Below, piece after piece: positions 1-64,000 of a stretch of 64,000 bases of DNA (positions are counted from its first letter, which is position 1; each line of letters starts with the position of its first letter). The stretch spans positions 62,001-126,000 of the forward strand of contig NZ_RJKN01000003.1 of assembly GCF_003751265.1 (NCBI RefSeq), in the 5' to 3' direction. The stretch comes from Pseudokineococcus lusitanus. GTDB lineage: Bacteria > Actinomycetota > Actinomycetes > Actinomycetales > Quadrisphaeraceae. The translations under genes were made by a program, and so were the position numbers. A model generated the notes under the pieces. The model saw nothing but the letters and a program-made list of their open reading frames with translations. It ran no database searches and was not told where the DNA came from.

Positions 1-2
1 GC

Positions 3-1511
3 GCCGCCAGCGCCCACACGTCGACGAGCGGGATGCTCATGGGCACCGTGGCGTACCTCCCGCCCGAGGTGACGCTCTCCGGCCGGGCCGACGCCCGCAG
101 CGACGTCTACTCCGCGGGCGTCACGCTCTTCGAGCTCCTCACCGGCCGGCAGCCCTTCACCGGCGAGGTCCCCTTCCACGTCGCGCACCAGCACGTCACG
201 CAGGACGTGCCCGTGCCGAGCGACGTCGTCACGACCGTGCCCACCGAGGTCGACGACCTCGTCCTCTGGATGACCGCGCGCGACCCCGAGGACCGCCCGG
301 CCGACGCGGGCGAGCTCGTCGCCGCCGTCCGCGCCCTGCGTCGCGAGCTGCCCCACGAGGTCCTCGACGCCGCCCCCCACGTCGTCGGGCCCGCCGCCGC
401 CCCGCCCACCGGGGTCCGCGCGACGACGGCGCTGCCCGCCCGCCACGAGCACGCGCTGGCCGTGCCGGTCGGCGCCGCCGAGGGCGAGCTGCCCGACGGC
501 GGCGGGGCACCGCCCACGACGCCGACGACGGCCCTGCCCGGCCGCGCACCCCGCCGCGCCGGCACGGGCACGGCGCCCCGGCCCGTGGCCGCGGCCGTCC
601 CCGCCCCGCCGCCGGCGCGCCGGCGCCGCGGCCGCCGCCTCGCGCTGGTGCTCGTGCCGCTGCTCCTGCTCGGCGGGGCGGCGGGCACGGCCGGCTGGTG
701 GTTCCTCGCCGGCCCGGGCGCGCCGGTCCCCGTGCCCGTCGTCGCGGACCTGCCGCGGGCCGAGGCCGAGGCGGCCCTCGCCGACGCCGGGCTCGGCGCC
801 GACGTCTCCGAGCGGTTCGACGACGAGACGCCCGAGGGCGTCGTCGTCGACAGCCTGCCCGTGGCGGGCGACGACGTCCGGCCCGGCGAGGTGGTGCGGC
901 TCTTCGTCTCCCGCGGGTCGGAGACCGCGCTGGTCCCCACGCTCGTCGGCACCCCGCTCGACGACGCCCGCGCCGCGGTCGAGGCGCTCGGGCTCACGCT
1001 CGCCGAGGACGGCAGCGAGTACGACGAGGAGGTCCCCGAGGGCGCGGTGCTCGGCCAGCAGCCGGCGGCCGGCGAGGAGCTCCGGCGCGGCGACGAGGTG
1101 ACCGTGGTCGTGTCCGACGGCCGCGAGCCCGTCGACGTGCCGTTCCTCGTGGGGCGCCCGCGCTCCGACGTCGTCGGCGACCTGCAGCAGCGCGGCCTCG
1201 AGGTCGAGGTGACCGAGCGCTTCGACGACGTGGCGCCCGAGGACGTCGTCGTCGAGCAGGACCCGGAGGACGGCACGCTGTTCCGCGGCGACACCGTCCA
1301 GCTCGTCGTCTCGCTCGGCCCGGAGACGGCCACCGTCCCCGACGTCGTCGGCCGCCAGGTGGGCGACGCCCGCGCCGCCCTCGAGGACGCGGGCTTCGTG
1401 GTCCAGGAGGAGACCGTGCTGGGCGGGTTCTTCGGGACGGTGCGCGACCAGAGCGTCGAGGGCGGCACCGAGGCCGAGGTCGGCTCGACGGTCACCCTCA
1501 CCGTCGTCTGA
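3..1511 (+). CDS. PASTA-domain Ser/Thr protein kinase, PknL-like, C-terminal part
   Basis: The frame is open to the left edge, so the ATP-binding lobe and catalytic loop lie outside the window. What remains starts in the activation and P+1 loop (GTVAYLPPE, about 48-75) and runs through the C-terminal kinase lobe to about 350. A Pro/Ala/Arg-rich juxtamembrane linker follows, then one membrane helix (about 640-720, LALVLVPLLLLGG) and four extracellular PASTA repeats (about 727-925, 931-1125, 1130-1320, 1327-1508), each with the VPxLVG-type start. PASTA kinases sense muropeptides or lipid II at the cell surface and phosphorylate cytosolic targets. The neighbouring class II DAHP synthase on the opposite strand matches the pknL-aroG neighbourhood of mycobacteria and corynebacteria. 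The PknL assignment is by context and PASTA content; the kinase class is certain, substrates are unknown. Confidence 0.93.
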   Translation, partial: AASAHTSTSGMLMGTVAYLPPEVTLSGRADARSDVYSAGVTLFELLTGRQPFTGEVPFHVAHQHVTQDVPVPSDVVTTVPTEVDDLVLWMTARDPEDRPADAGELVAAVRALRRELPHEVLDAAPHVVGPAAAPPTGVRATTALPARHEHALAVPVGAAEGELPDGGGAPPTTPTTALPGRAPRRAGTGTAPRPVAAAVPAPPPARRRRGRRLALVLVPLLLLGGAAGTAGWWFLAGPGAPVPVPVVADLPRAEAEAALADAGLGADVSERFDDETPEGVVVDSLPVAGDDVRPGEVVRLFVSRGSETALVPTLVGTPLDDARAAVEALGLTLAEDGSEYDEEVPEGAVLGQQPAAGEELRRGDEVTVVVSDGREPVDVPFLVGRPRSDVVGDLQQRGLEVEVTERFDDVAPEDVVVEQDPEDGTLFRGDTVQLVVSLGPETATVPDVVGRQVGDARAALEDAGFVVQEETVLGGFFGTVRDQSVEGGTEAEVGSTVTLTVV

Positions 1512-1579
1512 GCGCGGGACGGCCGGCGACGACGCCCGGGGCCTTGCGCCGCCGACCGGCGGGCGCGGACGATGCCCGC

Positions 1580-1972
1580 GTGCTGGCCCTCGGACTCGTG
1601 CTCGCCGCCGCCGCGGCCGCGCTCCACGTCGTGATCTTCTACCTCGAGAGCTTCGCCTGGGAGAGCGCGCGGGCGCGGGCGGTCTTCCGCACCGGGAGCG
1701 TGGCGGACGCCCGCGCCACGAAGTTCTCCGCCTACAACCAGGGCTTCTACAACCTCTTCCTGGCCGTCCTCGTGATCCTCGGGCTGCTCGTGACGGCGGC
1801 CGGCGGGCGCACGGCGGGACTGACGCTCGTCCTCGCCGGGACGGGCTGCATGCTCGCCGCCGCGACCGTCCTCCTGCTGTCCTCGCGCCCGCACCGGGGC
1901 GCCGCGCTGCGCCAGGGCACGCTGCCGCTGCTGGCCGTGCTGCTCGTGGCGCTGGGGGCGGCCACCGGGTGA
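1580..1972 (+). CDS. DUF1304 family small membrane protein
   Basis: A 130-residue protein with four predicted membrane segments. It shows the DUF1304 hallmarks: an early LHVVIFYLESFAW segment and the NQGFYNLFLA motif before the second helix. Molecular function of the family is not known. The start is taken at GTG 1580 because a -10-like GACGAT (1568-1573) ends six bases before it, fitting a leaderless message, and because the family begins directly with the first helix. It follows the kinase by 68 bases on the same strand but appears to have its own promoter. It ends 13 bases before the convergent sulfite-oxidase-like gene, with no clear terminator between. Confidence 0.85.
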   Translation: MLALGLVLAAAAAALHVVIFYLESFAWESARARAVFRTGSVADARATKFSAYNQGFYNLFLAVLVILGLLVTAAGGRTAGLTLVLAGTGCMLAAATVLLLSSRPHRGAALRQGTLPLLAVLLVALGAATG

Positions 1973-1985
1973 CCGGGCGGGTGCC

Positions 1986-2678
1986 TCAGCCGCGGCCGGG
2001 CTCCTCCTCCTCCTGGTAGGAGTAGCGCTCCTGCCGCCAGCAGTCGCCGACGGCGTGGTAGCCCCGCTCCTCCCAGAAGCCGCGCTTGACCTCCGTGACG
2101 TACTCCCAGCCCCGGAACCACTTGGGGCCCTTCCAGGAGTAGAGGTGCGGCAGCACGAGCCGCACGGGGTGGCCGTGCTCGGGGGTGAGCGGCTCGCCGC
2201 CACGGTGGGTGGCCAGCAGCGTGCGCGGCGACGTGAGGTCCTCGAGGCGCACCGTCGCCGAGTACCCGTACTCGGCGTAGACGAGGGCGCCGACGACGTC
2301 GTCGGCCGGCGGGTAGGCCTCCACGAGCGTGCGCGTCGCCACGCCGGACCACTCGTTGTCGAGGACCGACCAGCGGGCGGCGCAGTGGAGGTCGGCGCGC
2401 ACGCTCGTGCGCGGCAGGGCCTCGAAGGCCGCCATGTCGAGGTCGTGGCGCTCGCCGTCGCGGGTGGCTCCCTCGACGGTGAGGCGCCAGCGCTCGGGGC
2501 GGTGCCGGGGCACGCGGCCGTAGTGCATGACGGGCAGGTCGGGCAGGGCCTGCTGGCCCGGCGGCAACGTCCGCGGGCTCCGGTAGGGGGCGAGCGGCCC
2601 CGTGAGGTCGTGCGGCGCCCGCTGCCCGCCGTGGCCGTCCCCGTGCGCGGCCGGGGGCCCCCCTCCCCCGTCCGTCAC
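1986..2678 (-). CDS. sulfite oxidase-like molybdopterin oxidoreductase
   Basis: A 230-residue protein matching the short YuiH/YedY-like branch of the sulfite oxidase fold. It has the LPRTSVRADLHCAARWSVLDNEWSGV segment (Cys in the usual molybdenum-ligand position, followed by W and the GV motif) and a C-terminal YSWKGPKWFRGWEY stretch. No Tat or secretion signal is visible, so it is probably cytosolic, which fits this branch. The physiological substrate is unknown. GTG at 2676-2678 overlaps the TGA of the threonine aldolase by four bases, so the two are translationally coupled. The first ~25 residues are Gly/His-rich and poorly conserved-looking. Confidence 0.85.
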   Translation of the reverse strand: MTDGGGGPPAAHGDGHGGQRAPHDLTGPLAPYRSPRTLPPGQQALPDLPVMHYGRVPRHRPERWRLTVEGATRDGERHDLDMAAFEALPRTSVRADLHCAARWSVLDNEWSGVATRTLVEAYPPADDVVGALVYAEYGYSATVRLEDLTSPRTLLATHRGGEPLTPEHGHPVRLVLPHLYSWKGPKWFRGWEYVTEVKRGFWEERGYHAVGDCWRQERYSYQEEEEPGRG

Positions 2679-3808
2679 GCCGTCCGCCCCCCGTCGGGGG
2701 CGAGGAGGCCCGCGAGGACCTCGGCGGCCCGGCCCACGTCCGCGTCGTCGACGTCGAGGTGGGTGACGAGCCGGAGCACGCGCGGCCCGAGGGCCGACAC
2801 GCGGACGCCGGCCGCGGCGGCCGCGGCGGCGAGGCCGGGGGCGTCGTCGACGTCGAGGACGACGATGTTCGAGCGCACGACGGCGGGGTCCACGCACCCG
2901 GGCCGCGCCTGCGCGCACGCCTCGGCGAGACGCCGCGCGCGGGCGTGGTCCTCGGCGAGCCGGTCGACGTGGTGGTCGAGCGCGTGGAGGCCGGCGGCGG
3001 CGAGGACGCCGGTCTGGCGCATGCCGCCGCCCATCCGCTTGCGGAGGGTGCGGGCCCGCGCCATGCGCTCGGCGCTCCCGACGAGGACCGAGCCGACGGG
3101 CGCCCCGAGCCCCTTCGACAGGCAGACCGAGACGGTGTCGGCGACGGCGCCGTAACCGGCGAGGCCCGCGAGGCCGAGGCCGTCCGCGACCGCGGCGTTC
3201 CACAGCCGCGCGCCGTCGAGGTGGACGGCCACGCCGGCGGCGCGGGTCTGCTCACGCAGCTCCTGCAGCACCGGGAGCGGCGTCACGGTGCCGCCGCCGA
3301 AGTTGTGCGTGTTCTCGACCGCCACCGCCGCGGTGGAGACGAGGTAGGGCCCGGCGTCCGGCGTCATCATCGCCGTGACGGCGTCGACGTCGACGAGGCC
3401 CACGGGGCCGCCGTCCCGCTGGGACGGCCACGTGCGCGTCGTCACGCCGGCGAGCGCGGCGTGGGCGCCCAGCTCGGCCCGGACGACGTGGGCGAGGCTG
3501 TCGCACAGCAGCTCCTGGCCGGGGGCCACGAGCGTCGCGACGCCGAGGACGTTGCCCATCGACCCGGTGGGCACGAACAGGCCCGCCTCGTGGCCGAGCA
3601 GGTCCGCGACGCGGCGCTCGAGGGCGGCGGTCGTCGTGTCCTCGCCGTAGACGTCGTCGCCGACGACCGCCTCGGCGATCGCCCGCCGCATGGCGGCGGT
3701 GGGCCGGGTGACGGTGTCCGAGCGCAGGTCGACGGGGTCGTCGCCGGCGCGGGGGGCCCGCCCCGACGTCGCGGGGGCGGGCGCCGGGGGCGCGGTGGTG
3801 GTGCTCAC
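2675..3808 (-). CDS. ltaE: low-specificity L-threonine aldolase
   Basis: A 377-residue fold-type I PLP enzyme that cleaves L-threonine or allo-threonine to glycine and acetaldehyde. Family landmarks are DLRSDTVTRPTAAM at the start, VGDDVYGEDTTTAALE, the HLDGARLWNAAV segment with the PLP-contacting Asp, and the Schiff-base lysine in LSKGLGAPVGS (K232). About 20 Ala/Pro-rich residues precede the conserved core. The gene lies four bases after DAHP synthase in the same direction and overlaps the sulfite-oxidase-like gene, so aroG-ltaE-oxidoreductase is probably one transcript. Confidence 0.93.
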   Translation of the reverse strand: MSTTTAPPAPAPATSGRAPRAGDDPVDLRSDTVTRPTAAMRRAIAEAVVGDDVYGEDTTTAALERRVADLLGHEAGLFVPTGSMGNVLGVATLVAPGQELLCDSLAHVVRAELGAHAALAGVTTRTWPSQRDGGPVGLVDVDAVTAMMTPDAGPYLVSTAAVAVENTHNFGGGTVTPLPVLQELREQTRAAGVAVHLDGARLWNAAVADGLGLAGLAGYGAVADTVSVCLSKGLGAPVGSVLVGSAERMARARTLRKRMGGGMRQTGVLAAAGLHALDHHVDRLAEDHARARRLAEACAQARPGCVDPAVVRSNIVVLDVDDAPGLAAAAAAAGVRVSALGPRVLRLVTHLDVDDADVGRAAEVLAGLLAPDGGRTA

Positions 3809-3812
3809 GCGC

Positions 3813-5210
3813 TCACCGGCCCCGCAGCATGTCCGCCGCGAGGAAGGCCAGCTCGAGGGACTGCTGGTGGTTGAGGCGCGGGTCGCACAGCGTCTCGTAG
3901 CGCGTGGCCAGCGCGGCGTCGTCGATGTCCTCGACGCCGCCGAGGACCTCCGTGACGTCGTCGCCCGTCAGCTCGATGTGGAGGCCGCCCGGCACCGTGC
4001 CGAGGCCGCGGTGCACCTCGAAGAAGCCGCGGACCTCGTCGACGACCTCGTCGAAGCGGCGCGTCTTGTAGCCCGACGGCGAGGTGAAGGTGTTGCCGTG
4101 CATGGGGTCGCAGATCCACAAGGGAGTCCGGCCAGCTGCCCGCACGGCCTCGACGAGGGGCGGCAGGGCGTCCCGGATCGTCCCGGCGCCCATGCGGGTG
4201 ACGAACGTCAGGCGCCCCGGCTCGCCCTCGGGGTCGAGCCGGTCGGCGAGGGCGAGCGCCTGCTCGGGCGTCGTCGTCGGGCCGAGCTTGACGCCGATGG
4301 GGTTGCGGACCCGCGCGAGGAGGTCGACGTGCGCGCCGTCGAGCTGGCGCGTGCGCTCCCCGATCCACAGGAAGTGCGCCGAGACGTCGTACGGCAGCTG
4401 CGTCCGCGAGTCGATCCGGGTGAGCGCCCGCTCGTAGTCGAGCAGCAGCGCCTCGTGGCTCGCGAACATCTCCGTCGCGCGCAGCGCGTCGAAGTCGGCG
4501 CCGCACGCGGCCATGAAGGCCATCGCGCGGTCGATCTCGCCGGCGAGCTCGCCGTAGCGCGACGTCGCGGTGCTGCCGACGAAGCCGCGGTTCCACTCGT
4601 GCACCTGGCGGAGGTCCGCGAAGCCGCCCGTCGTGAAGGCGCGGATGAGGTTCAGCGTGCTCGCGGCCGTGTGGTACGCCTGCACGAGCCGCTGCGGGTC
4701 GGGCGTGCGCGCCTCGGGCGTGAAGGCGAAGCCGTTGACGGCGTCCCCGCGGTAGGCGGGCAGGGTCACGCCCTCGCGGGTCTCGTCGTCGCTGCTGCGC
4801 GGCTTGGCGAACTGGCCCGCCATCCGCCCCATCTTCACGACGGGCAGGCTCGCGCCGTAGGTGAGGACGACGGCCATCTGCAGCACCGTCTTGACCCGGC
4901 GGCGGATGGCGTCGGCGGTGGCGTCGGCGAAGGTCTCCGCGCAGTCGCCGCCCTGGAGGAGGAAGGCCTTCCCCTGCGCGGCCTCGGCGAGGCGGTCCCG
5001 CAGCCGGTCGACCTCGCCGGCGAAGACCAGCGGCGGCAGCGCGGACAGCTGGGCGGTGGCGGCCTCGAGCGCGGCGCCGTCCGGCCACGACGGCTGCTGC
5101 ACGCGCGGCAGGGAGCGGTACGCGTCGAGACCGGCGTCGGCGGGCGTGGACGCGGTCCCCGGCGGGACGGCTCCGGCGGCAGGGCGGGCGGCGGCGGGCG
5201 CGGTGCTCAC
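3813..5210 (-). CDS. aroG: class II 3-deoxy-7-phosphoheptulonate (DAHP) synthase
   Basis: A 465-residue plant/mycobacterial-type DAHP synthase. It condenses phosphoenolpyruvate and erythrose 4-phosphate, the entry step of the shikimate pathway. Seen directly: QGGDCAETFAD (metal-site Cys), KMGRMAGQFAKPRSSD, GEPGRLTFVTRMGAG, and the CDPMHGNTF motif. A longer GTG start at 5231 (472 aa) is possible, but TACCCT at 5218-5223 sits exactly seven bases before GTG 5210 with CTGGAC about 16 bases further upstream, a leaderless promoter arrangement that would put 5231 upstream of the transcript. The shorter protein begins STAPAAARPAAG, a non-conserved leader before the family core at ASTPADAGLDAYRSLP. 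Confidence 0.95.
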   Translation of the reverse strand: MSTAPAAARPAAGAVPPGTASTPADAGLDAYRSLPRVQQPSWPDGAALEAATAQLSALPPLVFAGEVDRLRDRLAEAAQGKAFLLQGGDCAETFADATADAIRRRVKTVLQMAVVLTYGASLPVVKMGRMAGQFAKPRSSDDETREGVTLPAYRGDAVNGFAFTPEARTPDPQRLVQAYHTAASTLNLIRAFTTGGFADLRQVHEWNRGFVGSTATSRYGELAGEIDRAMAFMAACGADFDALRATEMFASHEALLLDYERALTRIDSRTQLPYDVSAHFLWIGERTRQLDGAHVDLLARVRNPIGVKLGPTTTPEQALALADRLDPEGEPGRLTFVTRMGAGTIRDALPPLVEAVRAAGRTPLWICDPMHGNTFTSPSGYKTRRFDEVVDEVRGFFEVHRGLGTVPGGLHIELTGDDVTEVLGGVEDIDDAALATRYETLCDPRLNHQQSLELAFLAADMLRGR

Positions 5211-5217
5211 GGCCGTC

Positions 5218-5223
5218 AGGGTA
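5218..5223 (-). promoter_or_regulatory. leaderless -10 box of aroG
   Basis: On the minus strand TACCCT is followed by seven bases and GTG 5210. A weak -35 match CTGGAC lies 16 bases upstream. This placement decides the start of the DAHP synthase. Confidence 0.6.
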
Positions 5224-5331
5224 GGTGCCACGGCGACCCGTCCAGACCACCGGTCCGTCGGGTGGGACCGGCGCCGCGGAGGCCCCGCCCCGCCCCCGCC
5301 GCCGGGCCCCGGGGCGGTCCGGGCCGCTCCG

Positions 5332-6036
5332 TCAGCCGAGCGCTCCTGCGGCCCACAGCATCCCGCGCTCGACGAGCGTGCGGACGGGCGGCTGCCGCAG
5401 GACGTCGGGGTCGTGCCCCGGGGTGGCCACGAACACGCGGCCCGCGCCCCACCGCCGCGTCCACACGGCCGGCGACGTGACCGGCCGGTGCCACGGGTCG
5501 CCGGGGCGCACCGCCTGCGTCGTCGTGGCGAGGACGTCGCAGTAGCCGTCCGCCAGGACCCAGTACTGCTCCGTGACGAGGTCGAAGTCGCCCAGGCCCG
5601 CGGTGACGGGGTGGTCGGCGGCCGCGGGCGTCATCTCGACCCGGTACGGCACGTAGTTGTCCTCCGGCCCGCCGACGTGCTCCTCCGCCGGGCGACCGGG
5701 GTGGCACGCGAACTGCCCGCCGACGAGGTGCAGGTAGTCCGCGGACGCGCGGTAGGAGTCGGCGATGCCGCCGTGCCAGCCCGCGAGGCCCGTGCCGGCC
5801 GCGACGGCCGCGCGGAGCCCGGCGACCTCGGCGTCCGTGGCGGTCGACATCGTCACGCACTGGACGACGAGGTCCAGGCCCGCCATGGCGTCCGCGTCGG
5901 CGTAGACGGCGGGGCCCTCCTCGACCCGGACGTCGAAGCCGTGCTCCCGCAGGTGCGGGAGGAAGAGCTCGGTCGCGGCGACGGGGTGGTGCCCCTCCCA
6001 GCCGCCGCGGACGACGAGGGCGCGCCGCTCAGCCAC
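5332..6036 (-). CDS. ThuA-like domain protein
   Basis: A 234-residue class I glutamine-amidotransferase-like fold of the ThuA family. It opens with ALVVRGGWEGHHPVAATELF and has GLAGWHGGIADSYRAS and QYWVLAD, as in family members annotated as trehalose-utilisation or sugar-related proteins. No catalytic triad can be assigned. It overlaps the end of the Gfo/Idh/MocA oxidoreductase by eight bases. Such pairs are commonly found together in sugar or polyol breakdown, so joint action on a sugar-type substrate is a reasonable inference, but the substrate is not visible here. Confidence 0.88.
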   Translation of the reverse strand: MAERRALVVRGGWEGHHPVAATELFLPHLREHGFDVRVEEGPAVYADADAMAGLDLVVQCVTMSTATDAEVAGLRAAVAAGTGLAGWHGGIADSYRASADYLHLVGGQFACHPGRPAEEHVGGPEDNYVPYRVEMTPAAADHPVTAGLGDFDLVTEQYWVLADGYCDVLATTTQAVRPGDPWHRPVTSPAVWTRRWGAGRVFVATPGHDPDVLRQPPVRTLVERGMLWAAGALG

Positions 6037-7192
6037 GGGTCACCGCCCGGCCGACGTGCCCGGGAGCCGGGGCGGCGAGGTCGAGCAGCCCGTCGACGGC
6101 GGACGGCGGCGCGCCGGCCGTCCGGGTGGTCACGCCGCCGCCGCCCGCGGCCGCCTCCTCGAGCGACACCGTGACGTCGAGGACGTGCTCGGCCACCTCG
6201 CCGGAGGCGCGGTGCGGCGTCCCGGCGGCCGCCGCGAGCGCCATCTCCGCCAGCCCGTACCCGCGGCCCGCGCCGACGAGGCCGGCGAGCGGGCCGACGT
6301 CCTCCCAGTGCTGGCCGCGCAGCGGCACCGCGGACGCCGGCGCCAGCTCGACCCGGCCGTCGAAGTGGTTGGGGTCGGGGACCTGGAGCGAGCCCTCCGT
6401 GCCGTGCACCTCGACGGGCGGCAGCCGGGACGACCACGTGTCGAAGCTCATGACGAGCGTCGTCAGCGCGCCCGAGACGTGCTCGAGGACGCCGGTGACG
6501 TACGTGTCGACCTCGACGGGCAGCGTCGTGCCCGCGCGGGGGCCGTCGGCGATGGTGCGCGTGGCCCGCGGCCGGGCCGAGGCGCCGACGACGCGCGCCA
6601 CCGGTCCCAGCAGGTGGACGAGGGTGGAGAGGTAGTACGGGCCCATGTCGCGCAGCGGGCCGCCGCCGGCGGCGTAGTGGAAGTCGGGGTCCGGGTGCCA
6701 GCGCTCGTGGCCGGGGGTCGTCATGACGACGGTCGCGCTGTGCGGGACGCCGATGCTCCCGGCCCCCACCACCGCGCGCGCGGTCTGCACGCCCGTGCCG
6801 AGCACCGTGTCGGGGGCGCAGCCGACCCGCACGCCCGCGGCGCCGGCGGCGCCGAGCACCCGCCGGGCGTCCTCCCGCGTCGTCGCGAGCGGCTTCTCGC
6901 CGTAGACGTGCTTGCCGGCGGCGATCGCGCGCAGCGCCACCTCGGCGTGCGCCGCGGGCGGGGTGAGGACGAGCACGACGTCGACGTCGTCCGCCGCGAG
7001 CATCTCGTCGAGGCCCACCGCGCGGGCCCCGGGGTGCTCGGCCGCGAGCGCCTCGCCGCGGCCGGGGACGCTGTCGACGACGGCCGCCAGCTCGAGCTGG
7101 GGCAGGCGCCGCAGGCACGCGGAGTACTGGCCGCTGATGAAGCCGGCGCCGACGAGGCCGACCCGCCACGGGGCGGCCAGGCCGCCGCTCAC
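6029..7192 (-). CDS. Gfo/Idh/MocA family oxidoreductase
   Basis: A 387-residue NAD(P)-dependent sugar or polyol oxidoreductase. The N-terminal Rossmann motif is VGLVGAGFISGQYS (residues 11-24), the EKP signature is at residues 99-101 (YGEKPLATT), and the C-terminal substrate domain contains GGGPLRDMGPYYLSTLVHLLGP with the usual catalytic-region Asp. GTG at 7190-7192 overlaps the thyX stop by four bases. Its partner is the ThuA-like gene, overlapped by eight bases. The position directly behind thyX is unusual and suggests co-transcription with a DNA-precursor gene rather than a dedicated sugar operon. Confidence 0.92.
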   Translation of the reverse strand: MSGGLAAPWRVGLVGAGFISGQYSACLRRLPQLELAAVVDSVPGRGEALAAEHPGARAVGLDEMLAADDVDVVLVLTPPAAHAEVALRAIAAGKHVYGEKPLATTREDARRVLGAAGAAGVRVGCAPDTVLGTGVQTARAVVGAGSIGVPHSATVVMTTPGHERWHPDPDFHYAAGGGPLRDMGPYYLSTLVHLLGPVARVVGASARPRATRTIADGPRAGTTLPVEVDTYVTGVLEHVSGALTTLVMSFDTWSSRLPPVEVHGTEGSLQVPDPNHFDGRVELAPASAVPLRGQHWEDVGPLAGLVGAGRGYGLAEMALAAAAGTPHRASGEVAEHVLDVTVSLEEAAAGGGGVTTRTAGAPPSAVDGLLDLAAPAPGHVGRAVTRG

Positions 7193-8034
7193 GGGGCCAC
7201 CCGCCCGTTCCGCTCGAAGGCCTCGGCCGTGACGGGCATGAGCCCGCGCCAGACCTCCTCCATCACCTCGGCGCACATCTCGATCTCCCGCTGCGGGAAG
7301 GAGGGGAACGTGGAGCCCTCCCGCCGCGTGCGCAGCGAGAGGAAGTTCATGAGGGCCCGCGCGTTCATCGTCACGTACATCGACGAGTACGTCGTCACGG
7401 GCAGGACGACGCGCGCGACCTCCCGGGCCACGCCGGCGTCGAGCATGGCGCGGTAGGCCTCGTACGCGCGGGTGCTGGACGCGCGGACCTCCGCGTCCAC
7501 GAGGGCGTGCTGCTCCGGCGTCCCCGCGGTGAAGCGGTAGGCGCCGGGCTTGCCCTCCTGGACGAGACGGCGCTCGGGGCCGGGCACGTAGAAGACGGGG
7601 CGCAGCTCGCGGTAGCGCCCGCTCTCCTCGTTGTAGGAGGCGATGCGGTGCCGCATGAACTCGCGGAACACGAAGATCGGCGCCTGGACGTAGAAGGTCA
7701 TCGACGTGTGCTCGAACGGGCTGCCGTGGCGGTCCCGCATGAGGTAGTTGACGAGCCCGGCCGCGCGCGCCCGTGCCTTCTCGTCCACCGCCCCCGTCCC
7801 GAGGGCCCGCAGGTCGTCGAGGCTCGCCTCGCCGCGGGTGGACACCCGCGCGGCGAAGAGGACGTCGGCGTCGGACGCGCTGGAGCGCACCAGCTCGACG
7901 GTGACGTCGCTGCGGAAGACCGGCTCGGGCACGGCGGGGCCGCCGGCGCCGTCCGGCGCGGCCGGAGCCGCCGCGCCCTGGACCTGCTCCTGGCGGGCGA
8001 CCTCCTGCTCGGGCGTGCCGCCGGCGGCGCTCAC
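7189..8034 (-). CDS. thyX: flavin-dependent thymidylate synthase
   Basis: A 281-residue ThyX, which methylates dUMP to dTMP using methylene-tetrahydrofolate, FAD and NADPH. The diagnostic RHRxxSxNExSxR motif is complete as RHRIASYNEESGRYRE from residue 128. Other landmarks are HGSPFEHTSMTFYVQAPIFVFREF and the C-terminal VTMNARALMNFLSLRT. The first ~38 residues are a non-conserved Ala/Gly/Gln-rich extension. The GTG start overlaps the HAD gene stop by four bases. In many actinobacteria thyX sits near dapB and dapA; here dapB is about 3.8 kb away with other genes between. Confidence 0.97.
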   Translation of the reverse strand: MSAAGGTPEQEVARQEQVQGAAAPAAPDGAGGPAVPEPVFRSDVTVELVRSSASDADVLFAARVSTRGEASLDDLRALGTGAVDEKARARAAGLVNYLMRDRHGSPFEHTSMTFYVQAPIFVFREFMRHRIASYNEESGRYRELRPVFYVPGPERRLVQEGKPGAYRFTAGTPEQHALVDAEVRASSTRAYEAYRAMLDAGVAREVARVVLPVTTYSSMYVTMNARALMNFLSLRTRREGSTFPSFPQREIEMCAEVMEEVWRGLMPVTAEAFERNGRVAP

Positions 8035-8795
8035 GCCGCCACCACCGTGACGCCGTCGTCGTCCACGACGAGCCGGACGGCGGCCAGGTCGCGCACGACG
8101 ACGTCCGCGTCGAGGCCGTCGGGCGGCGTCGTCGTCGTGACGGCGAGGGTGGCGCAGCCGGCGGCGCGGGCCCCGGCGAGGCCGGCGGGCGCGTCCTCGA
8201 CGACGAGGCAGCGGGCCGGGTCGACGCCCAGCCGCTCGGCGGCCAGCCGGAAGGGCTCCGGGTCGGGCTTGCCGTGGGTGACGTCGTCGGCCGTGACGAG
8301 GACGGACGGCGCCGTGATGCCGGAGGCCGCCACCCGCGCGGCCGCGAGCGGGCGCGTGCACGACGTCGCGATGGCCGACCGCCCGGCCGGCAGGGCGGCG
8401 AGGGCCTCGGCGGCGCCGGGCAGCGGCGTGATGCCGTCGGTGTCGGCGACCTCGAGCGCCTCGATGCGGCGCACCGCGTCGGGCACCCGCTCCGCGGGGA
8501 CGAGCGCCGCGGCGATGGCGCGGGCCGGGACGCCGTGCCACCCGAGGAGCCGCTCGAGCGGAACGCCCTCGGCCTCGGCCCAGCGCGCCCAGCACCGCTC
8601 GACGGACGGGGTGGAGTCGATGAGCGTGCCGTCCATGTCGAAGAGGACGGCCGCGAAGGGCCCCCGGCCGGGGTAGAGGTCCGTGCCGGCGGCCGCGGGG
8701 GCCGGCGGCGCGGCCGGCTCGTCGACGGGCTCGGGGGCCGTCCCGTCGGGCGGCGGCGGGCCGGCGGTGGTCTCGGGCGCAGCGGTCTCGGCCAT
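8031..8795 (-). CDS. HAD-superfamily phosphatase (beta-phosphoglucomutase/DOG phosphatase-like)
   Basis: A 254-residue HAD hydrolase. Motif I is LFDMDGTLIDST with nucleophile D53 and D55. The alpha-helical cap includes RCWARWAEAEGVPLERLLGWHG, motif II is the T/S of AIATSCTR, motif III is the Lys of HGKPDPEPF, and motif IV is VVEDAPAGLAGARAAG. This is the pattern of sugar-phosphate phosphatases such as 2-deoxyglucose-6-phosphate or glycerol-phosphate phosphatase; the substrate cannot be told. A 45-residue Pro/Ala-rich tail precedes motif I. It heads the operon with thyX. TAGGGT (8803-8808) ends seven bases before ATG 8795, fitting a leaderless transcript. Confidence 0.9.
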   Translation of the reverse strand: MAETAAPETTAGPPPPDGTAPEPVDEPAAPPAPAAAGTDLYPGRGPFAAVLFDMDGTLIDSTPSVERCWARWAEAEGVPLERLLGWHGVPARAIAAALVPAERVPDAVRRIEALEVADTDGITPLPGAAEALAALPAGRSAIATSCTRPLAAARVAASGITAPSVLVTADDVTHGKPDPEPFRLAAERLGVDPARCLVVEDAPAGLAGARAAGCATLAVTTTTPPDGLDADVVVRDLAAVRLVVDDDGVTVVAA

Positions 8796-8802
8796 GCGCG
8801 CG

Positions 8803-8808
8803 ACCCTA
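8803..8808 (-). promoter_or_regulatory. leaderless -10 box of the HAD-thyX operon
   Basis: The minus strand reads TAGGGT, then seven bases, then ATG 8795. It probably serves HAD, thyX, the oxidoreductase and the ThuA-like gene, which all overlap. Confidence 0.6.
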
Positions 8809-8853
8809 CGGCGACCGGGGCCCGCGACCGCCGCCCGGCGTGGCCGCGCTCCC

Positions 8854-9019
8854 GGCCACCTCGGCCCCCTCCCGCCGTCCCCTCGCCGTCCCCTCCGGCA
8901 CATCGGCGCCCTCCTGCCACGGGACCGGCCTCCTGCCGGCACATCGGCGCCCTCCTGCCGTCGGGGTGGCCCTCTCCCGGCAGATCGGCGCTCTCCCGCC
9001 GTCGGGGCCCCCGGCGCCG
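8854..9019. repeat. 41-bp tandem repeat array in divergent promoter region
   Basis: The 14-base core GGCACATCGGCGCC starts at 8897 and 8938, and a variant GGCAGATCGGCGCT starts at 8979, so the period is exactly 41 bp. A more diverged copy (GGCCACCTCGGCCC) starts at 8854, 43 bp before the first. Each unit continues into a CTCC(T/C)(G/C)CC stretch. The array fills the gap between the divergent HAD and DUF418-like genes, just upstream of both -10 boxes. The core resembles the right arm of the palindromes at 10284 and 11301 (TGCCGTCACATCGACGC). No coding function: 41 is not a multiple of 3. Confidence 0.8.
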
Positions 9020-9041
9020 GACCGCGTGCGAGCATCCCCGG

Positions 9042-10280
9042 GTGACCGCCCCCGCCGTCCGCTCGTCCCCCGGTGCGCGCCTGCGGGCGCCGTCGCGGCT
9101 GGTCGGCGTCGACGCCGCCCGGGGGGTCGCCCTGCTCGGCATGGTCGCGACGCACGTGCTCGCGCTGTCCGTCCTCGACGAGGCCACCTTCCTCGAGGAG
9201 CCGACCGCGACGGCGCTCGTGGCCGCGGGGCGCGCCTCGGCCCTCTTCGCCGTCCTCGCGGGCGTCTCGCTGGCCCTCGCGACGGGCGGGACGCGCGCCC
9301 CCGCCGGCCGCGGCCTCGTCGCCGCCCGGCTCGGGACGGCGGCGCGCGCGGTCGTCGTCGCGGCGATCGGGCTCGTCGTCGGGTCCTTCGGCGCCCCCGT
9401 CGCGGTCATCCTCGTCAACTACGGGCTGCTCTTCCTGCTCGTGCTGCCCGTGCTCGGCTGGGGCCCGCGGCGGCTCCTGCCCCTCGGCGCGGCGTGGCTG
9501 CTCGTCGTGCCGGTCCTGCTGCACCCGCTCCGCGACGCCGTGGTCGGGGCCGGGCTCCTGCCGGTCGGCCCGGGCGCCAGCACGTCGCTGGCGTCGCTCG
9601 CCGACCCCGGTCTCATGGTCGGCGAGCTCTTCCTCACCGGGTACTACCCCGTCCTGTCCTGGGCGGGCTTCGTCGTCCTCGGCCTCGGCGTCGGCCGCCT
9701 GGACCTGCGCCGCGCGTCGACGACCGCCCTCGTCGCCCTCGGCGGGCTCGTGGCGGCCGCAGGGTCGGCCGTCGTCGCCGGCGTGCTGACGCCCGTCGCC
9801 CTGCCCTTCCTCTCGTTCCCCGAGGGCTTCTACGGCTCGTCCGGCGACCTCGTCACGTCCCTGCAGACCGGCCTCTACGGCACCACGCCGACGACGACCT
9901 GGTGGTGGCTTGTCGTCGACGCCCCCCACAGCGGCACCCCGGTGGACCTGGCCGGGGTCGCCGGCTCGGCGCTCGTCGTCGTGGGCGTCCTCGTCCTCGC
10001 CGCGCAGCACCTCCCCCGCGTGGTCCGGTGGCTGCTCTGGCCGCTGGCCGCGGCCGGCTCGATGACGCTGACGCTCTACTCGCTGCACGTGCTCTCGTTG
10101 GGCCTCCTCCGGGCGTGGGAGGCCGGCGGCGGCATCCCGCCGTCCGAGGGCACCGTCTACGCGCTGCAGGTCGTCGGGCTGCTGGTCCTCGGCTGCCTCT
10201 GGCAGCTCACCGGCCTGCGCGGCCCCCTCGAGGCCCTCGTCGCCTCCGCGAGCCGGGCCGCGAGGAGCGGCCTCCGCTGA
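9042..10280 (+). CDS. DUF418/heparan-acetyltransferase-like multi-spanning membrane protein
   Basis: A 412-residue integral membrane protein with about 10 helices. It opens with RLVGVDAARGVALLGMVATHVLAL, the shared start of the DUF418 and heparan-alpha-glucosaminide acetyltransferase-like families, and ends with a SMTLTLYSLHVLSLGLL segment typical of these membrane acyltransferases. A transported or transferred acyl group is plausible, but no substrate is evident. GTG 9042 is preferred because GAGCAT (9030-9035) ends six bases before it and the conserved RLVGVDAARG comes about 20 residues later. It stands alone between the 41-bp array and a 42-bp palindrome. Confidence 0.82.
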   Translation: MTAPAVRSSPGARLRAPSRLVGVDAARGVALLGMVATHVLALSVLDEATFLEEPTATALVAAGRASALFAVLAGVSLALATGGTRAPAGRGLVAARLGTAARAVVVAAIGLVVGSFGAPVAVILVNYGLLFLLVLPVLGWGPRRLLPLGAAWLLVVPVLLHPLRDAVVGAGLLPVGPGASTSLASLADPGLMVGELFLTGYYPVLSWAGFVVLGLGVGRLDLRRASTTALVALGGLVAAAGSAVVAGVLTPVALPFLSFPEGFYGSSGDLVTSLQTGLYGTTPTTTWWWLVVDAPHSGTPVDLAGVAGSALVVVGVLVLAAQHLPRVVRWLLWPLAAAGSMTLTLYSLHVLSLGLLRAWEAGGGIPPSEGTVYALQVVGLLVLGCLWQLTGLRGPLEALVASASRAARSGLR

Positions 10281-10283
10281 GGT

Positions 10284-10325
10284 GTGCGCGTCGATCTGAC
10301 GGTCTGCCGTCACATCGACGCGCAC
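10284..10325. repeat. 42-bp palindrome, left copy flanking the DUF559 gene
   Basis: The left arm GTGCGCGTCGATCTGACGG pairs with a right arm ending CCGTCACATCGACGCGCAC. The arms are 19 bp with a single mismatch around a 4-base centre. It begins three bases after the stop of the DUF418-like gene and could act as its terminator, although no U-run follows. The same core is repeated at 11301-11340. Confidence 0.85.
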
Positions 10326-10383
10326 CCCTCCGGCGTCCACAGGCGCACCCGCACCGACGGCGCCGCTGCGCCACCCTCCCCCC

Positions 10384-11355
10384 GTGCAGCGGCACCTCCT
10401 GCCCCCGGTCCTCGAGGCCGTCGCCGACGCCCAGGCACGGTGCGTGTCGCGACGGCAGCTGGCCGAGCACGGGGTCGGGCCGGGCGTCGTCGCGCGTCGG
10501 GTGCGAGCGGGCCTGTGGCAGACGGCGGGCCCCCGCTGCGTCGTCCTGCACCGCGGCCCCCTGGGGGCGACCGAGCGGCGGTGGGCGGCGGTGCTGACCA
10601 CCGACGGCGTGCTCGGCGGTCTCACCGCCCTGGCGGTCCACGGGCTCGACGGGTGGCCCCGCGACGCCGTCGAGGTCGTCGTGCCTCGCTCCGCCGGACG
10701 CGCCGTCCCGCCGTGGGTGCGACGGCGGACGACGACGGACCCGGACGGTGCGGCGGTCACGCACCGCGGCGGCCTGCCCGTGCACCGGGTCGAACGGGCC
10801 GCCCTCGACGCCGCCGCGTGGTCGGCGGCCGCCCGGACGGCCGGCGGCCTCGTCGCCGCGGTGGTGCAGCAGCGGCTGACGACCGCCGAGCGCCTGCTCG
10901 CCGAAGCGGACGCCCGGGGCTCGTCGCCCTGGCGGCACCGCGCCGAGGTGCTGAAGGTGCTCGCCGACGTCGCCGGCGGCTCGCAGGCGTTGAGCGAGGT
11001 CGACCTCCTCCGCCTCGTGCGCCGTCACCGCCTCCCACCGCCGGAGCAGCAGGTGCGGCGGCACGACGCGGCCGGCCGGGTGCGCTACCTCGACGCCCTG
11101 TGGCGCCGCGCCGACGGCACGTGCGTCCTCCTCGAGGTGGACGGGGTCGGCCACCTCGACGAGTCGCGCTGGTACGACGACCTCCTGCGGGCCGCCGAGG
11201 TGGCGGCGGCCGGCGACGTCGTCCTCCGCCTGCCCGCCCGCGCCCTCCGGGTCGACGCCGCGCGGGTCGCCGCGCTGCTGCGCCGTCATCTCGGGACGTC
11301 TGCGTGTCGATCTGACGGTCTGCCGTCACATCGACGCACACACCTCGCCGGGTGA
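10384..11355 (+). CDS. AbiEi-like HTH protein with C-terminal DUF559 nuclease-like domain
   Basis: A 323-residue protein. Residues ~12-60 look like the winged-helix start of AbiEi-type antitoxins (SRRQLAEHGVGPGVVARRVRAGLWQ...). The middle ~65-165 is the linker typical of these proteins (GGLTALAVHGL, PVHRVERAALDAA). The C-terminal domain has the DUF559/Vsr-like PD-(D/E)XK pattern: D237 in RYLDALW, E251 and D253 in LLEVDGVGH, H257 and D265/D266. No AbiEii toxin partner is adjacent, so this is a solo gene, common in actinobacteria; function unproven. GTG 10384 is preceded by CACCCT six bases upstream. Residues 306-319 are encoded by the downstream palindrome, so the natural end may have been nearer residue 303. 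Confidence 0.8.
   Translation: MQRHLLPPVLEAVADAQARCVSRRQLAEHGVGPGVVARRVRAGLWQTAGPRCVVLHRGPLGATERRWAAVLTTDGVLGGLTALAVHGLDGWPRDAVEVVVPRSAGRAVPPWVRRRTTTDPDGAAVTHRGGLPVHRVERAALDAAAWSAAARTAGGLVAAVVQQRLTTAERLLAEADARGSSPWRHRAEVLKVLADVAGGSQALSEVDLLRLVRRHRLPPPEQQVRRHDAAGRVRYLDALWRRADGTCVLLEVDGVGHLDESRWYDDLLRAAEVAAAGDVVLRLPARALRVDAARVAALLRRHLGTSACRSDGLPSHRRTHLAG
11301..11340. repeat. 40-bp palindrome, right copy flanking and overlapping the DUF559 gene
   Basis: It shares the unbroken core GTCGATCTGACGG...CCGTCACATCGACGC with the copy at 10284-10325, with outer-arm differences. It lies inside the last 18 codons of the upstream gene and ends 18 bases before the stop codon of the convergent gene at 11358. 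Confidence 0.85.
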
Positions 11356-11357
11356 CG

Positions 11358-11792
11358 TCAGGCGTGGAGGGAGATCGCGTGCCGGGCCGCGGCGCGGGCG
11401 CGGCGGCGGTCGCCGGCGGCGTCGTACGCCAGCGAGAGGCGGAACCAGCTCGCCCAGTCGTGGGGGGCGGCGTCGACCTCGGCCCTCGACGCCTCGAAGA
11501 GGCGGGCGGCGTCCTCGCGGACGACGCGGCCGGAGGGGCGACGGCGCAGGTCGTCGACGGGGAGGGCGCCGGCGGCGTCGAGCTCGCGGGCCAGCCGCTG
11601 CGTCGCCAGGCCGAAACGGAGCTCGCGGAGCACCGCCCACCCGCACAGCAGGGGCACGAGGAGGACGGCGAGGCCCAGCCCGACGCCGACCGGCTCGCCC
11701 GTCGACAGCAGGCGCACCCCCTGCTGCACGAGCAGCCCCAGGTAGAGCAGGGACAGCGCGAGCAGGACGCCGACGACGACCTTGGTGCGCAC
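11358..11792 (-). CDS. small two-helix membrane protein with TPR-like tail
   Basis: A 144-residue protein with two N-terminal membrane helices (TKVVVGVLLALSLLYLGLLV and VGLGLAVLLVPLLCGWAVL). The cytosolic tail ends in a TPR-like helix pair (DWASWFRLSLAYDAAGDRRRARAAARHAI). Such proteins follow dapB in other actinobacteria; function is unknown. GTG 11792 shares one base with the dapB TAG, so it is the last gene of the riboflavin-dapB chain. Confidence 0.78.
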   Translation of the reverse strand: MRTKVVVGVLLALSLLYLGLLVQQGVRLLSTGEPVGVGLGLAVLLVPLLCGWAVLRELRFGLATQRLARELDAAGALPVDDLRRRPSGRVVREDAARLFEASRAEVDAAPHDWASWFRLSLAYDAAGDRRRARAAARHAISLHA

Positions 11793-12580
11793 TACGCCCC
11801 CGCCCTGCCGGGCCCCGGGCCGGGCCCGTCCAGGTCGAGCAGGTGGTCGAGCCCGACGGCGAGGCCCGGATGGTCCGCGACCGTCCGGACGCCGAGGAGC
11901 ACGCCCGGCATGAACGACTCCCGGTCGAAGGAGTCGTGACGGATCGTCAGCTGCTCGCCCGGCGCGCCGAGGAGGACCTCCTCGTGCGCGACGAGCCCGC
12001 GCAGCCGGACGCTGTGGACCCGGACGCCGTCGACGTCCGCGCCGCGGGCGCCGTCGAGGCCGCTCGTCGTCGCGTCCGGCGAGGGGCCGACGCCGGCGGC
12101 GCGGCGGGCCTCGGCGACGAGCCGGGCGGTGCGCACCGCCGTGCCCGAGGGCGCGTCGACCTTGTCGGGGTGGTGGAGCTCGACGACCTCGACGGACTCG
12201 TAGAAGCGGGCGGCCTGGGCGGCGAAGCGCATGGCCAGCACCGCGCCGAGGGCGAAGTTGGGCGCCACGAGGACGCCGGTGCGCGGCTCCTCCCCGAGCG
12301 CGCCCCGGACGGCGGCGAGCCGGGCCTCGTCCCACCCGGTCGTCCCGACGACGGCGTGCACGCCGTGGCGCACGCACCAGTCGACCTGGGCCGGCGCCGC
12401 GTCCGGCACGGTCAGGACGACGGCGACGTCGGGCCGCGCCGCACCGAGCACGTCGTCGAGGTCGTCCCCGCGGTGCACGCGGGCGACGAGCTCGAGGTCC
12501 GGGGCGGCGTCGACGGCGCGGCAGGCCGCCGCCCCCATCCGGCCGCCCGCCCCGAGGACGGCGACGCGCAGGGCGCTCAC
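11792..12580 (-). CDS. dapB: 4-hydroxy-tetrahydrodipicolinate reductase
   Basis: A 262-residue DapB, the NAD(P)H-dependent reductase of the diaminopimelate/lysine pathway, needed for peptidoglycan. It has the N-terminal [35 protein letters not shown], and the signature [15 protein letters not shown] with the catalytic His pair and Lys. The GTG start overlaps the ribH stop by four bases (12577-12580). This places a cell-wall gene at the end of a riboflavin operon and possibly under the upstream FMN riboswitch. Actinobacterial dapB more usually lies directly downstream of the pnp/M16 region. Confidence 0.96.
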
Positions 12581-13080
12581 GCCGCGGGCCCGGCCGGACG
12601 TGCGGCGCGCGGGGCGACGGCGTCGAGCGCCAGCGCCGTCGCGAGGGCCGCCTCGACGGCCTCCCGCCCCTTGTCCTCGCGGCTGCCGGGCAGGCCCGCC
12701 CGGTCGAGGGCCTGCTCGACGGTGTCGACGGTCAGCACGCCGAAGCCGACGGGGACGCCGGTGCGGACGGCGACGTCGGTGAGCGCCTGGGTGGCGGACA
12801 GGCAGACGTACTCGAAGTGCGGCGTCCCGCCCCGGACGACGACGCCGAGGGCCACGACCACGTCGACGACGGGCGCGAGCCGGGCCGCGGCGACGCCGAG
12901 CTCGACCGTGCCGGGCACGCGGACGTCGAGGACGTCGGTGACGCCGGCGTCGTCCAGCGCGGCGCGGGCGCCGGCCAGGAGCCCGCCCATGACCTCCTCG
13001 TGCCAGGACGCCGCGACGACGGCGACCCGCAGGTGCCCGGCCCCGGCGAGCGCGGGACGGGGCGCGCCCTCGCCGCTCAT
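12577..13080 (-). CDS. ribH: 6,7-dimethyl-8-ribityllumazine synthase
   Basis: A 167-residue lumazine synthase, which condenses the pyrimidine intermediate with the C4 phosphate made by the RibB domain. Landmarks: [48 protein letters not shown], and [23 protein letters not shown] 13080 overlaps the ribBA stop. The C terminus carries an Ala/Pro-rich tail past the family's usual end. Confidence 0.96.
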
Positions 13081-14480
13081 GCGCCCACCAGCCCGTGCAG
13101 CGGGAGGACGTGGCCCATGCGGTCGCGCTTGACCTCGAGGTAGCGGGCCGCCTCGGCGCCCGCGGGCACCACGAGCGGCACCCTCCCCCTCACGACGACG
13201 CCGTGCTCCGCCACGCCTGCCTCCTTCTCCGGGTTGTTCGTCAGCAGCCGGGCGCTCCGCACGCCCAGCGCGCGCAGCACCGCGGCCGGTGCGCCGTACT
13301 CGCGGGCGTCGGCCGGCAGCCCGAGGCGCAGGTTCGCCTCGACCGTGTCCGCGCCCTCGTCCTGCTCGGCGTAGGCGGCCACCTTGGCGGCCAGCCCGAT
13401 GCCCCGGCCCTCGTGGCCGCGGACGTACACCACCACGCCGTCGCCCTCCGCGGCCACCGCGGCCAGGGCGGCGCGCAGCTGGGGGCCGCAGTCGCAGCGC
13501 CGCGAGCCCAGGGCGTCGCCGGTGAGGCACTCCGAGTGCACGCGCACGAGGACGTCGTCCGCGGGGAGCCCGCGGCGCCCGCCGCCCGGCGCCTCGGGGA
13601 CGAGGGCGACGTGCTCGGTGCCCGTCGCCGGCTCGACGAAGGCGTGGGCGGTGAAGCGGCCGGACGCCGTCGGCAGGCTCGCCACGGCCCCGCGGACGAC
13701 GCGCCCCTGCTCGGCCGGGGGCTCCTGCGGGGCGTCGACGGCGGCGAGGTGCTCGGCGACCTGCCCGATCGTCACGAGCGGCAGGTCGTGCGCGTCGGCG
13801 AAGGCACGGCAGCCCTCGCCGCGGAGCATGCCGCCGCGGGGGTCGGCGTCGTCGACGATCTCGGCGATGAGCCCGACCGGCGGGAGACCGGCGAGGCGGC
13901 AGAGGTCGACGGCGGCCTCGGTGTGGCCGGGCCGCTCGCGCACGCCCCCGGCCCGGGCGCGCAGGGGCAGCACGTGGCCGGGACGGCGCAGGTCGGCCGG
14001 GCGGCTCGCCGGGTCGGCGAGGACCGCGAGGGTGCGGGCGCGGTCGGTCGCGCTGATGCCCGTCGTCGTGCCCTCGAGCGCGTCGACGGTGAGCGTGTAC
14101 GCCGTGCCGTGGGCGTCGCCGCCCGCGCCGGCGAAGGGGGCCGCCATGAGCGGCAGCGCCAGGCGGTCGGCGACCTCGGGGGTCATCGGCGCGCAGAGGA
14201 GGCCGCTCGTCCAGCGGACGACGAAGGCCACCGTCTCGGGCGTCGCGAGCGACGCCGCGACGACGAGGTCGCCCTCGTCCTCGCGGTCCACCCCGTCGAG
14301 CACGACGACGGGCCGCCCGGCGGCCAGCGCCGCGAGGGCGTCGGCGACGTCGTCGACCCGGACGGTGGGCCGCTCGGCGTCGACGGTCACGGCGTCGGGG
14401 CCGGTCTCGCCCGCCTCGGCGGCGGGCACCTCGACGGTGCCGGGCAGGTCCTCGGGGCCGACGGGCCGCGGGCCGCTCAT
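13077..14480 (-). CDS. ribBA: bifunctional 3,4-DHBP synthase / GTP cyclohydrolase II
   Basis: A 467-residue fusion. The RibB half (about 40-245) has [19 protein letters not shown] and [14 protein letters not shown], and makes 3,4-dihydroxybutanone 4-phosphate from ribulose 5-phosphate. The RibA half (about 265-460) has [21 protein letters not shown] with the zinc cysteines and [10 protein letters not shown], and opens GTP to the first pyrimidine precursor. ATG 14480 overlaps ribE by four bases, and the stop overlaps ribH. A short Pro/Glu-rich leader precedes RibB. Confidence 0.97.
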
Positions 14481-15133
14481 CGGGCCACCGCCCCGGGGCC
14501 GGTGAGCAGCCGCTCGACGTGCTTGGCGAGGACGTCGACCTCGAGGTTGACGGCGTCCCCGACGGCGCGGGCGCCGAGCGTCGTGGCCGTCAGCGTCGTC
14601 GGGATGAGCCCTACCTCGAACCAGGACCGCTCCGCGGCGAGGTCCAGGCCGCCGGGACCCTCGGCCGGGCCGTCGTCGCCGACGCCCGTGACCGTCAGCG
14701 AGACGCCGTCGACGGTGATGGAGCCCTTCTCCGCGACGTAGCGCGCGAGCGACGTCGGGACGGAGAAGCGCAGGAGGTCCCAGCGCTCCCCCGGCGTGCG
14801 GGCGAGGAGGTGGCCGACGCCGTCGACGTGGCCCTGGACGACGTGGCCGCCGAGCCGCGCGTCGGCGCGCAGCGCCCGCTCGAGGTTGACCGGGTCGCCC
14901 GGGCGGCGGGCCCCGAGGGCGGTCCGCCGCAGCGTCTCCCCCATGACGTCGGCGGTGAGGACGCCGTCCGCGGCCTCGCCCACGACGGTGAGGCAGACGC
15001 CGTCCACGCTGATCGAGTCGCCCTCGCGGGCGTCCTCCGTCACGCGCGGGCCGCGCACGCGCAGCCGCGCGTCGTCCCCCGCCACCTCGATCGCGACGAC
15101 CTCGCCGCGCTCCTCCACGATGCCCGTGAACAT
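14477..15133 (-). CDS. ribE: riboflavin synthase alpha chain
   Basis: A 218-residue protein with two homologous lumazine-binding barrels, each starting like [12 protein letters not shown] and [12 protein letters not shown]. It dismutates two lumazines into riboflavin. ATG 15133 follows a strong Shine-Dalgarno run (AGGAGGAGGAG). It is the first gene after the FMN riboswitch. No deaminase/reductase gene (ribD) lies between riboswitch and ribE or elsewhere in the window, although many actinobacterial rib operons start with ribD. Confidence 0.96.
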
Positions 15134-15322
15134 CCGCTCCTCCTCCTGACGCCGGGCCCACGGGCCGGGACGTCCGGGCCGGCGCGGGCCCCGGAGGGGT
15201 CGTGCGGGAGGCAGCTCCGCCGGTCGGGGCGGTCGGTGAGCAGGGGTGCGCGGACGACGTCGTCACGCCGGCGGGGAGCCCGCGGCGGGACGACGGCGCG
15301 CTGCGCACCACCGGGCCACCGC

Positions 15323-15467
15323 GTGCTGCCTCCCCTCCGGACTCTCACCGTCGGTCCCGGAGTTCCACCGGCTCGGCCGTGGCGGCCGTCGCGCCTGGAG
15401 GGCGCGGGGTCACCGCGGTTCGCGGACTGTCACCGCCGGTTCGGAATTGCACCGACCCCGGGAGCAC
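15323..15467 (-). promoter_or_regulatory. FMN riboswitch (RFN element)
   Basis: On the minus strand the RFN consensus is plainly readable. A 5' block GTCGGTGCAATTCCGAACC is followed by GGCGGTGACAGTCCGCGA, then a variable stem. The 3' block is GGTGGAACTCCGGGACC, then GACGGTGAGAGTCCGGAGG and GGGAGGCAGC. P1 closes with GTGCTCCC against GGGAGGCAGCAC. It lies about 190 bases upstream of ribE. The interval 15134-15322 contains G/C-rich hairpins such as GCCGGGCCC...GGGCCGGG that could form the expression platform. Whether control is by termination or ribosome access cannot be read here. Confidence 0.93.
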
Positions 15468-15572
15468 GCGCTGGACGGGGCGCTGGCCACGTCGAGCCCT
15501 CCTATGGTGCCACCGTCCGCGGCCGGGTGCGTACCGCGCAGGCCCGACCGGGGACGGCGCACGCCGGAGGCG

Positions 15573-16040
15573 TCAGCGCAGCACGTGGACGGAGCCGACG
15601 GAGTCCCGCTCGTCCACCCCCGGGCTCGGGCGGACCAGGACCACCTCGAGCCCGGGCACGTCCCGCAGCTCGACCGGCAGGGTCACCCAGGAGACGGTGG
15701 GCCCGAGGTCCGCCGTGCAGGCCCGTGCCGGGGCGACGTCGACGGTGACGACGAGCCGCCGTGGCCCGTCCGGTCGCCACCGGTCCACGAGCGCGGGGCA
15801 GCTGCTGCTCCCGTAGGTCGTCACGCGCAGAGAGGTCGGCGTCCGCAGCACCTCGTCCCCGGGGACGTGGGTGACGTCCGCCGCCCGGGGCGTGCCGGCG
15901 TCGATCTCCCGTGGCGCGAGCAGCCAGGGCTCGCCGCCCACGGCGGACGGCGGGGGGTCGGGCTCGACCGGCGCCGCCGCGGCGGCGCCCCCCAGGACGG
16001 CGAGCAGCACGAGGGGGACGAGGACCCGGCGACGGCGCAC
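15573..16040 (-). CDS. secreted hypothetical protein with two cysteines
   Basis: A 155-residue protein of unknown function. From GTG 16040 it begins MRRRRVLVPLVLLAVLGGAAAAAP, a good signal peptide ending at an Ala-rich cleavage region. The mature part (~130 residues) is rich in beta-forming segments and contains two Cys (TYGSSSCPAL and PARACTADLG) that could form a disulfide outside the cell. Frames further upstream read through without an obvious start. It lies 112 bases after the M16 peptidase. A small hairpin ACGCC/GGCGT (15561-15573) overlaps the stop. Confidence 0.65.
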   Translation of the reverse strand: MRRRRVLVPLVLLAVLGGAAAAAPVEPDPPPSAVGGEPWLLAPREIDAGTPRAADVTHVPGDEVLRTPTSLRVTTYGSSSCPALVDRWRPDGPRRLVVTVDVAPARACTADLGPTVSWVTLPVELRDVPGLEVVLVRPSPGVDERDSVGSVHVLR

Positions 16041-16152
16041 GCGCCTCGGACGCCCCCGGCCGCCGGGCGGTTCCGGGCGCGCGCCGCCGGGAGCGACGAA
16101 CGGCAGGTCCCCGCGGTCGGGTACCTGCCGTCCGTCCGTCCCTGGCGCGCCG

Positions 16153-17514
16153 TCAGGGGGCGACGGGCACCGGGTCGTCGTCGAAGGGGCCGAGGACGAG
16201 CAGGGAGCGCGGGGCGGCGAGCAGCTCGCCGGCGAGCGCCACGACGTCGTCCGCCGTGACGGCCGCGATGCGGGCGAGCGACTCGTCGACACCCGTGAAG
16301 CGGCCGTGGACGAGCTCGGCCCGCGCGAGGCGGGTCATGCGCGCGCCGGAGTCCTCCATGCCGAGGACGAGCGAGCCCGAGAGCTGGCCCTTGCCGCGGC
16401 GCAGCTCGTCCTCGCCGAGCCCGTCGCGGGCCAGGAGGGCCCACTGCTCGGCGAGCAGCTCGGTCACCTGCGGCACCCGCGACGGCGTGCACCCGGCGTA
16501 GAGGCCGAAGAGCCCGTCGTCGCTGTACCCCGCGTCGAAGGCGTACGTCGAGTAGGCCAGGCCCCGGCGCTCGCGGACCTCCTGGAAGAGGCGCGAGCTC
16601 ATGCCGCCGCCGAGGACGGCCACGAGGACGCCGAGCACCCAGCGGCGCTCGTCGGTCGCCGTGAGGCCCGGCCCGCCGAGGAGGACGTGCGCCTGCTCGG
16701 TGTCCCGCTCGAGGGTCAGCACTCCGCCGGGGCGGAGCGTGCTCGGCAGGGGCTCCCCCGCCGGGCCGCCGGTGCGCCGCGGCAGCGGGACGGCGTCCGC
16801 CCCCGCCGGCCACCCCGCGCGGGCGAGGGCCTGCTCGACGAGCGCGCAGACGGCGTCGTGCTCGAGGCCGCCCGCCGCCGTGACGACGAGGCCCTCCGGC
16901 ACGTAGTGGCGCCGGTAGTGCGCCTCGACGGCGTCGCGCGTGGCCGCCTCGATGTCGGCGGGCGTCCCGCCGATCGGGCGGCCGAGCGGTGTGTCGCCGT
17001 GCACGAGCAGCGAGAACCGCTCGTGCGCGACGTCGTCGTCGTCGTCCTCGGCGGCCGCGAGCTCCTCGAGGATGACGCCGCGCTCGCCGTCGACGTCCTC
17101 GGCGCGCAGCGACGCCGAGGTGACCATGTCGAGCGTGACGTCGACCGCCACGGGCAGGTCGGTGTCGAGCACCCGGGCGTAGTAGGAGGTGTTCTCCTTG
17201 CCCGTCGAGGCGTTGGCGTCGCCGCCCACCTCGTCGAACGCCGCGGCGATGTCCATCGCCGACCGGCGCCCGGTGCCCTTGAAGAGCAGGTGCTCGAGGA
17301 AGTGCGTCGAGCCCCGCTGGTGGTCGGCCTCGTCGCGGCTGCCGACGCCGACCCACGCGCCGAGGGTCGCCGAGCGGAGCCCGGGGACCGCCTCGGTGAG
17401 GACGACGGCGCCGCCGGGCAGGACGGTGCGGCGGACGCGCGCACCCTCCCGCCCGGCGGCGTCGGTCTCGGCGACGCCCGAGGGCGTGCCGAGGGAGGCC
17501 AGGGGGACCGGCAT
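16153..17514 (-). CDS. M16 family zinc metallopeptidase
   Basis: A 453-residue pitrilysin-family peptidase with the inverted zinc motif HFLEH (H71, E74, H75) and the distal glutamate region ERGVILEELAAAEDD. The C-terminal half (from about residue 215) is the second, inactive-type M16 domain. It is related to mitochondrial processing peptidase and actinobacterial proteins encoded directly after pnp. ATG 17514 shares one base with the pnp stop (TGATG). Substrates are not known. Confidence 0.94.
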   Translation of the reverse strand: MPVPLASLGTPSGVAETDAAGREGARVRRTVLPGGAVVLTEAVPGLRSATLGAWVGVGSRDEADHQRGSTHFLEHLLFKGTGRRSAMDIAAAFDEVGGDANASTGKENTSYYARVLDTDLPVAVDVTLDMVTSASLRAEDVDGERGVILEELAAAEDDDDDVAHERFSLLVHGDTPLGRPIGGTPADIEAATRDAVEAHYRRHYVPEGLVVTAAGGLEHDAVCALVEQALARAGWPAGADAVPLPRRTGGPAGEPLPSTLRPGGVLTLERDTEQAHVLLGGPGLTATDERRWVLGVLVAVLGGGMSSRLFQEVRERRGLAYSTYAFDAGYSDDGLFGLYAGCTPSRVPQVTELLAEQWALLARDGLGEDELRRGKGQLSGSLVLGMEDSGARMTRLARAELVHGRFTGVDESLARIAAVTADDVVALAGELLAAPRSLLVLGPFDDDPVPVAP

Positions 17515-19754
17515 CAGATGTTGGCGGCCTCCGCCTGGGCGCCCTGCGCGTCGCCGTCCTCGGCGCCCTCGGCGAGCACCGGCTCGAGCGACAGCTTGCC
17601 GCGCGGGTCGATCTCGGCGATCTGCACCTGGACCTTCTGGCCGACCCCGAGGACGTCGTCGACGGAGTCGATGCGCTTGCCGCCCACCATCTTGCGGATC
17701 TGCGAGATGTGGAGCAGGCCGTCCTTGCCCGGGGTGAGCGAGACGAAGGCGCCGAACGTCGTCGTCTTCACGACGGTGCCGACGAAGCGCTCGCCGACCT
17801 CCGGCATCTGCGGGTTGGCGATGGCGTTGACCATCGACCGCGCCGCCTCGGCGGACGGGCCGTCCGTCGCGCCGATGTAGACCGTGCCGTCGTCCTCGAT
17901 GGAGATGTCGGCGCCGGTCTCGTCCTGGATCTGGTTGATCATCTTGCCCTTCGGGCCGATGACCTCGCCGATCTTGTCGACGGGGACCTGGACGGAGATG
18001 ACGCGCGGCGCGTGCGGGCTCATCTCGTCGGGCGCGTCGATGGCCTCGGCCATGACGTCGAGGATGTGCAGGCGGGCGTCGCGGGCCTGCGTGAGGGCAC
18101 CGGCGAGCACCGAGGCGGGGATGCCGTCGAGCTTGGTGTCCAGCTGGATCGCCGTGACGAACTCCTTGGTGCCGGCGACCTTGAAGTCCATGTCACCGAA
18201 GGCGTCCTCGGCCCCGAGGATGTCCGTGAGCGCCGCGTAGCGGGTCTCGCCGTCCACCGTGTCGGTGATGAGGCCCATGGCGATGCCGGCGACCGGGGCG
18301 CGCAGCGGCACACCGGCGTTGAGCAGCGACAGGGTCGAGGCGCAGACCGAGCCCATCGAGGTCGAGCCGTTGGAGCCCAGCGCCTCGGAGACCTGGCGGA
18401 TCGCGTAGGGGAACTCCTCGCGGCTCGGCAGGACCGGCACGAGCGCCCGCTCGGCGAGCGCGCCGTGGCCGATCTCGCGGCGCTTGGGCGAGCCCACGCG
18501 CCCCGTCTCGCCGGTGGAGAACGGCGGGAAGTTGTAGTTGTGCATGTACCGCTTGCGCGTCACCGGGCCGAGCTGGTCGATCTGCTGCTCCATGCGGAGC
18601 ATGTTGAGCGTCGTGACGCCGAGGATCTGCGTCTCGCCGCGCTCGAAGAGCGCGGAGCCGTGGACGCGCGGGATGACCTCGACCTCGGCACCGAGGGTGC
18701 GGATGTCGGCGAGGCCGCGGCCGTCGATGCGGACGCCGTCGCGCAGGACGCGCTGGCGGACCAGCTTCTTCGTCAGCGAGCGGAAGGCGGCGGAGACCTG
18801 CTTCTCGCGGCCCTCGAAGGCGTCGGCGAGCTCGCCGCGCACCGAGTCCTTGACGGCGTCAATCTCCGCCTCGCGCTCCTGCTTGCCGGCGATGGTGAGG
18901 GCCTGCGCGAGGCGCTCGGTGCCCGCCTGCTCGACGGCGGCGAAGACGTCGTCGTCGTAGTCGAGGAAGCGGGGGAACTCGACGGTCTCCTTGGCGGCGC
19001 CGTCGGCGAGCTGCTGCTGCGCCGCGCAGAGCTGCGCGATGAAGGGCTTGGCGGCCTCGAGGCCGGCCGCGACGACCTCCTCGGTCGGCTTGGTGGCGCC
19101 CTCGGAGACGAGGTGCCACGAGCCCTCGGTGGCCTCGGCCTCGACCATCATGATCGCGACGTCGGCGGAGTCGCCGGAACCGACGACGCGGCCGGCGACG
19201 ACCATGTCGAAGACGGCGCGCTCCATCTGGCTGTGCTTGGGGAAGGCGACCCACTGCCCGTCGACGAGCGCCACGCGGACGCCGCCGATGGGGCCGGAGA
19301 AGGGCAGGCCCGAGAGCTGCGTCGAGAGCGACGCCGCGTTGATCGCGAGGACGTCGTAGGCGTCGTCGGGGTCGAGCGCGAGGACCGTGATGACGACCTG
19401 GACCTCGTTGCGCAGCCCCGAGACGAAGGACGGGCGCAGCGGCCGGTCGATGAGGCGGCAGGTGAGGATCGCGTCGGTGCCGGGGCGGCCCTCGCGGCGG
19501 AAGAACGAGCCGGGGATGCGCCCGGCGGCGTACATGCGCTCCTCGACGTCCACCGTGAGGGGGAAGAAGTCGAAGTGGTCCTTGGGGTGCTTGCCGGCCG
19601 TGGTGGCCGACAGGAGCATCGACTCGCCGTCGAGGTAGGCCGCGACGGAGCCGGCGGCCTGGCGGGCGAGGCGCCCGGTCTCGAAGCGGATGGTGCGGGT
19701 GCCGAAGGAGCCGTTGTCGATGACGGTCTCGACGGCGCTGGGGGTGGTCTCCAC
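17514..19754 (-). CDS. pnp: polyribonucleotide nucleotidyltransferase
   Basis: A 746-residue PNPase, a phosphorolytic 3'-5' exoribonuclease that in actinobacteria also makes RNA tails. It has two RNase PH domains (first with [29 protein letters not shown]; second with [20 protein letters not shown] and [18 protein letters not shown]), a KH domain ([20 protein letters not shown]) and a C-terminal S1 domain ([20 protein letters not shown]). GTG 19754 follows AGGAG eight bases upstream. It is downstream of rpsO, the classical order. Confidence 0.97.
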
Positions 19755-20030
19755 GAAGGAGGCTCCTGTTCGTCGCTGGTGGGGTGCCGGGGCGACGACG
19801 GCCGGAGGCCAGTACCCGATCGAGGCCCACGGGCCCGGCGCTCTCGCGCCCTCCCGGGGGCCACCACCGAGGACCGGCGGGCCGGCGCGTCGACGCGCGG
19901 GGCTCGCGGTGCCCGGCGTCCGGCCGGGTCGCGGCGGGGCCTGGGCCCCTGCTGGTGGTGCTGGTGGTGCTCCTGCTCAGGTGCAGGTCGTGCCGGTGGT
20001 GCGGCCGCGCCGGGTCAGCCCCGGACGCGG
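19755..20030. other. rpsO-pnp intergenic region, no gene seen
   Basis: Together with the rpsO terminator, about 310 bases separate rpsO from pnp. The stretch is G/C-rich, with short CTGGTGGTG-like triplet repeats near 19960 and several possible stems (GGGGCCTGGGCCCC near 19937). No ORF with family likeness and no tRNA was seen. It is the likely site of the pnp promoter and 5' leader, where PNPase autocontrol acts in other bacteria. Confidence 0.5.
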
Positions 20031-20062
20031 CGACGCCGCCCCTCGCAGGAGGGGCGGCGTCG
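20031..20062 (-). terminator. terminator-like hairpin after rpsO
   Basis: Perfect 13-bp arms CGACGCCGCCCCT / AGGGGCGGCGTCG around a six-base loop, six bases after the rpsO stop. There is no U-tract, as is usual in such GC-rich genomes. Confidence 0.75.
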
Positions 20063-20067
20063 GGGCG

Positions 20068-20337
20068 TCAGCGGCGGAGGCCGAGACGCGCGATGAGGTC
20101 GCGGTAGCGGTTGACGTCCTGCTTCGCGACGTAGCCGAGGAGGCGGCGGCGCTGGCCGACCAGCAGCAGCAGCCCGCGGCGGCTGTGGTGGTCGTGCTTG
20201 TGCTCCTTGAGGTGCTCGGTCAGGTCGGTGATGCGCTGGGTCAGCATCGCGACCTGCACCTCCGGCGAGCCGGTGTCGCCCTCGTGCGTGGCGTACTCGG
20301 TCATGATGCGCTGCTTGGTGGCGCTGTCGAGGGGCAC
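20068..20337 (-). CDS. rpsO: 30S ribosomal protein S15
   Basis: An 89-residue S15 of standard length. It has the core [45 protein letters not shown] and C-terminal [16 protein letters not shown] 20337 is preceded by GGGAGAGC. S15 binds 16S rRNA early in small-subunit assembly. It is monocistronic or joined to pnp; a strong hairpin follows. Confidence 0.97.
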
Positions 20338-20422
20338 TGCTCTCCCTGGGGTTCGTTGCGCGGTGCGCCGGGGCGGGTCCACCCGGGCTCTCTGGGTCCG
20401 CGGCCGATCGGACGGCTCTCCC

Positions 20423-20428
20423 AGGGTA
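20423..20428 (-). promoter_or_regulatory. putative rpsO promoter -10
   Basis: TACCCT on the minus strand, about 85 bases upstream of the rpsO start, giving a 5' leader of roughly 80 bases. Confidence 0.4.
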
Positions 20429-20480
20429 GCAGCGCGGCGTCCGCGGACCTCCGCGCGCGGCCGTCGGCGCCCGCGGTGGT

Positions 20481-20509
20481 GCCCGGCCGTCCTCACGGGA
20501 CGGCCGGGC
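20481..20509 (-). terminator. terminator-like hairpin after the M14 peptidase
   Basis: Perfect 12-bp arms GCCCGGCCGTCC / GGACGGCCGGGC around a five-base loop, 20 bases after the peptidase stop. Confidence 0.7.
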
Positions 20510-20528
20510 ACCGGCCGGGGCCGGGAGG

Positions 20529-21920
20529 TCAGGCGCAGTCGACCGGCGTCGCCTGGACGAGGTCGTAGGCGGCCCGCTCGTCCATCAGCAGCGGGATGAC
20601 GCCCCGCGCCGGCTGGCCCATGGGCACCCGCGCGGTCCCGTCGGCCCGCTCCACCACGCGGATGTCGTGGAGCGACAGCGTGCTGCTCACGGCGTCGAGC
20701 TGCTCGCCGGTGAGGTCGTAGGCGCACGGCGGGTCGAGCAGGAGCTCGGACGACGTCGGCAGCACGTTGTCCGCACCCCCGAAGCGGATGTAGCCCTCCC
20801 CCGCCGCGCCGAGCCGCGCGGCCTCCCGCTCGGCGGCCGCGGTCTCGCGGCGCAGCTCCGCGCCCTGGGTGCGGAGCATGTCGAGCGAGCCGCGGAGCGC
20901 GAGGACGTTCGTGTCGACGCGGCGGTTGGTGTTGACGGTCGGGTCCGCCTGCTCCTCGGCCGTCAGCGCCCGGGTCTGGGACTCGGTGAGCTGGCCCACC
21001 GTGTGCTTGAGGCCGACGGCGTTGCGCATGATCCGCTCGTCGCCGTCGCCCGCCACCTGCGCGATCGGCTCGCCGCCCGGCCCGTTCCAGATGCCGTAGA
21101 CGCCGGTGCTCCAGCCCTCGGCCTCGACCGCCGGGTCGATGAAGTCGTCGGCCAGCTCGACGGCGCGCGCCCGCAGGCCCTCGTCGACGTTGAGGTTGCG
21201 AGGCCACAGGCGGATGAGGTCGCGGTCGTAGACGTCGGCCCGGCCGCCGTACTCGTGGACGTCGACGACCATCTCCGGGTCGTAGTCGCGCACGAGCGCG
21301 GCGATCGTCTGCGCCTCCAGCGTCTCGAGCGCGAGGTGGTCGCGGTTGACGTCGACGCCGTCGGCGTTGGCGCGCGTGTTGGCCGCGCGGCCGTCGGGGT
21401 TGACGGTGGGGACGACGAGGACGGTCGACCGGCGCAGGAGCTGCTGCGTGGCGGGGCTCGTGTCGAGGGCGACGTCGCGGACGACCTCGAGGCACCCCTC
21501 GCGGGCGGCCGGCTCGTTGCCGTGCTGGAGGCAGGTGACGAGGATGCTCGGGCGCTGGGCCACCTCGCGCGCCGAGAGCTGGCGGGTGCCGATCTGCACG
21601 AGCTGGATCGGACGGCCGGCGGCCGTCGTGGCCAGCGTGCTGATGCCGACGCGGTCGCTCGCCGCGTCGACCGCCGCGAGGAAGCTCTGCTCCTCCTCGA
21701 GGGTCGTCCACGCCGCACCGCCGGACGTCTCGAAGCCCGTGCGGGGGGCGTCCGCGGGCAGCACGGGCTCGGCGGCGGCCAGGGCCGTGACGGGGGCCTC
21801 GGGCGCGTCCGCCGCCCCCGCGGCGACGGGGGCGCCGGTGAGGGCGAGGACCGCGCCGAGGCCGACGGCGACGAGGCTGCGGCGGCGGGCGGACGAGGGA
21901 GCGGAGGGGCGACGCTGCAC
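20529..21920 (-). CDS. secreted M14 family zinc carboxypeptidase
   Basis: A 463-residue exported peptidase. After GTG 21920 (AGGAG six bases upstream) a signal peptide runs [21 protein letters not shown]...AAGA. Zinc ligands are H133 and E136 in [10 protein letters not shown] and H222 in [31 protein letters not shown] is the typical M14 substrate-binding stretch. It likely trims peptides or cell-wall peptides outside the cell. C-terminal ~150 residues form an extra domain without clear match. It lies between ribF and rpsO but has its own terminator. Confidence 0.88.
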
Positions 21921-22062
21921 GGACGGCTCCTGGCGTGGGGGGAGCCCGGCGTCTCGTGGACGTACCGGGCCGAGGTGGGCGAAGCGGACATGCTCACCCG
22001 ACCACCCGGTGCACCCCCGGTCAAGGGGGTCGGCGCGTGGTGCCCACCACGGGCCGTCGCGC

Positions 22063-23037
22063 TCAGCCGGCGGCGAGGACCTCACGGGCCGTCGCGACGT
22101 CGAGCGCCATCTGGTCGCAGAGCGCCTCCACGCCGTCGAAGCGCAACGTGTCCCGCAGCCGCTCGACGAGCTCGACCCGCACCCGGACGCCGTAGAGGTC
22201 GAGGGGCGCGCCCGCCGGGACGTCGAGCACGAAGGCCTCGACCCGTCGCTCGAGCCCGTCGAAGGTCGGGTTGGTCCCCACCGACACCGCGGCCGGCCGG
22301 CGCTCGCCGGCGCGCACGCCGCCGCCGGGACGGCCGTCCCCCAGCGCGGTCAGCCACCCGGCGTAGACGCCGTCGGCGGGCACGAGCCCCTCGGCGTCCG
22401 CCGAGAGGTTGGCCGTGGGGTAGCCCAGCTCGCGGCCGCGGTGGTCGCCGTGGACGACCTCCCCGACGACGCGGTGCGGGCGGCCGAGGACCGCGGCGGC
22501 CCCGCGGACGTCGCCGGCGGCCAGCAGCTCGCGCACCCAGGAGGAGGACCAGCGCCGCCCGTCGGACACGGCGTCGTCGAGGACGACGACCTCGAGGTCC
22601 ACCTCGGCCGCGAGCGCGTGCATGACCGCGAGGTCGCCGGAGTTCCCGACGCCGAAGCGGACGTCGTGGCCGACGACGGCGACGCGCATGCCGAGGGCCC
22701 CGACGAGGTCCTCGTGCACCCACTGGCGCGGCGTCCGTGCGGCCAGCGCGTGGTCGAAGGGCAGCACGACGACGCCGTCGAGACCGGTGCCCTCGAGCAG
22801 GTCCAGCCGCTCCGCCATCCCTGTCAGCAGCGCGGGCGCGCGGTCGGGGTGCAGGACCTGGAGCGGGTGGGGGTCGAAGGTCACCGCGAGCGCGCGGCGC
22901 CCCGCCGCCCGGGCGCGGGCGACGACCTCGTCGACGAGGACGCGGTGGCCGCGGTGGACGCCGTCGAAGTTGCCGACGGCGACGACGGAGCCCTGCGGGG
23001 CCAGGGGCACGTCCCCCAGCCGGGTCCAGCGCTCCAC
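22063..23037 (-). CDS. ribF: bifunctional riboflavin kinase / FAD synthetase
   Basis: A 324-residue RibF converting riboflavin to FMN and FAD. The N-terminal nucleotidyltransferase domain has VAVGNFDGVHRGHRVLVDE and WVHEDLVGALGMRVAVVGHDVRFG. The C-terminal kinase domain has GYPTANLSADAEGLVPADGVYAGW and RVRVELVERLRDTLRFDGVEAL. GTG 23037 is chosen because MERWTRLGDVPL is the usual start and AGGAGGAGG lies ten bases upstream; the longer frame upstream is not conserved-looking. It would supply the FMN sensed by the riboswitch at 15323. Confidence 0.96.
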   Translation of the reverse strand: MERWTRLGDVPLAPQGSVVAVGNFDGVHRGHRVLVDEVVARARAAGRRALAVTFDPHPLQVLHPDRAPALLTGMAERLDLLEGTGLDGVVVLPFDHALAARTPRQWVHEDLVGALGMRVAVVGHDVRFGVGNSGDLAVMHALAAEVDLEVVVLDDAVSDGRRWSSSWVRELLAAGDVRGAAAVLGRPHRVVGEVVHGDHRGRELGYPTANLSADAEGLVPADGVYAGWLTALGDGRPGGGVRAGERRPAAVSVGTNPTFDGLERRVEAFVLDVPAGAPLDLYGVRVRVELVERLRDTLRFDGVEALCDQMALDVATAREVLAAG

Positions 23038-23135
23038 GCGGGGCGCCCTCCTCCTGCTGCTGCCGCCGGCGGTGGCCGGCGGGGCGGGCACCGCCCGCAC
23101 CGCCCACTGTGCCAGCCCGCGGCGGCACGCCACGG

Positions 23136-23160
23136 CCCGCCCCCGCCGTCGGGGGCGGGC
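23136..23160 (-). terminator. terminator-like hairpin after the sugar transporter
   Basis: GCCCGCCCCCG and CGGGGGCGGGC arms with a tight loop, directly after the transporter stop at 23168. Confidence 0.7.
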
Positions 23161-23167
23161 CCGGGTG

Positions 23168-24667
23168 TCAGCGGCGCGGCTCGCCCGCCGTCGCCGCGGC
23201 GGGCGCGTCCTGGCCCATCTCCTCCAGCGACTTGCCCTTCGTCTCGGTGATCTTGATCTTGACGAAGAAGAACGAGATGACGGCGAAGACCGTGTACATG
23301 AGGTACGTCGCCCACAGGGACACGTCCTGCGACATGACGGGGAAGCTGACGGTGACGGCGAAGTTGGCCACCCACTGCATGGCCGCGGCCACGGCCAGGC
23401 CGGCGGCGCGGATGCGGTTGGGGAACATCTCGCCCAGGAGGACCCAGACGACCGGTCCCCACGAGGCGCCGAAGGCGACGACGAAGAGGTTGGCCCCGAC
23501 GAGGGCGATGACGCCCCACGGGGAGCCGAGCGTGGCCGTCGTCGTGCCGTCCCCGGCGTCGACGAGCTGCGCCTGCGTGAAGGCCACCGTCACGGCGCCG
23601 AGCCCGAGGGCCATGCCCGCCGAGCCGGCGAGGAGCAGGGGCTTGCGGCCGACCTTGTCGACGAAGGCGACGGCCACGAGGGTGACGAGGACGTTGAGCA
23701 CCGCGGTGCCGACGGAGATCGAGAAGGAGTCCGACTCGGCGAAGCCGACCGACTGCCACAGCGTCGTCGAGTAGTAGAAGATCACGTTGATCCCGACGAG
23801 CTGCTGCAGCGCCGACAGGATGATGCCCACCCAGACGACGGGCTGGAGCCCGAACCGCGGGCCGCGGAGGTCCCGCATGGACGGGCGGTCGTCCCGCTGG
23901 AGGCTCTTGCGGATCTCCGCGACCATCGCGTCCGGGCGGCGCAGGTCGAGCTTGTCGCGGAAGACGCGCAGCGCCTCCTGCGTGCGGCCGCGGGAGACGA
24001 GGTAGCGCGGCGACTCGGGGATGAGCAGCGCGAGCACGCCGTAGACGACGGACGGCACGACGCCCGCGAGGAGCATCCAGCGCCAGGCCTCGAGCCCCCA
24101 CAGGTCGGCGCCGGCCCCGCCCGCCTGGCCGGCGAGGAAGGCGTTGGACAGCAGCGCCGTGAAGATGCCGAGCGTGATGGCGAGCTGCTGGAACGAGGCG
24201 AGGCGCCCGCGGATCGCGCTGGGCGAGATCTCCGCGATGTAGGCGGGGGCGAGGACGGACGCCATGCCGATGCCGGCGCCGCCGATCACCCGCCACAGCG
24301 CGAGGTCCCACGCGGCGAAGGCGAAGCCCGACCCGATCGACGAGATGGTGAAGAGGAAGGCCGCGACCACCATCGCGCGGGTGCGCCCGATGCGGTCGGC
24401 CAGCGTGCCCGCGAACCAGGCGCCGGCCGCGGCGCCCACGAGGGCGACGGCCACGACGACGCCGACGACGATGGCGTCGAGGCCGAACTGCTCGCCGACG
24501 GCGTCGACGGCGCCGTTGATGACCGAGGAGTCGAAGCCGAAGAGGAACCCGCCGACGGCCGCGGCCACCGCGAGCGCGATGACCTTGCCGTGGTGCTCCT
24601 CGAGGGGCGCCTCTCCCCCGCGGGCGGCGTCCCCGCCCCTGCCCTGCCGTGCGTCCTGGCTGCTCAC
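23168..24667 (-). CDS. MFS sugar porter
   Basis: A 499-residue proton-coupled sugar importer of the major facilitator superfamily with 12 helices. Family signatures: GFLFGFDSSVINGA in helix 1, ADRIGRTRAM, AEISPSAIRGRLASFQQL, PESPRYLVSRGR, SALQQLVGINVIFYYS, VDKVGRKPLLL and the C-terminal TKGKSLEEM. Xylose- or glucose-type substrates are usual. GTG 24667 is favoured over 24679 because GGGAG sits five bases before it. It forms a single-gene unit bounded by hairpins. Confidence 0.93.
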   Translation of the reverse strand: MSSQDARQGRGGDAARGGEAPLEEHHGKVIALAVAAAVGGFLFGFDSSVINGAVDAVGEQFGLDAIVVGVVVAVALVGAAAGAWFAGTLADRIGRTRAMVVAAFLFTISSIGSGFAFAAWDLALWRVIGGAGIGMASVLAPAYIAEISPSAIRGRLASFQQLAITLGIFTALLSNAFLAGQAGGAGADLWGLEAWRWMLLAGVVPSVVYGVLALLIPESPRYLVSRGRTQEALRVFRDKLDLRRPDAMVAEIRKSLQRDDRPSMRDLRGPRFGLQPVVWVGIILSALQQLVGINVIFYYSTTLWQSVGFAESDSFSISVGTAVLNVLVTLVAVAFVDKVGRKPLLLAGSAGMALGLGAVTVAFTQAQLVDAGDGTTTATLGSPWGVIALVGANLFVVAFGASWGPVVWVLLGEMFPNRIRAAGLAVAAAMQWVANFAVTVSFPVMSQDVSLWATYLMYTVFAVISFFFVKIKITETKGKSLEEMGQDAPAAATAGEPRR

Positions 24668-24727
24668 CGGTGCTCCCACCCGCTCGACGTGCGTCGCCGG
24701 GGTGCCGGTGCGCTCGTCCGTCCTACT

Positions 24728-24762
24728 CCCCGTGCGCCGCTCGCGCAGCCCGGGGCACGGGG
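24728..24762 (-). terminator. inverted repeat between truB and the sugar porter
   Basis: CCCCGTGC and GCACGGGG arms around a 19-base loop, 20 bases after the truB stop; probably the terminator of the rbfA-truB unit. Confidence 0.5.
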
Positions 24763-24781
24763 CGGAAGCGGGCCCGCGCGG

Positions 24782-25750
24782 TCAGGCGGGGGCGAGGACG
24801 AGGACGGGGCGGGTCACGCCCCGCTCGTCGCGCACGAGCGCCACGAGGGTGCCGTCCGGGGCGACGGCGGCGACGGGGGCGGCCTCGGTGCCCGCGGGGC
24901 CGTCGGGGTCGGGCGCCAGGCGGCGGCCGTGCGCGAGGTCGGCCGCCTCGTCGGCGGTCAGCCGGCGGACGCCGAAGGCCGCCGCCGCCGCGTCGGCGAC
25001 GGGCAGCAGGCTCGTCAGCGGCCCGGCGTCGGCCTCGGCGGCGAGCTCGTCGGGGGTGCGGGCGCCGTCGAGCCCGTAGGGCCCCACACGGGTGCGCCGC
25101 AGGGCGGTGAGGTGCCCGCCCGTGCCGAGCGCGGCGCCGAGGTCGCGGGCCAGCGCCCGCACGTAGGTGCCGGAGCTGACGACGACCGTGACGTCGAGGT
25201 CGAGGACGGGACGGCCGGTGACGCCGGTCGCCCGGGCGGCCCCGTGGACGTCGAAGGCGGAGACGGTGACGGGGCGTGCGGCCAGGACGACCTCCTCGCC
25301 GCCGCGCACCCGCGCGTAGGCGCGCTGCCCGTCGACCTTGATGGCCGACACCGAGCTCGGGACCTGCTGCAGCGCACCGGTGAGCGCCGCGACGCCGGCC
25401 CGGAGCGGCTCCCCGTCCGGGTCGACGTCGCGCGCGCCGGCCGGCGTGCCGACGTCGGGGAGCGGCTCGCCCTCGGCGTCGTCGGTGGTGGTCGACTCCC
25501 CCAGCCGGACGACGGCGTCGTACGCCTTGTCCGCGCCGACGAGGTAGGTGAGCAGCCGCGTGGCCCGCCCGACCCCGACGACGAGCACGCCCGTCGCCAG
25601 GGGGTCGAGCGTGCCCGCGTGGCCGACCCGCCGGGTGCCCGCGACCCGGCGGAGCCGCGCGACGACGTCGTGGCTCGTCCAGCCCTGCGGCTTGTCGACG
25701 ACGAGGAGTCCGCCCGGGCCCTCCGTCGACAGGTCGCCGCGGCGGCTCAC
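24782..25750 (-). CDS. truB: tRNA pseudouridine-55 synthase
   Basis: A 322-residue TruB that makes pseudouridine 55 in tRNA. GLLVVDKPQGWTSHDVV, then RRVGHAGTLDPLATGVL with the catalytic Asp, and SAIKVDGQRAYARVRGGE are diagnostic. The C-terminal region is PUA-like. GTG 25750 overlaps the rbfA stop by four bases. Confidence 0.96.
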   Translation of the reverse strand: MSRRGDLSTEGPGGLLVVDKPQGWTSHDVVARLRRVAGTRRVGHAGTLDPLATGVLVVGVGRATRLLTYLVGADKAYDAVVRLGESTTTDDAEGEPLPDVGTPAGARDVDPDGEPLRAGVAALTGALQQVPSSVSAIKVDGQRAYARVRGGEEVVLAARPVTVSAFDVHGAARATGVTGRPVLDLDVTVVVSSGTYVRALARDLGAALGTGGHLTALRRTRVGPYGLDGARTPDELAAEADAGPLTSLLPVADAAAAAFGVRRLTADEAADLAHGRRLAPDPDGPAGTEAAPVAAVAPDGTLVALVRDERGVTRPVLVLAPA

Positions 25751-26304
25751 CGGCGGCGGGCCCGCACGTCGGGGTCGAGGACGTCGTCGCCGAGGCGCTC
25801 CGGCCCGGGGCGGGCGTCGGGGTCGTGCGCGACGTCCTCGACCTCGTCGTCCTCGAGGTCGTCGTCGTCCTCGTCGTCCTCGAGGTCGGCCTCGGGGCGG
25901 TACGGGTCCGCCTCGCCGGCGTACTCGGCGGACGCGGCGAGGCCCGCGACGGCGGCGTCCTGCTCGCGGGCGGCGCGTAGGAGGTCCTCGATCGCCTGGG
26001 CGTTCTCGGGGACGGCGTCCTCGACGAACTCCAGGGTCGGCGTGAGCCGGACGCCGGTGCGGCGGCCGACCTCCGCGCGCAGCACGCCCCGGGCGCTGGC
26101 GAGCGCCTGCGCCGTGTCCTGCTTCTCCGACTGGTCGCCGAAGACCGTGTAGAAGACCGTCGCGTGCTGGAGGTCGCCCGTCACCCGGGCGGCCGTGATG
26201 GTGACGAAGCCCAGCCGCGGGTCCTTGATGCGGCGCTCGAGCGTCTCGGCGACCACCACCTTGATGCGGTCGGCGAGCTTGCGGGCCCTCGCGGGGTCGG
26301 CCAT
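25747..26304 (-). CDS. rbfA: ribosome-binding factor A with acidic tail
   Basis: A 185-residue RbfA, a late 30S maturation factor with a KH-like fold. The core (1-~125) has ADRIKVVVAETLERRIKDPRLGFVTIT and HATVFYTVFGD. After the core comes a strongly acidic tail (EADLEDDEDDDDLEDDEVED) that ends in basic residues. RbfA proteins often have a short variable tail; this one is notably Asp-rich. Confidence 0.95.
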   Translation of the reverse strand: MADPARARKLADRIKVVVAETLERRIKDPRLGFVTITAARVTGDLQHATVFYTVFGDQSEKQDTAQALASARGVLRAEVGRRTGVRLTPTLEFVEDAVPENAQAIEDLLRAAREQDAAVAGLAASAEYAGEADPYRPEADLEDDEDDDDLEDDEVEDVAHDPDARPGPERLGDDVLDPDVRARRR

Positions 26305-26321
26305 CGGTCCTCCTCGGCGGT

Positions 26322-26370
26322 GGCGGGGCCTGGGCCCCGCCGGTGGTCGCCCGCGGCAGCCCGCGGGCAG
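26322..26370. other. hairpins between DUF503 gene and rbfA
   Basis: Two short strong stems lie just upstream of rbfA: GGCGGGGCC/GGCCCCGCC (26322-26341) and GCCCGCGG/CCGCGGGC (26349-26368). They may be a terminator of the upstream gene or part of the rbfA leader. Confidence 0.45.
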
Positions 26371-26446
26371 GTCGGTCGGGTGGTGCGGGCGGCCGGGCCT
26401 GCCCGGTCGCCCCGGTCGTGGCCGTCGGCTCGACGGCCTCGCCCGC

Positions 26447-26743
26447 TCAGTCGTCGGTGTCGGACCGCACGAGGCGGCGCGCCTGCAGCAGCTGCAGCTC
26501 GGGGCGGTCCGCGGCCACGCGCTCGGCGCGGTCGAGGACCTCCCCGACCCGGGCGGCGTCGGCCGCGACGACGCCGACCGACACCTCCGCGCGGCGGTGG
26601 AGGTCGAGGGCCCCCGTCTCGGCGACGGAGACCTCGAGCCGCCGCAGCGCGGCGACGAGCGGCCGGACGACGGCGCGCTTGGCCTTGAGGGAGCCCACGT
26701 CGGCGGGCAGGAGCAGGTCGAGCACGAGCGCGCCGACGAACAC
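26447..26743 (-). CDS. DUF503 family protein
   Basis: A 98-residue protein of the YlxP/DUF503 family, regularly found between infB and rbfA. It has FVGALVLDLLLPADVGSLKAKRAVVRPLV and the E-V-S-V beta-alpha pattern. Function is not established; the location implies a ribosome- or translation-linked role. GTG 26743 follows GAGGAGG by six bases. Confidence 0.92.
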   Translation of the reverse strand: MFVGALVLDLLLPADVGSLKAKRAVVRPLVAALRRLEVSVAETGALDLHRRAEVSVGVVAADAARVGEVLDRAERVAADRPELQLLQARRLVRSDTDD

Positions 26744-26780
26744 GGGTCCCCTCCTCGGTGGCCGGTGGCCCGGGACGAGC

Positions 26781-26812
26781 CCGGCGGGCGCCCCCAGGGG
26801 GACGCCCGCCGG
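26781..26812 (-). terminator. terminator-like hairpin after infB
   Basis: CCGGCGGGCG and CGCCCGCCGG arms plus CCCC/GGGG extension, 18 bases after the infB stop. Confidence 0.65.
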
Positions 26813-26829
26813 CGAGGTGCGGTCCGCGC

Positions 26830-29800
26830 TCAGGCGCGCGGCTTCTCCCGCATCTCGTACGTCTCGATGACGTCGTCCGCCTTGACGTCGTTGAACGAGC
26901 CGAGGCCGATACCGCACTCGAAGCCCTCGCGGACCTCCGTGGCGTCGTCCTTGAACCGTCGCAGCGACTGGATGGACAGGTCGTTCGAGACCACGACGCC
27001 GTCGCGCAGGAGCCGCGCCCTGGCGTTGCGGCGGACCACGCCGGACCGCACGAGGCAGCCGGCGATGTTGCCGAACTTCGAGGAGCGGAACACCTCGCGG
27101 ATCTCGGCGGTGCCCAGCTGCACCTCCTCGTACTCCGGCTTGAGCATGCCCTTGAGCGACTGCTCGACCTCGTCGATCACCGCGTAGATGACCGAGTAGA
27201 ACCGCAGGTCGACGCCCTCGCGCTCGGCCAGGTCGGCGACGCGCTCGGCGGGCCGCACGTTGAAGCCGATGATGATGGCGTTGTCGACCGTGGCGAGGTT
27301 GACGTCGTTCTGGGTGATGGCGCCCACGCCGCGGTGGATGATCCGCAGCGCGACCTCGTCGCCGACGTCGATCTTGAGCAGCGCCTCCTCCAGCGCCTCG
27401 ACCGAGCCGGAGCCGTCGCCCTTGAGGATGAGGTTGAGGTTGTCGACCTTCCCCTCGGCCAGGGCGGCGGTGAGGTCCTCGAGGCTGATGCGCTTGCGGC
27501 GCTTGGCCAGGAGGGCGGCCCGCTCGCTCGCCTCGCGCCGCTCGGCGATCTGCCGGGCGGTGCGGTCGTCGGTCGCCACGAGGAACGTGTCGCCGGCGCC
27601 CGGGACCTGCGTGAGGCCCAGCACCTGCACGGGGCGGGACGGGCCCGCCTCGACGACGTTCTCGCCGCGCTCGTCGAGCATGGCGCGCACGCGGCCGTGC
27701 GCCCCGCCGGCGACGATCGCGTCGCCGACGCGCAGGGTGCCCGACTGCACGAGCACCGTGGCGACGGAGCCGCGGCCCTTGTCGAGGTGGCCCTCGATGG
27801 CGACGCCGCGCGCGTCCTTGTCGGGGTTGGCGCGCAGGTCGAGCGCCGCGTCCGCGGTGAGCAGGACGGCGTCGAGCAGCCCGTCGATGTTGATGCCCTC
27901 GCGGGCGGAGACCTCGACGAACATCGTGTCGCCGCCGTACTCCTCGGCCACGAGGTTGTACTCGGTGAGCTGCTGCTTGACCTTGTCCGGGTTGGCGCCG
28001 GCCTTGTCGATCTTGTTGACCGCCACGACGATCGGGACGCCGGCCGCCTGGGCGTGGTTGAGCGCCTCGATGGTCTGCGGCATCACGCCGTCGTCCGCCG
28101 CCACGACGAGCACGACGATGTCGGTGACGTCGGCACCACGGGCACGCATGGCCGTGAAGGCCTCGTGGCCCGGGGTGTCGATGAAGGTGATGGCCCGGTC
28201 GACGTCCTCGTGCTCGGTGACGACCTGGTAGGCGCCGATGGCCTGCGTGATGCCGCCGGCCTCGCCCGCCATGACGTCCGCGGAGCGGATGGCGTCGAGC
28301 AGGCGCGTCTTGCCGTGGTCGACGTGACCCATGACGGTCACGACCGGCGGGCGCGCCTCCAGGACGTCGTCGCCCTCGCCCTCGAGCTCGCCGGCCAGGT
28401 CGATGTCGAAGGACGCGAAGAGCTCGCGCTCCTCCTCCTCCGGCGAGACCAGCGAGATGTCGTAGCCGAGCTCGGAGCCGAGGAGCTTGAAGGTGTCCTC
28501 GTCGAGCGACTGCGTCGCCGTCGCCATCTCGCCCAGGTGGAACAGGACGGTGACGAGCGACGCCGGGTTGGCGTCGATGCGCTCCGCGAAGTCCGTCAGG
28601 GACGCGCCCTGGCGGATGCGGATGACGGTCGAGCCGTCGCCGCGGGGGACGCTGACGCCGCCGACCGACGGCGCCTGCATCGCCTCGTACTCCTGGCGCT
28701 TCGCGCGCTTGCTCTTGCGCCCGCGGACCGGACGGCCGCCGCTGCGGCCGAACGCGCCGGCGGTCGCACCGCGACCGCCGCCACCGCGGCCGCGGAAGCC
28801 GCCGCCGCCCGCACCGGGGGGACCCCCGGGGCCGCCGCCGCCGGGACGGCCGCCCGCACCGGGACGACCGCCCGCACCGGGACGACCGCCGCGCGCGGGG
28901 GCGCCGGGACGGCCGACCGTGGAGCGGCCCGGCATCATGCCGGGGTTCGGGCGGGGGCCGCCCGGGCCCGCCGCGCCACCGGGGCGCGGGGCCGGACGCG
29001 GGCCGCCGGGACGGTCGCCCGCCGCCGCGCCGGCGCCGGGGGCACCGCCGCCGGGACGGGGGCCGCCGCCGCGCGGCATCCCCTGGCTCGTCGCGAAGGG
29101 GTTGTTGCCCGGGCGGGGACCACCCGGACGCGGGGCACCACCGGGCGCGCCGGCGCCGGGGGCGCCGCCGGGACGGGGGGCACCGCTGCGGGCGGCGGGC
29201 TCGGCGCGCTCGGCGCCGCGCTCGGGAGCGCCCGCACCGGGACGCGCGCCGGGACGGGGCATGCCCTGGCTCGTCGCGAAGGGGTTGTTGCCCGGACGGG
29301 CGGGGCCGCCCGGACGGGCGCCGCGGTCACCGCGGTCACCGCGGTCGCCGCCCGGCGCGGGGCGGGTGCCCGGACGCTCGGGACGGTCGCCGCCGCGGGC
29401 CGCGGGGGCCTGCGGGGCGGGCGACGGGGCGGCCGGGGCGGGACGGGCCGGGCCCGGACGGGCGCCGGGCGTCGGCGCCGTGCGGGCGGCCGGGGCCGCG
29501 GGGACCTCGGCGGGCGCCGGGCGCGACGGCGCGGCGGGGGCGGCGGGGGCCGGTCGGGCGGGGCCCGGGGTCGGCGCGCCGCCGGCGGCGGGGGCCTGCG
29601 GCGCGGGGGCCGCGGGTGCCGCAGGGGTCGCCTGCGGGGCCGGCGCCGGGCGGGCCGGGCCGGGACGGGCTCCGGTACCGCGCGGGGCGGCCGGGGCGGG
29701 GCTGGGGGCGCTCGCGCCGCCGGCGGCGGGGAACGCGTCCTTCAGGCGTCGGACGACGGGAGCCTCGACGGTCGACGACGCCGACCGGACGAACTCGCCC

Positions 29801-29880
29801 ATCTCCTGGAGCTTGGCCAGCACGACCTTGCTCTCGACGCCGAGGTCCTTGGCGATCTCGTGGACCCGGGGCTTTGCCAC
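26830..29880 (-). CDS. infB: translation initiation factor IF-2
   Basis: A 1016-residue IF-2, the GTPase that brings initiator tRNA to the 30S subunit and drives subunit joining. Residues 1-50 are the IF2_N domain ([17 protein letters not shown]). Residues ~55-375 are a Pro/Ala/Gly/Arg-rich disordered linker in which [12 protein letters not shown] occurs twice. A second IF2_N domain follows, then the G domain with P-loop GHVDHGKT near residue 517, DTPGHEAFT and NKID. GTG 29880 is chosen since AGGAG lies four bases upstream and the family starts with AKPRV; a GTG seven codons upstream is rejected. Confidence 0.97.
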
Positions 29881-29886
29881 ATCTCT

Positions 29887-29912
29887 CCTGTCCTGGCCCA
29901 CGCCGGGACAGG
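29887..29912 (-). promoter_or_regulatory. hairpin overlapping the infB ribosome binding site
   Basis: Arms CCTGTCC and GGACAGG around a 12-base loop. The inner part of the downstream arm shares three bases with the AGGAG Shine-Dalgarno of infB, so folding could limit initiation. Inference only. Confidence 0.4.
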
Positions 29913-30274
29913 CGGGGCCTAGTGCTGCTGGGGGGTGCTCATCGCTGGGAGCTCATCGGGTGCCCATGAGATGCAGACCCGCTCTCGCTGTCGACGGTCG
30001 TCCCGGACCCGAGGCGCGGTGCGCCGCGGGCGTGCCGACCCGCGCGCGACCGTTACCGGTGCGACGTGCGGGAGGGTGCGGGCCGACCGGGGGTCCGGCG
30101 CGCACCGCCCCATGGTGCCACCTCGACGGGGGTGCGCGCGTCACCGCGGGTGCCGGCCCGCCGGTCGGGCGACGTCGTCGATCGCCCTGCGTCGTCGTCG
30201 GGTGCGCTGCGTGACGGAGGTGCGGCGCGCCCGGCGTCGACCCGCAGGCCCGCTCCGGGCCCGGCTCCCCCACC
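29913..30274. other. infB upstream region, no gene seen
   Basis: No ORF here has family likeness. There are two GATGAG copies and a CTCAT/ATGAG stem near 29939-29974 in the infB leader. The rest is ordinary GC-rich sequence leading into the 41-bp array. Confidence 0.5.
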
Positions 30275-30498
30275 CACTTCGCTGCCGAAGTCGATCCCAG
30301 GAGCCGCTCCCCAGTCACTTCGCTGCCGAAGTCGACCCCCGGGGCCCGCCCCCACCCACTTCGCTGCCGAAGTCGGCGCTGGGATGCTTTCCCGCTCCAC
30401 TTCGCTGCCGAAGTCGTGGTCCGGAGCCGTCCGCCACCCACGTCGCTGCCGACGTCGCCCCCCATGACCGCTCCCCACCCGCGTCGCTGCCGACGTCG
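30275..30498. repeat. six-unit 41-bp palindromic repeat array between ylxR and infB
   Basis: CACTTCGCTGCCGAAGTCG occurs at 30275, 30316, 30357 and 30398. Variants with ACGTCG/CGACGT in place of ACTTCG/CGAAGT occur at 30439 and 30480. Starts are exactly 41 bp apart throughout. Each unit is a six-base stem with a CTGC loop. The two variants change both arms together so pairing is kept. The 22-base intervals are diverged but keep a loose GGAGCCG...CTCCCCAC consensus. 41 is not divisible by three, so no repeat protein is encoded. Confidence 0.93.
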
Positions 30499-30530
30499 GT
30501 CCCCGGACCGGGCGCCGGGGCGCGGCAGGG

Positions 30531-30815
30531 CTACGGCGCGTCGCGCCCGTCGGCGGCGGCGAGGTGCTCGGCGACGGCGTCGGTCGCCAGCGGGCCCGGC
30601 ACCCGGAGGGCGCGGGGCAGCGCCCGGCGGCGCACCGCCAGGGCCAGGCAGGCGGGGTCGGCGTGGAGCCAGGCGCCGCGGCCCCCGAGGCGGCGGCGGA
30701 CGTCGGGGACGACGGCGTCCGTCCCCGCGAGGGCGAGGCGGAGCAGGCCGTCGGCCTCCGTCGTCGTCCGGCACCCGACGCACGTGCGCCGGGGCCGGTG
30801 CGCCGTGCCGGCCAC
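30531..30815 (-). CDS. ylxR: YlxR/DUF448 RNA-binding protein
   Basis: A 94-residue member of the YlxR family encoded between nusA and infB in most bacteria. It has the defining RTCVGCRTTTEADGLLRL start, GRGAWLHADPACLALAVRRRAL, and is basic. Family members bind RNA or affect RNase P or transcription; the exact role here is unknown. GTG 30815 lies five bases after the nusA stop. Confidence 0.93.
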   Translation of the reverse strand: MAGTAHRPRRTCVGCRTTTEADGLLRLALAGTDAVVPDVRRRLGGRGAWLHADPACLALAVRRRALPRALRVPGPLATDAVAEHLAAADGRDAP

Positions 30816-30820
30816 GTCCG

Positions 30821-32149
30821 TCAGCCGCGGGGGTCGCGGCGCGGGCGCTCGTCGCGGGGGCCGCCCGTGCGGGGCGCCCCCGTCCGGGGCCCGCCGGGGG
30901 CGCCGTACCCGCCGGTGCGCGGCGCGCCCGTCCGCGACCCGCCGGGGCCGCCCGTGCCGGTCCGCGGACCGCCCGCACGGCCCGGCGCCGGGCCGCGGCC
31001 CTCGCCGCCGCGCGGCGCGTCGGAGCGCGGCCCGCGCAGGGGCTCCCGGCGCGGCGCCGAGGGGTCGAGCGGCGGCGGCTCGGGGGCCGTGTCGCTGCGG
31101 ATGTCGATGCGCCAGCCGGTGAGCCGGGCGGCGAGGCGGGCGTTCTGCCCCTCCTTGCCGATGGCGAGCGAGAGCTGGTAGTCGGGGACGACGACGCGGC
31201 AGGAGCGCGAGGCGGCGTCGACGACCTCGACCGAGCTCACGCGGGCCGGGGACAGCGCCGCGGCGACGAAGGCCGCCGGGTCGTCCTCCCAGTCGACGAT
31301 GTCGATCTTCTCGTCGCGCAGCTCGGTCATGACGGCGCGCACGCGCTGCCCCATCGGCCCGATGCACGCGCCCTTGGGGTTGAGCCCCGGGACGGTCGAG
31401 CGGACGGCGACCTTGCTGCGGTGCCCGGCCTCGCGCGCCAGCGCCATGATCTCGACCGAGCCGTCGGCGATCTCGGGCACCTCGAGGGCGAAGAGCCGGC
31501 GGACGAGGTCGGGGTGCGTGCGCGACAGCGTGATCGACGGGCCGCGGAAGCCTCGCTTGACCTGCACGACGAGCGCGCGCACGCGCGAGCCGTGCGGGTA
31601 GCTCTCCCCCGGCACCTGCTCGGCCGGCGGCATGACGGCCTCGACGGGCCCGAGGTCCACGTGCACCATCGAGCGGTCCCGGCCCTGCTGGACGACGCCG
31701 GAGATGACGTCGCCCTCGCGGCCCTGGAACTCGCCGAGCACGGCCGCGTCCTCGGCGTCGCGCAGCTTCTGGAAGATCACCTGGCGCGCCGTCGTCGCGG
31801 CGACGCGGCCGAAGCCCGTCGGGGTGTCGTCGTACTCGCGGACCGGCGCGGGCGGCGCCGGCGGCGCGGCGGGCGCGGCGTCGTCCTCCGACGTCGTCGC
31901 GTCGGCGGGCCCCTCCTCGGCGCCGTCGGCCGGCGCGGGCCGTCCCTCGGACGCCTGCTCCGGCGTCTCCTGCGCCCAGACGGTGACCCGCCCGGACACG
32001 CGGTCGAGCTCCACGCGGGCGCGGCGGGCCGAGCCCTCCTCGCGCTGGTAGGCGAGGAGCATCGCCGTCTCCAGCGCCTCCACCAGCGTCTCCAGCGGCA
32101 TCTCCCGCTCGCGCGCCAGCATCCGCAGCGCGGCCATGTCGACGTCCAT
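30821..32149 (-). CDS. nusA: transcription termination/antitermination factor NusA
   Basis: A 442-residue NusA. The N-terminal RNAP-binding domain includes [31 protein letters not shown], interrupted by an acidic Ala/Pro insert near residues 65-100. S1 ([23 protein letters not shown]) and two KH domains ([45 protein letters not shown]) follow. From about residue 355 it ends in a Gly/Arg/Pro-rich disordered tail with repeats of [15 protein letters not shown] 32149 shares a base with the rimP stop. Confidence 0.96.
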
Positions 32150-32745
32150 CAGCCCTCGTCCTCGTCCTCGTCGTGCGCGTCGTCGTGCTCGTCGTCGTCC
32201 GGCTCGTCGTCGAGGTCCTCGTCGTCCTCGTCGGCCGGGGCGTCCTTGCGGTCGAACTCCACCTGAACCGCGCCGGTCCCGAGGCGGTCCCACGGGACTT
32301 CGAGCCGCTCGGCGGCGCCCTTCTCGTCGACGACGAGGACGACGCCGGCGGCCCCGGCCTCGACGACGCGGCCGGTGACCCGGCGGGCCGTGCCGTCCTC
32401 GCCCGTGACGTCCACCTGGACGAGCCGCGTGCGGGAGCGGCGCCAGTGGCGCGGCTCGGTGAGCGGGCGGTCGACGCCGGGGCTGCCGACCTCGAGGAGG
32501 TACGGCTGCTCGCCGAAGGCACCGGCGTCGTCGAGCGCCGTGGAGACGGCCCGCGTGACGTCGGCCGCCTGGTCCAGCGACATGGCGCCGACGGCGTCCT
32601 CGGGGAGGTCCACGACGACGCGGACGACACGGCGTCGGCCGGCCGGCGTCACGGTGACCTTCTCGAGGACGAACCCGGCCCCGCCGACGACGGGGTCCAG
32701 GAGCTCCGTGAGCTCCGCCGGCCTGCTCGGGGCGCTGCTCGCCAC
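32149..32745 (-). CDS. rimP: ribosome maturation factor RimP with acidic tail
   Basis: A 198-residue RimP needed for 30S assembly. It has [32 protein letters not shown] and [20 protein letters not shown]. The last ~35 residues are almost entirely Asp and Glu with two His, like the RbfA tail. GTG 32745 follows GGGAGG by six bases. It is first in the rimP-nusA-ylxR unit. Confidence 0.95.
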
Positions 32746-32835
32746 GACGTCCTCCCGTGTCCAGTTGTGGTGCGCCGCGCCGGGGTGGGCCCCGGGGCGC
32801 TGGTCGGTCCGCGCCCGGTCGCCGGGCGCCCCCCG

Positions 32836-32841
32836 ATGCTA
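32836..32841 (-). promoter_or_regulatory. putative rimP-nusA operon -10
   Basis: TAGCAT on the minus strand 91 bases upstream of the rimP start, giving a leader of roughly 80 bases. Confidence 0.45.
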
Positions 32842-33042
32842 GCCGCGGGCGCGGGGCCCGCCGGACGCCGCGGTGCCGCCCCCGGCGGGACGGCGCGGCC
32901 CCCGGGCTCGCCACGACGGGACGGCGCCGTCACCCATCCGGAGCAGCGCGGGCGCCGAAGCGGCCGGACGTCCACGTCGGACGGAGGGCCCGGGGGGGGC
33001 GCTCGACGACCCGGCACCCCCAGCCCCGGAGGACCCGCCACC

Positions 33043-34323
33043 GTGCCCCTGCACCCCGCCGCCCTGCTGCGCGCCGCCCGCGAGCGGGCCTACGCCGTGT
33101 GGGCGAGCCCGCGCCTGCTGCACCCGGCCGACCACCTCGTGGCCGCGGCCGTGCGCCGCCGCGCCCGTCGCCCGGGCCGGCCGACGGGCGCCGTGACCCG
33201 CGCGCACGTCCTCGTCTGCCCGCCCGGCGACGGCAACATCGGCGACCAGGCCATGGTCGAGGCCTTCCTCGGCGCGACCGACGGCCCGGTCGTCCTCCTC
33301 GTGCGCGAGCACGGCGACGTCGCCGTCCCGGCGGCCGACCGGTCGCGCGCCGAGGTCGTGGCGCTCCCCCGCCTCGTCTACGGCGGCGGCGTCGGGCACG
33401 TGCGCGACGCCGCCCGGCTCGCCCGGCTCCTGGGGCGCGCCCGGTCGGTGTCCGTCGTGGGCGCCGACCTCATGGACGGGGGGTACGGGCACCGGGCCGC
33501 CGCCAACCTCTCGCTCGTCGCGGCGCTCGCGCGGCGGGCGGGCCTGCCGAGCCGCGTCCTCGGCTTCAGCTGGAACGGCCGCGCCCACCCGGGCGCCCGG
33601 GCCGCGCTCGGCCGCGCCGCCGCCCGGGGCACGCGCCTCATGCTGCGCGACCCGCTGTCGGCCGACCGGGCCCGCCGCGACGGCCTCGCCGGGGTGGAGG
33701 AGGTCCTCGACACCGTCTTCATGGCCGCCGACGACCTCGACCCGACGGCGGCCGACGCCCTCCTCGGCGCCCCGCGCCCGGACGACCCGCCGCTCGTCGT
33801 CGTCAACGTCAGCGGGCTCGTCGGCGCCCGTGTGGACCAGCACGCCGACCACGTCGCCGTCGTCGACCACCTCCGCGCCCGCGGGGCCCGCGTCGTCCTC
33901 CTGCCGCACGTCCGGCGCCCCGGCGGCGACGACGTCGCGGAGGTGCGGCGCCTGGCCGCGGCCTTCGCGGCCGACGCGCAGGTGCTGGCCGTCGACGAGC
34001 TGCTCCGCCCCGCGCAGGTGCGGGCGCTCGCGGACCGGTCCGACGCCGTCCTCACCGGCCGCATGCACCTCGCCGTCATGGCGCTCTCGCGCGGCGTGCC
34101 CGCGGTCTGCCTCTCGACCCAGGGCAAGGTCGACGGCCTCATGGCCGCCTTCCGGTCGCCCGGCGCGAGCGTGGAGCCCCGCCCCGGGATGGCGGCCGAG
34201 CTGACGCGGCGGCTCGACGACGCCCTCGCGGCCGACGGCGCCCGGCGGGCCGAGCTCTCCGGCCTCGCGGCCGACGCCGCCCGGATGGCGCGCCGCAACG
34301 TGGCGGGCCTCGACGCCGCCTGA
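33043..34323 (+). CDS. polysaccharide pyruvyl transferase family protein
   Basis: A 426-residue CsaB/WcaK-type protein. Rossmann-like start HVLVCPPGDGNIGDQAMVEAF, then SVSVVGADLMDGGYG, and VLTGRMHLAVMALSRGVPAVCLSTQGKVDGLM with the conserved RxH. Such enzymes add pyruvate ketals from phosphoenolpyruvate to cell-surface sugars. It lies about 11 kb from the exopolysaccharide locus, so the acceptor is unknown. GTG 33043 has GGAGGA eight bases upstream. Confidence 0.85.
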   Translation: MPLHPAALLRAARERAYAVWASPRLLHPADHLVAAAVRRRARRPGRPTGAVTRAHVLVCPPGDGNIGDQAMVEAFLGATDGPVVLLVREHGDVAVPAADRSRAEVVALPRLVYGGGVGHVRDAARLARLLGRARSVSVVGADLMDGGYGHRAAANLSLVAALARRAGLPSRVLGFSWNGRAHPGARAALGRAAARGTRLMLRDPLSADRARRDGLAGVEEVLDTVFMAADDLDPTAADALLGAPRPDDPPLVVVNVSGLVGARVDQHADHVAVVDHLRARGARVVLLPHVRRPGGDDVAEVRRLAAAFAADAQVLAVDELLRPAQVRALADRSDAVLTGRMHLAVMALSRGVPAVCLSTQGKVDGLMAAFRSPGASVEPRPGMAAELTRRLDDALAADGARRAELSGLAADAARMARRNVAGLDAA

Positions 34324-34400
34324 GCGCTGCGGCCGGTCCGAGGGGGCGGCGTCGACGCGGCGGGGGACGGCCCGGCCCGGCGCCGTGGCAGCATCGCGGC

Positions 34401-35456
34401 GTGCCCGACCGACCCGCGCCGCGGCCCTCCCGCCGCCGGGTGCTCGGGCTCCTCGCCGCCGTGCCGCTCGCCGGGCTCGCCGGCTGCTCCTCGCTGCCGG
34501 ACCTCTCCGCCGTGCGCGTCGACCCCGACTGGCCCGGCACCGCCGCCCCGCCCGTCCCCGACGCCGACGAGCGGGCCCGCGCGCGGGCGGCCGACGACGC
34601 CCGGGCCCTCCGGCGGGCGGTGGAGGCCTTCCTCGCCGCGGGCGCGGAGGGCGCCCCGGCGGTGGCGGCCGCCCTCGTCGTCGCCGCCGGGACCGAGCAC
34701 CTCGCGGCGCTCGGGGAGCCCGACGACGGCCCGGACGGCGCCCCGGGCACCGGTGCCCCGACGACCGCGCCGACCGACGCGCCGGCCCCCTCGGCCGCGG
34801 CCCTGGCGGAGCAGGTGGCCGGGGCGGCCGAGGCCGCCCGCGCCGACGTGCCGGGGACGTCGTCGGGGCTCGCCCGGCTGCTCGCCGCCGTCGCCGCGTC
34901 CCGCTCCTTGCTGGCGCAGCGGGTGCAGGGCGCGCCCGAGGTGCCCGACCCCTCCGCCGTCACGGGCGCCGGCCCGGCCGGCTCGGTGACCGGGACGGTC
35001 CTCACGCCGCCGCAGGCGGTGCCGGGCGAGGCGGCGGCGCTCGAGGGGCTCGCCGCGGGGGCGCTGGCCGCGGCGCGCGGGGTCGAGGTCGCCGCGGCGT
35101 CGCTGGCCGACGACGCCCGCGCCCGGGCTCTCGACCTCCGCGGGGCGCTCGAGGACGAGGCGGACGTCGTCGCCGCGGCGCTCGTCGCGGTCGGCGGACG
35201 GGCCCCCGTCGCGGCGCCGGACTACGTGCTGCCCGCGCCGCTCGGGGGCGCCGACGACGCCGTCGCGCTCGTGACGCTCGTGCTCGACCGCCTCGCGGCG
35301 ACGGCGCTCGACGCCGTCCCCGCGCTCGTCGGCGAGCGACGGCTCATGGCGGCGGACACGACGGTCCGCGCCGCGGCGTGGGCGGACGCCTGGCGCCCGG
35401 GCGGCCCGGCGGACGACGTCCGCCTCGCCCTCCCCGGCACCACCGCCCCCGCCTGA
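34401..35456 (+). CDS. Tat-type lipoprotein, DUF4439-like
   Basis: A 351-residue Ala-rich exported protein. The N terminus has a twin-arginine pattern SRRRVLGLLAAVPLAGLAGC that ends in a lipobox (LAGC). The rest is helical with a low-complexity DGAPGTGAPTTAPTDAPAPS insert, and resembles the ferritin-like DUF4439 proteins encoded between rimP and proS in other actinobacteria. The usual helix with Tyr/Gly motif is not obvious, so the domain call is partly from context. CAGCAT six bases before GTG 34401 suggests a leaderless message. Confidence 0.72.
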   Translation: MPDRPAPRPSRRRVLGLLAAVPLAGLAGCSSLPDLSAVRVDPDWPGTAAPPVPDADERARARAADDARALRRAVEAFLAAGAEGAPAVAAALVVAAGTEHLAALGEPDDGPDGAPGTGAPTTAPTDAPAPSAAALAEQVAGAAEAARADVPGTSSGLARLLAAVAASRSLLAQRVQGAPEVPDPSAVTGAGPAGSVTGTVLTPPQAVPGEAAALEGLAAGALAAARGVEVAAASLADDARARALDLRGALEDEADVVAAALVAVGGRAPVAAPDYVLPAPLGGADDAVALVTLVLDRLAATALDAVPALVGERRLMAADTTVRAAAWADAWRPGGPADDVRLALPGTTAPA

Positions 35457-35489
35457 CCCTGGGGGGTGACGTCCCGGCGCGCCTGCACG

Positions 35490-35593
35490 GTGAAGTCGAC
35501 GTCGACTTCACCTCCCGGCACCCCTCCGGGGTGAAGTAGACGTCGACTTCACCTCCCGGCACCCCTTGGGGGTGAAGTAGACGTCCACTTCAC
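35490..35593. repeat. three-unit 41-bp palindromic repeat array at convergent gene ends
   Basis: At 35490 the half-site GTGAAGTCGAC is followed directly by its exact reverse complement, a perfect 22-bp palindrome. Near-identical copies start at 35531 (one change) and 35572 (two changes), so the period is exactly 41 bp. The 19-base intervals are also alike (CTCCCGGCACCCC then TCCGGG or TTGGGG). It sits between the stops of the DUF4439-like and TauE/SafE genes, where it could end transcription from both sides. Confidence 0.92.
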
Positions 35594-35623
35594 GACCAGG
35601 CACCGCTGAGGGCCAGGGGGGCG

Positions 35624-36472
35624 TCAGGCCAGCAGGTCCCCGACCACCTCGGAGCCCAGCCGGAGCACGAGGGCGCCGACGACGACGAGGAAGACGACGC
35701 GGACGAAGCGGCTCCCCTTCGCCACCGCCGTCCGCGCGCCGAGGTAGCCGCCCGCGACGTTGGCGACGGCCATGAGGAGGCCGAGGCCCCAGACGACGTG
35801 GCCCTGCGGCACGAAGACGAGCAGCGCGCCGAGGTTGGTCGCGACGTTGACGAGCTTCGCCGTCGCCGTCGCCCGGAGGAAGGCGAGGCCCACGACGCCG
35901 ACGAGCGCGAAGACGAGGAAGGTCCCCGTCCCGGGGCCGAGGAGTCCGTCGTAGCCGCCGATGGCGAGGCCCAGGGCCGCCGCGACGGCGACCTGCCGGC
36001 CGCCGTGGAGGCGCTGGTGCGACGTCTCCCCCAGGCGCGGCCGGGCCACGACGACGACGAGGACGACCAGCAGCGCCACGAGGACGAGCGGCGTCAGCGC
36101 CTCGCCGGGCAGCGAGGAGGCCAGGAGCGCGCCGACGGCGGCACCGCCGAGCGCGCCGACGACCATCGGCACCGCCACGGGCACGGGCGGCCGCTGCCCC
36201 GGCGGGGCGTGCCGGAGGAACGTGACGGCGCTCGTCGTCGTCCCCGCGATGCCGGCGAGCTTGTTGGTCGCGAGCGCCTGGACGGGCGAGAGGCCCGGCA
36301 CGAGCAGCAGCGCGGGCAGCTGGACGAGCCCTCCCCCGCCGACGACGGCGTCCACCCACCCCGCCGCCAGGGCGGCGAGGAGGAGGAGCAGGACGGTGCC
36401 GACGGTGAGGTCCGCCGGCAGCACGCCGCCGAGCGGGCCGCCGACGGCGAGGACCGCGGCGGGCGCGCTCAC
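35624..36472 (-). CDS. TauE/SafE family sulfite exporter-like protein
   Basis: A 282-residue membrane protein with about eight helices in two repeats: [20 protein letters not shown] with [15 protein letters not shown], and [21 protein letters not shown] with [18 protein letters not shown]. The duplicated G-x-G-P-G and NK/KLVN motifs define the family, which exports sulfite, sulfoacetate or similar organic anions. GTG 36472 overlaps the proS stop by four bases, an unusual pairing. Confidence 0.9.
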
Positions 36473-38262
36473 CCGCCGCGGACGGCGGAGAGCACCGCGC
36501 CGGTCGTCGCCCCGCCCACCGGGAGGTCGGTGACCTCGCCCGTGCGGCGGTCGACGAGCTCGACGACGCCCTCGGCGAGCCGGCGGCCCACGCGCACGAC
36601 GTACGGCATGCCGAGCAGCTCGCTGTCCTTGAACTTCACGCCCGGGGAGACCTTGGGCCGGTCGTCGAGGAGCACGTCGAGCCCCGACGCGACGAGGTCG
36701 GACGACAGCTGCTCGGCGTAGGCGAAGACGTCGTCGCCCTTGCCGGCGGCGACGACGTGCACCTGGGCGGGCGCGACGGCGACGGGCCACACGAGGCCCT
36801 GCTCGTCCGCCCCGGCCTCGGCGACGGCGGCGAGCGCGCGGCTCACGCCGATGCCGTACGAGCCCATCGTCACGGTGACCTGCTTGCCGTTCTCGTCGAG
36901 CACGGTGAGCCCGAGCGCCTCGGCGTAGCGGCGCCCCAGGGCGAAGATGTGCCCCATCTCCATGCCGCGCGCGGCCTCGAGCGGCCCGGACCCGTCGGGG
37001 GCGGGGTCGCCCTCGCGCACCTCGGCGGCCTCGACGGTGCCGTCGGCGGCGAAGTCGCGGCCGGCGACGAGGTCGAGCACGTGGCGGCCCAGCGCGTCCG
37101 CGCCGGTGACCCAGCGGGTCCCGGTGACGACGCGCGGGTCGAGCAGGTAGCGGATGGTCCCCGCCGCGCGCTCGCCGTCCTCCCCGAGGGGCGCGTTCGG
37201 GCCGAGCACGCCCGGCCCGATGTAGCCCTTGGCCAGCTCCGGGTGCGCCGCGAAGTCCTCGGCGCCGAAGGGCTCGACGACGGCGGGCGCCAGCGAGGCC
37301 TCCAGCCGGGCCGTGTCGACGTCGCGGTCGCCGGGCACGCCGACGGCCAGCGGCTCGCGCCGGCCGTCCGGGTGGCGCAGGACGACGAGGACGTTCTTCA
37401 GCGTGTCGCCGGCCTCCCACGCGCGGTCGTCGCGCGGGAACGCCTCCTGCAGGTGGGCGACGAGCGACTCGATGGTCGGCGTCCCCGGCGTGTCCTCGAC
37501 GTGCGCGGCCGGGAGGCCCTCGAGCGGCTGCTCCGGGGGGACGACCGTCGTCACGGCCTCGACGTTGGCCGCGTACCCGCCGGGCGAGCGGACGTAGGTG
37601 TCCTCGCCGACGGGCGTGGGGTGGAGGAACTCCTCCGACCGCGAGCCGCCCATGGCGCCGGAGGTGGCGGACACGACGACGACCTCGAGGCCCAGGCGCG
37701 CGAAGACGCGGAGGTACGCCTCGCGCTGGCGGGCGTAGCTGCGCTCGAGCCCGGCGTCGTCGACGTCGAAGGAGTACGCGTCCTTCATGACGAACTCGCG
37801 GCCGCGCAGGAGGCCCGCGCGGGGCCGCGCCTCGTCGCGGTACTTCGTCTGCACCTGGTACGCGAGCAGGGGCAGGTCCTTGTACGAGGAGTACAGGTCC
37901 TTGACGAGGAGCGTGAACATCTCCTCGTGGGTGGGCGCGAGCAGGTAGTCGGCCTGCTTGCGGTCCTTGAGCCGGAAGATCCCGTCGCCGTACTCGGTCC
38001 AGCGGCCGGTGGCCTCGTAGGGCTCGCGCGGCAGCAGCGCCGGGAAGAGGACCTCCTGGCCGCCGACGGCGTCCATCTCCTCGCGGACGACCCGCTCGAC
38101 GTTGCGCAGCACCCGCAGGCCGAGCGGCAGCCACGTGTAGATGCCCGGCGCGGCCCGACGGATGTACCCCGCCCGCACGAGGAGCCGGTGGCTGACCACC
38201 TCGGCCTCGGCGGGGTCGTCCCGCAGGGTCCGCAGGAACAGGGACGTCATCCGCAGCAGCAC
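36469..38262 (-). CDS. proS: prolyl-tRNA synthetase
   Basis: A 597-residue bacterial-type ProRS. Class II motif 1 ([18 protein letters not shown]), motif 2 ([24 protein letters not shown]), motif 3 ([15 protein letters not shown]) and an anticodon-binding C-terminal domain are all visible, with the editing (INS) domain between motifs 2 and 3. GTG 38262 ([13 protein letters not shown]) is supported by TAGCCT ending six bases upstream, rather than ATG 38250. Confidence 0.96.
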
Positions 38263-38268
38263 GCCGCG

Positions 38269-38274
38269 AGGCTA
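38269..38274 (-). promoter_or_regulatory. leaderless -10 box of proS
   Basis: TAGCCT on the minus strand, six bases before GTG 38262; supports the longer proS start. Confidence 0.55.
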
Positions 38275-38310
38275 CTGGCCCCGTGCGACGGCCCGGGCGG
38301 CACCGACGCG

Positions 38311-38350
38311 CCGCGGGCGCCGTCCCTGCGGGAGGGACGACGCCCGCGGG
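38311..38350 (-). terminator. terminator-like hairpin after the alcohol dehydrogenase
   Basis: CCGCGGGCG...CGTCCCT against AGGGACG...CGCCCGCGG around a short loop, 27 bases after the dehydrogenase stop. Confidence 0.7.
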
Positions 38351-38376
38351 CCGGCCCGGCGGCCGACCGCCGTCGG

Positions 38377-39411
38377 TCAGGGCACGAGGATCGCGCGCCC
38401 GCGCACCCTCCCGGCGTCGAGGTCGGCGACCGCGGTGGCGAAGTCGTCGAGCGCGTACCGCGTCGTGTGCAGGGTCACCGCGCCCCGGGCCGCGAGGACC
38501 ATGAGCTCGGTGAGGTCGGTGTAGGAGCCCACGAGGTTGCCGACGAAGCTGATCTCCGTCGAGATGATGTCGATCGTCGGGACGTCGATGTTCTCCCCGT
38601 AGCCGACGACGAGGTAGTCGCCGGCGCGGCGCAGCATCCGCACCCCCTCGGCCGTGGCGCCGCCCTCGCCGACGAAGTCCACGACCACCTCGGCGCCGTG
38701 GCCGCCCGTGAGCTCGAGGACCTGCTCGACCTGCGTGCCGTCGGCGACGACGCCGTGGTGCGCGCCCATCTGCACGGCCAGCTCGACGGCGGCCGGGTTG
38801 CGGTCGACGACCACGACCTCCGCCGCCGTCATGGCCGCCAGCACCTGGACGCCGATGTGCCCGAGGCCGCCGGCCCCGATGACGACGCACCGGTCCCCCG
38901 GGCGGAGCCGCCGGGCCGCCTTGGCGCACGCGTGGTACGCCGTCAGACCGGCGTCGGCCAGCGCCGCGACGCCCGCCGGCTCGAGGCTGTCGGCGATCTT
39001 CACGACGCTCCGCGCCGTCGTCAGCAGCTTCTCCGCGTAGCCGCCGTTCGTGTCGATGCCGGGGAAATGGCTGCTCTCGCAGTGCACGTCGTCGCCGGAC
39101 CGGCACGCCCGGCAGAGCCCGCACGTCATGAGCGGGTGGAGGATGACCTTGTCGCCCTCCTGGACGTTCGTCACGGCGGAGCCGACGGCCTCGACCCAGC
39201 CCGCGTTCTCGTGGCCGATCGTGTACGGCAGCGAGACACCGGACTTCGCCTCCCACTGCCCCTCGAGGATGTGGAGGTCGGTCCGGCACACCCCCGCCCC
39301 GCCGACCCGGACGACGACGTCGAGCGGGCCCGTCGGCTCGGGCGCCGGGACCTCCGTCATCTCGAGCGGCCGGTGGTAGCCGACGACCTGGACTGCGCGC
39401 ATGGTGCTCAC
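38377..39411 (-). CDS. zinc-dependent NAD alcohol dehydrogenase
   Basis: A 344-residue medium-chain dehydrogenase. Catalytic zinc ligands: Cys in GAGVCRTDLHI and HE of IGHENAGWV. Structural zinc cysteines are in TCGLCRACRSGDDVHC, and the NAD site is VIGAGGLGHIGVQVLAA. GTG 39411 has AGGAGG eight bases upstream. Close relatives lie next to propane/alcohol oxidation genes in actinobacteria and oxidise secondary or primary alcohols. Downstream of the DUF59 and amidohydrolase genes, it completes that accessory set. Confidence 0.93.
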   Translation of the reverse strand: MSTMRAVQVVGYHRPLEMTEVPAPEPTGPLDVVVRVGGAGVCRTDLHILEGQWEAKSGVSLPYTIGHENAGWVEAVGSAVTNVQEGDKVILHPLMTCGLCRACRSGDDVHCESSHFPGIDTNGGYAEKLLTTARSVVKIADSLEPAGVAALADAGLTAYHACAKAARRLRPGDRCVVIGAGGLGHIGVQVLAAMTAAEVVVVDRNPAAVELAVQMGAHHGVVADGTQVEQVLELTGGHGAEVVVDFVGEGGATAEGVRMLRRAGDYLVVGYGENIDVPTIDIISTEISFVGNLVGSYTDLTELMVLAARGAVTLHTTRYALDDFATAVADLDAGRVRGRAILVP

Positions 39412-39469
39412 CGCGGGGGCCTCCTGGGGCGGGGTGCTGGTGCTGGGGTGGTGGGGCGGGCGAGGGGGC

Positions 39470-40267
39470 TCAGCCGCCCACGGGCGTGATCATGAGGAGC
39501 CGGGCGCCGGCCGGCACGTCGGCGGCCTCGGCGCCCTCCGGCCGGTCCACCTGGTCCTCGCCCGACCCGGGGTAGCGGGTGCGGAGCAGGCCCCGGCAGA
39601 AGTGGGCGTTGCCGTCGACGGAGATCCGCGTGGAGCGGGCCCGCCGGAGCCGCAGCGGCACCTCGTCGGCGGGGAAGCCCCGCCCGGTGTGGTCGACGAG
39701 GACGAGCGCGCCGTCGTCGGCCGGCAGCCCGAGGGCGGCCCGCCGGCGCAGGAGGGCGTCGCGCTCGCGCCCGGGGGCGAGGTCGCCGAGCACGACGCCG
39801 CCGGCGGCCCCCTCGGGCTCGTCGGGGTGCGCACGGAGCCACCCGGTGAGGCACCGCTCGGCCGCGGCCGTGTGCGCCTTGCGCCGGAAGGTCTCCCGCA
39901 GCTCCTCGAGGTCGGTCTCCGCCTCGTGCCCGAAGGTGCCGCGGTACCCCGCGTCCGCGGCGAGGCCACGGTTGACGAGGTCGGAGTCGTGGTGGTCGTC
40001 CAGCTCGACGACCACCCGGCCCGTCCAGGGGAGCGCCGTCAGCGCGTCCTTGGCGTCCGAGGCCATGAGGTAGGCGAAGTTCGGCGAGCAGAAGGACGTC
40101 GGCAGGCGCAGGTGCACCCGCAGCTCCTCGTCGTCGAGCGCCACCGACCGGACGAAGCCCAGGTCGGTGATGGGCTCGTCGAGCTCGGGGTCGAGGACCG
40201 TGCCGAGCGCCGCCCGGACCTGCTCGGCGCGCCCGTGCGCCGTCGGGCGCTCCAGCGTGGCCGTCAT
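39470..40267 (-). CDS. MIP18/DUF59-domain protein of monooxygenase-accessory type
   Basis: A 265-residue protein. Residues ~15-100 are a MIP18/DUF59 metal-sulfur-cluster assembly-like domain (VRAALGTVLDPELDEPITDLGFV, LPTSFCSPNFAYLM with a Cys). The remaining ~160 residues are a family-specific extension (GTFGHEAETDLEELRETFRRKAH; HFCRGLLRTRYPG). This two-part form goes with propane-type diiron monooxygenase clusters, where it is thought to help the metalloenzyme. It shares one base with the amidohydrolase stop. Confidence 0.82.
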   Translation of the reverse strand: MTATLERPTAHGRAEQVRAALGTVLDPELDEPITDLGFVRSVALDDEELRVHLRLPTSFCSPNFAYLMASDAKDALTALPWTGRVVVELDDHHDSDLVNRGLAADAGYRGTFGHEAETDLEELRETFRRKAHTAAAERCLTGWLRAHPDEPEGAAGGVVLGDLAPGRERDALLRRRAALGLPADDGALVLVDHTGRGFPADEVPLRLRRARSTRISVDGNAHFCRGLLRTRYPGSGEDQVDRPEGAEAADVPAGARLLMITPVGG

Positions 40268-41292
40268 CACGCCACCGCCACGGCCTGGGGCTCCGCCGCG
40301 GCCGGCGGGTGCGCCACCTGGAGGTGCTCGGGCACGGGGATGTCGTAGAGGGCGGCGGCGTTGAGGCCGAGCACCTTCTTCTTCTGGTCCGTCGTCAGCG
40401 GCGCGTACTCGGTCATGTCCTCGGGGATCTGGAAGTCCACGAAGCGCTCGACCAGCCAGCGCGGCGTCCACAGCGCGTAGTCGCTGGAGAAGAAGACGCG
40501 GTTCTCGTCGAGCCAGTAGAAGAGCTCGCCGATGATCTGCGCGAAGTAGCGCGGGCGGGTGTGGATGAACGGCAGCGCGACGGCGAGGCCGGCGTAGACG
40601 TTGGGCTCCTGCGTGGCGATCCAGCAGAAGTCCTCGAGCCGCGGCAGCCCGCAGTGCTCGACGACGAAGTTGAGGTCGGTGAAGTCGGTCGCCGCGTGGT
40701 CGACGTCGGCGACGTCGAAGGCGTCGCGGTCCAGCGGCCGGATCGTGGGGCCCTTGTGGACGTGGATGTTCTTGATGCCGAGCTCGCGGCACAGCTCGAG
40801 GTACCGGTAGGACCACGGGTCGTCGAGCCGCCAGCCGCGCGAGTCCCCGTGCCAGTCGGCGGTGTAGAGCTTGACGCCCTTGAGGCCGAAGCGCTCGGAC
40901 GCCTCGCGCAGGCCGTCGAGGCCCCGCTCGCCGTCGCGCGGGTCGAAGTAGTGGTTGTAGGTCAGCTTGTCGGGGTGCGCCGCGGCGAGCGCCGACGCCT
41001 CCTCCGTCTGCCCGAAGCCCGTGCGGTAGAACTCCGCGAGCCGGGCGGGCTGGAAGATCGCGTGGTCGACGTACCCGTCCTCGAAGAGGTCCTTCATGAG
41101 GCGGTCGCCGCCCTGGTACAGGTACTCCTCGTACGACCAGTGCTCGGACTCCGGGCTGAGGTTGCGGTGGTAGTCGAAGAAGCAGTCGATGAACTGCTTG
41201 CCGTGGACGTTCCGCCGGTTCTCGACCCGGGCGTCCCACAGGGCCACGTGCGCGTCGAGCACGAAGTAGTCGACGCCGTCCTTGCTGTACAT
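40267..41292 (-). CDS. amidohydrolase-2 family protein of monooxygenase-cluster type
   Basis: A 341-residue TIM-barrel metal hydrolase. Landmarks: VDYFVLDAHVALWDA at the first strand, GLKGVKLYTADWHGDSRGW, LGIKNIHVHKGPTIRPLD, NFVVEHCGLPRLEDFCW and VFFSSDYALWTPRW with the late metal Asp. The first-strand pattern is DAHVALWD instead of the classic HxH, as I recall for this subgroup found beside propane monooxygenase genes. Function is unproven. GGAAGG lies seven bases before ATG 41292. Confidence 0.85.
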   Translation of the reverse strand: MYSKDGVDYFVLDAHVALWDARVENRRNVHGKQFIDCFFDYHRNLSPESEHWSYEEYLYQGGDRLMKDLFEDGYVDHAIFQPARLAEFYRTGFGQTEEASALAAAHPDKLTYNHYFDPRDGERGLDGLREASERFGLKGVKLYTADWHGDSRGWRLDDPWSYRYLELCRELGIKNIHVHKGPTIRPLDRDAFDVADVDHAATDFTDLNFVVEHCGLPRLEDFCWIATQEPNVYAGLAVALPFIHTRPRYFAQIIGELFYWLDENRVFFSSDYALWTPRWLVERFVDFQIPEDMTEYAPLTTDQKKKVLGLNAAALYDIPVPEHLQVAHPPAAAEPQAVAVA

Positions 41293-41369
41293 GGTTCAGC
41301 CTTCCCATCGCCGGTGACGGTGCTGTGCGAGGAGGGTCCGCCCGCGCCGCGGGACCGGGCAAGGGGGTC

Positions 41370-41390
41370 GGTGTCTCACTTCGAGACACC
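41370..41390. promoter_or_regulatory. inverted-repeat operator in the divergent promoter region
   Basis: Perfect 8-bp arms GGTGTCTC and GAGACACC with spacer ACTTC, located between the amidohydrolase (78 bases away) and the regulator (44 bases away). Size and placement fit a Fis-type regulator dimer site. Confidence 0.65.
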
Positions 41391-41433
41391 TCCCCCGGAG
41401 GGCCCTACCGTGGGGGCCGCGGAGGTGGTGCCC

Positions 41434-42894
41434 GTGGGCGAGGAGGCCCGACGTGGCGGTGAGCAGGCCCCGGGCGGCTCGCCCGCGGTGCCCGACCGGG
41501 TGGCGGCGTCCTGGCGGCGCAGCGCCGACTACGGCGTCGCGGCGCGCGACGCCACCCCCGTCTTCGCGGGCACCGCGCGCGAGGGCTCGCTGTTCTCCAC
41601 GTGCGGGCGCGAGGTGCTGGCGGACCTGCACCGCACCCTCGTCGACGAGCCGCTGGGGCTCGTGCTGACCGACGCGGACGGCCTCGTCCTCGACCGGCTC
41701 AGCGGGGACACCTCGCTGCTGCGCTCTCTGGACGCCGTCCACCTGGCGCCGGGCTTCGCGTTCTCCGAGCGCGAGGCCGGCACGAGCGGCCTCGGGCTCG
41801 CGCTGGCGGACCGGCTGCCCGCCCTCGTCCGCGCGTCGCAGCACTACAGCGCCGACCTCACGGCCTACACGTGCGCGGCCGTGCCCGTGCTCGACCCCCT
41901 GACGGGCCGGCTCGAGGGCAGCGTCAACATCACGACGTGGTCGGCGTCGTCCGGCCAGCTCCTGCTGGCGCTGGCCCAGTCGGCCGCGAGCGCCACGGGC
42001 GCGCTCATGCTGGCCCGCTCCCGGGGCCGCTCGGCGCGCCCCGCGCCCCGCGGGGAGGTCTTCCGGGTCCTCGCCCCGCGACCCGAGCCCGGGGCGGGCA
42101 CGGTGACGGCGCTGTCGGCCGCGTGGACGGACGCCGTGGCGGCGGCCGAGGCCGCGGTCCGCGCCGGCCGGCTCACGGCCGCCGTCGGCGAGCCGGGCTC
42201 GGGCCGCGCGACGCTGCTCGCGCAGGCGCTGCGCCGCGCCCACCCGCGCGACCGCGTCCTCGACGTCCGGCCGCCCGCCCCCGAGGACGTCGACGCCTGG
42301 CTCGGGCTGTGGGCGCCCGAGGCGGCCAAGCCGGCGACGACGGTGGTGCTGCGCGACGTCGACGCCCTCTCCGTCGCCACGGCCGACCGGGTGCGCGACG
42401 TGCTCGCGGGCGGGGGCGGCCCGGCGCCCCGCGTCGTCGTCACCGCCGAGGACCTCGGGGACGTGGCGCCCCCGCTGGCCCGGCTCGTCGCCTCGGTCGT
42501 GCGCGTCGCACCGCTGCGGGAGCGACCGGACGACGTCCTGCCGCTGGCCGCCCACGCCGCCCGCCGCGCCCGCGGCCGCGAGGTCGACCTCACCCCCGCC
42601 GCCGCCCGCGCCCTCGCCGGGCACGCCTGGCCGGGCGGCGTCGAGCAGCTGCAGCGCGTCGTGCGCCGGGCGGCCTCCCTGGCCGACCGGGTGGACGTCG
42701 GCCAGCTCCCGCCCGAGGTGCTCACGGGCGCGGGCCGCTCCCTCACCCGGCTCGAGCGCGTCGAGCGGGACGAGATCGTCCGCGTGCTGACCCGACCCGG
42801 CACGACCGTGGTCGGGGCGGCCCGGGAGCTCGGCCTCTCGCGGGCGACGCTCTACCGCCGGATCGCCCACCTGGGCCTCGAGGTGCCCCGGTGA
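41434..42894 (+). CDS. GAF-AAA-like-Fis transcriptional regulator (AcoR/MimR type)
   Basis: A 486-residue regulator. The start PAVPDRVAASWRRSADYGV and residues ~50-190 are the GAF sensory region of AcoR-like activators (FSEREAGTSGLGLAL, TAYTCAAVPVLDPLTGRLEGSVNIT). Residues ~220-400 look like a shrunken AAA domain with P-loop-like GEPGSGRATLL, but the sigma-54 contact motif GAFTGA is not seen. The end is a Fis-type HTH (VVGAARELGLSRATLYRRIAHLGL). GTG 41434 has GGAGG eight bases upstream. It likely controls the divergent amidohydrolase-DUF59-dehydrogenase genes through the palindrome at 41370. Confidence 0.82.
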   Translation: MGEEARRGGEQAPGGSPAVPDRVAASWRRSADYGVAARDATPVFAGTAREGSLFSTCGREVLADLHRTLVDEPLGLVLTDADGLVLDRLSGDTSLLRSLDAVHLAPGFAFSEREAGTSGLGLALADRLPALVRASQHYSADLTAYTCAAVPVLDPLTGRLEGSVNITTWSASSGQLLLALAQSAASATGALMLARSRGRSARPAPRGEVFRVLAPRPEPGAGTVTALSAAWTDAVAAAEAAVRAGRLTAAVGEPGSGRATLLAQALRRAHPRDRVLDVRPPAPEDVDAWLGLWAPEAAKPATTVVLRDVDALSVATADRVRDVLAGGGGPAPRVVVTAEDLGDVAPPLARLVASVVRVAPLRERPDDVLPLAAHAARRARGREVDLTPAAARALAGHAWPGGVEQLQRVVRRAASLADRVDVGQLPPEVLTGAGRSLTRLERVERDEIVRVLTRPGTTVVGAARELGLSRATLYRRIAHLGLEVPR

Positions 42895-42929
42895 CGGGCG
42901 CGGGCACGGGGCGACGACGGCCGGGCGCC

Positions 42930-42935
42930 TAGGCT
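42930..42935 (+). promoter_or_regulatory. leaderless -10 box of the aldo/keto reductase
   Basis: TAGGCT followed by seven bases and ATG 42943. Confidence 0.6.
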
Positions 42936-42942
42936 CCGCCGG

Positions 42943-43908
42943 ATGACCGACGTCGTCCTCGGCACCGCCCACCTCTTCGGCCTGGCGGACGCGCCGACCT
43001 CCGAGCGCCTGCTCCACGACGCGTGGGACCTCGGGGTGCGCCGCTACGACACCGCGCCGCTCTACGGCGGCGGCCGGTCCGAGCCCGCCGTCGGGGCCCT
43101 GCTCGCCGACCGCCGCGCGGCGGTGCGCTCCCTGACGACCAAGGTGGGCCTGCTCCCCCGCACGGGCCCGCGCTCGCCCGCGCACCTCGCCGGCGGCGTC
43201 GCCCGGCGCGTGCTCCCGGCGCCCGTGCTGGGCCGGGCCCGCGACGTCGTCGGGCGGGCGCTCGGCCGGGGCACGGGAGCGGCCGACGGCACCGGCCCGA
43301 CCGGGCGCTTCGCCCCCGACGCGGTGCGGGCCTCGGTCGAGGAGTCGCTGCGCCGGCTCGGCGGCCGCGTGGACCGCCTGCTGCTGCACGAGGTCTCGCC
43401 CGGCGACGTCGACGACGAGCTGCTGGGCGCGCTGCGGCGCCTCGTCGACGCGGGCGACGTCGGCGCGGTCGGCGTCGCGACGCAGAACCACCTGACCCGG
43501 CCGGCGCTGGACCGCGGCGCGGGCCTGCTCACGGTCGCCCACGTCGCCGTCGGGCCGCTCTCGCCGCCCGTCGACGTCCCCCCGGGCGTCCTCGTCGTCG
43601 GGCACGGCCTCCTCGGCGGGGGCGGCTCGCACCTCGCCGCGCTGCGGGAGGCCCTCGCCGGGCCGGGCGCCGGCACGGCGTGGGACACCGCCGTCGCCGG
43701 CACCCCCTTCGCCGGGCCCGACGGGCTCCCCGCGGCGCTGCTGGCCCGCGGCGCCGCGCTCGGCCTCGCCGAGGTGCTCGTGGCGACGACGCGCCCGGCC
43801 CGGCTGGCTCGCACCGTGGCCCTCGCGCGCGGCGAGGAGCCGCTGCCGCCGGCCGCCCTGGCCGTGCTCGAGCACGTGGCCCGGGGGCTGCCCGCCCCCC
43901 GCGGCTGA
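42943..43908 (+). CDS. aldo/keto reductase
   Basis: A 321-residue aldo/keto reductase. The catalytic tetrad is visible as D36 and Y41 (RRYDTAPLYGGGRSE), K67 (TTKVGLL) and H149 (LLLHEVSPGD). It reduces carbonyls with NAD(P)H; the closest-looking relatives are the D-threo-aldose dehydrogenase-like branch. TAGGCT (42930-42935) ends seven bases before ATG 42943, so it has its own leaderless promoter. Confidence 0.9.
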   Translation: MTDVVLGTAHLFGLADAPTSERLLHDAWDLGVRRYDTAPLYGGGRSEPAVGALLADRRAAVRSLTTKVGLLPRTGPRSPAHLAGGVARRVLPAPVLGRARDVVGRALGRGTGAADGTGPTGRFAPDAVRASVEESLRRLGGRVDRLLLHEVSPGDVDDELLGALRRLVDAGDVGAVGVATQNHLTRPALDRGAGLLTVAHVAVGPLSPPVDVPPGVLVVGHGLLGGGGSHLAALREALAGPGAGTAWDTAVAGTPFAGPDGLPAALLARGAALGLAEVLVATTRPARLARTVALARGEEPLPPAALAVLEHVARGLPAPRG

Positions 43909-43921
43909 CCCGCGGCGGGGC

Positions 43922-45502
43922 TCAGGCCCCCGGCAGCAGCCGGGCGGCCAGGCGCAGCGCGAGCGCGACGACGGTGAGGGTCGGGTTGGCGTAGCCGGAG
44001 GTCGGGAAGACGCTGCCGCCGACCACCGAGAGCCCCGGCACGCCGTGCACCTGCAGGTCCGTGCCGACGACGCCGTCCCGCGCCGTCGTCGCCATCCGGG
44101 TCGTGCCGGCGGGGTGGGCGGCGTCGGTGACGGTACGGCGCCACGCGTCGTCGTCGGTCTGCGCCGGCAGGGGCCGCACGCGGCCGACGCCGAGGCGCTC
44201 GAGGTCCTCGGCGACCCAGCGGGACATCGTCCGCGTCGTCCGCAGCTCCTCGTCGTCGCACGTCCACGTGACGCGCGCCCGCGGCTGCCCGTGCGGGTCG
44301 AGCCGGTCACGGTCGAGCACGACGCGGCGGGCCGGGTCCGGCGCCTGCTCGACCCAGAGCTGCAGCCACACGTGCGAGGGCCGCGCGCCCAGCGGGAGCC
44401 CGTGCGCCGCACGGCGGTACGCCGCGTGGGCGACCGGCCCCAGGGCGGTCGCCGCCGTCGCCGCGGTGCGCAGCGCCCCCGCCGGCAGCCGCCGGGCGCG
44501 GACGGCGCGCCCCAGCTCGTGCGCGGCGCGCAGCCCCGGGTGGTCGTGCTCGTGGACGAAGACGGCCGTCGCGTCGAGCAGCTGCTCGCGCTCCTGCGCC
44601 TCCGGCGCGAGGCGGACCTTGGGGAACAGCCGCCGGCCGTCCTTGCGCAGGACGACGTAGCGGTCCTGCAGCACCCGGAAGTCCGGGGCCAGCACCTCGC
44701 CGGTGCGGATGATCGGGTGGTCCTGCAGGTACCGGCCCGTGTGCTCGCGGCCGTCGCCCAGCCCGACGCCCGCCGGGTCGCTCAGCTGCAGCAGCCGGGC
44801 GTTCTCCAGGGTGCCCGCCGCGAGGACGACCTCGGCGGCGCGGAGCTCGGCCCGGCCGCCGCCGGGCAGGGCGACCTCGACCCCGGCGGCGCGGCCGGCG
44901 TCGTCGAGGAGGACCCGCGTGGCGGTCGCCTCGACGACGACGCGGACGTGCGGCGACGCCGCGAGCGCGTCCCGGTGCTCGGTGCCGAGGTACGGGCGGC
45001 GCATGTACTCGGTGAAGTCGTGCCGCAGCCGGCTGCCGTCCCACGGCACGGGCGCCAGGCGCGGGAAGTCCGCCCACCGGTCCTCGCCGTAGCCGCGGCC
45101 GGAGACGTCGAGGAAGCGCTCCGCCGCCGCGTACCAGGGGTCGAGGTCCTGCGGGGTGAGCGGCCAGCCGCTGCGCGGGACCCACGACCGCTCGGCGAGG
45201 TCGACGGGGTGCAGCCGCATGCACTGGCCGTGCCAGAGCTGCGTGGTGCCGCCGAGGACCCGCGCGCGCCCGACGTCGAGCCCCTCGTACGGCAGAGCGT
45301 CCGCCGTGCCGCCGTTGAGCGCCGCCCCGCGGTCGACGGCCGTCGGGTCGGCCACGTCGCCGCCGGACTCCAGGAGGACGACGTCCCGCCCCGCGCCGGC
45401 CAGCGCCGTCGCCAGGGCGATGCCCGCGGCGCCGGAGCCGACGACGACCACCGCCCCGGCGGGGACGGCGGGCAGGTGGTCGGTGCGCAGGTCGGTCAGC
45501 AC
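43922..45502 (-). CDS. GMC family flavin oxidoreductase
   Basis: A 526-residue FAD enzyme. It has the ADP-binding start VVVVGSGAAGIALATALAGAGRDVVLLESGG, GGTTQLWHGQCMRL, AAEVVLAAGTLENARLLQLS, and the C-terminal AHPAGTTRMA plus GVPGLSVVGGSVFPTSGYANPTLTVVALALRLA. It probably oxidises an alcohol or sugar hydroxyl. It converges with the aldo/keto reductase, only 13 bases apart, and borders the polysaccharide locus, so sugar modification is possible. GTG 45502 follows GAGGA by five bases. Confidence 0.92.
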   Translation of the reverse strand: MLTDLRTDHLPAVPAGAVVVVGSGAAGIALATALAGAGRDVVLLESGGDVADPTAVDRGAALNGGTADALPYEGLDVGRARVLGGTTQLWHGQCMRLHPVDLAERSWVPRSGWPLTPQDLDPWYAAAERFLDVSGRGYGEDRWADFPRLAPVPWDGSRLRHDFTEYMRRPYLGTEHRDALAASPHVRVVVEATATRVLLDDAGRAAGVEVALPGGGRAELRAAEVVLAAGTLENARLLQLSDPAGVGLGDGREHTGRYLQDHPIIRTGEVLAPDFRVLQDRYVVLRKDGRRLFPKVRLAPEAQEREQLLDATAVFVHEHDHPGLRAAHELGRAVRARRLPAGALRTAATAATALGPVAHAAYRRAAHGLPLGARPSHVWLQLWVEQAPDPARRVVLDRDRLDPHGQPRARVTWTCDDEELRTTRTMSRWVAEDLERLGVGRVRPLPAQTDDDAWRRTVTDAAHPAGTTRMATTARDGVVGTDLQVHGVPGLSVVGGSVFPTSGYANPTLTVVALALRLAARLLPGA

Positions 45503-45784
45503 GGGCGTCCTCGAGAGGCTCGGGGCCGTCCGGCGGGTCGGGCGGCGGGTCGGTCGGGGCGGGCGGCGGCCGGTCGGGCGGGCCCGGGGCGGCGCCCGGC
45601 GGGGGCGGCGCGCGGCCGGGGGCGGGGGGCGCCGCCCGGCGCGGTGATGGTAGTCCGCGCGCGGGACGGGGGCGTCCCACCGAGGGGGGCGGGTGGTCCG
45701 GCCGGGTGGCCGGGTGCCCCGGCCGGGTGGGGGGACGGCGGACGGGCGACGTCCGCACCGGCCCGGCGCGGCACACTGCTGCCC
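45503..45784. promoter_or_regulatory. divergent promoter region GMC oxidoreductase / first glycosyltransferase
   Basis: 282 bases without a gene. On the minus strand TACCAT (45649-45654) is a possible -10 for the GMC gene. On the plus strand CACACT (45772-45777) ends seven bases before ATG 45785. CCGGCCGGGTGG occurs at 45698 and 45719, two copies 21 bp apart, a spacing typical of factor-binding sites. Confidence 0.45.
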
Positions 45785-46894
45785 ATGCCGTCTGCCGCGT
45801 CCCCCTCCGTCGCCCTCGTCCACGAGCGCTTCACCGAGTGGGCCGGCTCGGAGATGGTCGTCGAGCAGCTCGCGCACGAGTTCCCCGAGGCGCTCGTGCA
45901 CGCCCCCGTCGCCGACCCGGCGAACGTCCCCGCGGAGCTGCGGCCGCGGCTGCGCCCCGGCCGCCTGTCCCGGCTGCTGCGCCCGGGCGGCGGCTACGCG
46001 CACCTCCTGCCCGCGCTGCCCGTGGCCATGGCGCGCACGCGCCTGCCCGACGTCGACGTCGTCGTCGCGAGCCACCACGCCTTCGCCTCGCAGGTGGTCC
46101 ACGCCACCGACGCCCCCGTCGTCGCCTACGTCCACAGCCCGGCCCGCTGGGTCTGGGACCGCGAGATGCGGCGCGGCGAGGTGGGCGGCGCCGCCGGCGA
46201 GGCGCTGCTCGGCGCCTTCTCCGCGGCCTTCCGGCCCGCCGACCACCGGGCGGCGCAGCGGCTGCGGACCGTGGTCGCCAACTCGACGGCGGTGGCCGAC
46301 CGCGTGCGGCGCTGGTGGGACCGGGACGCCGTCGTCGTCCACCCGCCCGTCGACGTCGACAGCTACACCCCCGACGCGTCCGTCGGGCGCGAGGACTTCT
46401 ACCTCCTCGCCGGCCGGCTCGTGCCCTACAAGCGCCCCGAGCTGGCCGTGCGGGCGGCCACCGCCGCCGGCGTCCCCCTCGTCGTGGCGGGCGACGGGCG
46501 CGCCCGCGCCGACTGCGAGCGGGTCGCGGGGCCGAACGTCCGCTTCCTCGGCCGGACCACCGACGCCGAGCAGCTCGACCTCTACCGCCGCTGCAAGGCG
46601 CTGCTCATGCCGGGCGTCGAGGACTTCGGCATCGTCCCCGTCGAGGCGCAGGCCTGCGGCGCGCCCGTCGTCGCCGCGGCCGAGGGCGGCGCCCTCGACA
46701 CGGTCCTGCCCGGCCGCACCGGGGTGCTCGTGCCCGAGGACGGCGACGGCGAGCACGCCGTCGCCCGCTGGGCCGAGGCGCTGGCGTCCACGACCGGGGA
46801 CTTCGACCCGGGGGCGATCCGCACGCACGCCGAGGGCTTCTCGCGGGCGCACTTCCGCGAGCGCATGCGCGAGGTCGTGCTCGCCGCGCTCTGA
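45785..46894 (+). CDS. GT4-type glycosyltransferase
   Basis: A 369-residue retaining glycosyltransferase with two Rossmann halves. It has VALVHERFTEWAGSEMVVEQLA at the start, VVAYVHSPARWVWDREM, and the EX7E motif in PGVEDFGIVPVEAQACGAPVVA. It transfers a sugar from a nucleotide-sugar to a lipid-linked acceptor in the cytosol. First plus-strand gene of the exopolysaccharide locus; the message is probably leaderless. Confidence 0.92.
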   Translation: MPSAASPSVALVHERFTEWAGSEMVVEQLAHEFPEALVHAPVADPANVPAELRPRLRPGRLSRLLRPGGGYAHLLPALPVAMARTRLPDVDVVVASHHAFASQVVHATDAPVVAYVHSPARWVWDREMRRGEVGGAAGEALLGAFSAAFRPADHRAAQRLRTVVANSTAVADRVRRWWDRDAVVVHPPVDVDSYTPDASVGREDFYLLAGRLVPYKRPELAVRAATAAGVPLVVAGDGRARADCERVAGPNVRFLGRTTDAEQLDLYRRCKALLMPGVEDFGIVPVEAQACGAPVVAAAEGGALDTVLPGRTGVLVPEDGDGEHAVARWAEALASTTGDFDPGAIRTHAEGFSRAHFRERMREVVLAAL

Positions 46895-47087
46895 GGTCCG
46901 GCGCGGCCACCGGGCGCCCCGACGCCGCACCGGGAGGACGTCCGTCGGCACGCGGGACGGCGGGGTTGAGCCCCGTGTCACGGGCGGCGCAGCGGCGGGG
47001 TCCGCCCGGGTGACCGCGGTGGGTGCGCCCGGGTGACGGCACCGAGCCCCGGCTCCAGCGGCTCCGGGGGCGCCCCGAAACGGCGGC

Positions 47088-48827
47088 ATGACCTCCTCCC
47101 CCGCCCCGTCGGCCCGCCGGGCCGCGACGACGCGCGGCGGCCGCCATGCCGCCCGCCGCGCCCTCGTCGTCGCCGCGCTCGGCCTCGCCGTCTCCGCCGG
47201 CACCCTGCCCGCGACCGCCGCCCCCTCGTCCGCCACCACCGCCGCCGCCTCGACCACGGCCACGGTGCCCACCGCCGTCGGCAAGGGCTACCAGCTGACC
47301 GTCGACGGCACGCGCCTCTTCGGCTCCACGCAGCCCGCCGGCGTCGTGCAGCTGCGGGTCACCTCCCCGCCGCGGACGACCGCCGTCCGCCTCACCGACA
47401 CCTCCGGCCGCGTCCTGGCCGAGACGACGGACGTCGTCCGCGACAGCCTCGGCCAGCACACCGCCGTCCTGCCGCTGGACCTCACCGCCCTCGCCGGCCG
47501 CTCCACGGGCGTCCTCGCCCGCGTGACCTTCCCCGGCGGCGTCACCCACCGCCTCGAGGCGACCTTCAAGGTCGGCGCCGCGGCGGCCGCCCCCGCGCCG
47601 ACGCCGACCCCGACGCCCACGGCGACCCCGACCCCGACGCCGACCCCCACGGCCACGCCCACGCCCACCCCCACGGCGACCCCGACGCCCACGGCCACGC
47701 CGACCCCGAAGCCGACGACGCCCGTCGTCGTCACCCCCGCCTCGACGTCCACGGGCGCCGTCGTCGGCACCTCGCTGCTCGCGCTCGGCGCGGTCGGCGA
47801 CGGCCGCACCGACGACACGGCGGCCATCCAGCGCGCGCTCGACAACGCCAAGCCGGGCGACACCCTCGTCGTCCCCGCCGGCAAGGTCCTGCGCCACTCG
47901 GACGTCCTGCGCGTGCGCACCCCCGGCATCACCATCACGGGCGGTGGCACGCTCCTCGCGACGCAGGAGCGCCGCTCCTCGGTCATGGTCCTCGCCGACC
48001 GGGTGACGCTGCGCGACCTGACGCTGCGGCTCGAGACGTCGACGGCCCGCTTCGGCACCTTCGAGGACATGAAGCTCACCGTCATCCGCACGACGGGCGT
48101 CGTCGTCGACCGCGTGCGCGTCGAGGGCTCGGCCGCCGCCGGCATGTACATCTGGGGCGCGCAGAAGTTCACGCTCTCCGACGTCTCGGTCCGCGACTCC
48201 CGCGCCGACGGCGTGCACATCACCGGCCCCGCGGCCGACGGCACCGTCGTCCGCCCGACCGTCCGCGACAGCGGCGACGACGGCGTGGCCGTCGTCTCCT
48301 ACGAGCAGGACGGCCAGCCCGTCCGCCGGGTCACCGTCACCTCCCCGACCGTCCTCGGGACCCACTGGGGCCGCGGCGTGACGGTCGTCGGCGGCGAGGA
48401 CATCACCTACACCGACATCCGGGTCGAGCGCTCGAACGCGGCGGCGGTCTACATCGCCAAGGAGCCGACCCCCTGGTACACCTTCGCGCCCGTCCGGGTG
48501 AAGGTCTCCGGCGGCACGGTCGTCGGGGCCAACCAGTCCCGCACCGTCGACCACGGCGCCGTCCTCGTGTGGGACGGCCGCAGCAACGGCGGCGGCCAGC
48601 TCCGCGACGTCGTCGTCGAGGGCCTGTCCATCACGGGCACCCGCTCCTCGGCGAGCCGGCAGGTCGGCTTCCTCCGCACCCCCGGCGCGACCGGCCGCGG
48701 CGTCCACCTCAACGACCTCCGGATCGACGGCGGCCCCTCCAACCTCCTCGTCGCCCAGGCCGGCCTCGCCGACTACGAGGCGAAGAACTGGGTGCGCGAC
48801 GGCCAGGCGGTCTGCGTCGAGAAGTGA
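47088..48827 (+). CDS. secreted right-handed beta-helix protein (pectate-lyase-3-like)
   Basis: A 579-residue exported protein. Signal peptide ~20-46 (RRALVVAALGLAVSAGTLPATAA), an N-terminal beta domain ~55-165, a Thr-Pro repeat linker ~165-214, and a beta-helix domain ~232-579 starting LGAVGDGRTDDTAAIQRAL. It ends with Cys near the C terminus (AVCVEK). It likely cuts or modifies the exopolysaccharide. The last ~345 residues are clearly paralogous to the membrane-anchored protein at 61204-62427 (shared RDSGDDGVAVVSY.QDG.P and VVGGEDITYTD-like runs). Confidence 0.85.
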   Translation: MTSSPAPSARRAATTRGGRHAARRALVVAALGLAVSAGTLPATAAPSSATTAAASTTATVPTAVGKGYQLTVDGTRLFGSTQPAGVVQLRVTSPPRTTAVRLTDTSGRVLAETTDVVRDSLGQHTAVLPLDLTALAGRSTGVLARVTFPGGVTHRLEATFKVGAAAAAPAPTPTPTPTATPTPTPTPTATPTPTPTATPTPTATPTPKPTTPVVVTPASTSTGAVVGTSLLALGAVGDGRTDDTAAIQRALDNAKPGDTLVVPAGKVLRHSDVLRVRTPGITITGGGTLLATQERRSSVMVLADRVTLRDLTLRLETSTARFGTFEDMKLTVIRTTGVVVDRVRVEGSAAAGMYIWGAQKFTLSDVSVRDSRADGVHITGPAADGTVVRPTVRDSGDDGVAVVSYEQDGQPVRRVTVTSPTVLGTHWGRGVTVVGGEDITYTDIRVERSNAAAVYIAKEPTPWYTFAPVRVKVSGGTVVGANQSRTVDHGAVLVWDGRSNGGGQLRDVVVEGLSITGTRSSASRQVGFLRTPGATGRGVHLNDLRIDGGPSNLLVAQAGLADYEAKNWVRDGQAVCVEK

Positions 48828-48875
48828 CCCGGGCCCGCGGCGCGGGCCCCCCGCCCGCCGCTCACCCGATCGGGC

Positions 48876-48917
48876 ACGACCACCGGGCTCCTGCCGCAGC
48901 AGGGGCCCGGTGGTCGT
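48876..48917 (+). terminator. strong terminator-like hairpin
   Basis: ACGACCACCGGGC and GCCCGGTGGTCGT arms, with an inner CCTGC/GCAGG stem, 48 bases after the beta-helix gene. Confidence 0.75.
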
Positions 48918-49039
48918 CCGGGGCCCTGCGGCGCCCGTACCCTGGCGGTCCCCGGTGCGCCGGGGGGCCGTCCCGTCCGGGGGGTCACGGACGCAGCGCA
49001 CCGGCCCCCGCCGGCGCGGCACGAGCACAGGGGGTCGGC

Positions 49040-50638
49040 GTGGCGGCGAGCGACGACGCGCCCGCAGGTCCCCCCGCCGGCCCGCCCTCCCCGGACGACG
49101 AGCCCGCGGCGCCCGCCCCGGCGCGCTTCGGCGGCCACAGCCGCAGCAGCGTCCTGCGCGGCGGCGTCTGGTCGGCCGCCGCCAACATCCTCCCGATGGG
49201 CTCGACGCTGGCCCTGTCGGTCGTCATCAGCCGGGTCCTCGGCGCCGAGGTCCTCGGCGAGCAGAGCCTCGTGGCCTACGTGGCCTCGCTCATGGTCTCG
49301 GTGCTCATCTACAGCTTCACCATGGCGAGCGTGCAGCTCGTCGCCGCCGCAGGCGGTGCGGGCGACCGGGCCCGCCTCGCCCACCTCGGCCGCTGGTCGA
49401 TGGGCGCCCACCTCCTCGGCGGGCTCGTCGCCGTCGTCGTCCTCGTGGGCACCGGTCTCGGCCGCGACTCGTACAACCTCATCTGGTACCTCGCCGCCGC
49501 GACCGCCTTCGTCGACGCCGTCGGCTGGGGCCTGGCCAGCCGGCACATCGCCCAGCACGGCTGGAGCGCCACCTCGGCGAGACGCCTCGTCTCCCAGGCG
49601 CTGACGCCGCTCCTGGGCATCGCGGCCGTCCTGCTCGGCGCCGGCGTGGCGGGGGTCTTCGCCACGCAGCTGCTCGTCTCGCTGGGGCTCCTCGTGGCCC
49701 TGCGCCGCCTCGAGCGGCGCGACCCGCTGCCCTCCCCCGCCGGGCTCCCCGCGCCCGCGGCCCTGCCCGTCGTGCGGCTGTGGTCGCTCTTCGCCCTCGC
49801 GGCCCTCGTCACCCAGGTCGTCGACCGCCGGCTCGAGCTCGTCTTCCTCGACCTGTACCGCACCTCCGTCGAGGTGGCGCAGTACTCGGTGGCCTTCAAC
49901 GTCGTCGGCATCGCCCTCGTCGTCTGCTCCTCGCTCGTGGCGGCGTCCGTGCCGGCCGTGGCCGCGGCCCACGGCGCGGGCGAGCACGACCGCGTCGTCA
50001 GCGGCATGAGCCGGGCGGCGCGGGTCCTGGCCGCCGTCAGCGTCCTGCTCGCCGCCGGCGTCGCCGCGGTCGGCCCGGCCGTCGTCCTCGCCTTCTGGGG
50101 CGCCGAGGAGTACACCGAGGCGGCCGGCGTCGTCCGGCTACTGGCGATCGGCCTGGTCGTCACCCCGCTCGGCGCCCTCTGCACCGCCTACTGGACCGGG
50201 ACGGGCCGGCTGCGCCCGGTGCTCGTCTGCGGCGGCACCGGCGCGGTCGTCGACATCGCGCTGGCCTTCCTGCTCATCCCCGACCACGGCACCTCGGGCG
50301 CCGTCGTCGCCACGCTCAGCGGCCAGGGCTCGGCGGCGCTGCTCATCATCGGCCACACCCTCCGCACGGGCCTGCCCCTGCGGATCCGCCCGACCGCCCT
50401 GCTCCGCGTGGCGCTCGTCGCCGTCGTGGCGGGGGTCGGGGCCTCGGCCGTCACCGCCGTCCTCGCCTCCGCCTGGCTCGGCCTCGTGCTGGGCGGCGGC
50501 ACCTTCGTCGTCCTCGCGGCCGTCGGGCTCCGGCTCGTCGGCCTCCTCGACCCCGAGGACGGGCGCTGGCTGGCCGAGACCCTGCCCGGGCCCGCCGCGC
50601 GCGGCCTCCGCCTGCTCACCCCCGCCCGGAGCCGCTGA
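49040..50638 (+). CDS. Wzx-like polysaccharide flippase 1
   Basis: A 532-residue oligosaccharide flippase of the MOP superfamily with about 14 helices. Typical start after a 40-residue Pro/Ala tail: GGVWSAAANILPMGSTLALSVVISRVLGAEVLGEQSLVAY. It moves undecaprenyl-linked repeat units outward. It shares motifs with flippase 2, notably VVDRRLELVFLDLY and the end DGRWLAETLPGPAARG. TACCCT at 48938-48943 is a possible -10. It abuts the next glycosyltransferase. Confidence 0.9.
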   Translation: MAASDDAPAGPPAGPPSPDDEPAAPAPARFGGHSRSSVLRGGVWSAAANILPMGSTLALSVVISRVLGAEVLGEQSLVAYVASLMVSVLIYSFTMASVQLVAAAGGAGDRARLAHLGRWSMGAHLLGGLVAVVVLVGTGLGRDSYNLIWYLAAATAFVDAVGWGLASRHIAQHGWSATSARRLVSQALTPLLGIAAVLLGAGVAGVFATQLLVSLGLLVALRRLERRDPLPSPAGLPAPAALPVVRLWSLFALAALVTQVVDRRLELVFLDLYRTSVEVAQYSVAFNVVGIALVVCSSLVAASVPAVAAAHGAGEHDRVVSGMSRAARVLAAVSVLLAAGVAAVGPAVVLAFWGAEEYTEAAGVVRLLAIGLVVTPLGALCTAYWTGTGRLRPVLVCGGTGAVVDIALAFLLIPDHGTSGAVVATLSGQGSAALLIIGHTLRTGLPLRIRPTALLRVALVAVVAGVGASAVTAVLASAWLGLVLGGGTFVVLAAVGLRLVGLLDPEDGRWLAETLPGPAARGLRLLTPARSR

Positions 50639-51757
50639 GTGCGCATCCTCCTCGCCGGCCACACCGCCCCCGGCGGCGTCTTCACCGTGGGCAGCCACCA
50701 CCTCGCCCGGGCCCTCGCCGCCCAGGGCCACGACGTCGCGCACCTCTCGTCGCCCGTCTCGGCCCTGCACCTCGCCCGCGTCCGCGACGCCGAGGTCCGG
50801 CGCCGGCTCCGGCTGTCGCTGCGCACCCACGAGGCGGCGCCGGGCGTGCCCGGCGTCCTGCCGTTCACCCTCCTCCCGCTGTCGCTCGGCCCGGCCCACA
50901 CCGGTCCGCTCGCGCTGCGGACGAGCGTGCCGTCGGTCCGGCGACGCCTGCGGCCGCTGGGCATGGACGCCGTCGACGTCCTCCTCGTCGACCAGCCGCT
51001 CGTCGGCGGCCTCGAGGAGCTCGTCCGGGCCCGGGCGGTCGTCTACCGCTCCACGGACGTCTACGAGGAGCCCGCGCGGCGGGCCGGCGAGGCACGGGTG
51101 CTGCGCGCGGCCGACGGGCTCGTCGCCACCTCGGCCTTCGTGCTCGAGCGCCTCCGGCAGGTGCGGCCCGACCTGCCCTCCCTCGTCCTCGACAACGGGG
51201 TCGACTTCGCCCGTTTCGCCGGCGCCCCGGCCCCCGCCGAGCGGCGGGGCCTCGTCTACGTCGGCGCCGTCGACGACCGCTTCTGCTGGGACGCGCTGCG
51301 GTCGGTCGCCGCTGCCGCCGGGGACGAGCCGGTCGACGTCTACGGCCCCGTGCAGGTCGCGGTCCCGGACGGCCTGCCCCCGAACGTCCGGCTGCACGGT
51401 CAGGTCTCCTACGGGTGCACCCCCGCCCTGCTGCGCGGCGCGCGCGTCGGCCTCCTGCCGTTCCGGACGACGGCCGTCAACCGCGGCCGCAGCCCGATGA
51501 AGCTCTTCGAGTACCTGGCCGCGGGCCTGCCCGTCCTGTCGACGCTGCCGCCGTCGGTGAGCCCCTGGCCGCCGGGCGTCCACGTGCTGCCCGAGGACGG
51601 CGGCGACGTCACCGACCTGGTCCGCGACGTCCTGGCCGCCGGGGTCAACGAGGCCGGCGTCGAGGCGGCCCGCTCCATGGACTGGGCCGACCGCGCCCGG
51701 ACCCTCGTGGAGCACCTCGGGCGCGTCCTCGCCACGCGCCCCGCCGTGCCGCGGTGA
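50639..51757 (+). CDS. GT4/WelK-type glycosyltransferase
   Basis: A 372-residue glycosyltransferase: MRILLAGHTAPGGVFTVGSHHLARALAAQGHDV, VYRSTDVYEEPARRAGEARVLRAADGLVATSAFV, then LVYVGAVDDRFCWDAL and RSPMKLFEYLAAGLPVLST, the donor-site motif. GTG follows the flippase stop without a gap and its TGA overlaps the second flippase by four bases, so the three form a coupled unit. Confidence 0.9.
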   Translation: MRILLAGHTAPGGVFTVGSHHLARALAAQGHDVAHLSSPVSALHLARVRDAEVRRRLRLSLRTHEAAPGVPGVLPFTLLPLSLGPAHTGPLALRTSVPSVRRRLRPLGMDAVDVLLVDQPLVGGLEELVRARAVVYRSTDVYEEPARRAGEARVLRAADGLVATSAFVLERLRQVRPDLPSLVLDNGVDFARFAGAPAPAERRGLVYVGAVDDRFCWDALRSVAAAAGDEPVDVYGPVQVAVPDGLPPNVRLHGQVSYGCTPALLRGARVGLLPFRTTAVNRGRSPMKLFEYLAAGLPVLSTLPPSVSPWPPGVHVLPEDGGDVTDLVRDVLAAGVNEAGVEAARSMDWADRARTLVEHLGRVLATRPAVPR

Positions 51758-53307
51758 CGGGCCCCGCCCCGGCCCCGGACCCGTCGTCGGGGGACCGCGG
51801 CGTCGTCGTCGGCGGCCTGTGGCGCGTGGCGGCGACGCTGCTGCCGATGGTCTCGGCGCTCGGCCTGTCCGTCACGGTCAGCCGCGTGCTGGGGCCCGAG
51901 GCGCTCGGCCTGCAGAGCCTCCTGTCGTACCTGCAGGGCTTCGTCCTCAACGTCTTCGTCCTGTCCCTCACGCAGGCCGGCATCCAGCTGCTGAGCAGCG
52001 CCCGCGGCCGGGGGGACGAGGACGCGCTGCACTGGCTGCGGCGCTGGTCGCTCCAGGTGCACGCCGTCGTCGGCCTCGTCCTGGCCGCGCTGCTGCTGGG
52101 CGTCGGCGGCCTGCGCGAGGAGTCGATGCTGCTGTGGGCGGTCATCGCCGCGACGGCGCTCGTCGACGCGCTCTCCTACGCCCTCACGGTCCGGGTCGTC
52201 ACCTACGACGGCTGGGGGCGGGTGAGCCGCCGCCGGCTCGTGAGCCAGGGCGTCGGCCCCCTCCTCGGCATCGCGGCCGTCCTCGGCGGCCTCGGCGTCA
52301 CGGGCGTCTTCGTCGGCCAGGCGGTCGGCTCCGCCTACCTCCTCGTGGCGCTCCTCGTGCTCCAGCGGCGGGTGCCGCGCACCCGCGGCGGCGGCCCCCG
52401 CCCCGCCGTCGGCCCGGTGGCCCGGCTGTGGCTGGGCTTCGTCGTGACGCTCGTCCTCACGCAGGTCGTCGAGCGCCGCGTGGAGCTCGTCTTCCTCGAC
52501 TGGCTGTCGACCCAGCGGGAGGTCGGCCTCTTCTCGGCCGCCTTCACGCTCGTGTCGGTGGCCGTCGCCGCCACGGCCGCCGTCACCGGCGCCGCGCTGC
52601 CCGCGGTCGCCCGCAGCAGCGCCGCCGGCCGCGACGAGCGGCTGCAGGGCGTCCTCGGCCACGCGCTGCGCGTGCTCGCCGTCGGCACGCCCGTCCTCGT
52701 CGCCGGTCTCCTCGCGCTCGGGCCCGTGGCGCTGCTGGCGCTGTACGGCGGCGACTTCGGGCCCTCCGGGCCGCTGCTCCAGGGGCTGTCGCTCGTGCTC
52801 GTCGGGGCCCCCGTGGCCGGCGCCATGGCCGCCCTGCACCTCGGCACGGGACGGGTGGGCGTCGTCGTCCGCGGCGGGCTCGCCGCCGCCGCCGTCGACG
52901 TCGGCCTGTGCCTGGCGCTCGTCCCCGGCCTCGACGCCGCCGGGGCCGTCGTCGCGGCCGTCGCGGCGCAGCTGACCTACGCCGTCGCGCTGCTGCTGCC
53001 GGCCCGCCGCCAGGCCGCCGTGGCCTCGCTGCGCCCCGGGCTGCTGGGCCGGCCGCTGCTCGTCGCCGTGCTGGCGGGGGCGGCCGCCGCGGTCCCGGCG
53101 CTGCTGCTGGCGCCGTGGCCGGGCCTCGTCGGGGGCGCGCTGGTCTTCGCCGTCGTCGCCGCGGTCGCCGCGGTGCTCGTCCGGCCGCTGCGCGCCGACG
53201 ACGCCCGCTGGCTGTCCGGCGTCCTGCCGGGCCCCGCCGGCCGCGCGGTCGTCCGCCTCGGCGCCCGACCGGGTGGGACGGACGGCCCGGACGGCGGACG
53301 GCGGTAG
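51754..53307 (+). CDS. Wzx-like polysaccharide flippase 2
   Basis: A 517-residue MOP-superfamily flippase, paralogue of the one at 49040. Start: GGLWRVAATLLPMVSALGLSVTVSRVLGPEALGLQSLLSY. Shared middle VVERRVELVFLDW and C-terminal DARWLSGVLPGPAGR. About 14 helices. The stop TAG (53305-53307) is also the start of the -10 of the next gene. Confidence 0.9.
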   Translation: MTGPAPAPDPSSGDRGVVVGGLWRVAATLLPMVSALGLSVTVSRVLGPEALGLQSLLSYLQGFVLNVFVLSLTQAGIQLLSSARGRGDEDALHWLRRWSLQVHAVVGLVLAALLLGVGGLREESMLLWAVIAATALVDALSYALTVRVVTYDGWGRVSRRRLVSQGVGPLLGIAAVLGGLGVTGVFVGQAVGSAYLLVALLVLQRRVPRTRGGGPRPAVGPVARLWLGFVVTLVLTQVVERRVELVFLDWLSTQREVGLFSAAFTLVSVAVAATAAVTGAALPAVARSSAAGRDERLQGVLGHALRVLAVGTPVLVAGLLALGPVALLALYGGDFGPSGPLLQGLSLVLVGAPVAGAMAALHLGTGRVGVVVRGGLAAAAVDVGLCLALVPGLDAAGAVVAAVAAQLTYAVALLLPARRQAAVASLRPGLLGRPLLVAVLAGAAAAVPALLLAPWPGLVGGALVFAVVAAVAAVLVRPLRADDARWLSGVLPGPAGRAVVRLGARPGGTDGPDGGRR

Positions 53308-53310
53308 CGT
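53305..53310 (+). promoter_or_regulatory. leaderless -10 overlapping the flippase 2 stop
   Basis: TAGCGT, whose first three bases are the stop codon of flippase 2; it ends seven bases before GTG 53318. Confidence 0.5.
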
Positions 53311-53317
53311 CCCGGCC

Positions 53318-54541
53318 GTGCCCGCCGACGCCCCTGCCCCCGCCGGAGGCCGCGCGCGACCGCGCGCCCTCGTGACGCTGCCCGACGTCGCCTGGCCCCT
53401 CGACGGCGGCAAGCGCCTGCGCTGCGCCGGCGTCCTGCGGGGGCTGGCCGAGGTCGCCGACGTCGACCTCGCCGTCCTGCACTCGCGGGCGCCCGAGGAC
53501 GTCGCGCCGGTGCCCCCCGACGTCGCCGTGCGGCGGTGGACCCGCACCGCGCCCGACCCGCTCCCCCGCTCCCGCGCCGCGCTGCAGGCCGCCCGGCACG
53601 CCCTCCCCGTGCACGTGGCCGCGCAGCGGTGGGACGAGGTCCGCGAGCACCTGGCGGCGTGGACCGCGGGGCAGCAGTACGACCTCGTGTGGTTCGGCGG
53701 GCTCGACCACGCCGTCGCCCTCGAGGGCGACCTCGCCGCCCCGGTCCGGGTCGTCGACTGCGACGACGTCGAGACGGAGAAGTGGCGCGCCTACCTGCGC
53801 GGGCCCGCCACCGGCGTCGACCGCACGGAGCGGCTGCAGCGCCGGGTCGAGCTGCCGCTGTGGGGCCGCGTGCAGCGGCAGGTGCTGGGGTGGGCCGACG
53901 CGGTCGTCGTCTGCAGCGACGTCGACGCCGCGCGGCTCGGCGGTCCCTCGACCGTCGTGGTGCCCAACACCTACCCCGACCCGGGGCCGCCCGCGCCGCG
54001 CACCCCGCCCGCCGAGCCCGTCGTCGTCGTCGTGGCCAACTACGCCACGCCGCAGAACGTCGACGCCGCCCGCGCCGCCGCCCTCGGCGTGCTGCCCGCC
54101 CTGCGGGCCCTCGCGCCCACGGCGCGCCTGCGGCTCGTCGGCCGCGACGCCGACCGCCTCGAGGACCTGCGGGGTCTGCCCGGCCTCGACCTCGTCGGCC
54201 CGGTGCCGTCCGTGGACGCCGAGCTCGCCGGCGCGACCGCCGTCGTCGTCCCCATGCGCTTCGGCGGCGGCACCCGGCTCAAGGTCCTCGAGGCCTTCGC
54301 CCGCGGCGTCCCCGTCGTCTCGACCGCCCTCGGCTGCGAGGGCGTGGGCGCCCGGGACGGCGAGCACCTCCTCGTCCGCGAGGACGCCGCCTCCACGGCG
54401 GCCGCAGTCCTCGACCTGCACCGCGACCCGGCCCGGGCCGACGCCCTCGCCCGCGCCGCCCGCGCCCTCTACGAGCGCTCCTTCACCCCCGCCGCCTCGA
54501 CGGGCGCCGTGACGCGGCTCGTGCGGGACGTCCTGGCCTGA
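53318..54541 (+). CDS. GT4-type glycosyltransferase
   Basis: A 407-residue glycosyltransferase of the type with VTLPDVAWPLDGGKRLRCAGVLRGLAEV at the start, DCDDVETEKWRAYL, PVVVVVANYATPQNVDAARAA, and the donor site PMRFGGGTRLKVLEAFARGVPVVSTALGCEG. It closes the plus-strand arm of the locus. The start at 53318 is chosen for the leaderless promoter; the frame is open further upstream inside the flippase end. Confidence 0.9.
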   Translation: MPADAPAPAGGRARPRALVTLPDVAWPLDGGKRLRCAGVLRGLAEVADVDLAVLHSRAPEDVAPVPPDVAVRRWTRTAPDPLPRSRAALQAARHALPVHVAAQRWDEVREHLAAWTAGQQYDLVWFGGLDHAVALEGDLAAPVRVVDCDDVETEKWRAYLRGPATGVDRTERLQRRVELPLWGRVQRQVLGWADAVVVCSDVDAARLGGPSTVVVPNTYPDPGPPAPRTPPAEPVVVVVANYATPQNVDAARAAALGVLPALRALAPTARLRLVGRDADRLEDLRGLPGLDLVGPVPSVDAELAGATAVVVPMRFGGGTRLKVLEAFARGVPVVSTALGCEGVGARDGEHLLVREDAASTAAAVLDLHRDPARADALARAARALYERSFTPAASTGAVTRLVRDVLA

Positions 54542-54567
54542 CCGACGCCGGGGCCCGGCCCCGACGG

Positions 54568-54645
54568 ACCTGCACAAGGGCCCGGTCCCGGACGGCGTCG
54601 CAGGTCAGCGGCGCGGAGGGCGGCGGGACCCGGACTTGTGCAGGT
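54568..54645. terminator. convergent inverted repeat between the two arms of the polysaccharide locus
   Basis: ACCTGCACAAG (54568-54578) and CTTGTGCAGGT (54635-54645) are exact reverse complements, with partly matching GGGCCCGGTCC / GGGACCCGG inside. It sits between convergent glycosyltransferase genes and may end transcription from both sides. Confidence 0.5.
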
Positions 54646-54728
54646 GGGCCGGGGCGCACGACACCGACGGCTCACGGCGTCGAGCGGCGGGTCGTCGGCT
54701 GATGCGGTCGCCGGGTGCCGGCCGCGCC

Positions 54729-55853
54729 TCAGGCCGGGGCGCCCACGAGCTCGGCGAGCACCCGGCGGTGGCTCTCGGCGGAGGCCTCCGCCGACAGCCG
54801 GCGCGGCACCGTGGTCCCCGCGACGTCGGCCGCCGCCCGGCCGCGCGTCCCGTCCTCCAGGGCCGCCGCGAGGGCGCGGGCCAGGGCGGGCACGTCGTCG
54901 ACCGGCACGACGGCACCGACCTCGTCCGGGCGCAGCACGTCGCCGGGCCCGCCGACGCAGTCCGCGGCGAGGACGGGCACGCCGAGCACCGCCGCCTCCG
55001 CGAGGACGAGGACGAAGCCCTCCCAGCGGCTGGGGAGGACGAAGAGGTCGGCCGCCGCGAGGACGGCCGGCACGTCGCGGCGGAACCCGCCGAGGGTCAC
55101 CGAGGCCTCGACGCCGAGCTCGCGGACGAGGTCCTCGAGCGCGGCGCGGTCCGGCCCCTCCCCGACGACGAGGACGTGGTGCGGCGGCGCGCCGTCCGCC
55201 AGCGCGCGGGCGTGCGCGCGCACGAGGAGGTCGAAGCCTTTCTGCCGGGTGAGCCGCCCGACGGCGACGACGAGGGGCCCGGGCGGCAGCGGTGCGTCGG
55301 GGCCCAGGTCGGCCGCCGCCCGCAGCGCCGCGACGTCGACGCCGTTGGGCACGGTCCGCAGCCGCCCCGCGGGCACGCCCTCGGCCTCCAGCTCGCGCTC
55401 GAGCCCCGGGGAGACCGCCACGAGCCGGTGCGCCCGCCGCAGGACGCGCCAGGTGAGCGCCCGCAGGCGCGGCGGGACGTACTGCTCGACGGCGGCGGAC
55501 GGCGACGACTGCACCGTCACCGCCAGCGGCGTGCGGGTGGCCCGCGCGGCGAGGGCCGCCCCGAGCAGCCCGTCGCCGATCTCGCGGCCGGACACGACGA
55601 CGTCGGCCCGCCGGGCCTCCCGGACGAGGGCGCGCAGGGCCGCGGGCAGCCGCCGGCGGAAGCGGGCGGGGCCCGGCGTCACGTGCCGGAGGTCGAGCCC
55701 CGCGGGCACCTCGACGGGCCGGCCGTCGTCGTCGTGGGACAGGACGAGCACCCGCACGTCGGCCCCGGCGCCGGCCCAGCGGGCCGCGCGGTCCAGCGAG
55801 ACGCGCAGCGCCCCGTCGTCGGCCAGGCCGGGCTCCACCACGAGGACGCGCAC
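54729..55853 (-). CDS. GT4-type glycosyltransferase
   Basis: A 374-residue retaining glycosyltransferase. RVLVVEPGLADDGALRVSLDRAARWAGAGADV at the start, VVVSGREIGDGLLGAAL, VPNGVDVAALRAA, GPLVVAVGRLTRQKGFDLLVRAHA, and the EX7E region PSRWEGFVLVLAEAAVLGVPVLA. GTG 55853 is preceded by CAGGGT seven bases upstream. Confidence 0.92.
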   Translation of the reverse strand: MRVLVVEPGLADDGALRVSLDRAARWAGAGADVRVLVLSHDDDGRPVEVPAGLDLRHVTPGPARFRRRLPAALRALVREARRADVVVSGREIGDGLLGAALAARATRTPLAVTVQSSPSAAVEQYVPPRLRALTWRVLRRAHRLVAVSPGLERELEAEGVPAGRLRTVPNGVDVAALRAAADLGPDAPLPPGPLVVAVGRLTRQKGFDLLVRAHARALADGAPPHHVLVVGEGPDRAALEDLVRELGVEASVTLGGFRRDVPAVLAAADLFVLPSRWEGFVLVLAEAAVLGVPVLAADCVGGPGDVLRPDEVGAVVPVDDVPALARALAAALEDGTRGRAAADVAGTTVPRRLSAEASAESHRRVLAELVGAPA

Positions 55854-55887
55854 GCGCCCCACCCTGCCAGCCGGGACCGGCTGCGCC

Positions 55888-57024
55888 TCAACGCCCCCCG
55901 CGCGCCGAGCGGTGCGCCCGCACGGCGTCGACCGTGCCGGCGGCCACGTCGTCCCACGAGCGCGGGGCGGGGACGGGGCCGCGCGCCGCGTCGGAGGCGG
56001 CCCGACCACGGCGCAGGGCGGCCACCGCCGCGTCCACCCAGGGCGCGGGGTCGTCCGGCGGGAGGTGCGGCGCGGCGTCGCCCGTGACCTCGACGAGCGC
56101 CGGGTCGGTCGACGTGACGACGGGCGCCCCGAGGTCGAGCCCCTCCAGCGCCGGGAGGCCGAAACCTTCGGCGAGGCTCGGGCAGAGCACGACCGCGGCC
56201 TGCTCGTAGCACCACCGCAGCGGCGCGTCCGGCAGCCCCGTGAGGCGGACGACGGACCCCGCCCGCACGAGCTCGTCGAACCGGGCGCCGTGCACCGTGG
56301 CGCCCCAGCTGTCCGGGCCCACGACGACGAGGACGGCGTCCGGGACCTGCTCGACGACGCGCGGCCAGGCGTCGACGAGCAGCGGCAGGTTCTTGCGGGG
56401 GCTGGGGTCGCCGACGACGAGCGCGAACGGACGCCCGCGCAGGGCCTCGACCGGCTCGGGGACGGCGTCGAGCAGCGTCGGCGAGGTCGCCAGCGGGACG
56501 ACGTGCGTGCGCGGCCGCGCCGAGGGCACCCACGCGGCCACCCGGTCGGCCGTGGCCGCGCTGACGGACGCGAGGACGTCCGCCTCGCGGAGGCTGGCGA
56601 GGTAGGGCCGGCGCAGCAGCACCCGCTTGGCGAGGTCGAAGTCGCCGGCGCGGTCGAGCAGGATCATGTCGTGGACGGTGAGCACCGTCGTGGCGCCGCC
56701 GGTGCGCCGCCGCAGCGGCAGCAGGTGCTTCGTGCCCTGGACGACGTCCATGCCGCGGCCGAGGGCGCCGGCGCCCAGCCGCTCGACGAGCGCCGTCGCC
56801 ACGCGCGGCAGCCGCGGCGCCTCGTGGACGCGACCCTCCGGCAGCCGGTCGCGGAACCACCCGGCGGCCTCGGTCGCGAGGACGTGCAGCTCGACGTCGT
56901 CGCGGCGCTCGAGGGCGGCGGCCAGCTGCGTGGTCACGCGGACGATGCCGCCGCCCTGCCCGTCGGGGCCGACGTGGGTGGCCATGAGCAGCCAGCGCAG
57001 GGGACGCTCCCCCACCGCGCTCAC
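55888..57024 (-). CDS. GT4-type glycosyltransferase (mannosyltransferase-like)
   Basis: A 378-residue glycosyltransferase: RWLLMATHVGPDGQGGGIVRVTTQLAAAL, VVQGTKHLLPLRRRTG, TVHDMILLDRAGDFDLAKRVLLRRPYLASLREADVLASVSAAT, ALVVGDPSPRKNLPLLVDAW, and PSLAEGFGLPALEGLDLGAPVV with the EX7E motif. GTG 57024 overlaps the polymerase stop by four bases. Confidence 0.92.
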   Translation of the reverse strand: MSAVGERPLRWLLMATHVGPDGQGGGIVRVTTQLAAALERRDDVELHVLATEAAGWFRDRLPEGRVHEAPRLPRVATALVERLGAGALGRGMDVVQGTKHLLPLRRRTGGATTVLTVHDMILLDRAGDFDLAKRVLLRRPYLASLREADVLASVSAATADRVAAWVPSARPRTHVVPLATSPTLLDAVPEPVEALRGRPFALVVGDPSPRKNLPLLVDAWPRVVEQVPDAVLVVVGPDSWGATVHGARFDELVRAGSVVRLTGLPDAPLRWCYEQAAVVLCPSLAEGFGLPALEGLDLGAPVVTSTDPALVEVTGDAAPHLPPDDPAPWVDAAVAALRRGRAASDAARGPVPAPRSWDDVAAGTVDAVRAHRSARGGR

Positions 57025-58448
57025 GCGCGGCCCCGCTCGGCGGCCCGGGCCTGCGCGAGCGCCAGCGGCGCCCGGTGGACCGGGACGGCGCGGCGCCGTG
57101 CGCGGGACCGCGGCGGCGGCACCGTGCGCGACAGGGTGACGTAGGCGGTGACGGCGACGACGCACAGCACGGCGGGCAGGACCCTCCCCTGGCTCCAGTA
57201 GACGTAGCGCGGGATCTCGAAGACGCCCGTCGCGGCGATCGGGTACAGCAGCAGGCCGACGAGCCGGCCCTCGACGAAGGCCTGGTACGCCAGGCCGAGG
57301 AGGACGCCGGCGACGGCGAGGTAGACGAGCCCGCCGACGACGCCGAGGTCGAGCAGCGGCACGGTGAGCCCGCCGGGGTTGTTGAACTCCGGGTTGCCGA
57401 AGCGCTCGAGCAGGTCCTGGGCCGACGGGGGCACCGGGGCGGACCACTGCTCGTACAGGCCGAGCGAGGAGACCCCGGGGGCGTCCCACGCCCCCTGGAA
57501 GCTCTCGTACGGCAGACGGCCCGGGTAGCCGCCCTCGTCGAGGCGGATGGCGCCGTTGTTGTACGCCGTGGCGTAGTAGCCGGCGATCCGCGCGACGACG
57601 AAGCCCCAGAACCCCTGGCTGGTGCGCTCGGAGAAGAACTGCCAGCTGCGCGAGTACTCGAAGGCGCCGAAGACGGCCACGACGAGCGGGACGAGCAGCA
57701 CGGGCGCGAGCACGACCGCCCGGCGCACCGCCGGCGGGCCGCTGCGGCGGACCGCCACGGCGAGGACGACGACGAGCGGGACGGCCAGCTCGAGCAGGGC
57801 GAGGCGCTCGGTGTTGACGAAGGAGCGCACGAGGGCGAGCAGGACGACGACGCCGAGCCGGCGGGCGGTCCGCGCGTCCCAGCGGTGCACGAGCAGCACG
57901 CCCGCCATGACGGCGTAGGCGAGCCCGCACTGGGTGAGCGTCGTCACGCCGGGCACCGGCGCGAGCTGCTCGCGGAACTGCGACGAGTAGTTGTCCTGCG
58001 CGACGAAGGCCTGCACGAGGGCCTGCAGCGACAGGCCGCGCGCCGCGGCGGCGACGGCGAAGGCCGCGTAGCCGATCGCGGTGAGCCAGAAGACCACGCC
58101 GGCGCCGCGCTCGAGGCGGGCCAGCTGGTCGGGCGCCAGGCCGGGCCACGGCCGGACGGGGCGCCGGCGGGCGGCCACGCGCACGACGACCGCGCCGACG
58201 GCCAGGGCCAGCGCGGCCGCCGCGGTGAGGAGCGCGGTCTGGTCGGTGAGGACCTTCGGGGTCCGCCACAGGAGCCGGTACGTGTCGTCGTCGAGCGAGG
58301 CGGCGTACCAGAGGGTCGTCGGCACGACGAGCGCCAGGGCGCCCACCGGCGACACCCACCACAGCCCCCCGGGCAGGGTGGTGCTCACCGACCGGCCACG
58401 CGGCGCCGCCGGGGCCGGCCGGTGCGGCGCGCGGGTGCGCTCAGGCAC
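57021..58448 (-). CDS. Wzy-like O-antigen/exopolysaccharide polymerase
   Basis: A 475-residue membrane protein with about 10-12 helices and a large outer loop (EYSRSWQFFSERTSQGFWGFVVARIAGYYATAYNNGAIRLDEGG...). This topology and the neighbouring genes mark it as the polymerase that joins flipped repeat units. Sequence motifs are weak as always in this family. GTG 58448 overlaps the GT2 stop by eight bases; GTG 58388 (455 aa) is an alternative start. Confidence 0.8.
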   Translation of the reverse strand: MPERTRAPHRPAPAAPRGRSVSTTLPGGLWWVSPVGALALVVPTTLWYAASLDDDTYRLLWRTPKVLTDQTALLTAAAALALAVGAVVVRVAARRRPVRPWPGLAPDQLARLERGAGVVFWLTAIGYAAFAVAAAARGLSLQALVQAFVAQDNYSSQFREQLAPVPGVTTLTQCGLAYAVMAGVLLVHRWDARTARRLGVVVLLALVRSFVNTERLALLELAVPLVVVLAVAVRRSGPPAVRRAVVLAPVLLVPLVVAVFGAFEYSRSWQFFSERTSQGFWGFVVARIAGYYATAYNNGAIRLDEGGYPGRLPYESFQGAWDAPGVSSLGLYEQWSAPVPPSAQDLLERFGNPEFNNPGGLTVPLLDLGVVGGLVYLAVAGVLLGLAYQAFVEGRLVGLLLYPIAATGVFEIPRYVYWSQGRVLPAVLCVVAVTAYVTLSRTVPPPRSRARRRAVPVHRAPLALAQARAAERGRA

Positions 58449-59382
58449 GCGGCGCCCTCGGGCGCGGCCGGGCCGAGCCCGCGGCCGCCGCCCGCTCCCG
58501 CAGGCTGCGCGGCGGGCGGTCGACGAGGCCCGCGACGAGGCCGCGCAGGTAGGCGGCGTCGGCGCGGGCGACGACGCGCTCGCCGCGCGCGGTCCGCACG
58601 CCCACGCCCGCCACCTTGCGCGCGGCGTAGTACGCGAGCTGGGCCCGCGAGAGCCCGTGCAGCCGCCACAGGTTCCCCATGCCGCAGCCGTAGAGGAGCA
58701 TCTTGGCGACGAAGCGCTCGTCCGGGGCCTCGCGCGGCTCCTCCTGGAGCACGACGAGCTCGGGGTCGTAGCGGACGGCCCCGCCGGCGGCGAGGACGCG
58801 CAGGACGAGGTCGGACTCCTCGCCGGCGCCGTACCAGCCGAAGGACCCGACCCCCATCGTCTCGTCGAAGTGCCCGGTGGCGTCGATGTGCTCCCGGGAG
58901 AAGAACATCGTCGACATGATCGAGGTGTGGAGGAAGTTGGTCCGCGTCACGGGGCCGGCGGTCGCCTTCCACCGCAGCATCGACGGGCGCCCCTCCTCCG
59001 TCAGCTGACGGCCGGACAGGCCGGCGAGGGACGGGTCCGCCGCGAAGGTCTCGACGACGCGCCGCAGCGCCCCGCCGGGGTACCAGCAGTTGTCGTCGGG
59101 GAAGCCGACGACGGGCGCCGTCGCCAGCCCCAGGCCCACGTTGCGGCCGTGGGAGGCGCCCCGTCCGGAGGTGGTGCGGGCCGTGCGGGCGAGGGTGCCG
59201 GGGGCGGCCGGCGGCGCCAGGGCGTCGAGGACCGCGGCGCAGGACTGCTCCTGGCTCTGGTCGACGAGGACGAGCTCGACCCGGTCCGCGACGTCGGAGG
59301 CCATGACCGAGCGCAGGAGCCGCTCGAACTCCTCCGGGCGCCCCACCGTCGTGACGACGAGCGAGAGCGCGGGCGTGCTCAC
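58441..59382 (-). CDS. GT2 family glycosyltransferase
   Basis: A 313-residue inverting GT-A enzyme: LSLVVTTVGRPEEFERLLRSV, VELVLVDQSQEQS, RGASHGRNVGLGLATAPVVGFPDDNCWYPGGAL with the DDN metal motif, and GWYGAGEESDLVLRVLAAGG with the catalytic E/D pair. GTG 59382 overlaps the upstream co-polymerase stop by four bases. Confidence 0.93.
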   Translation of the reverse strand: MSTPALSLVVTTVGRPEEFERLLRSVMASDVADRVELVLVDQSQEQSCAAVLDALAPPAAPGTLARTARTTSGRGASHGRNVGLGLATAPVVGFPDDNCWYPGGALRRVVETFAADPSLAGLSGRQLTEEGRPSMLRWKATAGPVTRTNFLHTSIMSTMFFSREHIDATGHFDETMGVGSFGWYGAGEESDLVLRVLAAGGAVRYDPELVVLQEEPREAPDERFVAKMLLYGCGMGNLWRLHGLSRAQLAYYAARKVAGVGVRTARGERVVARADAAYLRGLVAGLVDRPPRSLRERAAAAGSARPRPRAPRA

Positions 59383-60986
59383 CGCGCGCCGCCGGTGGAC
59401 GACGGCCGGCCCTCGAGGAGCTCGGCGCCGAGGCCGGCGTCGCCCGCGGGACGGGCGCCGGCGGCGGGCCGTCCGGCGGGCCGGGCCGGGGCCGCCGCGC
59501 GGCGGCCGGTGCGCGGCTCGGTGACGAGGACGGCCGGCTGCGCGCCGTCCGCCCGCGCCAGCGCCCGCAGGCCCACCTCGACGTCGGCGCGGGAGGTGGT
59601 GCCCACGCCGGCGACGAGGGCCACGGCGTCGGCCTGCGCCGCGAGGCGCGGCGCCGCGCCGGAGCGCTCCAGCGAGGGGGCGTCGACGACGACGTCCGCG
59701 CCGGTGGCGCGCAGCGCCGCGACGAGGCCGCGGTTGACGAGGTGCTCGAGGTCGGCGGGCGAGCCGGTCCCCGTCCCGGCCGTGAGGACGGACAGGTCGC
59801 CGACGGCCGTGGCCTGGCGGAGGCGGGCGACGTCGTCGGCGGTCACGACGCTGCCCGAGCGGGCGAGGTCGAGCAGGCCCGGCGCGCCGGCGTCGACGCC
59901 GGCGAGGGTCGAGGCGGGCGAGGCGCCCGTACCCGGCACGACGTCCCCGGCGCAGACGAGGACGACGGGGCCGCGGCCGGCCATCGCCGCCGCGTGCTGC
60001 AGGGCCGCGGTGCTCGTCCCGGCGCCGGGACCGGCGCCCACGAGGGCGACGACCGCGGTGAGGGTCTCGTCGCGGCCGGCGAGCAGCTGCACCGACTGGC
60101 GCTGCGCCGCCCGGGCCAGCGGGGTGGTCGCCGCCGTGGCCGTGGGGACGAGGTCCCCGGGCGCGGAGTGCGGCAGCCGCGGCGGCAGGACGGCCTCGGC
60201 GCCGGCGAGGTCGGACTCCCCGCGCACGGTCGAGCTGCTCTGCCGCCACAGCGCCGCGGCGCCGGCGCCGAGCAGCGCGCCGAGGAGCGCGCCGAGGACG
60301 ACGCCGACGACCGTCGGCGAGAGGCCGTCGGCCTCGTCGAGGACCGCGGTCTGCACGACCTGGACGCCCTGCCCGGCGCTCTCGCGGGCGACGGCGAGGT
60401 TCGTCGAGAGGGTCAGCAGGCTCTCGTAGCGGCCCTGCAGCGCCTGGGTCGTCCCGGCGTCCGACGGCAGCACGGTCGAGGCCTGCGCCGCGTCCAGCTG
60501 CTCCAGCACGCCGTCGAGCTGCTCCTGCACCGTGCTCGCCTGCGCGTCGAGGCGCTCCGTCGCCTGCGTCGTGCGGCGGTCGACGTAGAGGGCGGCGGCG
60601 GCGTCCGCGCCGGCCGTGGCCGCCGCGGCGCTGTCGGCCGTGACGCTGACCTGGGCGACGTTCGACTGGGTGACGCGGCTGGCCTCGAGCTCGAGCTCGG
60701 AGCCGACCTCCTCCTCCACCTGCGCGAGGAACTGGTCGCTGCCGAGGTAGACGAGCTCGGTCTGGAGGAAGCCCTCGGAGACGTCGCTCGCGCCCTGGAG
60801 GCTCGCGTCGGCGTTGCCGCTGACGGTGGGGTCCTGCTGGAGCGCCAGCAGGGTGGTGGCCGTCGCGGTCGTGGGCCGCGAGGACCCCACGAGACCGCCG
60901 ACGACGCCGCCGACGACGGCCGCCAGGACGACGGCCGCCAGGGCGACCTGGGCGGCCCCGAGCCGGGTGAGCTTTCCTCCGCGCAC
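59379..60986 (-). CDS. chain-length co-polymerase with degenerate P-loop domain
   Basis: A 535-residue Wzz/CapA-CapB-like fusion. Membrane helices at ~10-34 and ~224-247 enclose an outer coiled-coil region (EEEVGSELELEASRVTQSNV; RLDAQASTVQEQLDGVLEQLDAAQ). A cytosolic BY-kinase-like domain follows from ~300. Its Walker A reads LVGAGPGAGTSTAAL (~316-329) with Thr where Lys is required, Walker A' is VVLVCAGDVVP without the usual DxDxR, and there is no Tyr cluster at the C terminus. It probably sets chain length or assembly but may not be an active kinase. GTG 60986 has GAGGA nine bases upstream. Confidence 0.85.
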   Translation of the reverse strand: MRGGKLTRLGAAQVALAAVVLAAVVGGVVGGLVGSSRPTTATATTLLALQQDPTVSGNADASLQGASDVSEGFLQTELVYLGSDQFLAQVEEEVGSELELEASRVTQSNVAQVSVTADSAAAATAGADAAAALYVDRRTTQATERLDAQASTVQEQLDGVLEQLDAAQASTVLPSDAGTTQALQGRYESLLTLSTNLAVARESAGQGVQVVQTAVLDEADGLSPTVVGVVLGALLGALLGAGAAALWRQSSSTVRGESDLAGAEAVLPPRLPHSAPGDLVPTATAATTPLARAAQRQSVQLLAGRDETLTAVVALVGAGPGAGTSTAALQHAAAMAGRGPVVLVCAGDVVPGTGASPASTLAGVDAGAPGLLDLARSGSVVTADDVARLRQATAVGDLSVLTAGTGTGSPADLEHLVNRGLVAALRATGADVVVDAPSLERSGAAPRLAAQADAVALVAGVGTTSRADVEVGLRALARADGAQPAVLVTEPRTGRRAAAPARPAGRPAAGARPAGDAGLGAELLEGRPSSTGGAR

Positions 60987-61002
60987 GGGTGGGTGTCCTC
61001 TC

Positions 61003-61024
61003 GACGTTCTGGCGACGTTCTGGC
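61003..61024 (-). repeat. tandem 11-bp direct repeat upstream of the co-polymerase
   Basis: GACGTTCTGGC occurs twice head to tail (61003-61013 and 61014-61024), ending 17 bases before the co-polymerase start; possible control site in the leader. Confidence 0.5.
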
Positions 61025-61078
61025 GGTGGGGTGCGGGTCCGGCCGGGGGGGGCCGGGGTGGTGCGGACGAGCGGGCCG

Positions 61079-61084
61079 AGGGTA
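61079..61084 (-). promoter_or_regulatory. putative promoter -10 of the co-polymerase/GT2/Wzy unit
   Basis: TACCCT on the minus strand about 93 bases upstream of the co-polymerase start. Confidence 0.4.
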
Positions 61085-61203
61085 GCCCTCCGTGACGGAC
61101 GGACCCCGGGGATCGGGCCCTCGGCGCGAGGGACCGCCCGGTCGGGCGACCGTGCGTCACCGCCCCGGCGGGGGCGGCTGGGCCGGACGGGTGAGGGGGG
61201 CGG

Positions 61204-62427
61204 TCAGCCCCCGGCGAGCGGGTCGACGTCCTCGCCGTCGCGGGTCCAGCCGCTGACGTCGACGTCGGTCGCCGCCGGCGCGGAGAGGAGCCCGTCCGGG
61301 CCCCCCTCGACGGCGAGCCCGGTGAGGGTGACGCCGGTGATCGTCTCGCCCTCGCCGTCGGCGATGACGCCGACCTGGCGGCTGGCGGACGCCCGCGTGC
61401 CGACGACCTCGAGGTCCTCGACCGTGACGTCGGAGACGGAGGACTCGCTGCTGCCGTCGTAGACGAGGACGGCACCGTGGTCGATGCCCTCGTCGGTGTT
61501 GGCGTCGGCGACCCGGCCGCCGTCGAGGACGACGCGCGCCACCGACGTCGTGAAGTAGGGCTCGCCCTCGGCCGCCACGTAGACGCCGGCCGCGCCGGTG
61601 CCCTCCACGTCGACGTCGGTCCACGTGACGTCCTCGCCGCCGACGACCGACAGGCCGCGCGCCGCGGAGCCGCGGACGACCGGGCTCTCCACCTCGACGC
61701 GCGCGGAGGGCGCGCCGTCCTGGGCGTAGGAGACGACGGCGATGCCGTCGTCCCCGGTGTCCCGCGTCGTCGCGTCGACGACCCGGCCGTCGTGGGACCC
61801 GCCGCTGACGTGGATCCCGTCGGCGCGCGTCCCCTCGACGACGACGTCCTCGAGGAGGAAGTCCGAGGAGGCGCCGTCGAGGAAGATGCCGGCCGCCGCG
61901 GAGCCGCGGACGGTGACGTCGCGGACCTCCACGCCGGTCGTCCCCCGCAGGAGCAGCCGCTGCTGCTCGGTGGCGTCCCAGCGGCGCGTCGTCTCCGGCA
62001 CGGTGAGCAGGAGGTCGGAGATCTCGACGTCGTCGGCCTCGACCCGGAAGGAGGACCGCTCCTCGTCGGTCGCGCGCAGCTCGCCCCCGCCGGTGACGTG
62101 CACGTCCGGCACGGTGAGGACGAGGACGTCGGCGTGGGTGTACGTCGAGCCCTCGGCCAGCTCGAGGCGCTGGCCCGGCTCGAGGGCGTCGAGCGTCGTC
62201 TGCAGCGCCGCGGTGTCGTCGGCCACGCCGTCGCCGACGGCGCCGAAGTCCTCGGGACGGACGGTCTCGGGCCGCGTGAGCAGCCAGACGACGAGCCCTA
62301 CGACGAGCGCGAGCAGCACGACGCCGGCCACGACGACCGGCGCACGACGACGGGCGGGCCGCCGGGGCCCCTGCGTCCCCGCGGTCGCCGCCGCCCCGTC
62401 CGTCGTCGTCGGCCCGGGGGCCGTCAC
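61204..62427 (-). CDS. membrane-anchored beta-helix protein (pectate-lyase-3-like)
   Basis: A 407-residue protein with a short cytosolic Arg-rich head, one helix (~29-51, APVVVAGVVLLALVVGLVVWLL) and an extracellular beta-helix domain ~57-407 (DFGAVGDGVADDTAALQ). It is paralogous to the secreted protein at 47088-48827 (RDTGDDGIAVVSYAQDGAPSARVEV; VVGGEDVTWTDVDVEGTGAAGVYVA; TRASASRQVGVI). It lacks the N-terminal domain and Thr-Pro linker. GTG 62427 overlaps the priming transferase stop, so polymer modification at the membrane is likely tied to synthesis. Confidence 0.85.
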   Translation of the reverse strand: MTAPGPTTTDGAAATAGTQGPRRPARRRAPVVVAGVVLLALVVGLVVWLLTRPETVRPEDFGAVGDGVADDTAALQTTLDALEPGQRLELAEGSTYTHADVLVLTVPDVHVTGGGELRATDEERSSFRVEADDVEISDLLLTVPETTRRWDATEQQRLLLRGTTGVEVRDVTVRGSAAAGIFLDGASSDFLLEDVVVEGTRADGIHVSGGSHDGRVVDATTRDTGDDGIAVVSYAQDGAPSARVEVESPVVRGSAARGLSVVGGEDVTWTDVDVEGTGAAGVYVAAEGEPYFTTSVARVVLDGGRVADANTDEGIDHGAVLVYDGSSESSVSDVTVEDLEVVGTRASASRQVGVIADGEGETITGVTLTGLAVEGGPDGLLSAPAATDVDVSGWTRDGEDVDPLAGG

Positions 62428-63989
62428 GCCCCACCGCCGCGCAGGACCTCGCGCAGGGTGAGGAGGACGATCTTGATGTCGAGCCAGAGCGACCAGTTGG
62501 CGATGTAGTAGTTGTCGTACCGGGCGCGGTCCTGGATGGACGTGTCGCCGCGGAGGCCGTTCACCTGCGACCAGCCGGTGAGGCCGACGGGCACGCGGTG
62601 CCGGGCCCAGTAGCGCTCGTGGTCGCGCGAGAACTGCTCGACGAAGGTGGGCCGCTCCGGGCGGGGGCCGACGACCGACATGTCGCCGCGGAGGATGTTG
62701 AAGAGCTGCGGCAGCTCGTCGAGCGAGGTCTTGCGCAGGAACTTGCCGATGGGGCTGACCCTCGAGTCGTTGGCGATGTTCCAGTTGGTGCGGCTCTCCT
62801 CCTCGTTGGCGGGCCGCATCGAGCGGAACTTCAGCACCGTGATGGGCCGCGACCAGACGCCGACCCGCTCCTGGCGGAAGAGGACCGGGAAGCCCGAGTC
62901 GATGACGACGGCGGCGGCCACCGCGAGCATGACCGGGGCCAGCAGCAGGAGGGCGACGGCGGCGACGGCGCGGTCGACGACCGTCTTGACGAGCCACGTC
63001 GGCGAGGAGCGGACGTCGGTGCGCAGGCGCACCAGCGGGAGGCCGCGGAGGCTCTCCACGTCGGGGCCGTCGTGCTGCAGCTCGAACAGGCGCGGCACGA
63101 CGAGCACCTCGCAGCCGTGCGAGGCGGCGACGATGACGCTGTCGACGACCTCCGCCTCCGGGGAGGAGCTGTAGGCCACGACGACGACCTCGACGTCGTG
63201 CTCGACGATCGCCTCGTGGAGGCGGGACTCGTCCTCGAGGAGGACGGGGACGTCGGCGACGGCCGAGGCCCGGTTGCCGCTGTGGCCGTCGATGAAGCCG
63301 ACCGGCAGCAGCCCCCGCTCGGGGTGGCGCAGCATCGCCGCGACGAGCTCGGTGCCGACGGAGCCGGCGCCGAGGACGAGCGTGCGGCGGCGCGTCCGCG
63401 GGTCACGGCGGAGCCGGCGGCGCAGCGCGCCGTAGAGGACGACGCGCAGCAGGGTCGAGGCGACGACGAAGAGCGTGAGGAAGACGACCGTCGGCTCGAG
63501 CAGCTGGGCGCTGCCCCACAGCACGACGGAGATGCTCGCGACGCCGAGCGTCGCGACGGCGCTCTGCGCGACCTGCGGCAGCTCGTCGAGGACGCTGAGG
63601 CCGAGGCGGCGGCGGTAGAGCCCGAGGGTCGTCCGCGCGAAGACGAGCAGCAGCGCGGTGAGGACCGTCATGAGGCTGTGGAGCTCGACGGCGAGGGCCG
63701 CGGCGACGACGACGACGACGTCGACCGCGACGACGAGCGCCGTCGTCCGGCTGATGCGCCGGCGGCGGCGGGTGCCCGTGGCGGCCGCCGCGGCGAGGAT
63801 GTTCCCGACGTCGGTGGCCGGGCGGCCGTCCCCGCCACGCTCGGTGACGAGCGCGAGGCGGGTGGCGGCGCGGGTGCGCGGGCCGGGGATGTCCGTGGCA
63901 CGCGGGGCGACGACACGGTCGACGCCCCCGGCGGCGACGGGGCCGCCGTCGCGGTGGTGACCGGGCGTAGGGCTCGCGGGCTCAGCCAT
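62424..63989 (-). CDS. priming polyprenyl glycosylphosphotransferase (WcaJ/WbaP type)
   Basis: A 521-residue enzyme that puts the first sugar phosphate on undecaprenyl phosphate. Four N-terminal helices, a CoA-binding-like Rossmann domain (TLVLGAGSVGTELVAAMLRHPERGLLPVGFID), then a fifth helix and the catalytic domain with LKFRSMRPANEEE, FLRKTSLDELPQLFNILRGDMSVVGPRPERP and GLTGWSQVNGLRG. An 80-residue disordered head precedes. ATG 63989 lies 11 bases from the window edge, so its promoter is out of view. It starts the minus-strand arm of the locus. Confidence 0.95.
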   Translation of the reverse strand: MAEPASPTPGHHRDGGPVAAGGVDRVVAPRATDIPGPRTRAATRLALVTERGGDGRPATDVGNILAAAAATGTRRRRRISRTTALVVAVDVVVVVAAALAVELHSLMTVLTALLLVFARTTLGLYRRRLGLSVLDELPQVAQSAVATLGVASISVVLWGSAQLLEPTVVFLTLFVVASTLLRVVLYGALRRRLRRDPRTRRRTLVLGAGSVGTELVAAMLRHPERGLLPVGFIDGHSGNRASAVADVPVLLEDESRLHEAIVEHDVEVVVVAYSSSPEAEVVDSVIVAASHGCEVLVVPRLFELQHDGPDVESLRGLPLVRLRTDVRSSPTWLVKTVVDRAVAAVALLLLAPVMLAVAAAVVIDSGFPVLFRQERVGVWSRPITVLKFRSMRPANEEESRTNWNIANDSRVSPIGKFLRKTSLDELPQLFNILRGDMSVVGPRPERPTFVEQFSRDHERYWARHRVPVGLTGWSQVNGLRGDTSIQDRARYDNYYIANWSLWLDIKIVLLTLREVLRGGGA

Positions 63990-64000
63990 GCGTCTCGGGG

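Follow-up and report, generated by a model that had tools for sequence, protein, structure and literature searches.

The window analyzed here is a stretch of 64,000 nucleotides from Pseudokineococcus lusitanus. It contains an array of six palindromes flanked by two minus-strand genes, ylxR (which stops at 30531) and infB (which starts near 29880), and two further 41-bp arrays built from other palindromes. Genes were called with a simple, purpose-written codon-usage caller. The relevant features are as follows.

8895..9003, no strand: family C array, three CCGGCACATCGGCGCCCTCCTGCC-type units at 41 bp, between divergent genes
26830..29880, minus strand: infB, the gene downstream of the array
30275..30498, no strand: family A array, six 41-bp units, with the 16-bp cores given in the next three lines
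30276-30291, 30317-30332, 30358-30373, 30399-30414: cores of units 1-4, ACTTCGCTGCCGAAGT
30440-30455: core of unit 5, ACGTCGCTGCCGACGT
30481-30496: core of unit 6, GCGTCGCTGCCGACGT
30292..30480, no strand: spacers of this array, 25 bp from core to core
30531..30815, minus strand: ylxR, the gene upstream of the array, its stop 34 bp from the array
30821..32149, minus strand: nusA
35489..35594, no strand: family B array, three GGTGAAGTMGACGTCSACTTCACC units at 41 bp, between convergent genes

The palindromes beside infB are 19 bp each and start at 30275, 30316, 30357, 30398, 30439, and 30480, with every one of the five steps being exactly 41 bp. Units 1-4 are CACTTCGCTGCCGAAGTCG, with the arms ACTTCG/CGAAGT. 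In unit 5, CACGTCGCTGCCGACGTCG, both arms are altered to the CGTCG/CGACG type, and unit 6, CGCGTCGCTGCCGACGTCG, combines arms of this type with an A>G change at the first arm base. The intervals, 22 bp each, vary in sequence. The six palindromes, exact steps, and paired arm changes described at 30275-30498 in the initial annotation are thus confirmed. Tandem Repeats Finder gives the array the bounds 30268-30507, with a period of 41 and a score of 229, and the commonest 12-mer lags within the window are 41 and 82.

Immediately upstream of infB, at 29919-29967 on the minus strand, lie three mini-ORFs linked to one another through ATGA overlaps (products MGTR, MSSQR, and MSTPQQH, each ending at a stop). 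Their position is kept, and their sequence nearly so, in the same genus, in two further genera of this family, and in a single genome from a different family. This conservation suggests that the trio may exert leader-peptide control of infB. Our open-literature search found no report naming such a leader.

The 3.84-Mb genome contains 51 exact copies of the core of units 1-4 (arms ACTTCG and CGAAGT around CTGC; pattern ACTTCGNTGNCGAAGT), compared with 0 for a reversed-pattern control. Because of this count and the dominant 41 and 82 lags, the array is not a product of chance. Most of the exact cores sit 41 or 82 bp from the next one, nearly all belong to arrays whose spacings are multiples of 41 bp, and most larger contigs of the assembly carry some of them. 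We assembled 24 family A arrays comprising 114 units, all located between genes: 16 in tandem gaps, 3 in convergent gaps, 4 in divergent gaps, and 1 at a locus edge. Among the near steps (38-42 bp), 79 of 92 (86%) are exactly 41 bp, a count that includes four units at L248 built on a related palindrome. No family A singletons, which would be expected if single units insert, were seen. The array beside infB is therefore one of about two dozen family A copies scattered between genes, and not a local curiosity. End units of the arrays often seem to read ACGTCG..CGACGT and inner units ACTTCG..CGAAGT (for example, at L004, L011, L236, and L237).

The comparison of orthologous gaps bears on a role tied to infB, which the initial annotation had raised. 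The ylxR-infB gap measures 662 bp here and only 410 and 387 bp in two species of the same genus (G002 and G003), both of which lack the array. Arrays are likewise absent at the orthologues of C3:3030 and L020 in G002, of L053 in G003, and of the family C site (window 8895) in both species. At the convergent gap at 35.5 kb, the array of G001 and G002 belongs to a different palindrome family (GGGGCGAGTCGTCGCCTGTTCGCCC, with a step of about 41-42 bp), and G003 has no array. Array presence is lineage-specific at five of the six orthologous gaps tested. Judged from these comparisons, the array beside infB is best read as a lineage-specific insertion and not as an infB regulator; the same arrays stand beside other genes elsewhere, including divergent ones. 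The initial annotation had also reasoned that an array both missing from sisters and unique in its genome, with no transcript change and no bound protein, would be a chance local duplication. It is indeed missing from the infB site in the sister species, but it is far from unique in this genome. Overall, the earlier interpretation is partly supported.

The palindrome is equally alike within and between family A loci (identity 0.90 and 0.91, respectively), whereas the similarity of the spacer's inner 21 bp is local (0.56 within loci, 0.39 between loci, and 0.31 when shuffled). The palindrome is therefore constrained genome-wide, and the likeness of spacers within arrays implies that local duplication multiplies units. 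The earlier statement that the array is not plain tandem duplication consequently stands only in part: duplication does add units, yet this does not account for the fact that only the palindrome is constant between loci. Spacer indels are rare, which argues no more than moderately for selection on length. When all family A arrays are considered, a weak dyad (a G-rich stretch, then a C-rich one) is seen in the spacer at the half-period of 20.5 bp, and the palindrome is flanked by CG followed by variable bases without consensus.

Arm positions 3 and 14 covary across the 114 units (T-A 64, G-C 23, T-C 11, and G-A 4; Fisher p = 8e-9). Together with a genome-wide constraint that spares the spacer, this supports the earlier proposal of selection on the palindrome or on a dyad-binding protein. 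Arm changes short of full Watson-Crick swaps comprise 55 mismatches and 7 G.T wobbles in the same units, the opposite of the tolerance of an RNA stem, and 108 of the 114 have a CTGC or GCAG tetraloop. Both features favor a reading of the palindrome as double-stranded DNA rather than as an RNA stem. An action through RNA, as tandem terminators or 3'-end-protecting hairpins after genes, is in our estimate improbable. It would fit the tandem contexts, where arrays usually start about 20-60 bp past the upstream stop codon, and the enrichment of arrays in convergent gaps (14/109 vs 29/727, p = 5e-4). Array transcripts also fold better than shuffled sequences (z of -3.2 and -7.6), as expected for any palindrome array. 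However, no T-tract or terminator-like site was found after the hairpins, and unlike intrinsic terminators, the arrays are not confined to gene 3' ends, since the 4 divergent arrays of the 24 lie at least 88 bp from both gene starts. Tandem or I-shaped actinobacterial terminators are serial hairpins just past stop codons. The present arrays differ from these in occurring also between divergent genes, in lacking wobble tolerance, and in having a conserved loop and an exact step. A search of Rfam returned no family match; the only hits were two microRNA models below threshold.

The core is asymmetric and faces inward, the left-hand units reading CTGC and the right-hand ones GCAG. The first orientation switch is '><' in each of the 14 mixed arrays (p = 1.2e-4). 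At L014, the core flips while the spacer orientation is unchanged; flips therefore arise within the palindrome itself, with template switching at a quasi-palindrome as one possible route. We found no rule relating core direction to transcription in family A arrays. Another alternative is a neutral minisatellite, in which slippage or unequal crossing-over would multiply the 41-bp unit and template switching would generate the arm covariation. The likeness of spacers within arrays agrees with this scheme, and both the core flips and the paired arm changes could be template-switching products. We nevertheless consider it very improbable, being disfavored already by the equal identity of the palindrome within and between loci, and further by the non-random core polarity and by a 41-42 bp step common to different families (see below). 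Evenly spaced intergenic repeats are also a property of CRISPR and of mycobacterial MIRU/VNTR minisatellites. Unlike in CRISPR, the spacers here are related within arrays, and the loop and arms vary; unlike in minisatellites, the whole unit is not conserved between loci.

Closer parallels exist among dispersed bacterial palindromes. As described in two reports (PMC2817692; PMC3116915), REP/BIME/REPIN elements with their RAYT (TnpA-REP) are short intergenic palindromes present in many copies near gene 3' ends, forming inverted pairs and ordered tandem clusters, with several families per genome. Family A is likewise a short, many-copy, intergenic palindrome, and its units pair in inverted orientation. 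It differs in having neither a RAYT nor a GTAG tag. In P. fluorescens SBW25, the REP step is family-specific, at 71 and 110 bp (PMC3116915), in contrast to the step shared by the families described here. CGTC-tagged palindromic repeats are RAYT-independent, often form head-to-head dimers, and have been reported in five phyla, Actinobacteria not among them (PMC3733652). The palindromes studied here resemble them in lacking a dedicated RAYT transposase but not in their flanks, where neither a GTAG nor a CGTC tag was found at the palindrome end. Three candidate mobilizers were rejected. The RAYT domain Y1_Tnp (PF01797) is present in 0 of 19 genomes (this one and 18 relatives), compared with 5 of 14 control genomes; no reverse transcriptase was found in this genome, and an IS110 recombinase gave only a sub-cut-off match in it. 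Our searches thus yielded neither a mobilizing enzyme nor a binding protein, and the open literature provided no description of a 41-bp palindrome lattice.

Sampling of the genome and its relatives extended the picture beyond family A. In unbiased samples (664 kb, about 17% of the genome), repetition at 41-42 bp is also found for the palindromes GAACAGGCGCCTGTTC, GAAGTCGACGTCGACTTC, CGGCACTTCGGCGCCCATCTGCCG, and GCGACGTGNGGCCATGNCGC. Relatives in the same family carry different palindromes with the same step. When the best lag among 24-66 was determined for intergenic gaps, it was 41-42 in 12 of the 16 repeat-bearing gaps of this genome (G000), 9 of 21 in G002, 4 of 6 in G011, 3 of 5 in G010, 2 of 10 in G006, and 1 of 13 in G003, a member of the same genus with hardly any 41-bp signal. 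The other sampled actinobacteria gave 0 of 32, and shuffled sequences approximately 0. Dyad-pair statistics computed genome-wide without gene masking were too noisy; a first dyad-filtered scan of named actinobacterial loci returned mostly coding repeats and, when restricted to gaps, no peak at 41-42 bp. In a class-wide pattern search of 395 genomes, family A-like arrays occurred elsewhere only in G034, from another family, where CGTGCACTTCGGATCCGAAGTGCACG recurs every 42 bp and one arm shows the same T/G variation. Some of the palindrome families look related: A and B have CGACTTC in common, and families of this genome and of G002 have CGAACAGGCG. The common period may therefore be partly inherited from one ancestral array. 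At L023 (contig C4, near 236046), a GAACAGGCGCCTGTTC palindrome lies exactly 41 bp beyond four family A units, in register. Such register between unlike families was rejected as a general rule, with one clear case in 50 array ends.

Palindromes with other spacings were also encountered. Three intergenic loci of G010 (L262, L263, and L266) carry a different dyad, GTGATCATGG, at 31-bp spacing, about three helical turns. An intergenic gap of Saccharopolyspora indica (L202:4525) contains a pair of GTCAATTTCGTACGAAATTGAC palindromes with a spacing of 38 bp, which may be a similar element in a different taxonomic order.

The step common to unlike palindromes and several genera speaks for another explanation, in which the palindromes are sites of a host chromosome-organizing or insulating protein. 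Dimers forming a filament or lattice at four-turn spacing would mark gene ends, and the sites would be placed by selection and not by mobility. The spread of sites over most larger contigs and the enrichment in convergent gaps agree with this, as does the gap at 35.5 kb, where G000, G001, and G002 all carry arrays, with different palindromes. We regard it as rather unlikely, given the lineage-specific presence at five of six gaps and the fact that palindromes diverge even between members of a single genus; sites of a conserved chromosome protein do not usually behave in this way.

We propose instead, at about an even chance of being right, that these are dispersed, lineage-specific, intergenic palindrome arrays of REP/BIME-like character, without a RAYT, read by a dimeric protein and grown locally from a convergent seed. 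A seed, probably a convergent pair ('> <'), would reach an intergenic site, and the array would then lengthen through local duplication of the 41-bp unit. A sequence-specific dimeric protein would read the 16-20 bp palindrome as double-stranded DNA and thereby keep it constant, contacting two ACKTCG half-sites and the asymmetric CTGC center. The step of 41-42 bp, about four helical turns, may set neighboring dimers on one face. Within this proposal, the dispersal, the constrained palindrome, the covariation, the polarity, the step common to several families, and the lineage-specific presence are observed, and the protein, the seed, and helical phasing as the cause of the 41-bp step are inferred. 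It is also conceivable, if unlikely, that we are observing a fast-evolving DNA-organizing system of one actinobacterial family. In that case, paralogous dimeric proteins would occupy species-specific palindromes set four helical turns apart and build short lattices, chiefly in the gaps between gene ends. From species to species, one site sequence would give way to another, but the step and, in some cases, the position would be kept.

The results point to a repeat system that has not been described before and is probably read by a DNA-binding protein; they do not point to control of infB. Intergenic palindromes in bacteria are usually put down to RAYT transposases or terminators. Here, with neither in evidence, several families share a 41-42 bp step across genera, and the palindrome clearly evolves at a different rate from the spacer. 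This makes a concrete search for the palindrome-reading protein possible. The question of whether REP-like repeats are parasites or architecture thus becomes testable in a RAYT-less system.
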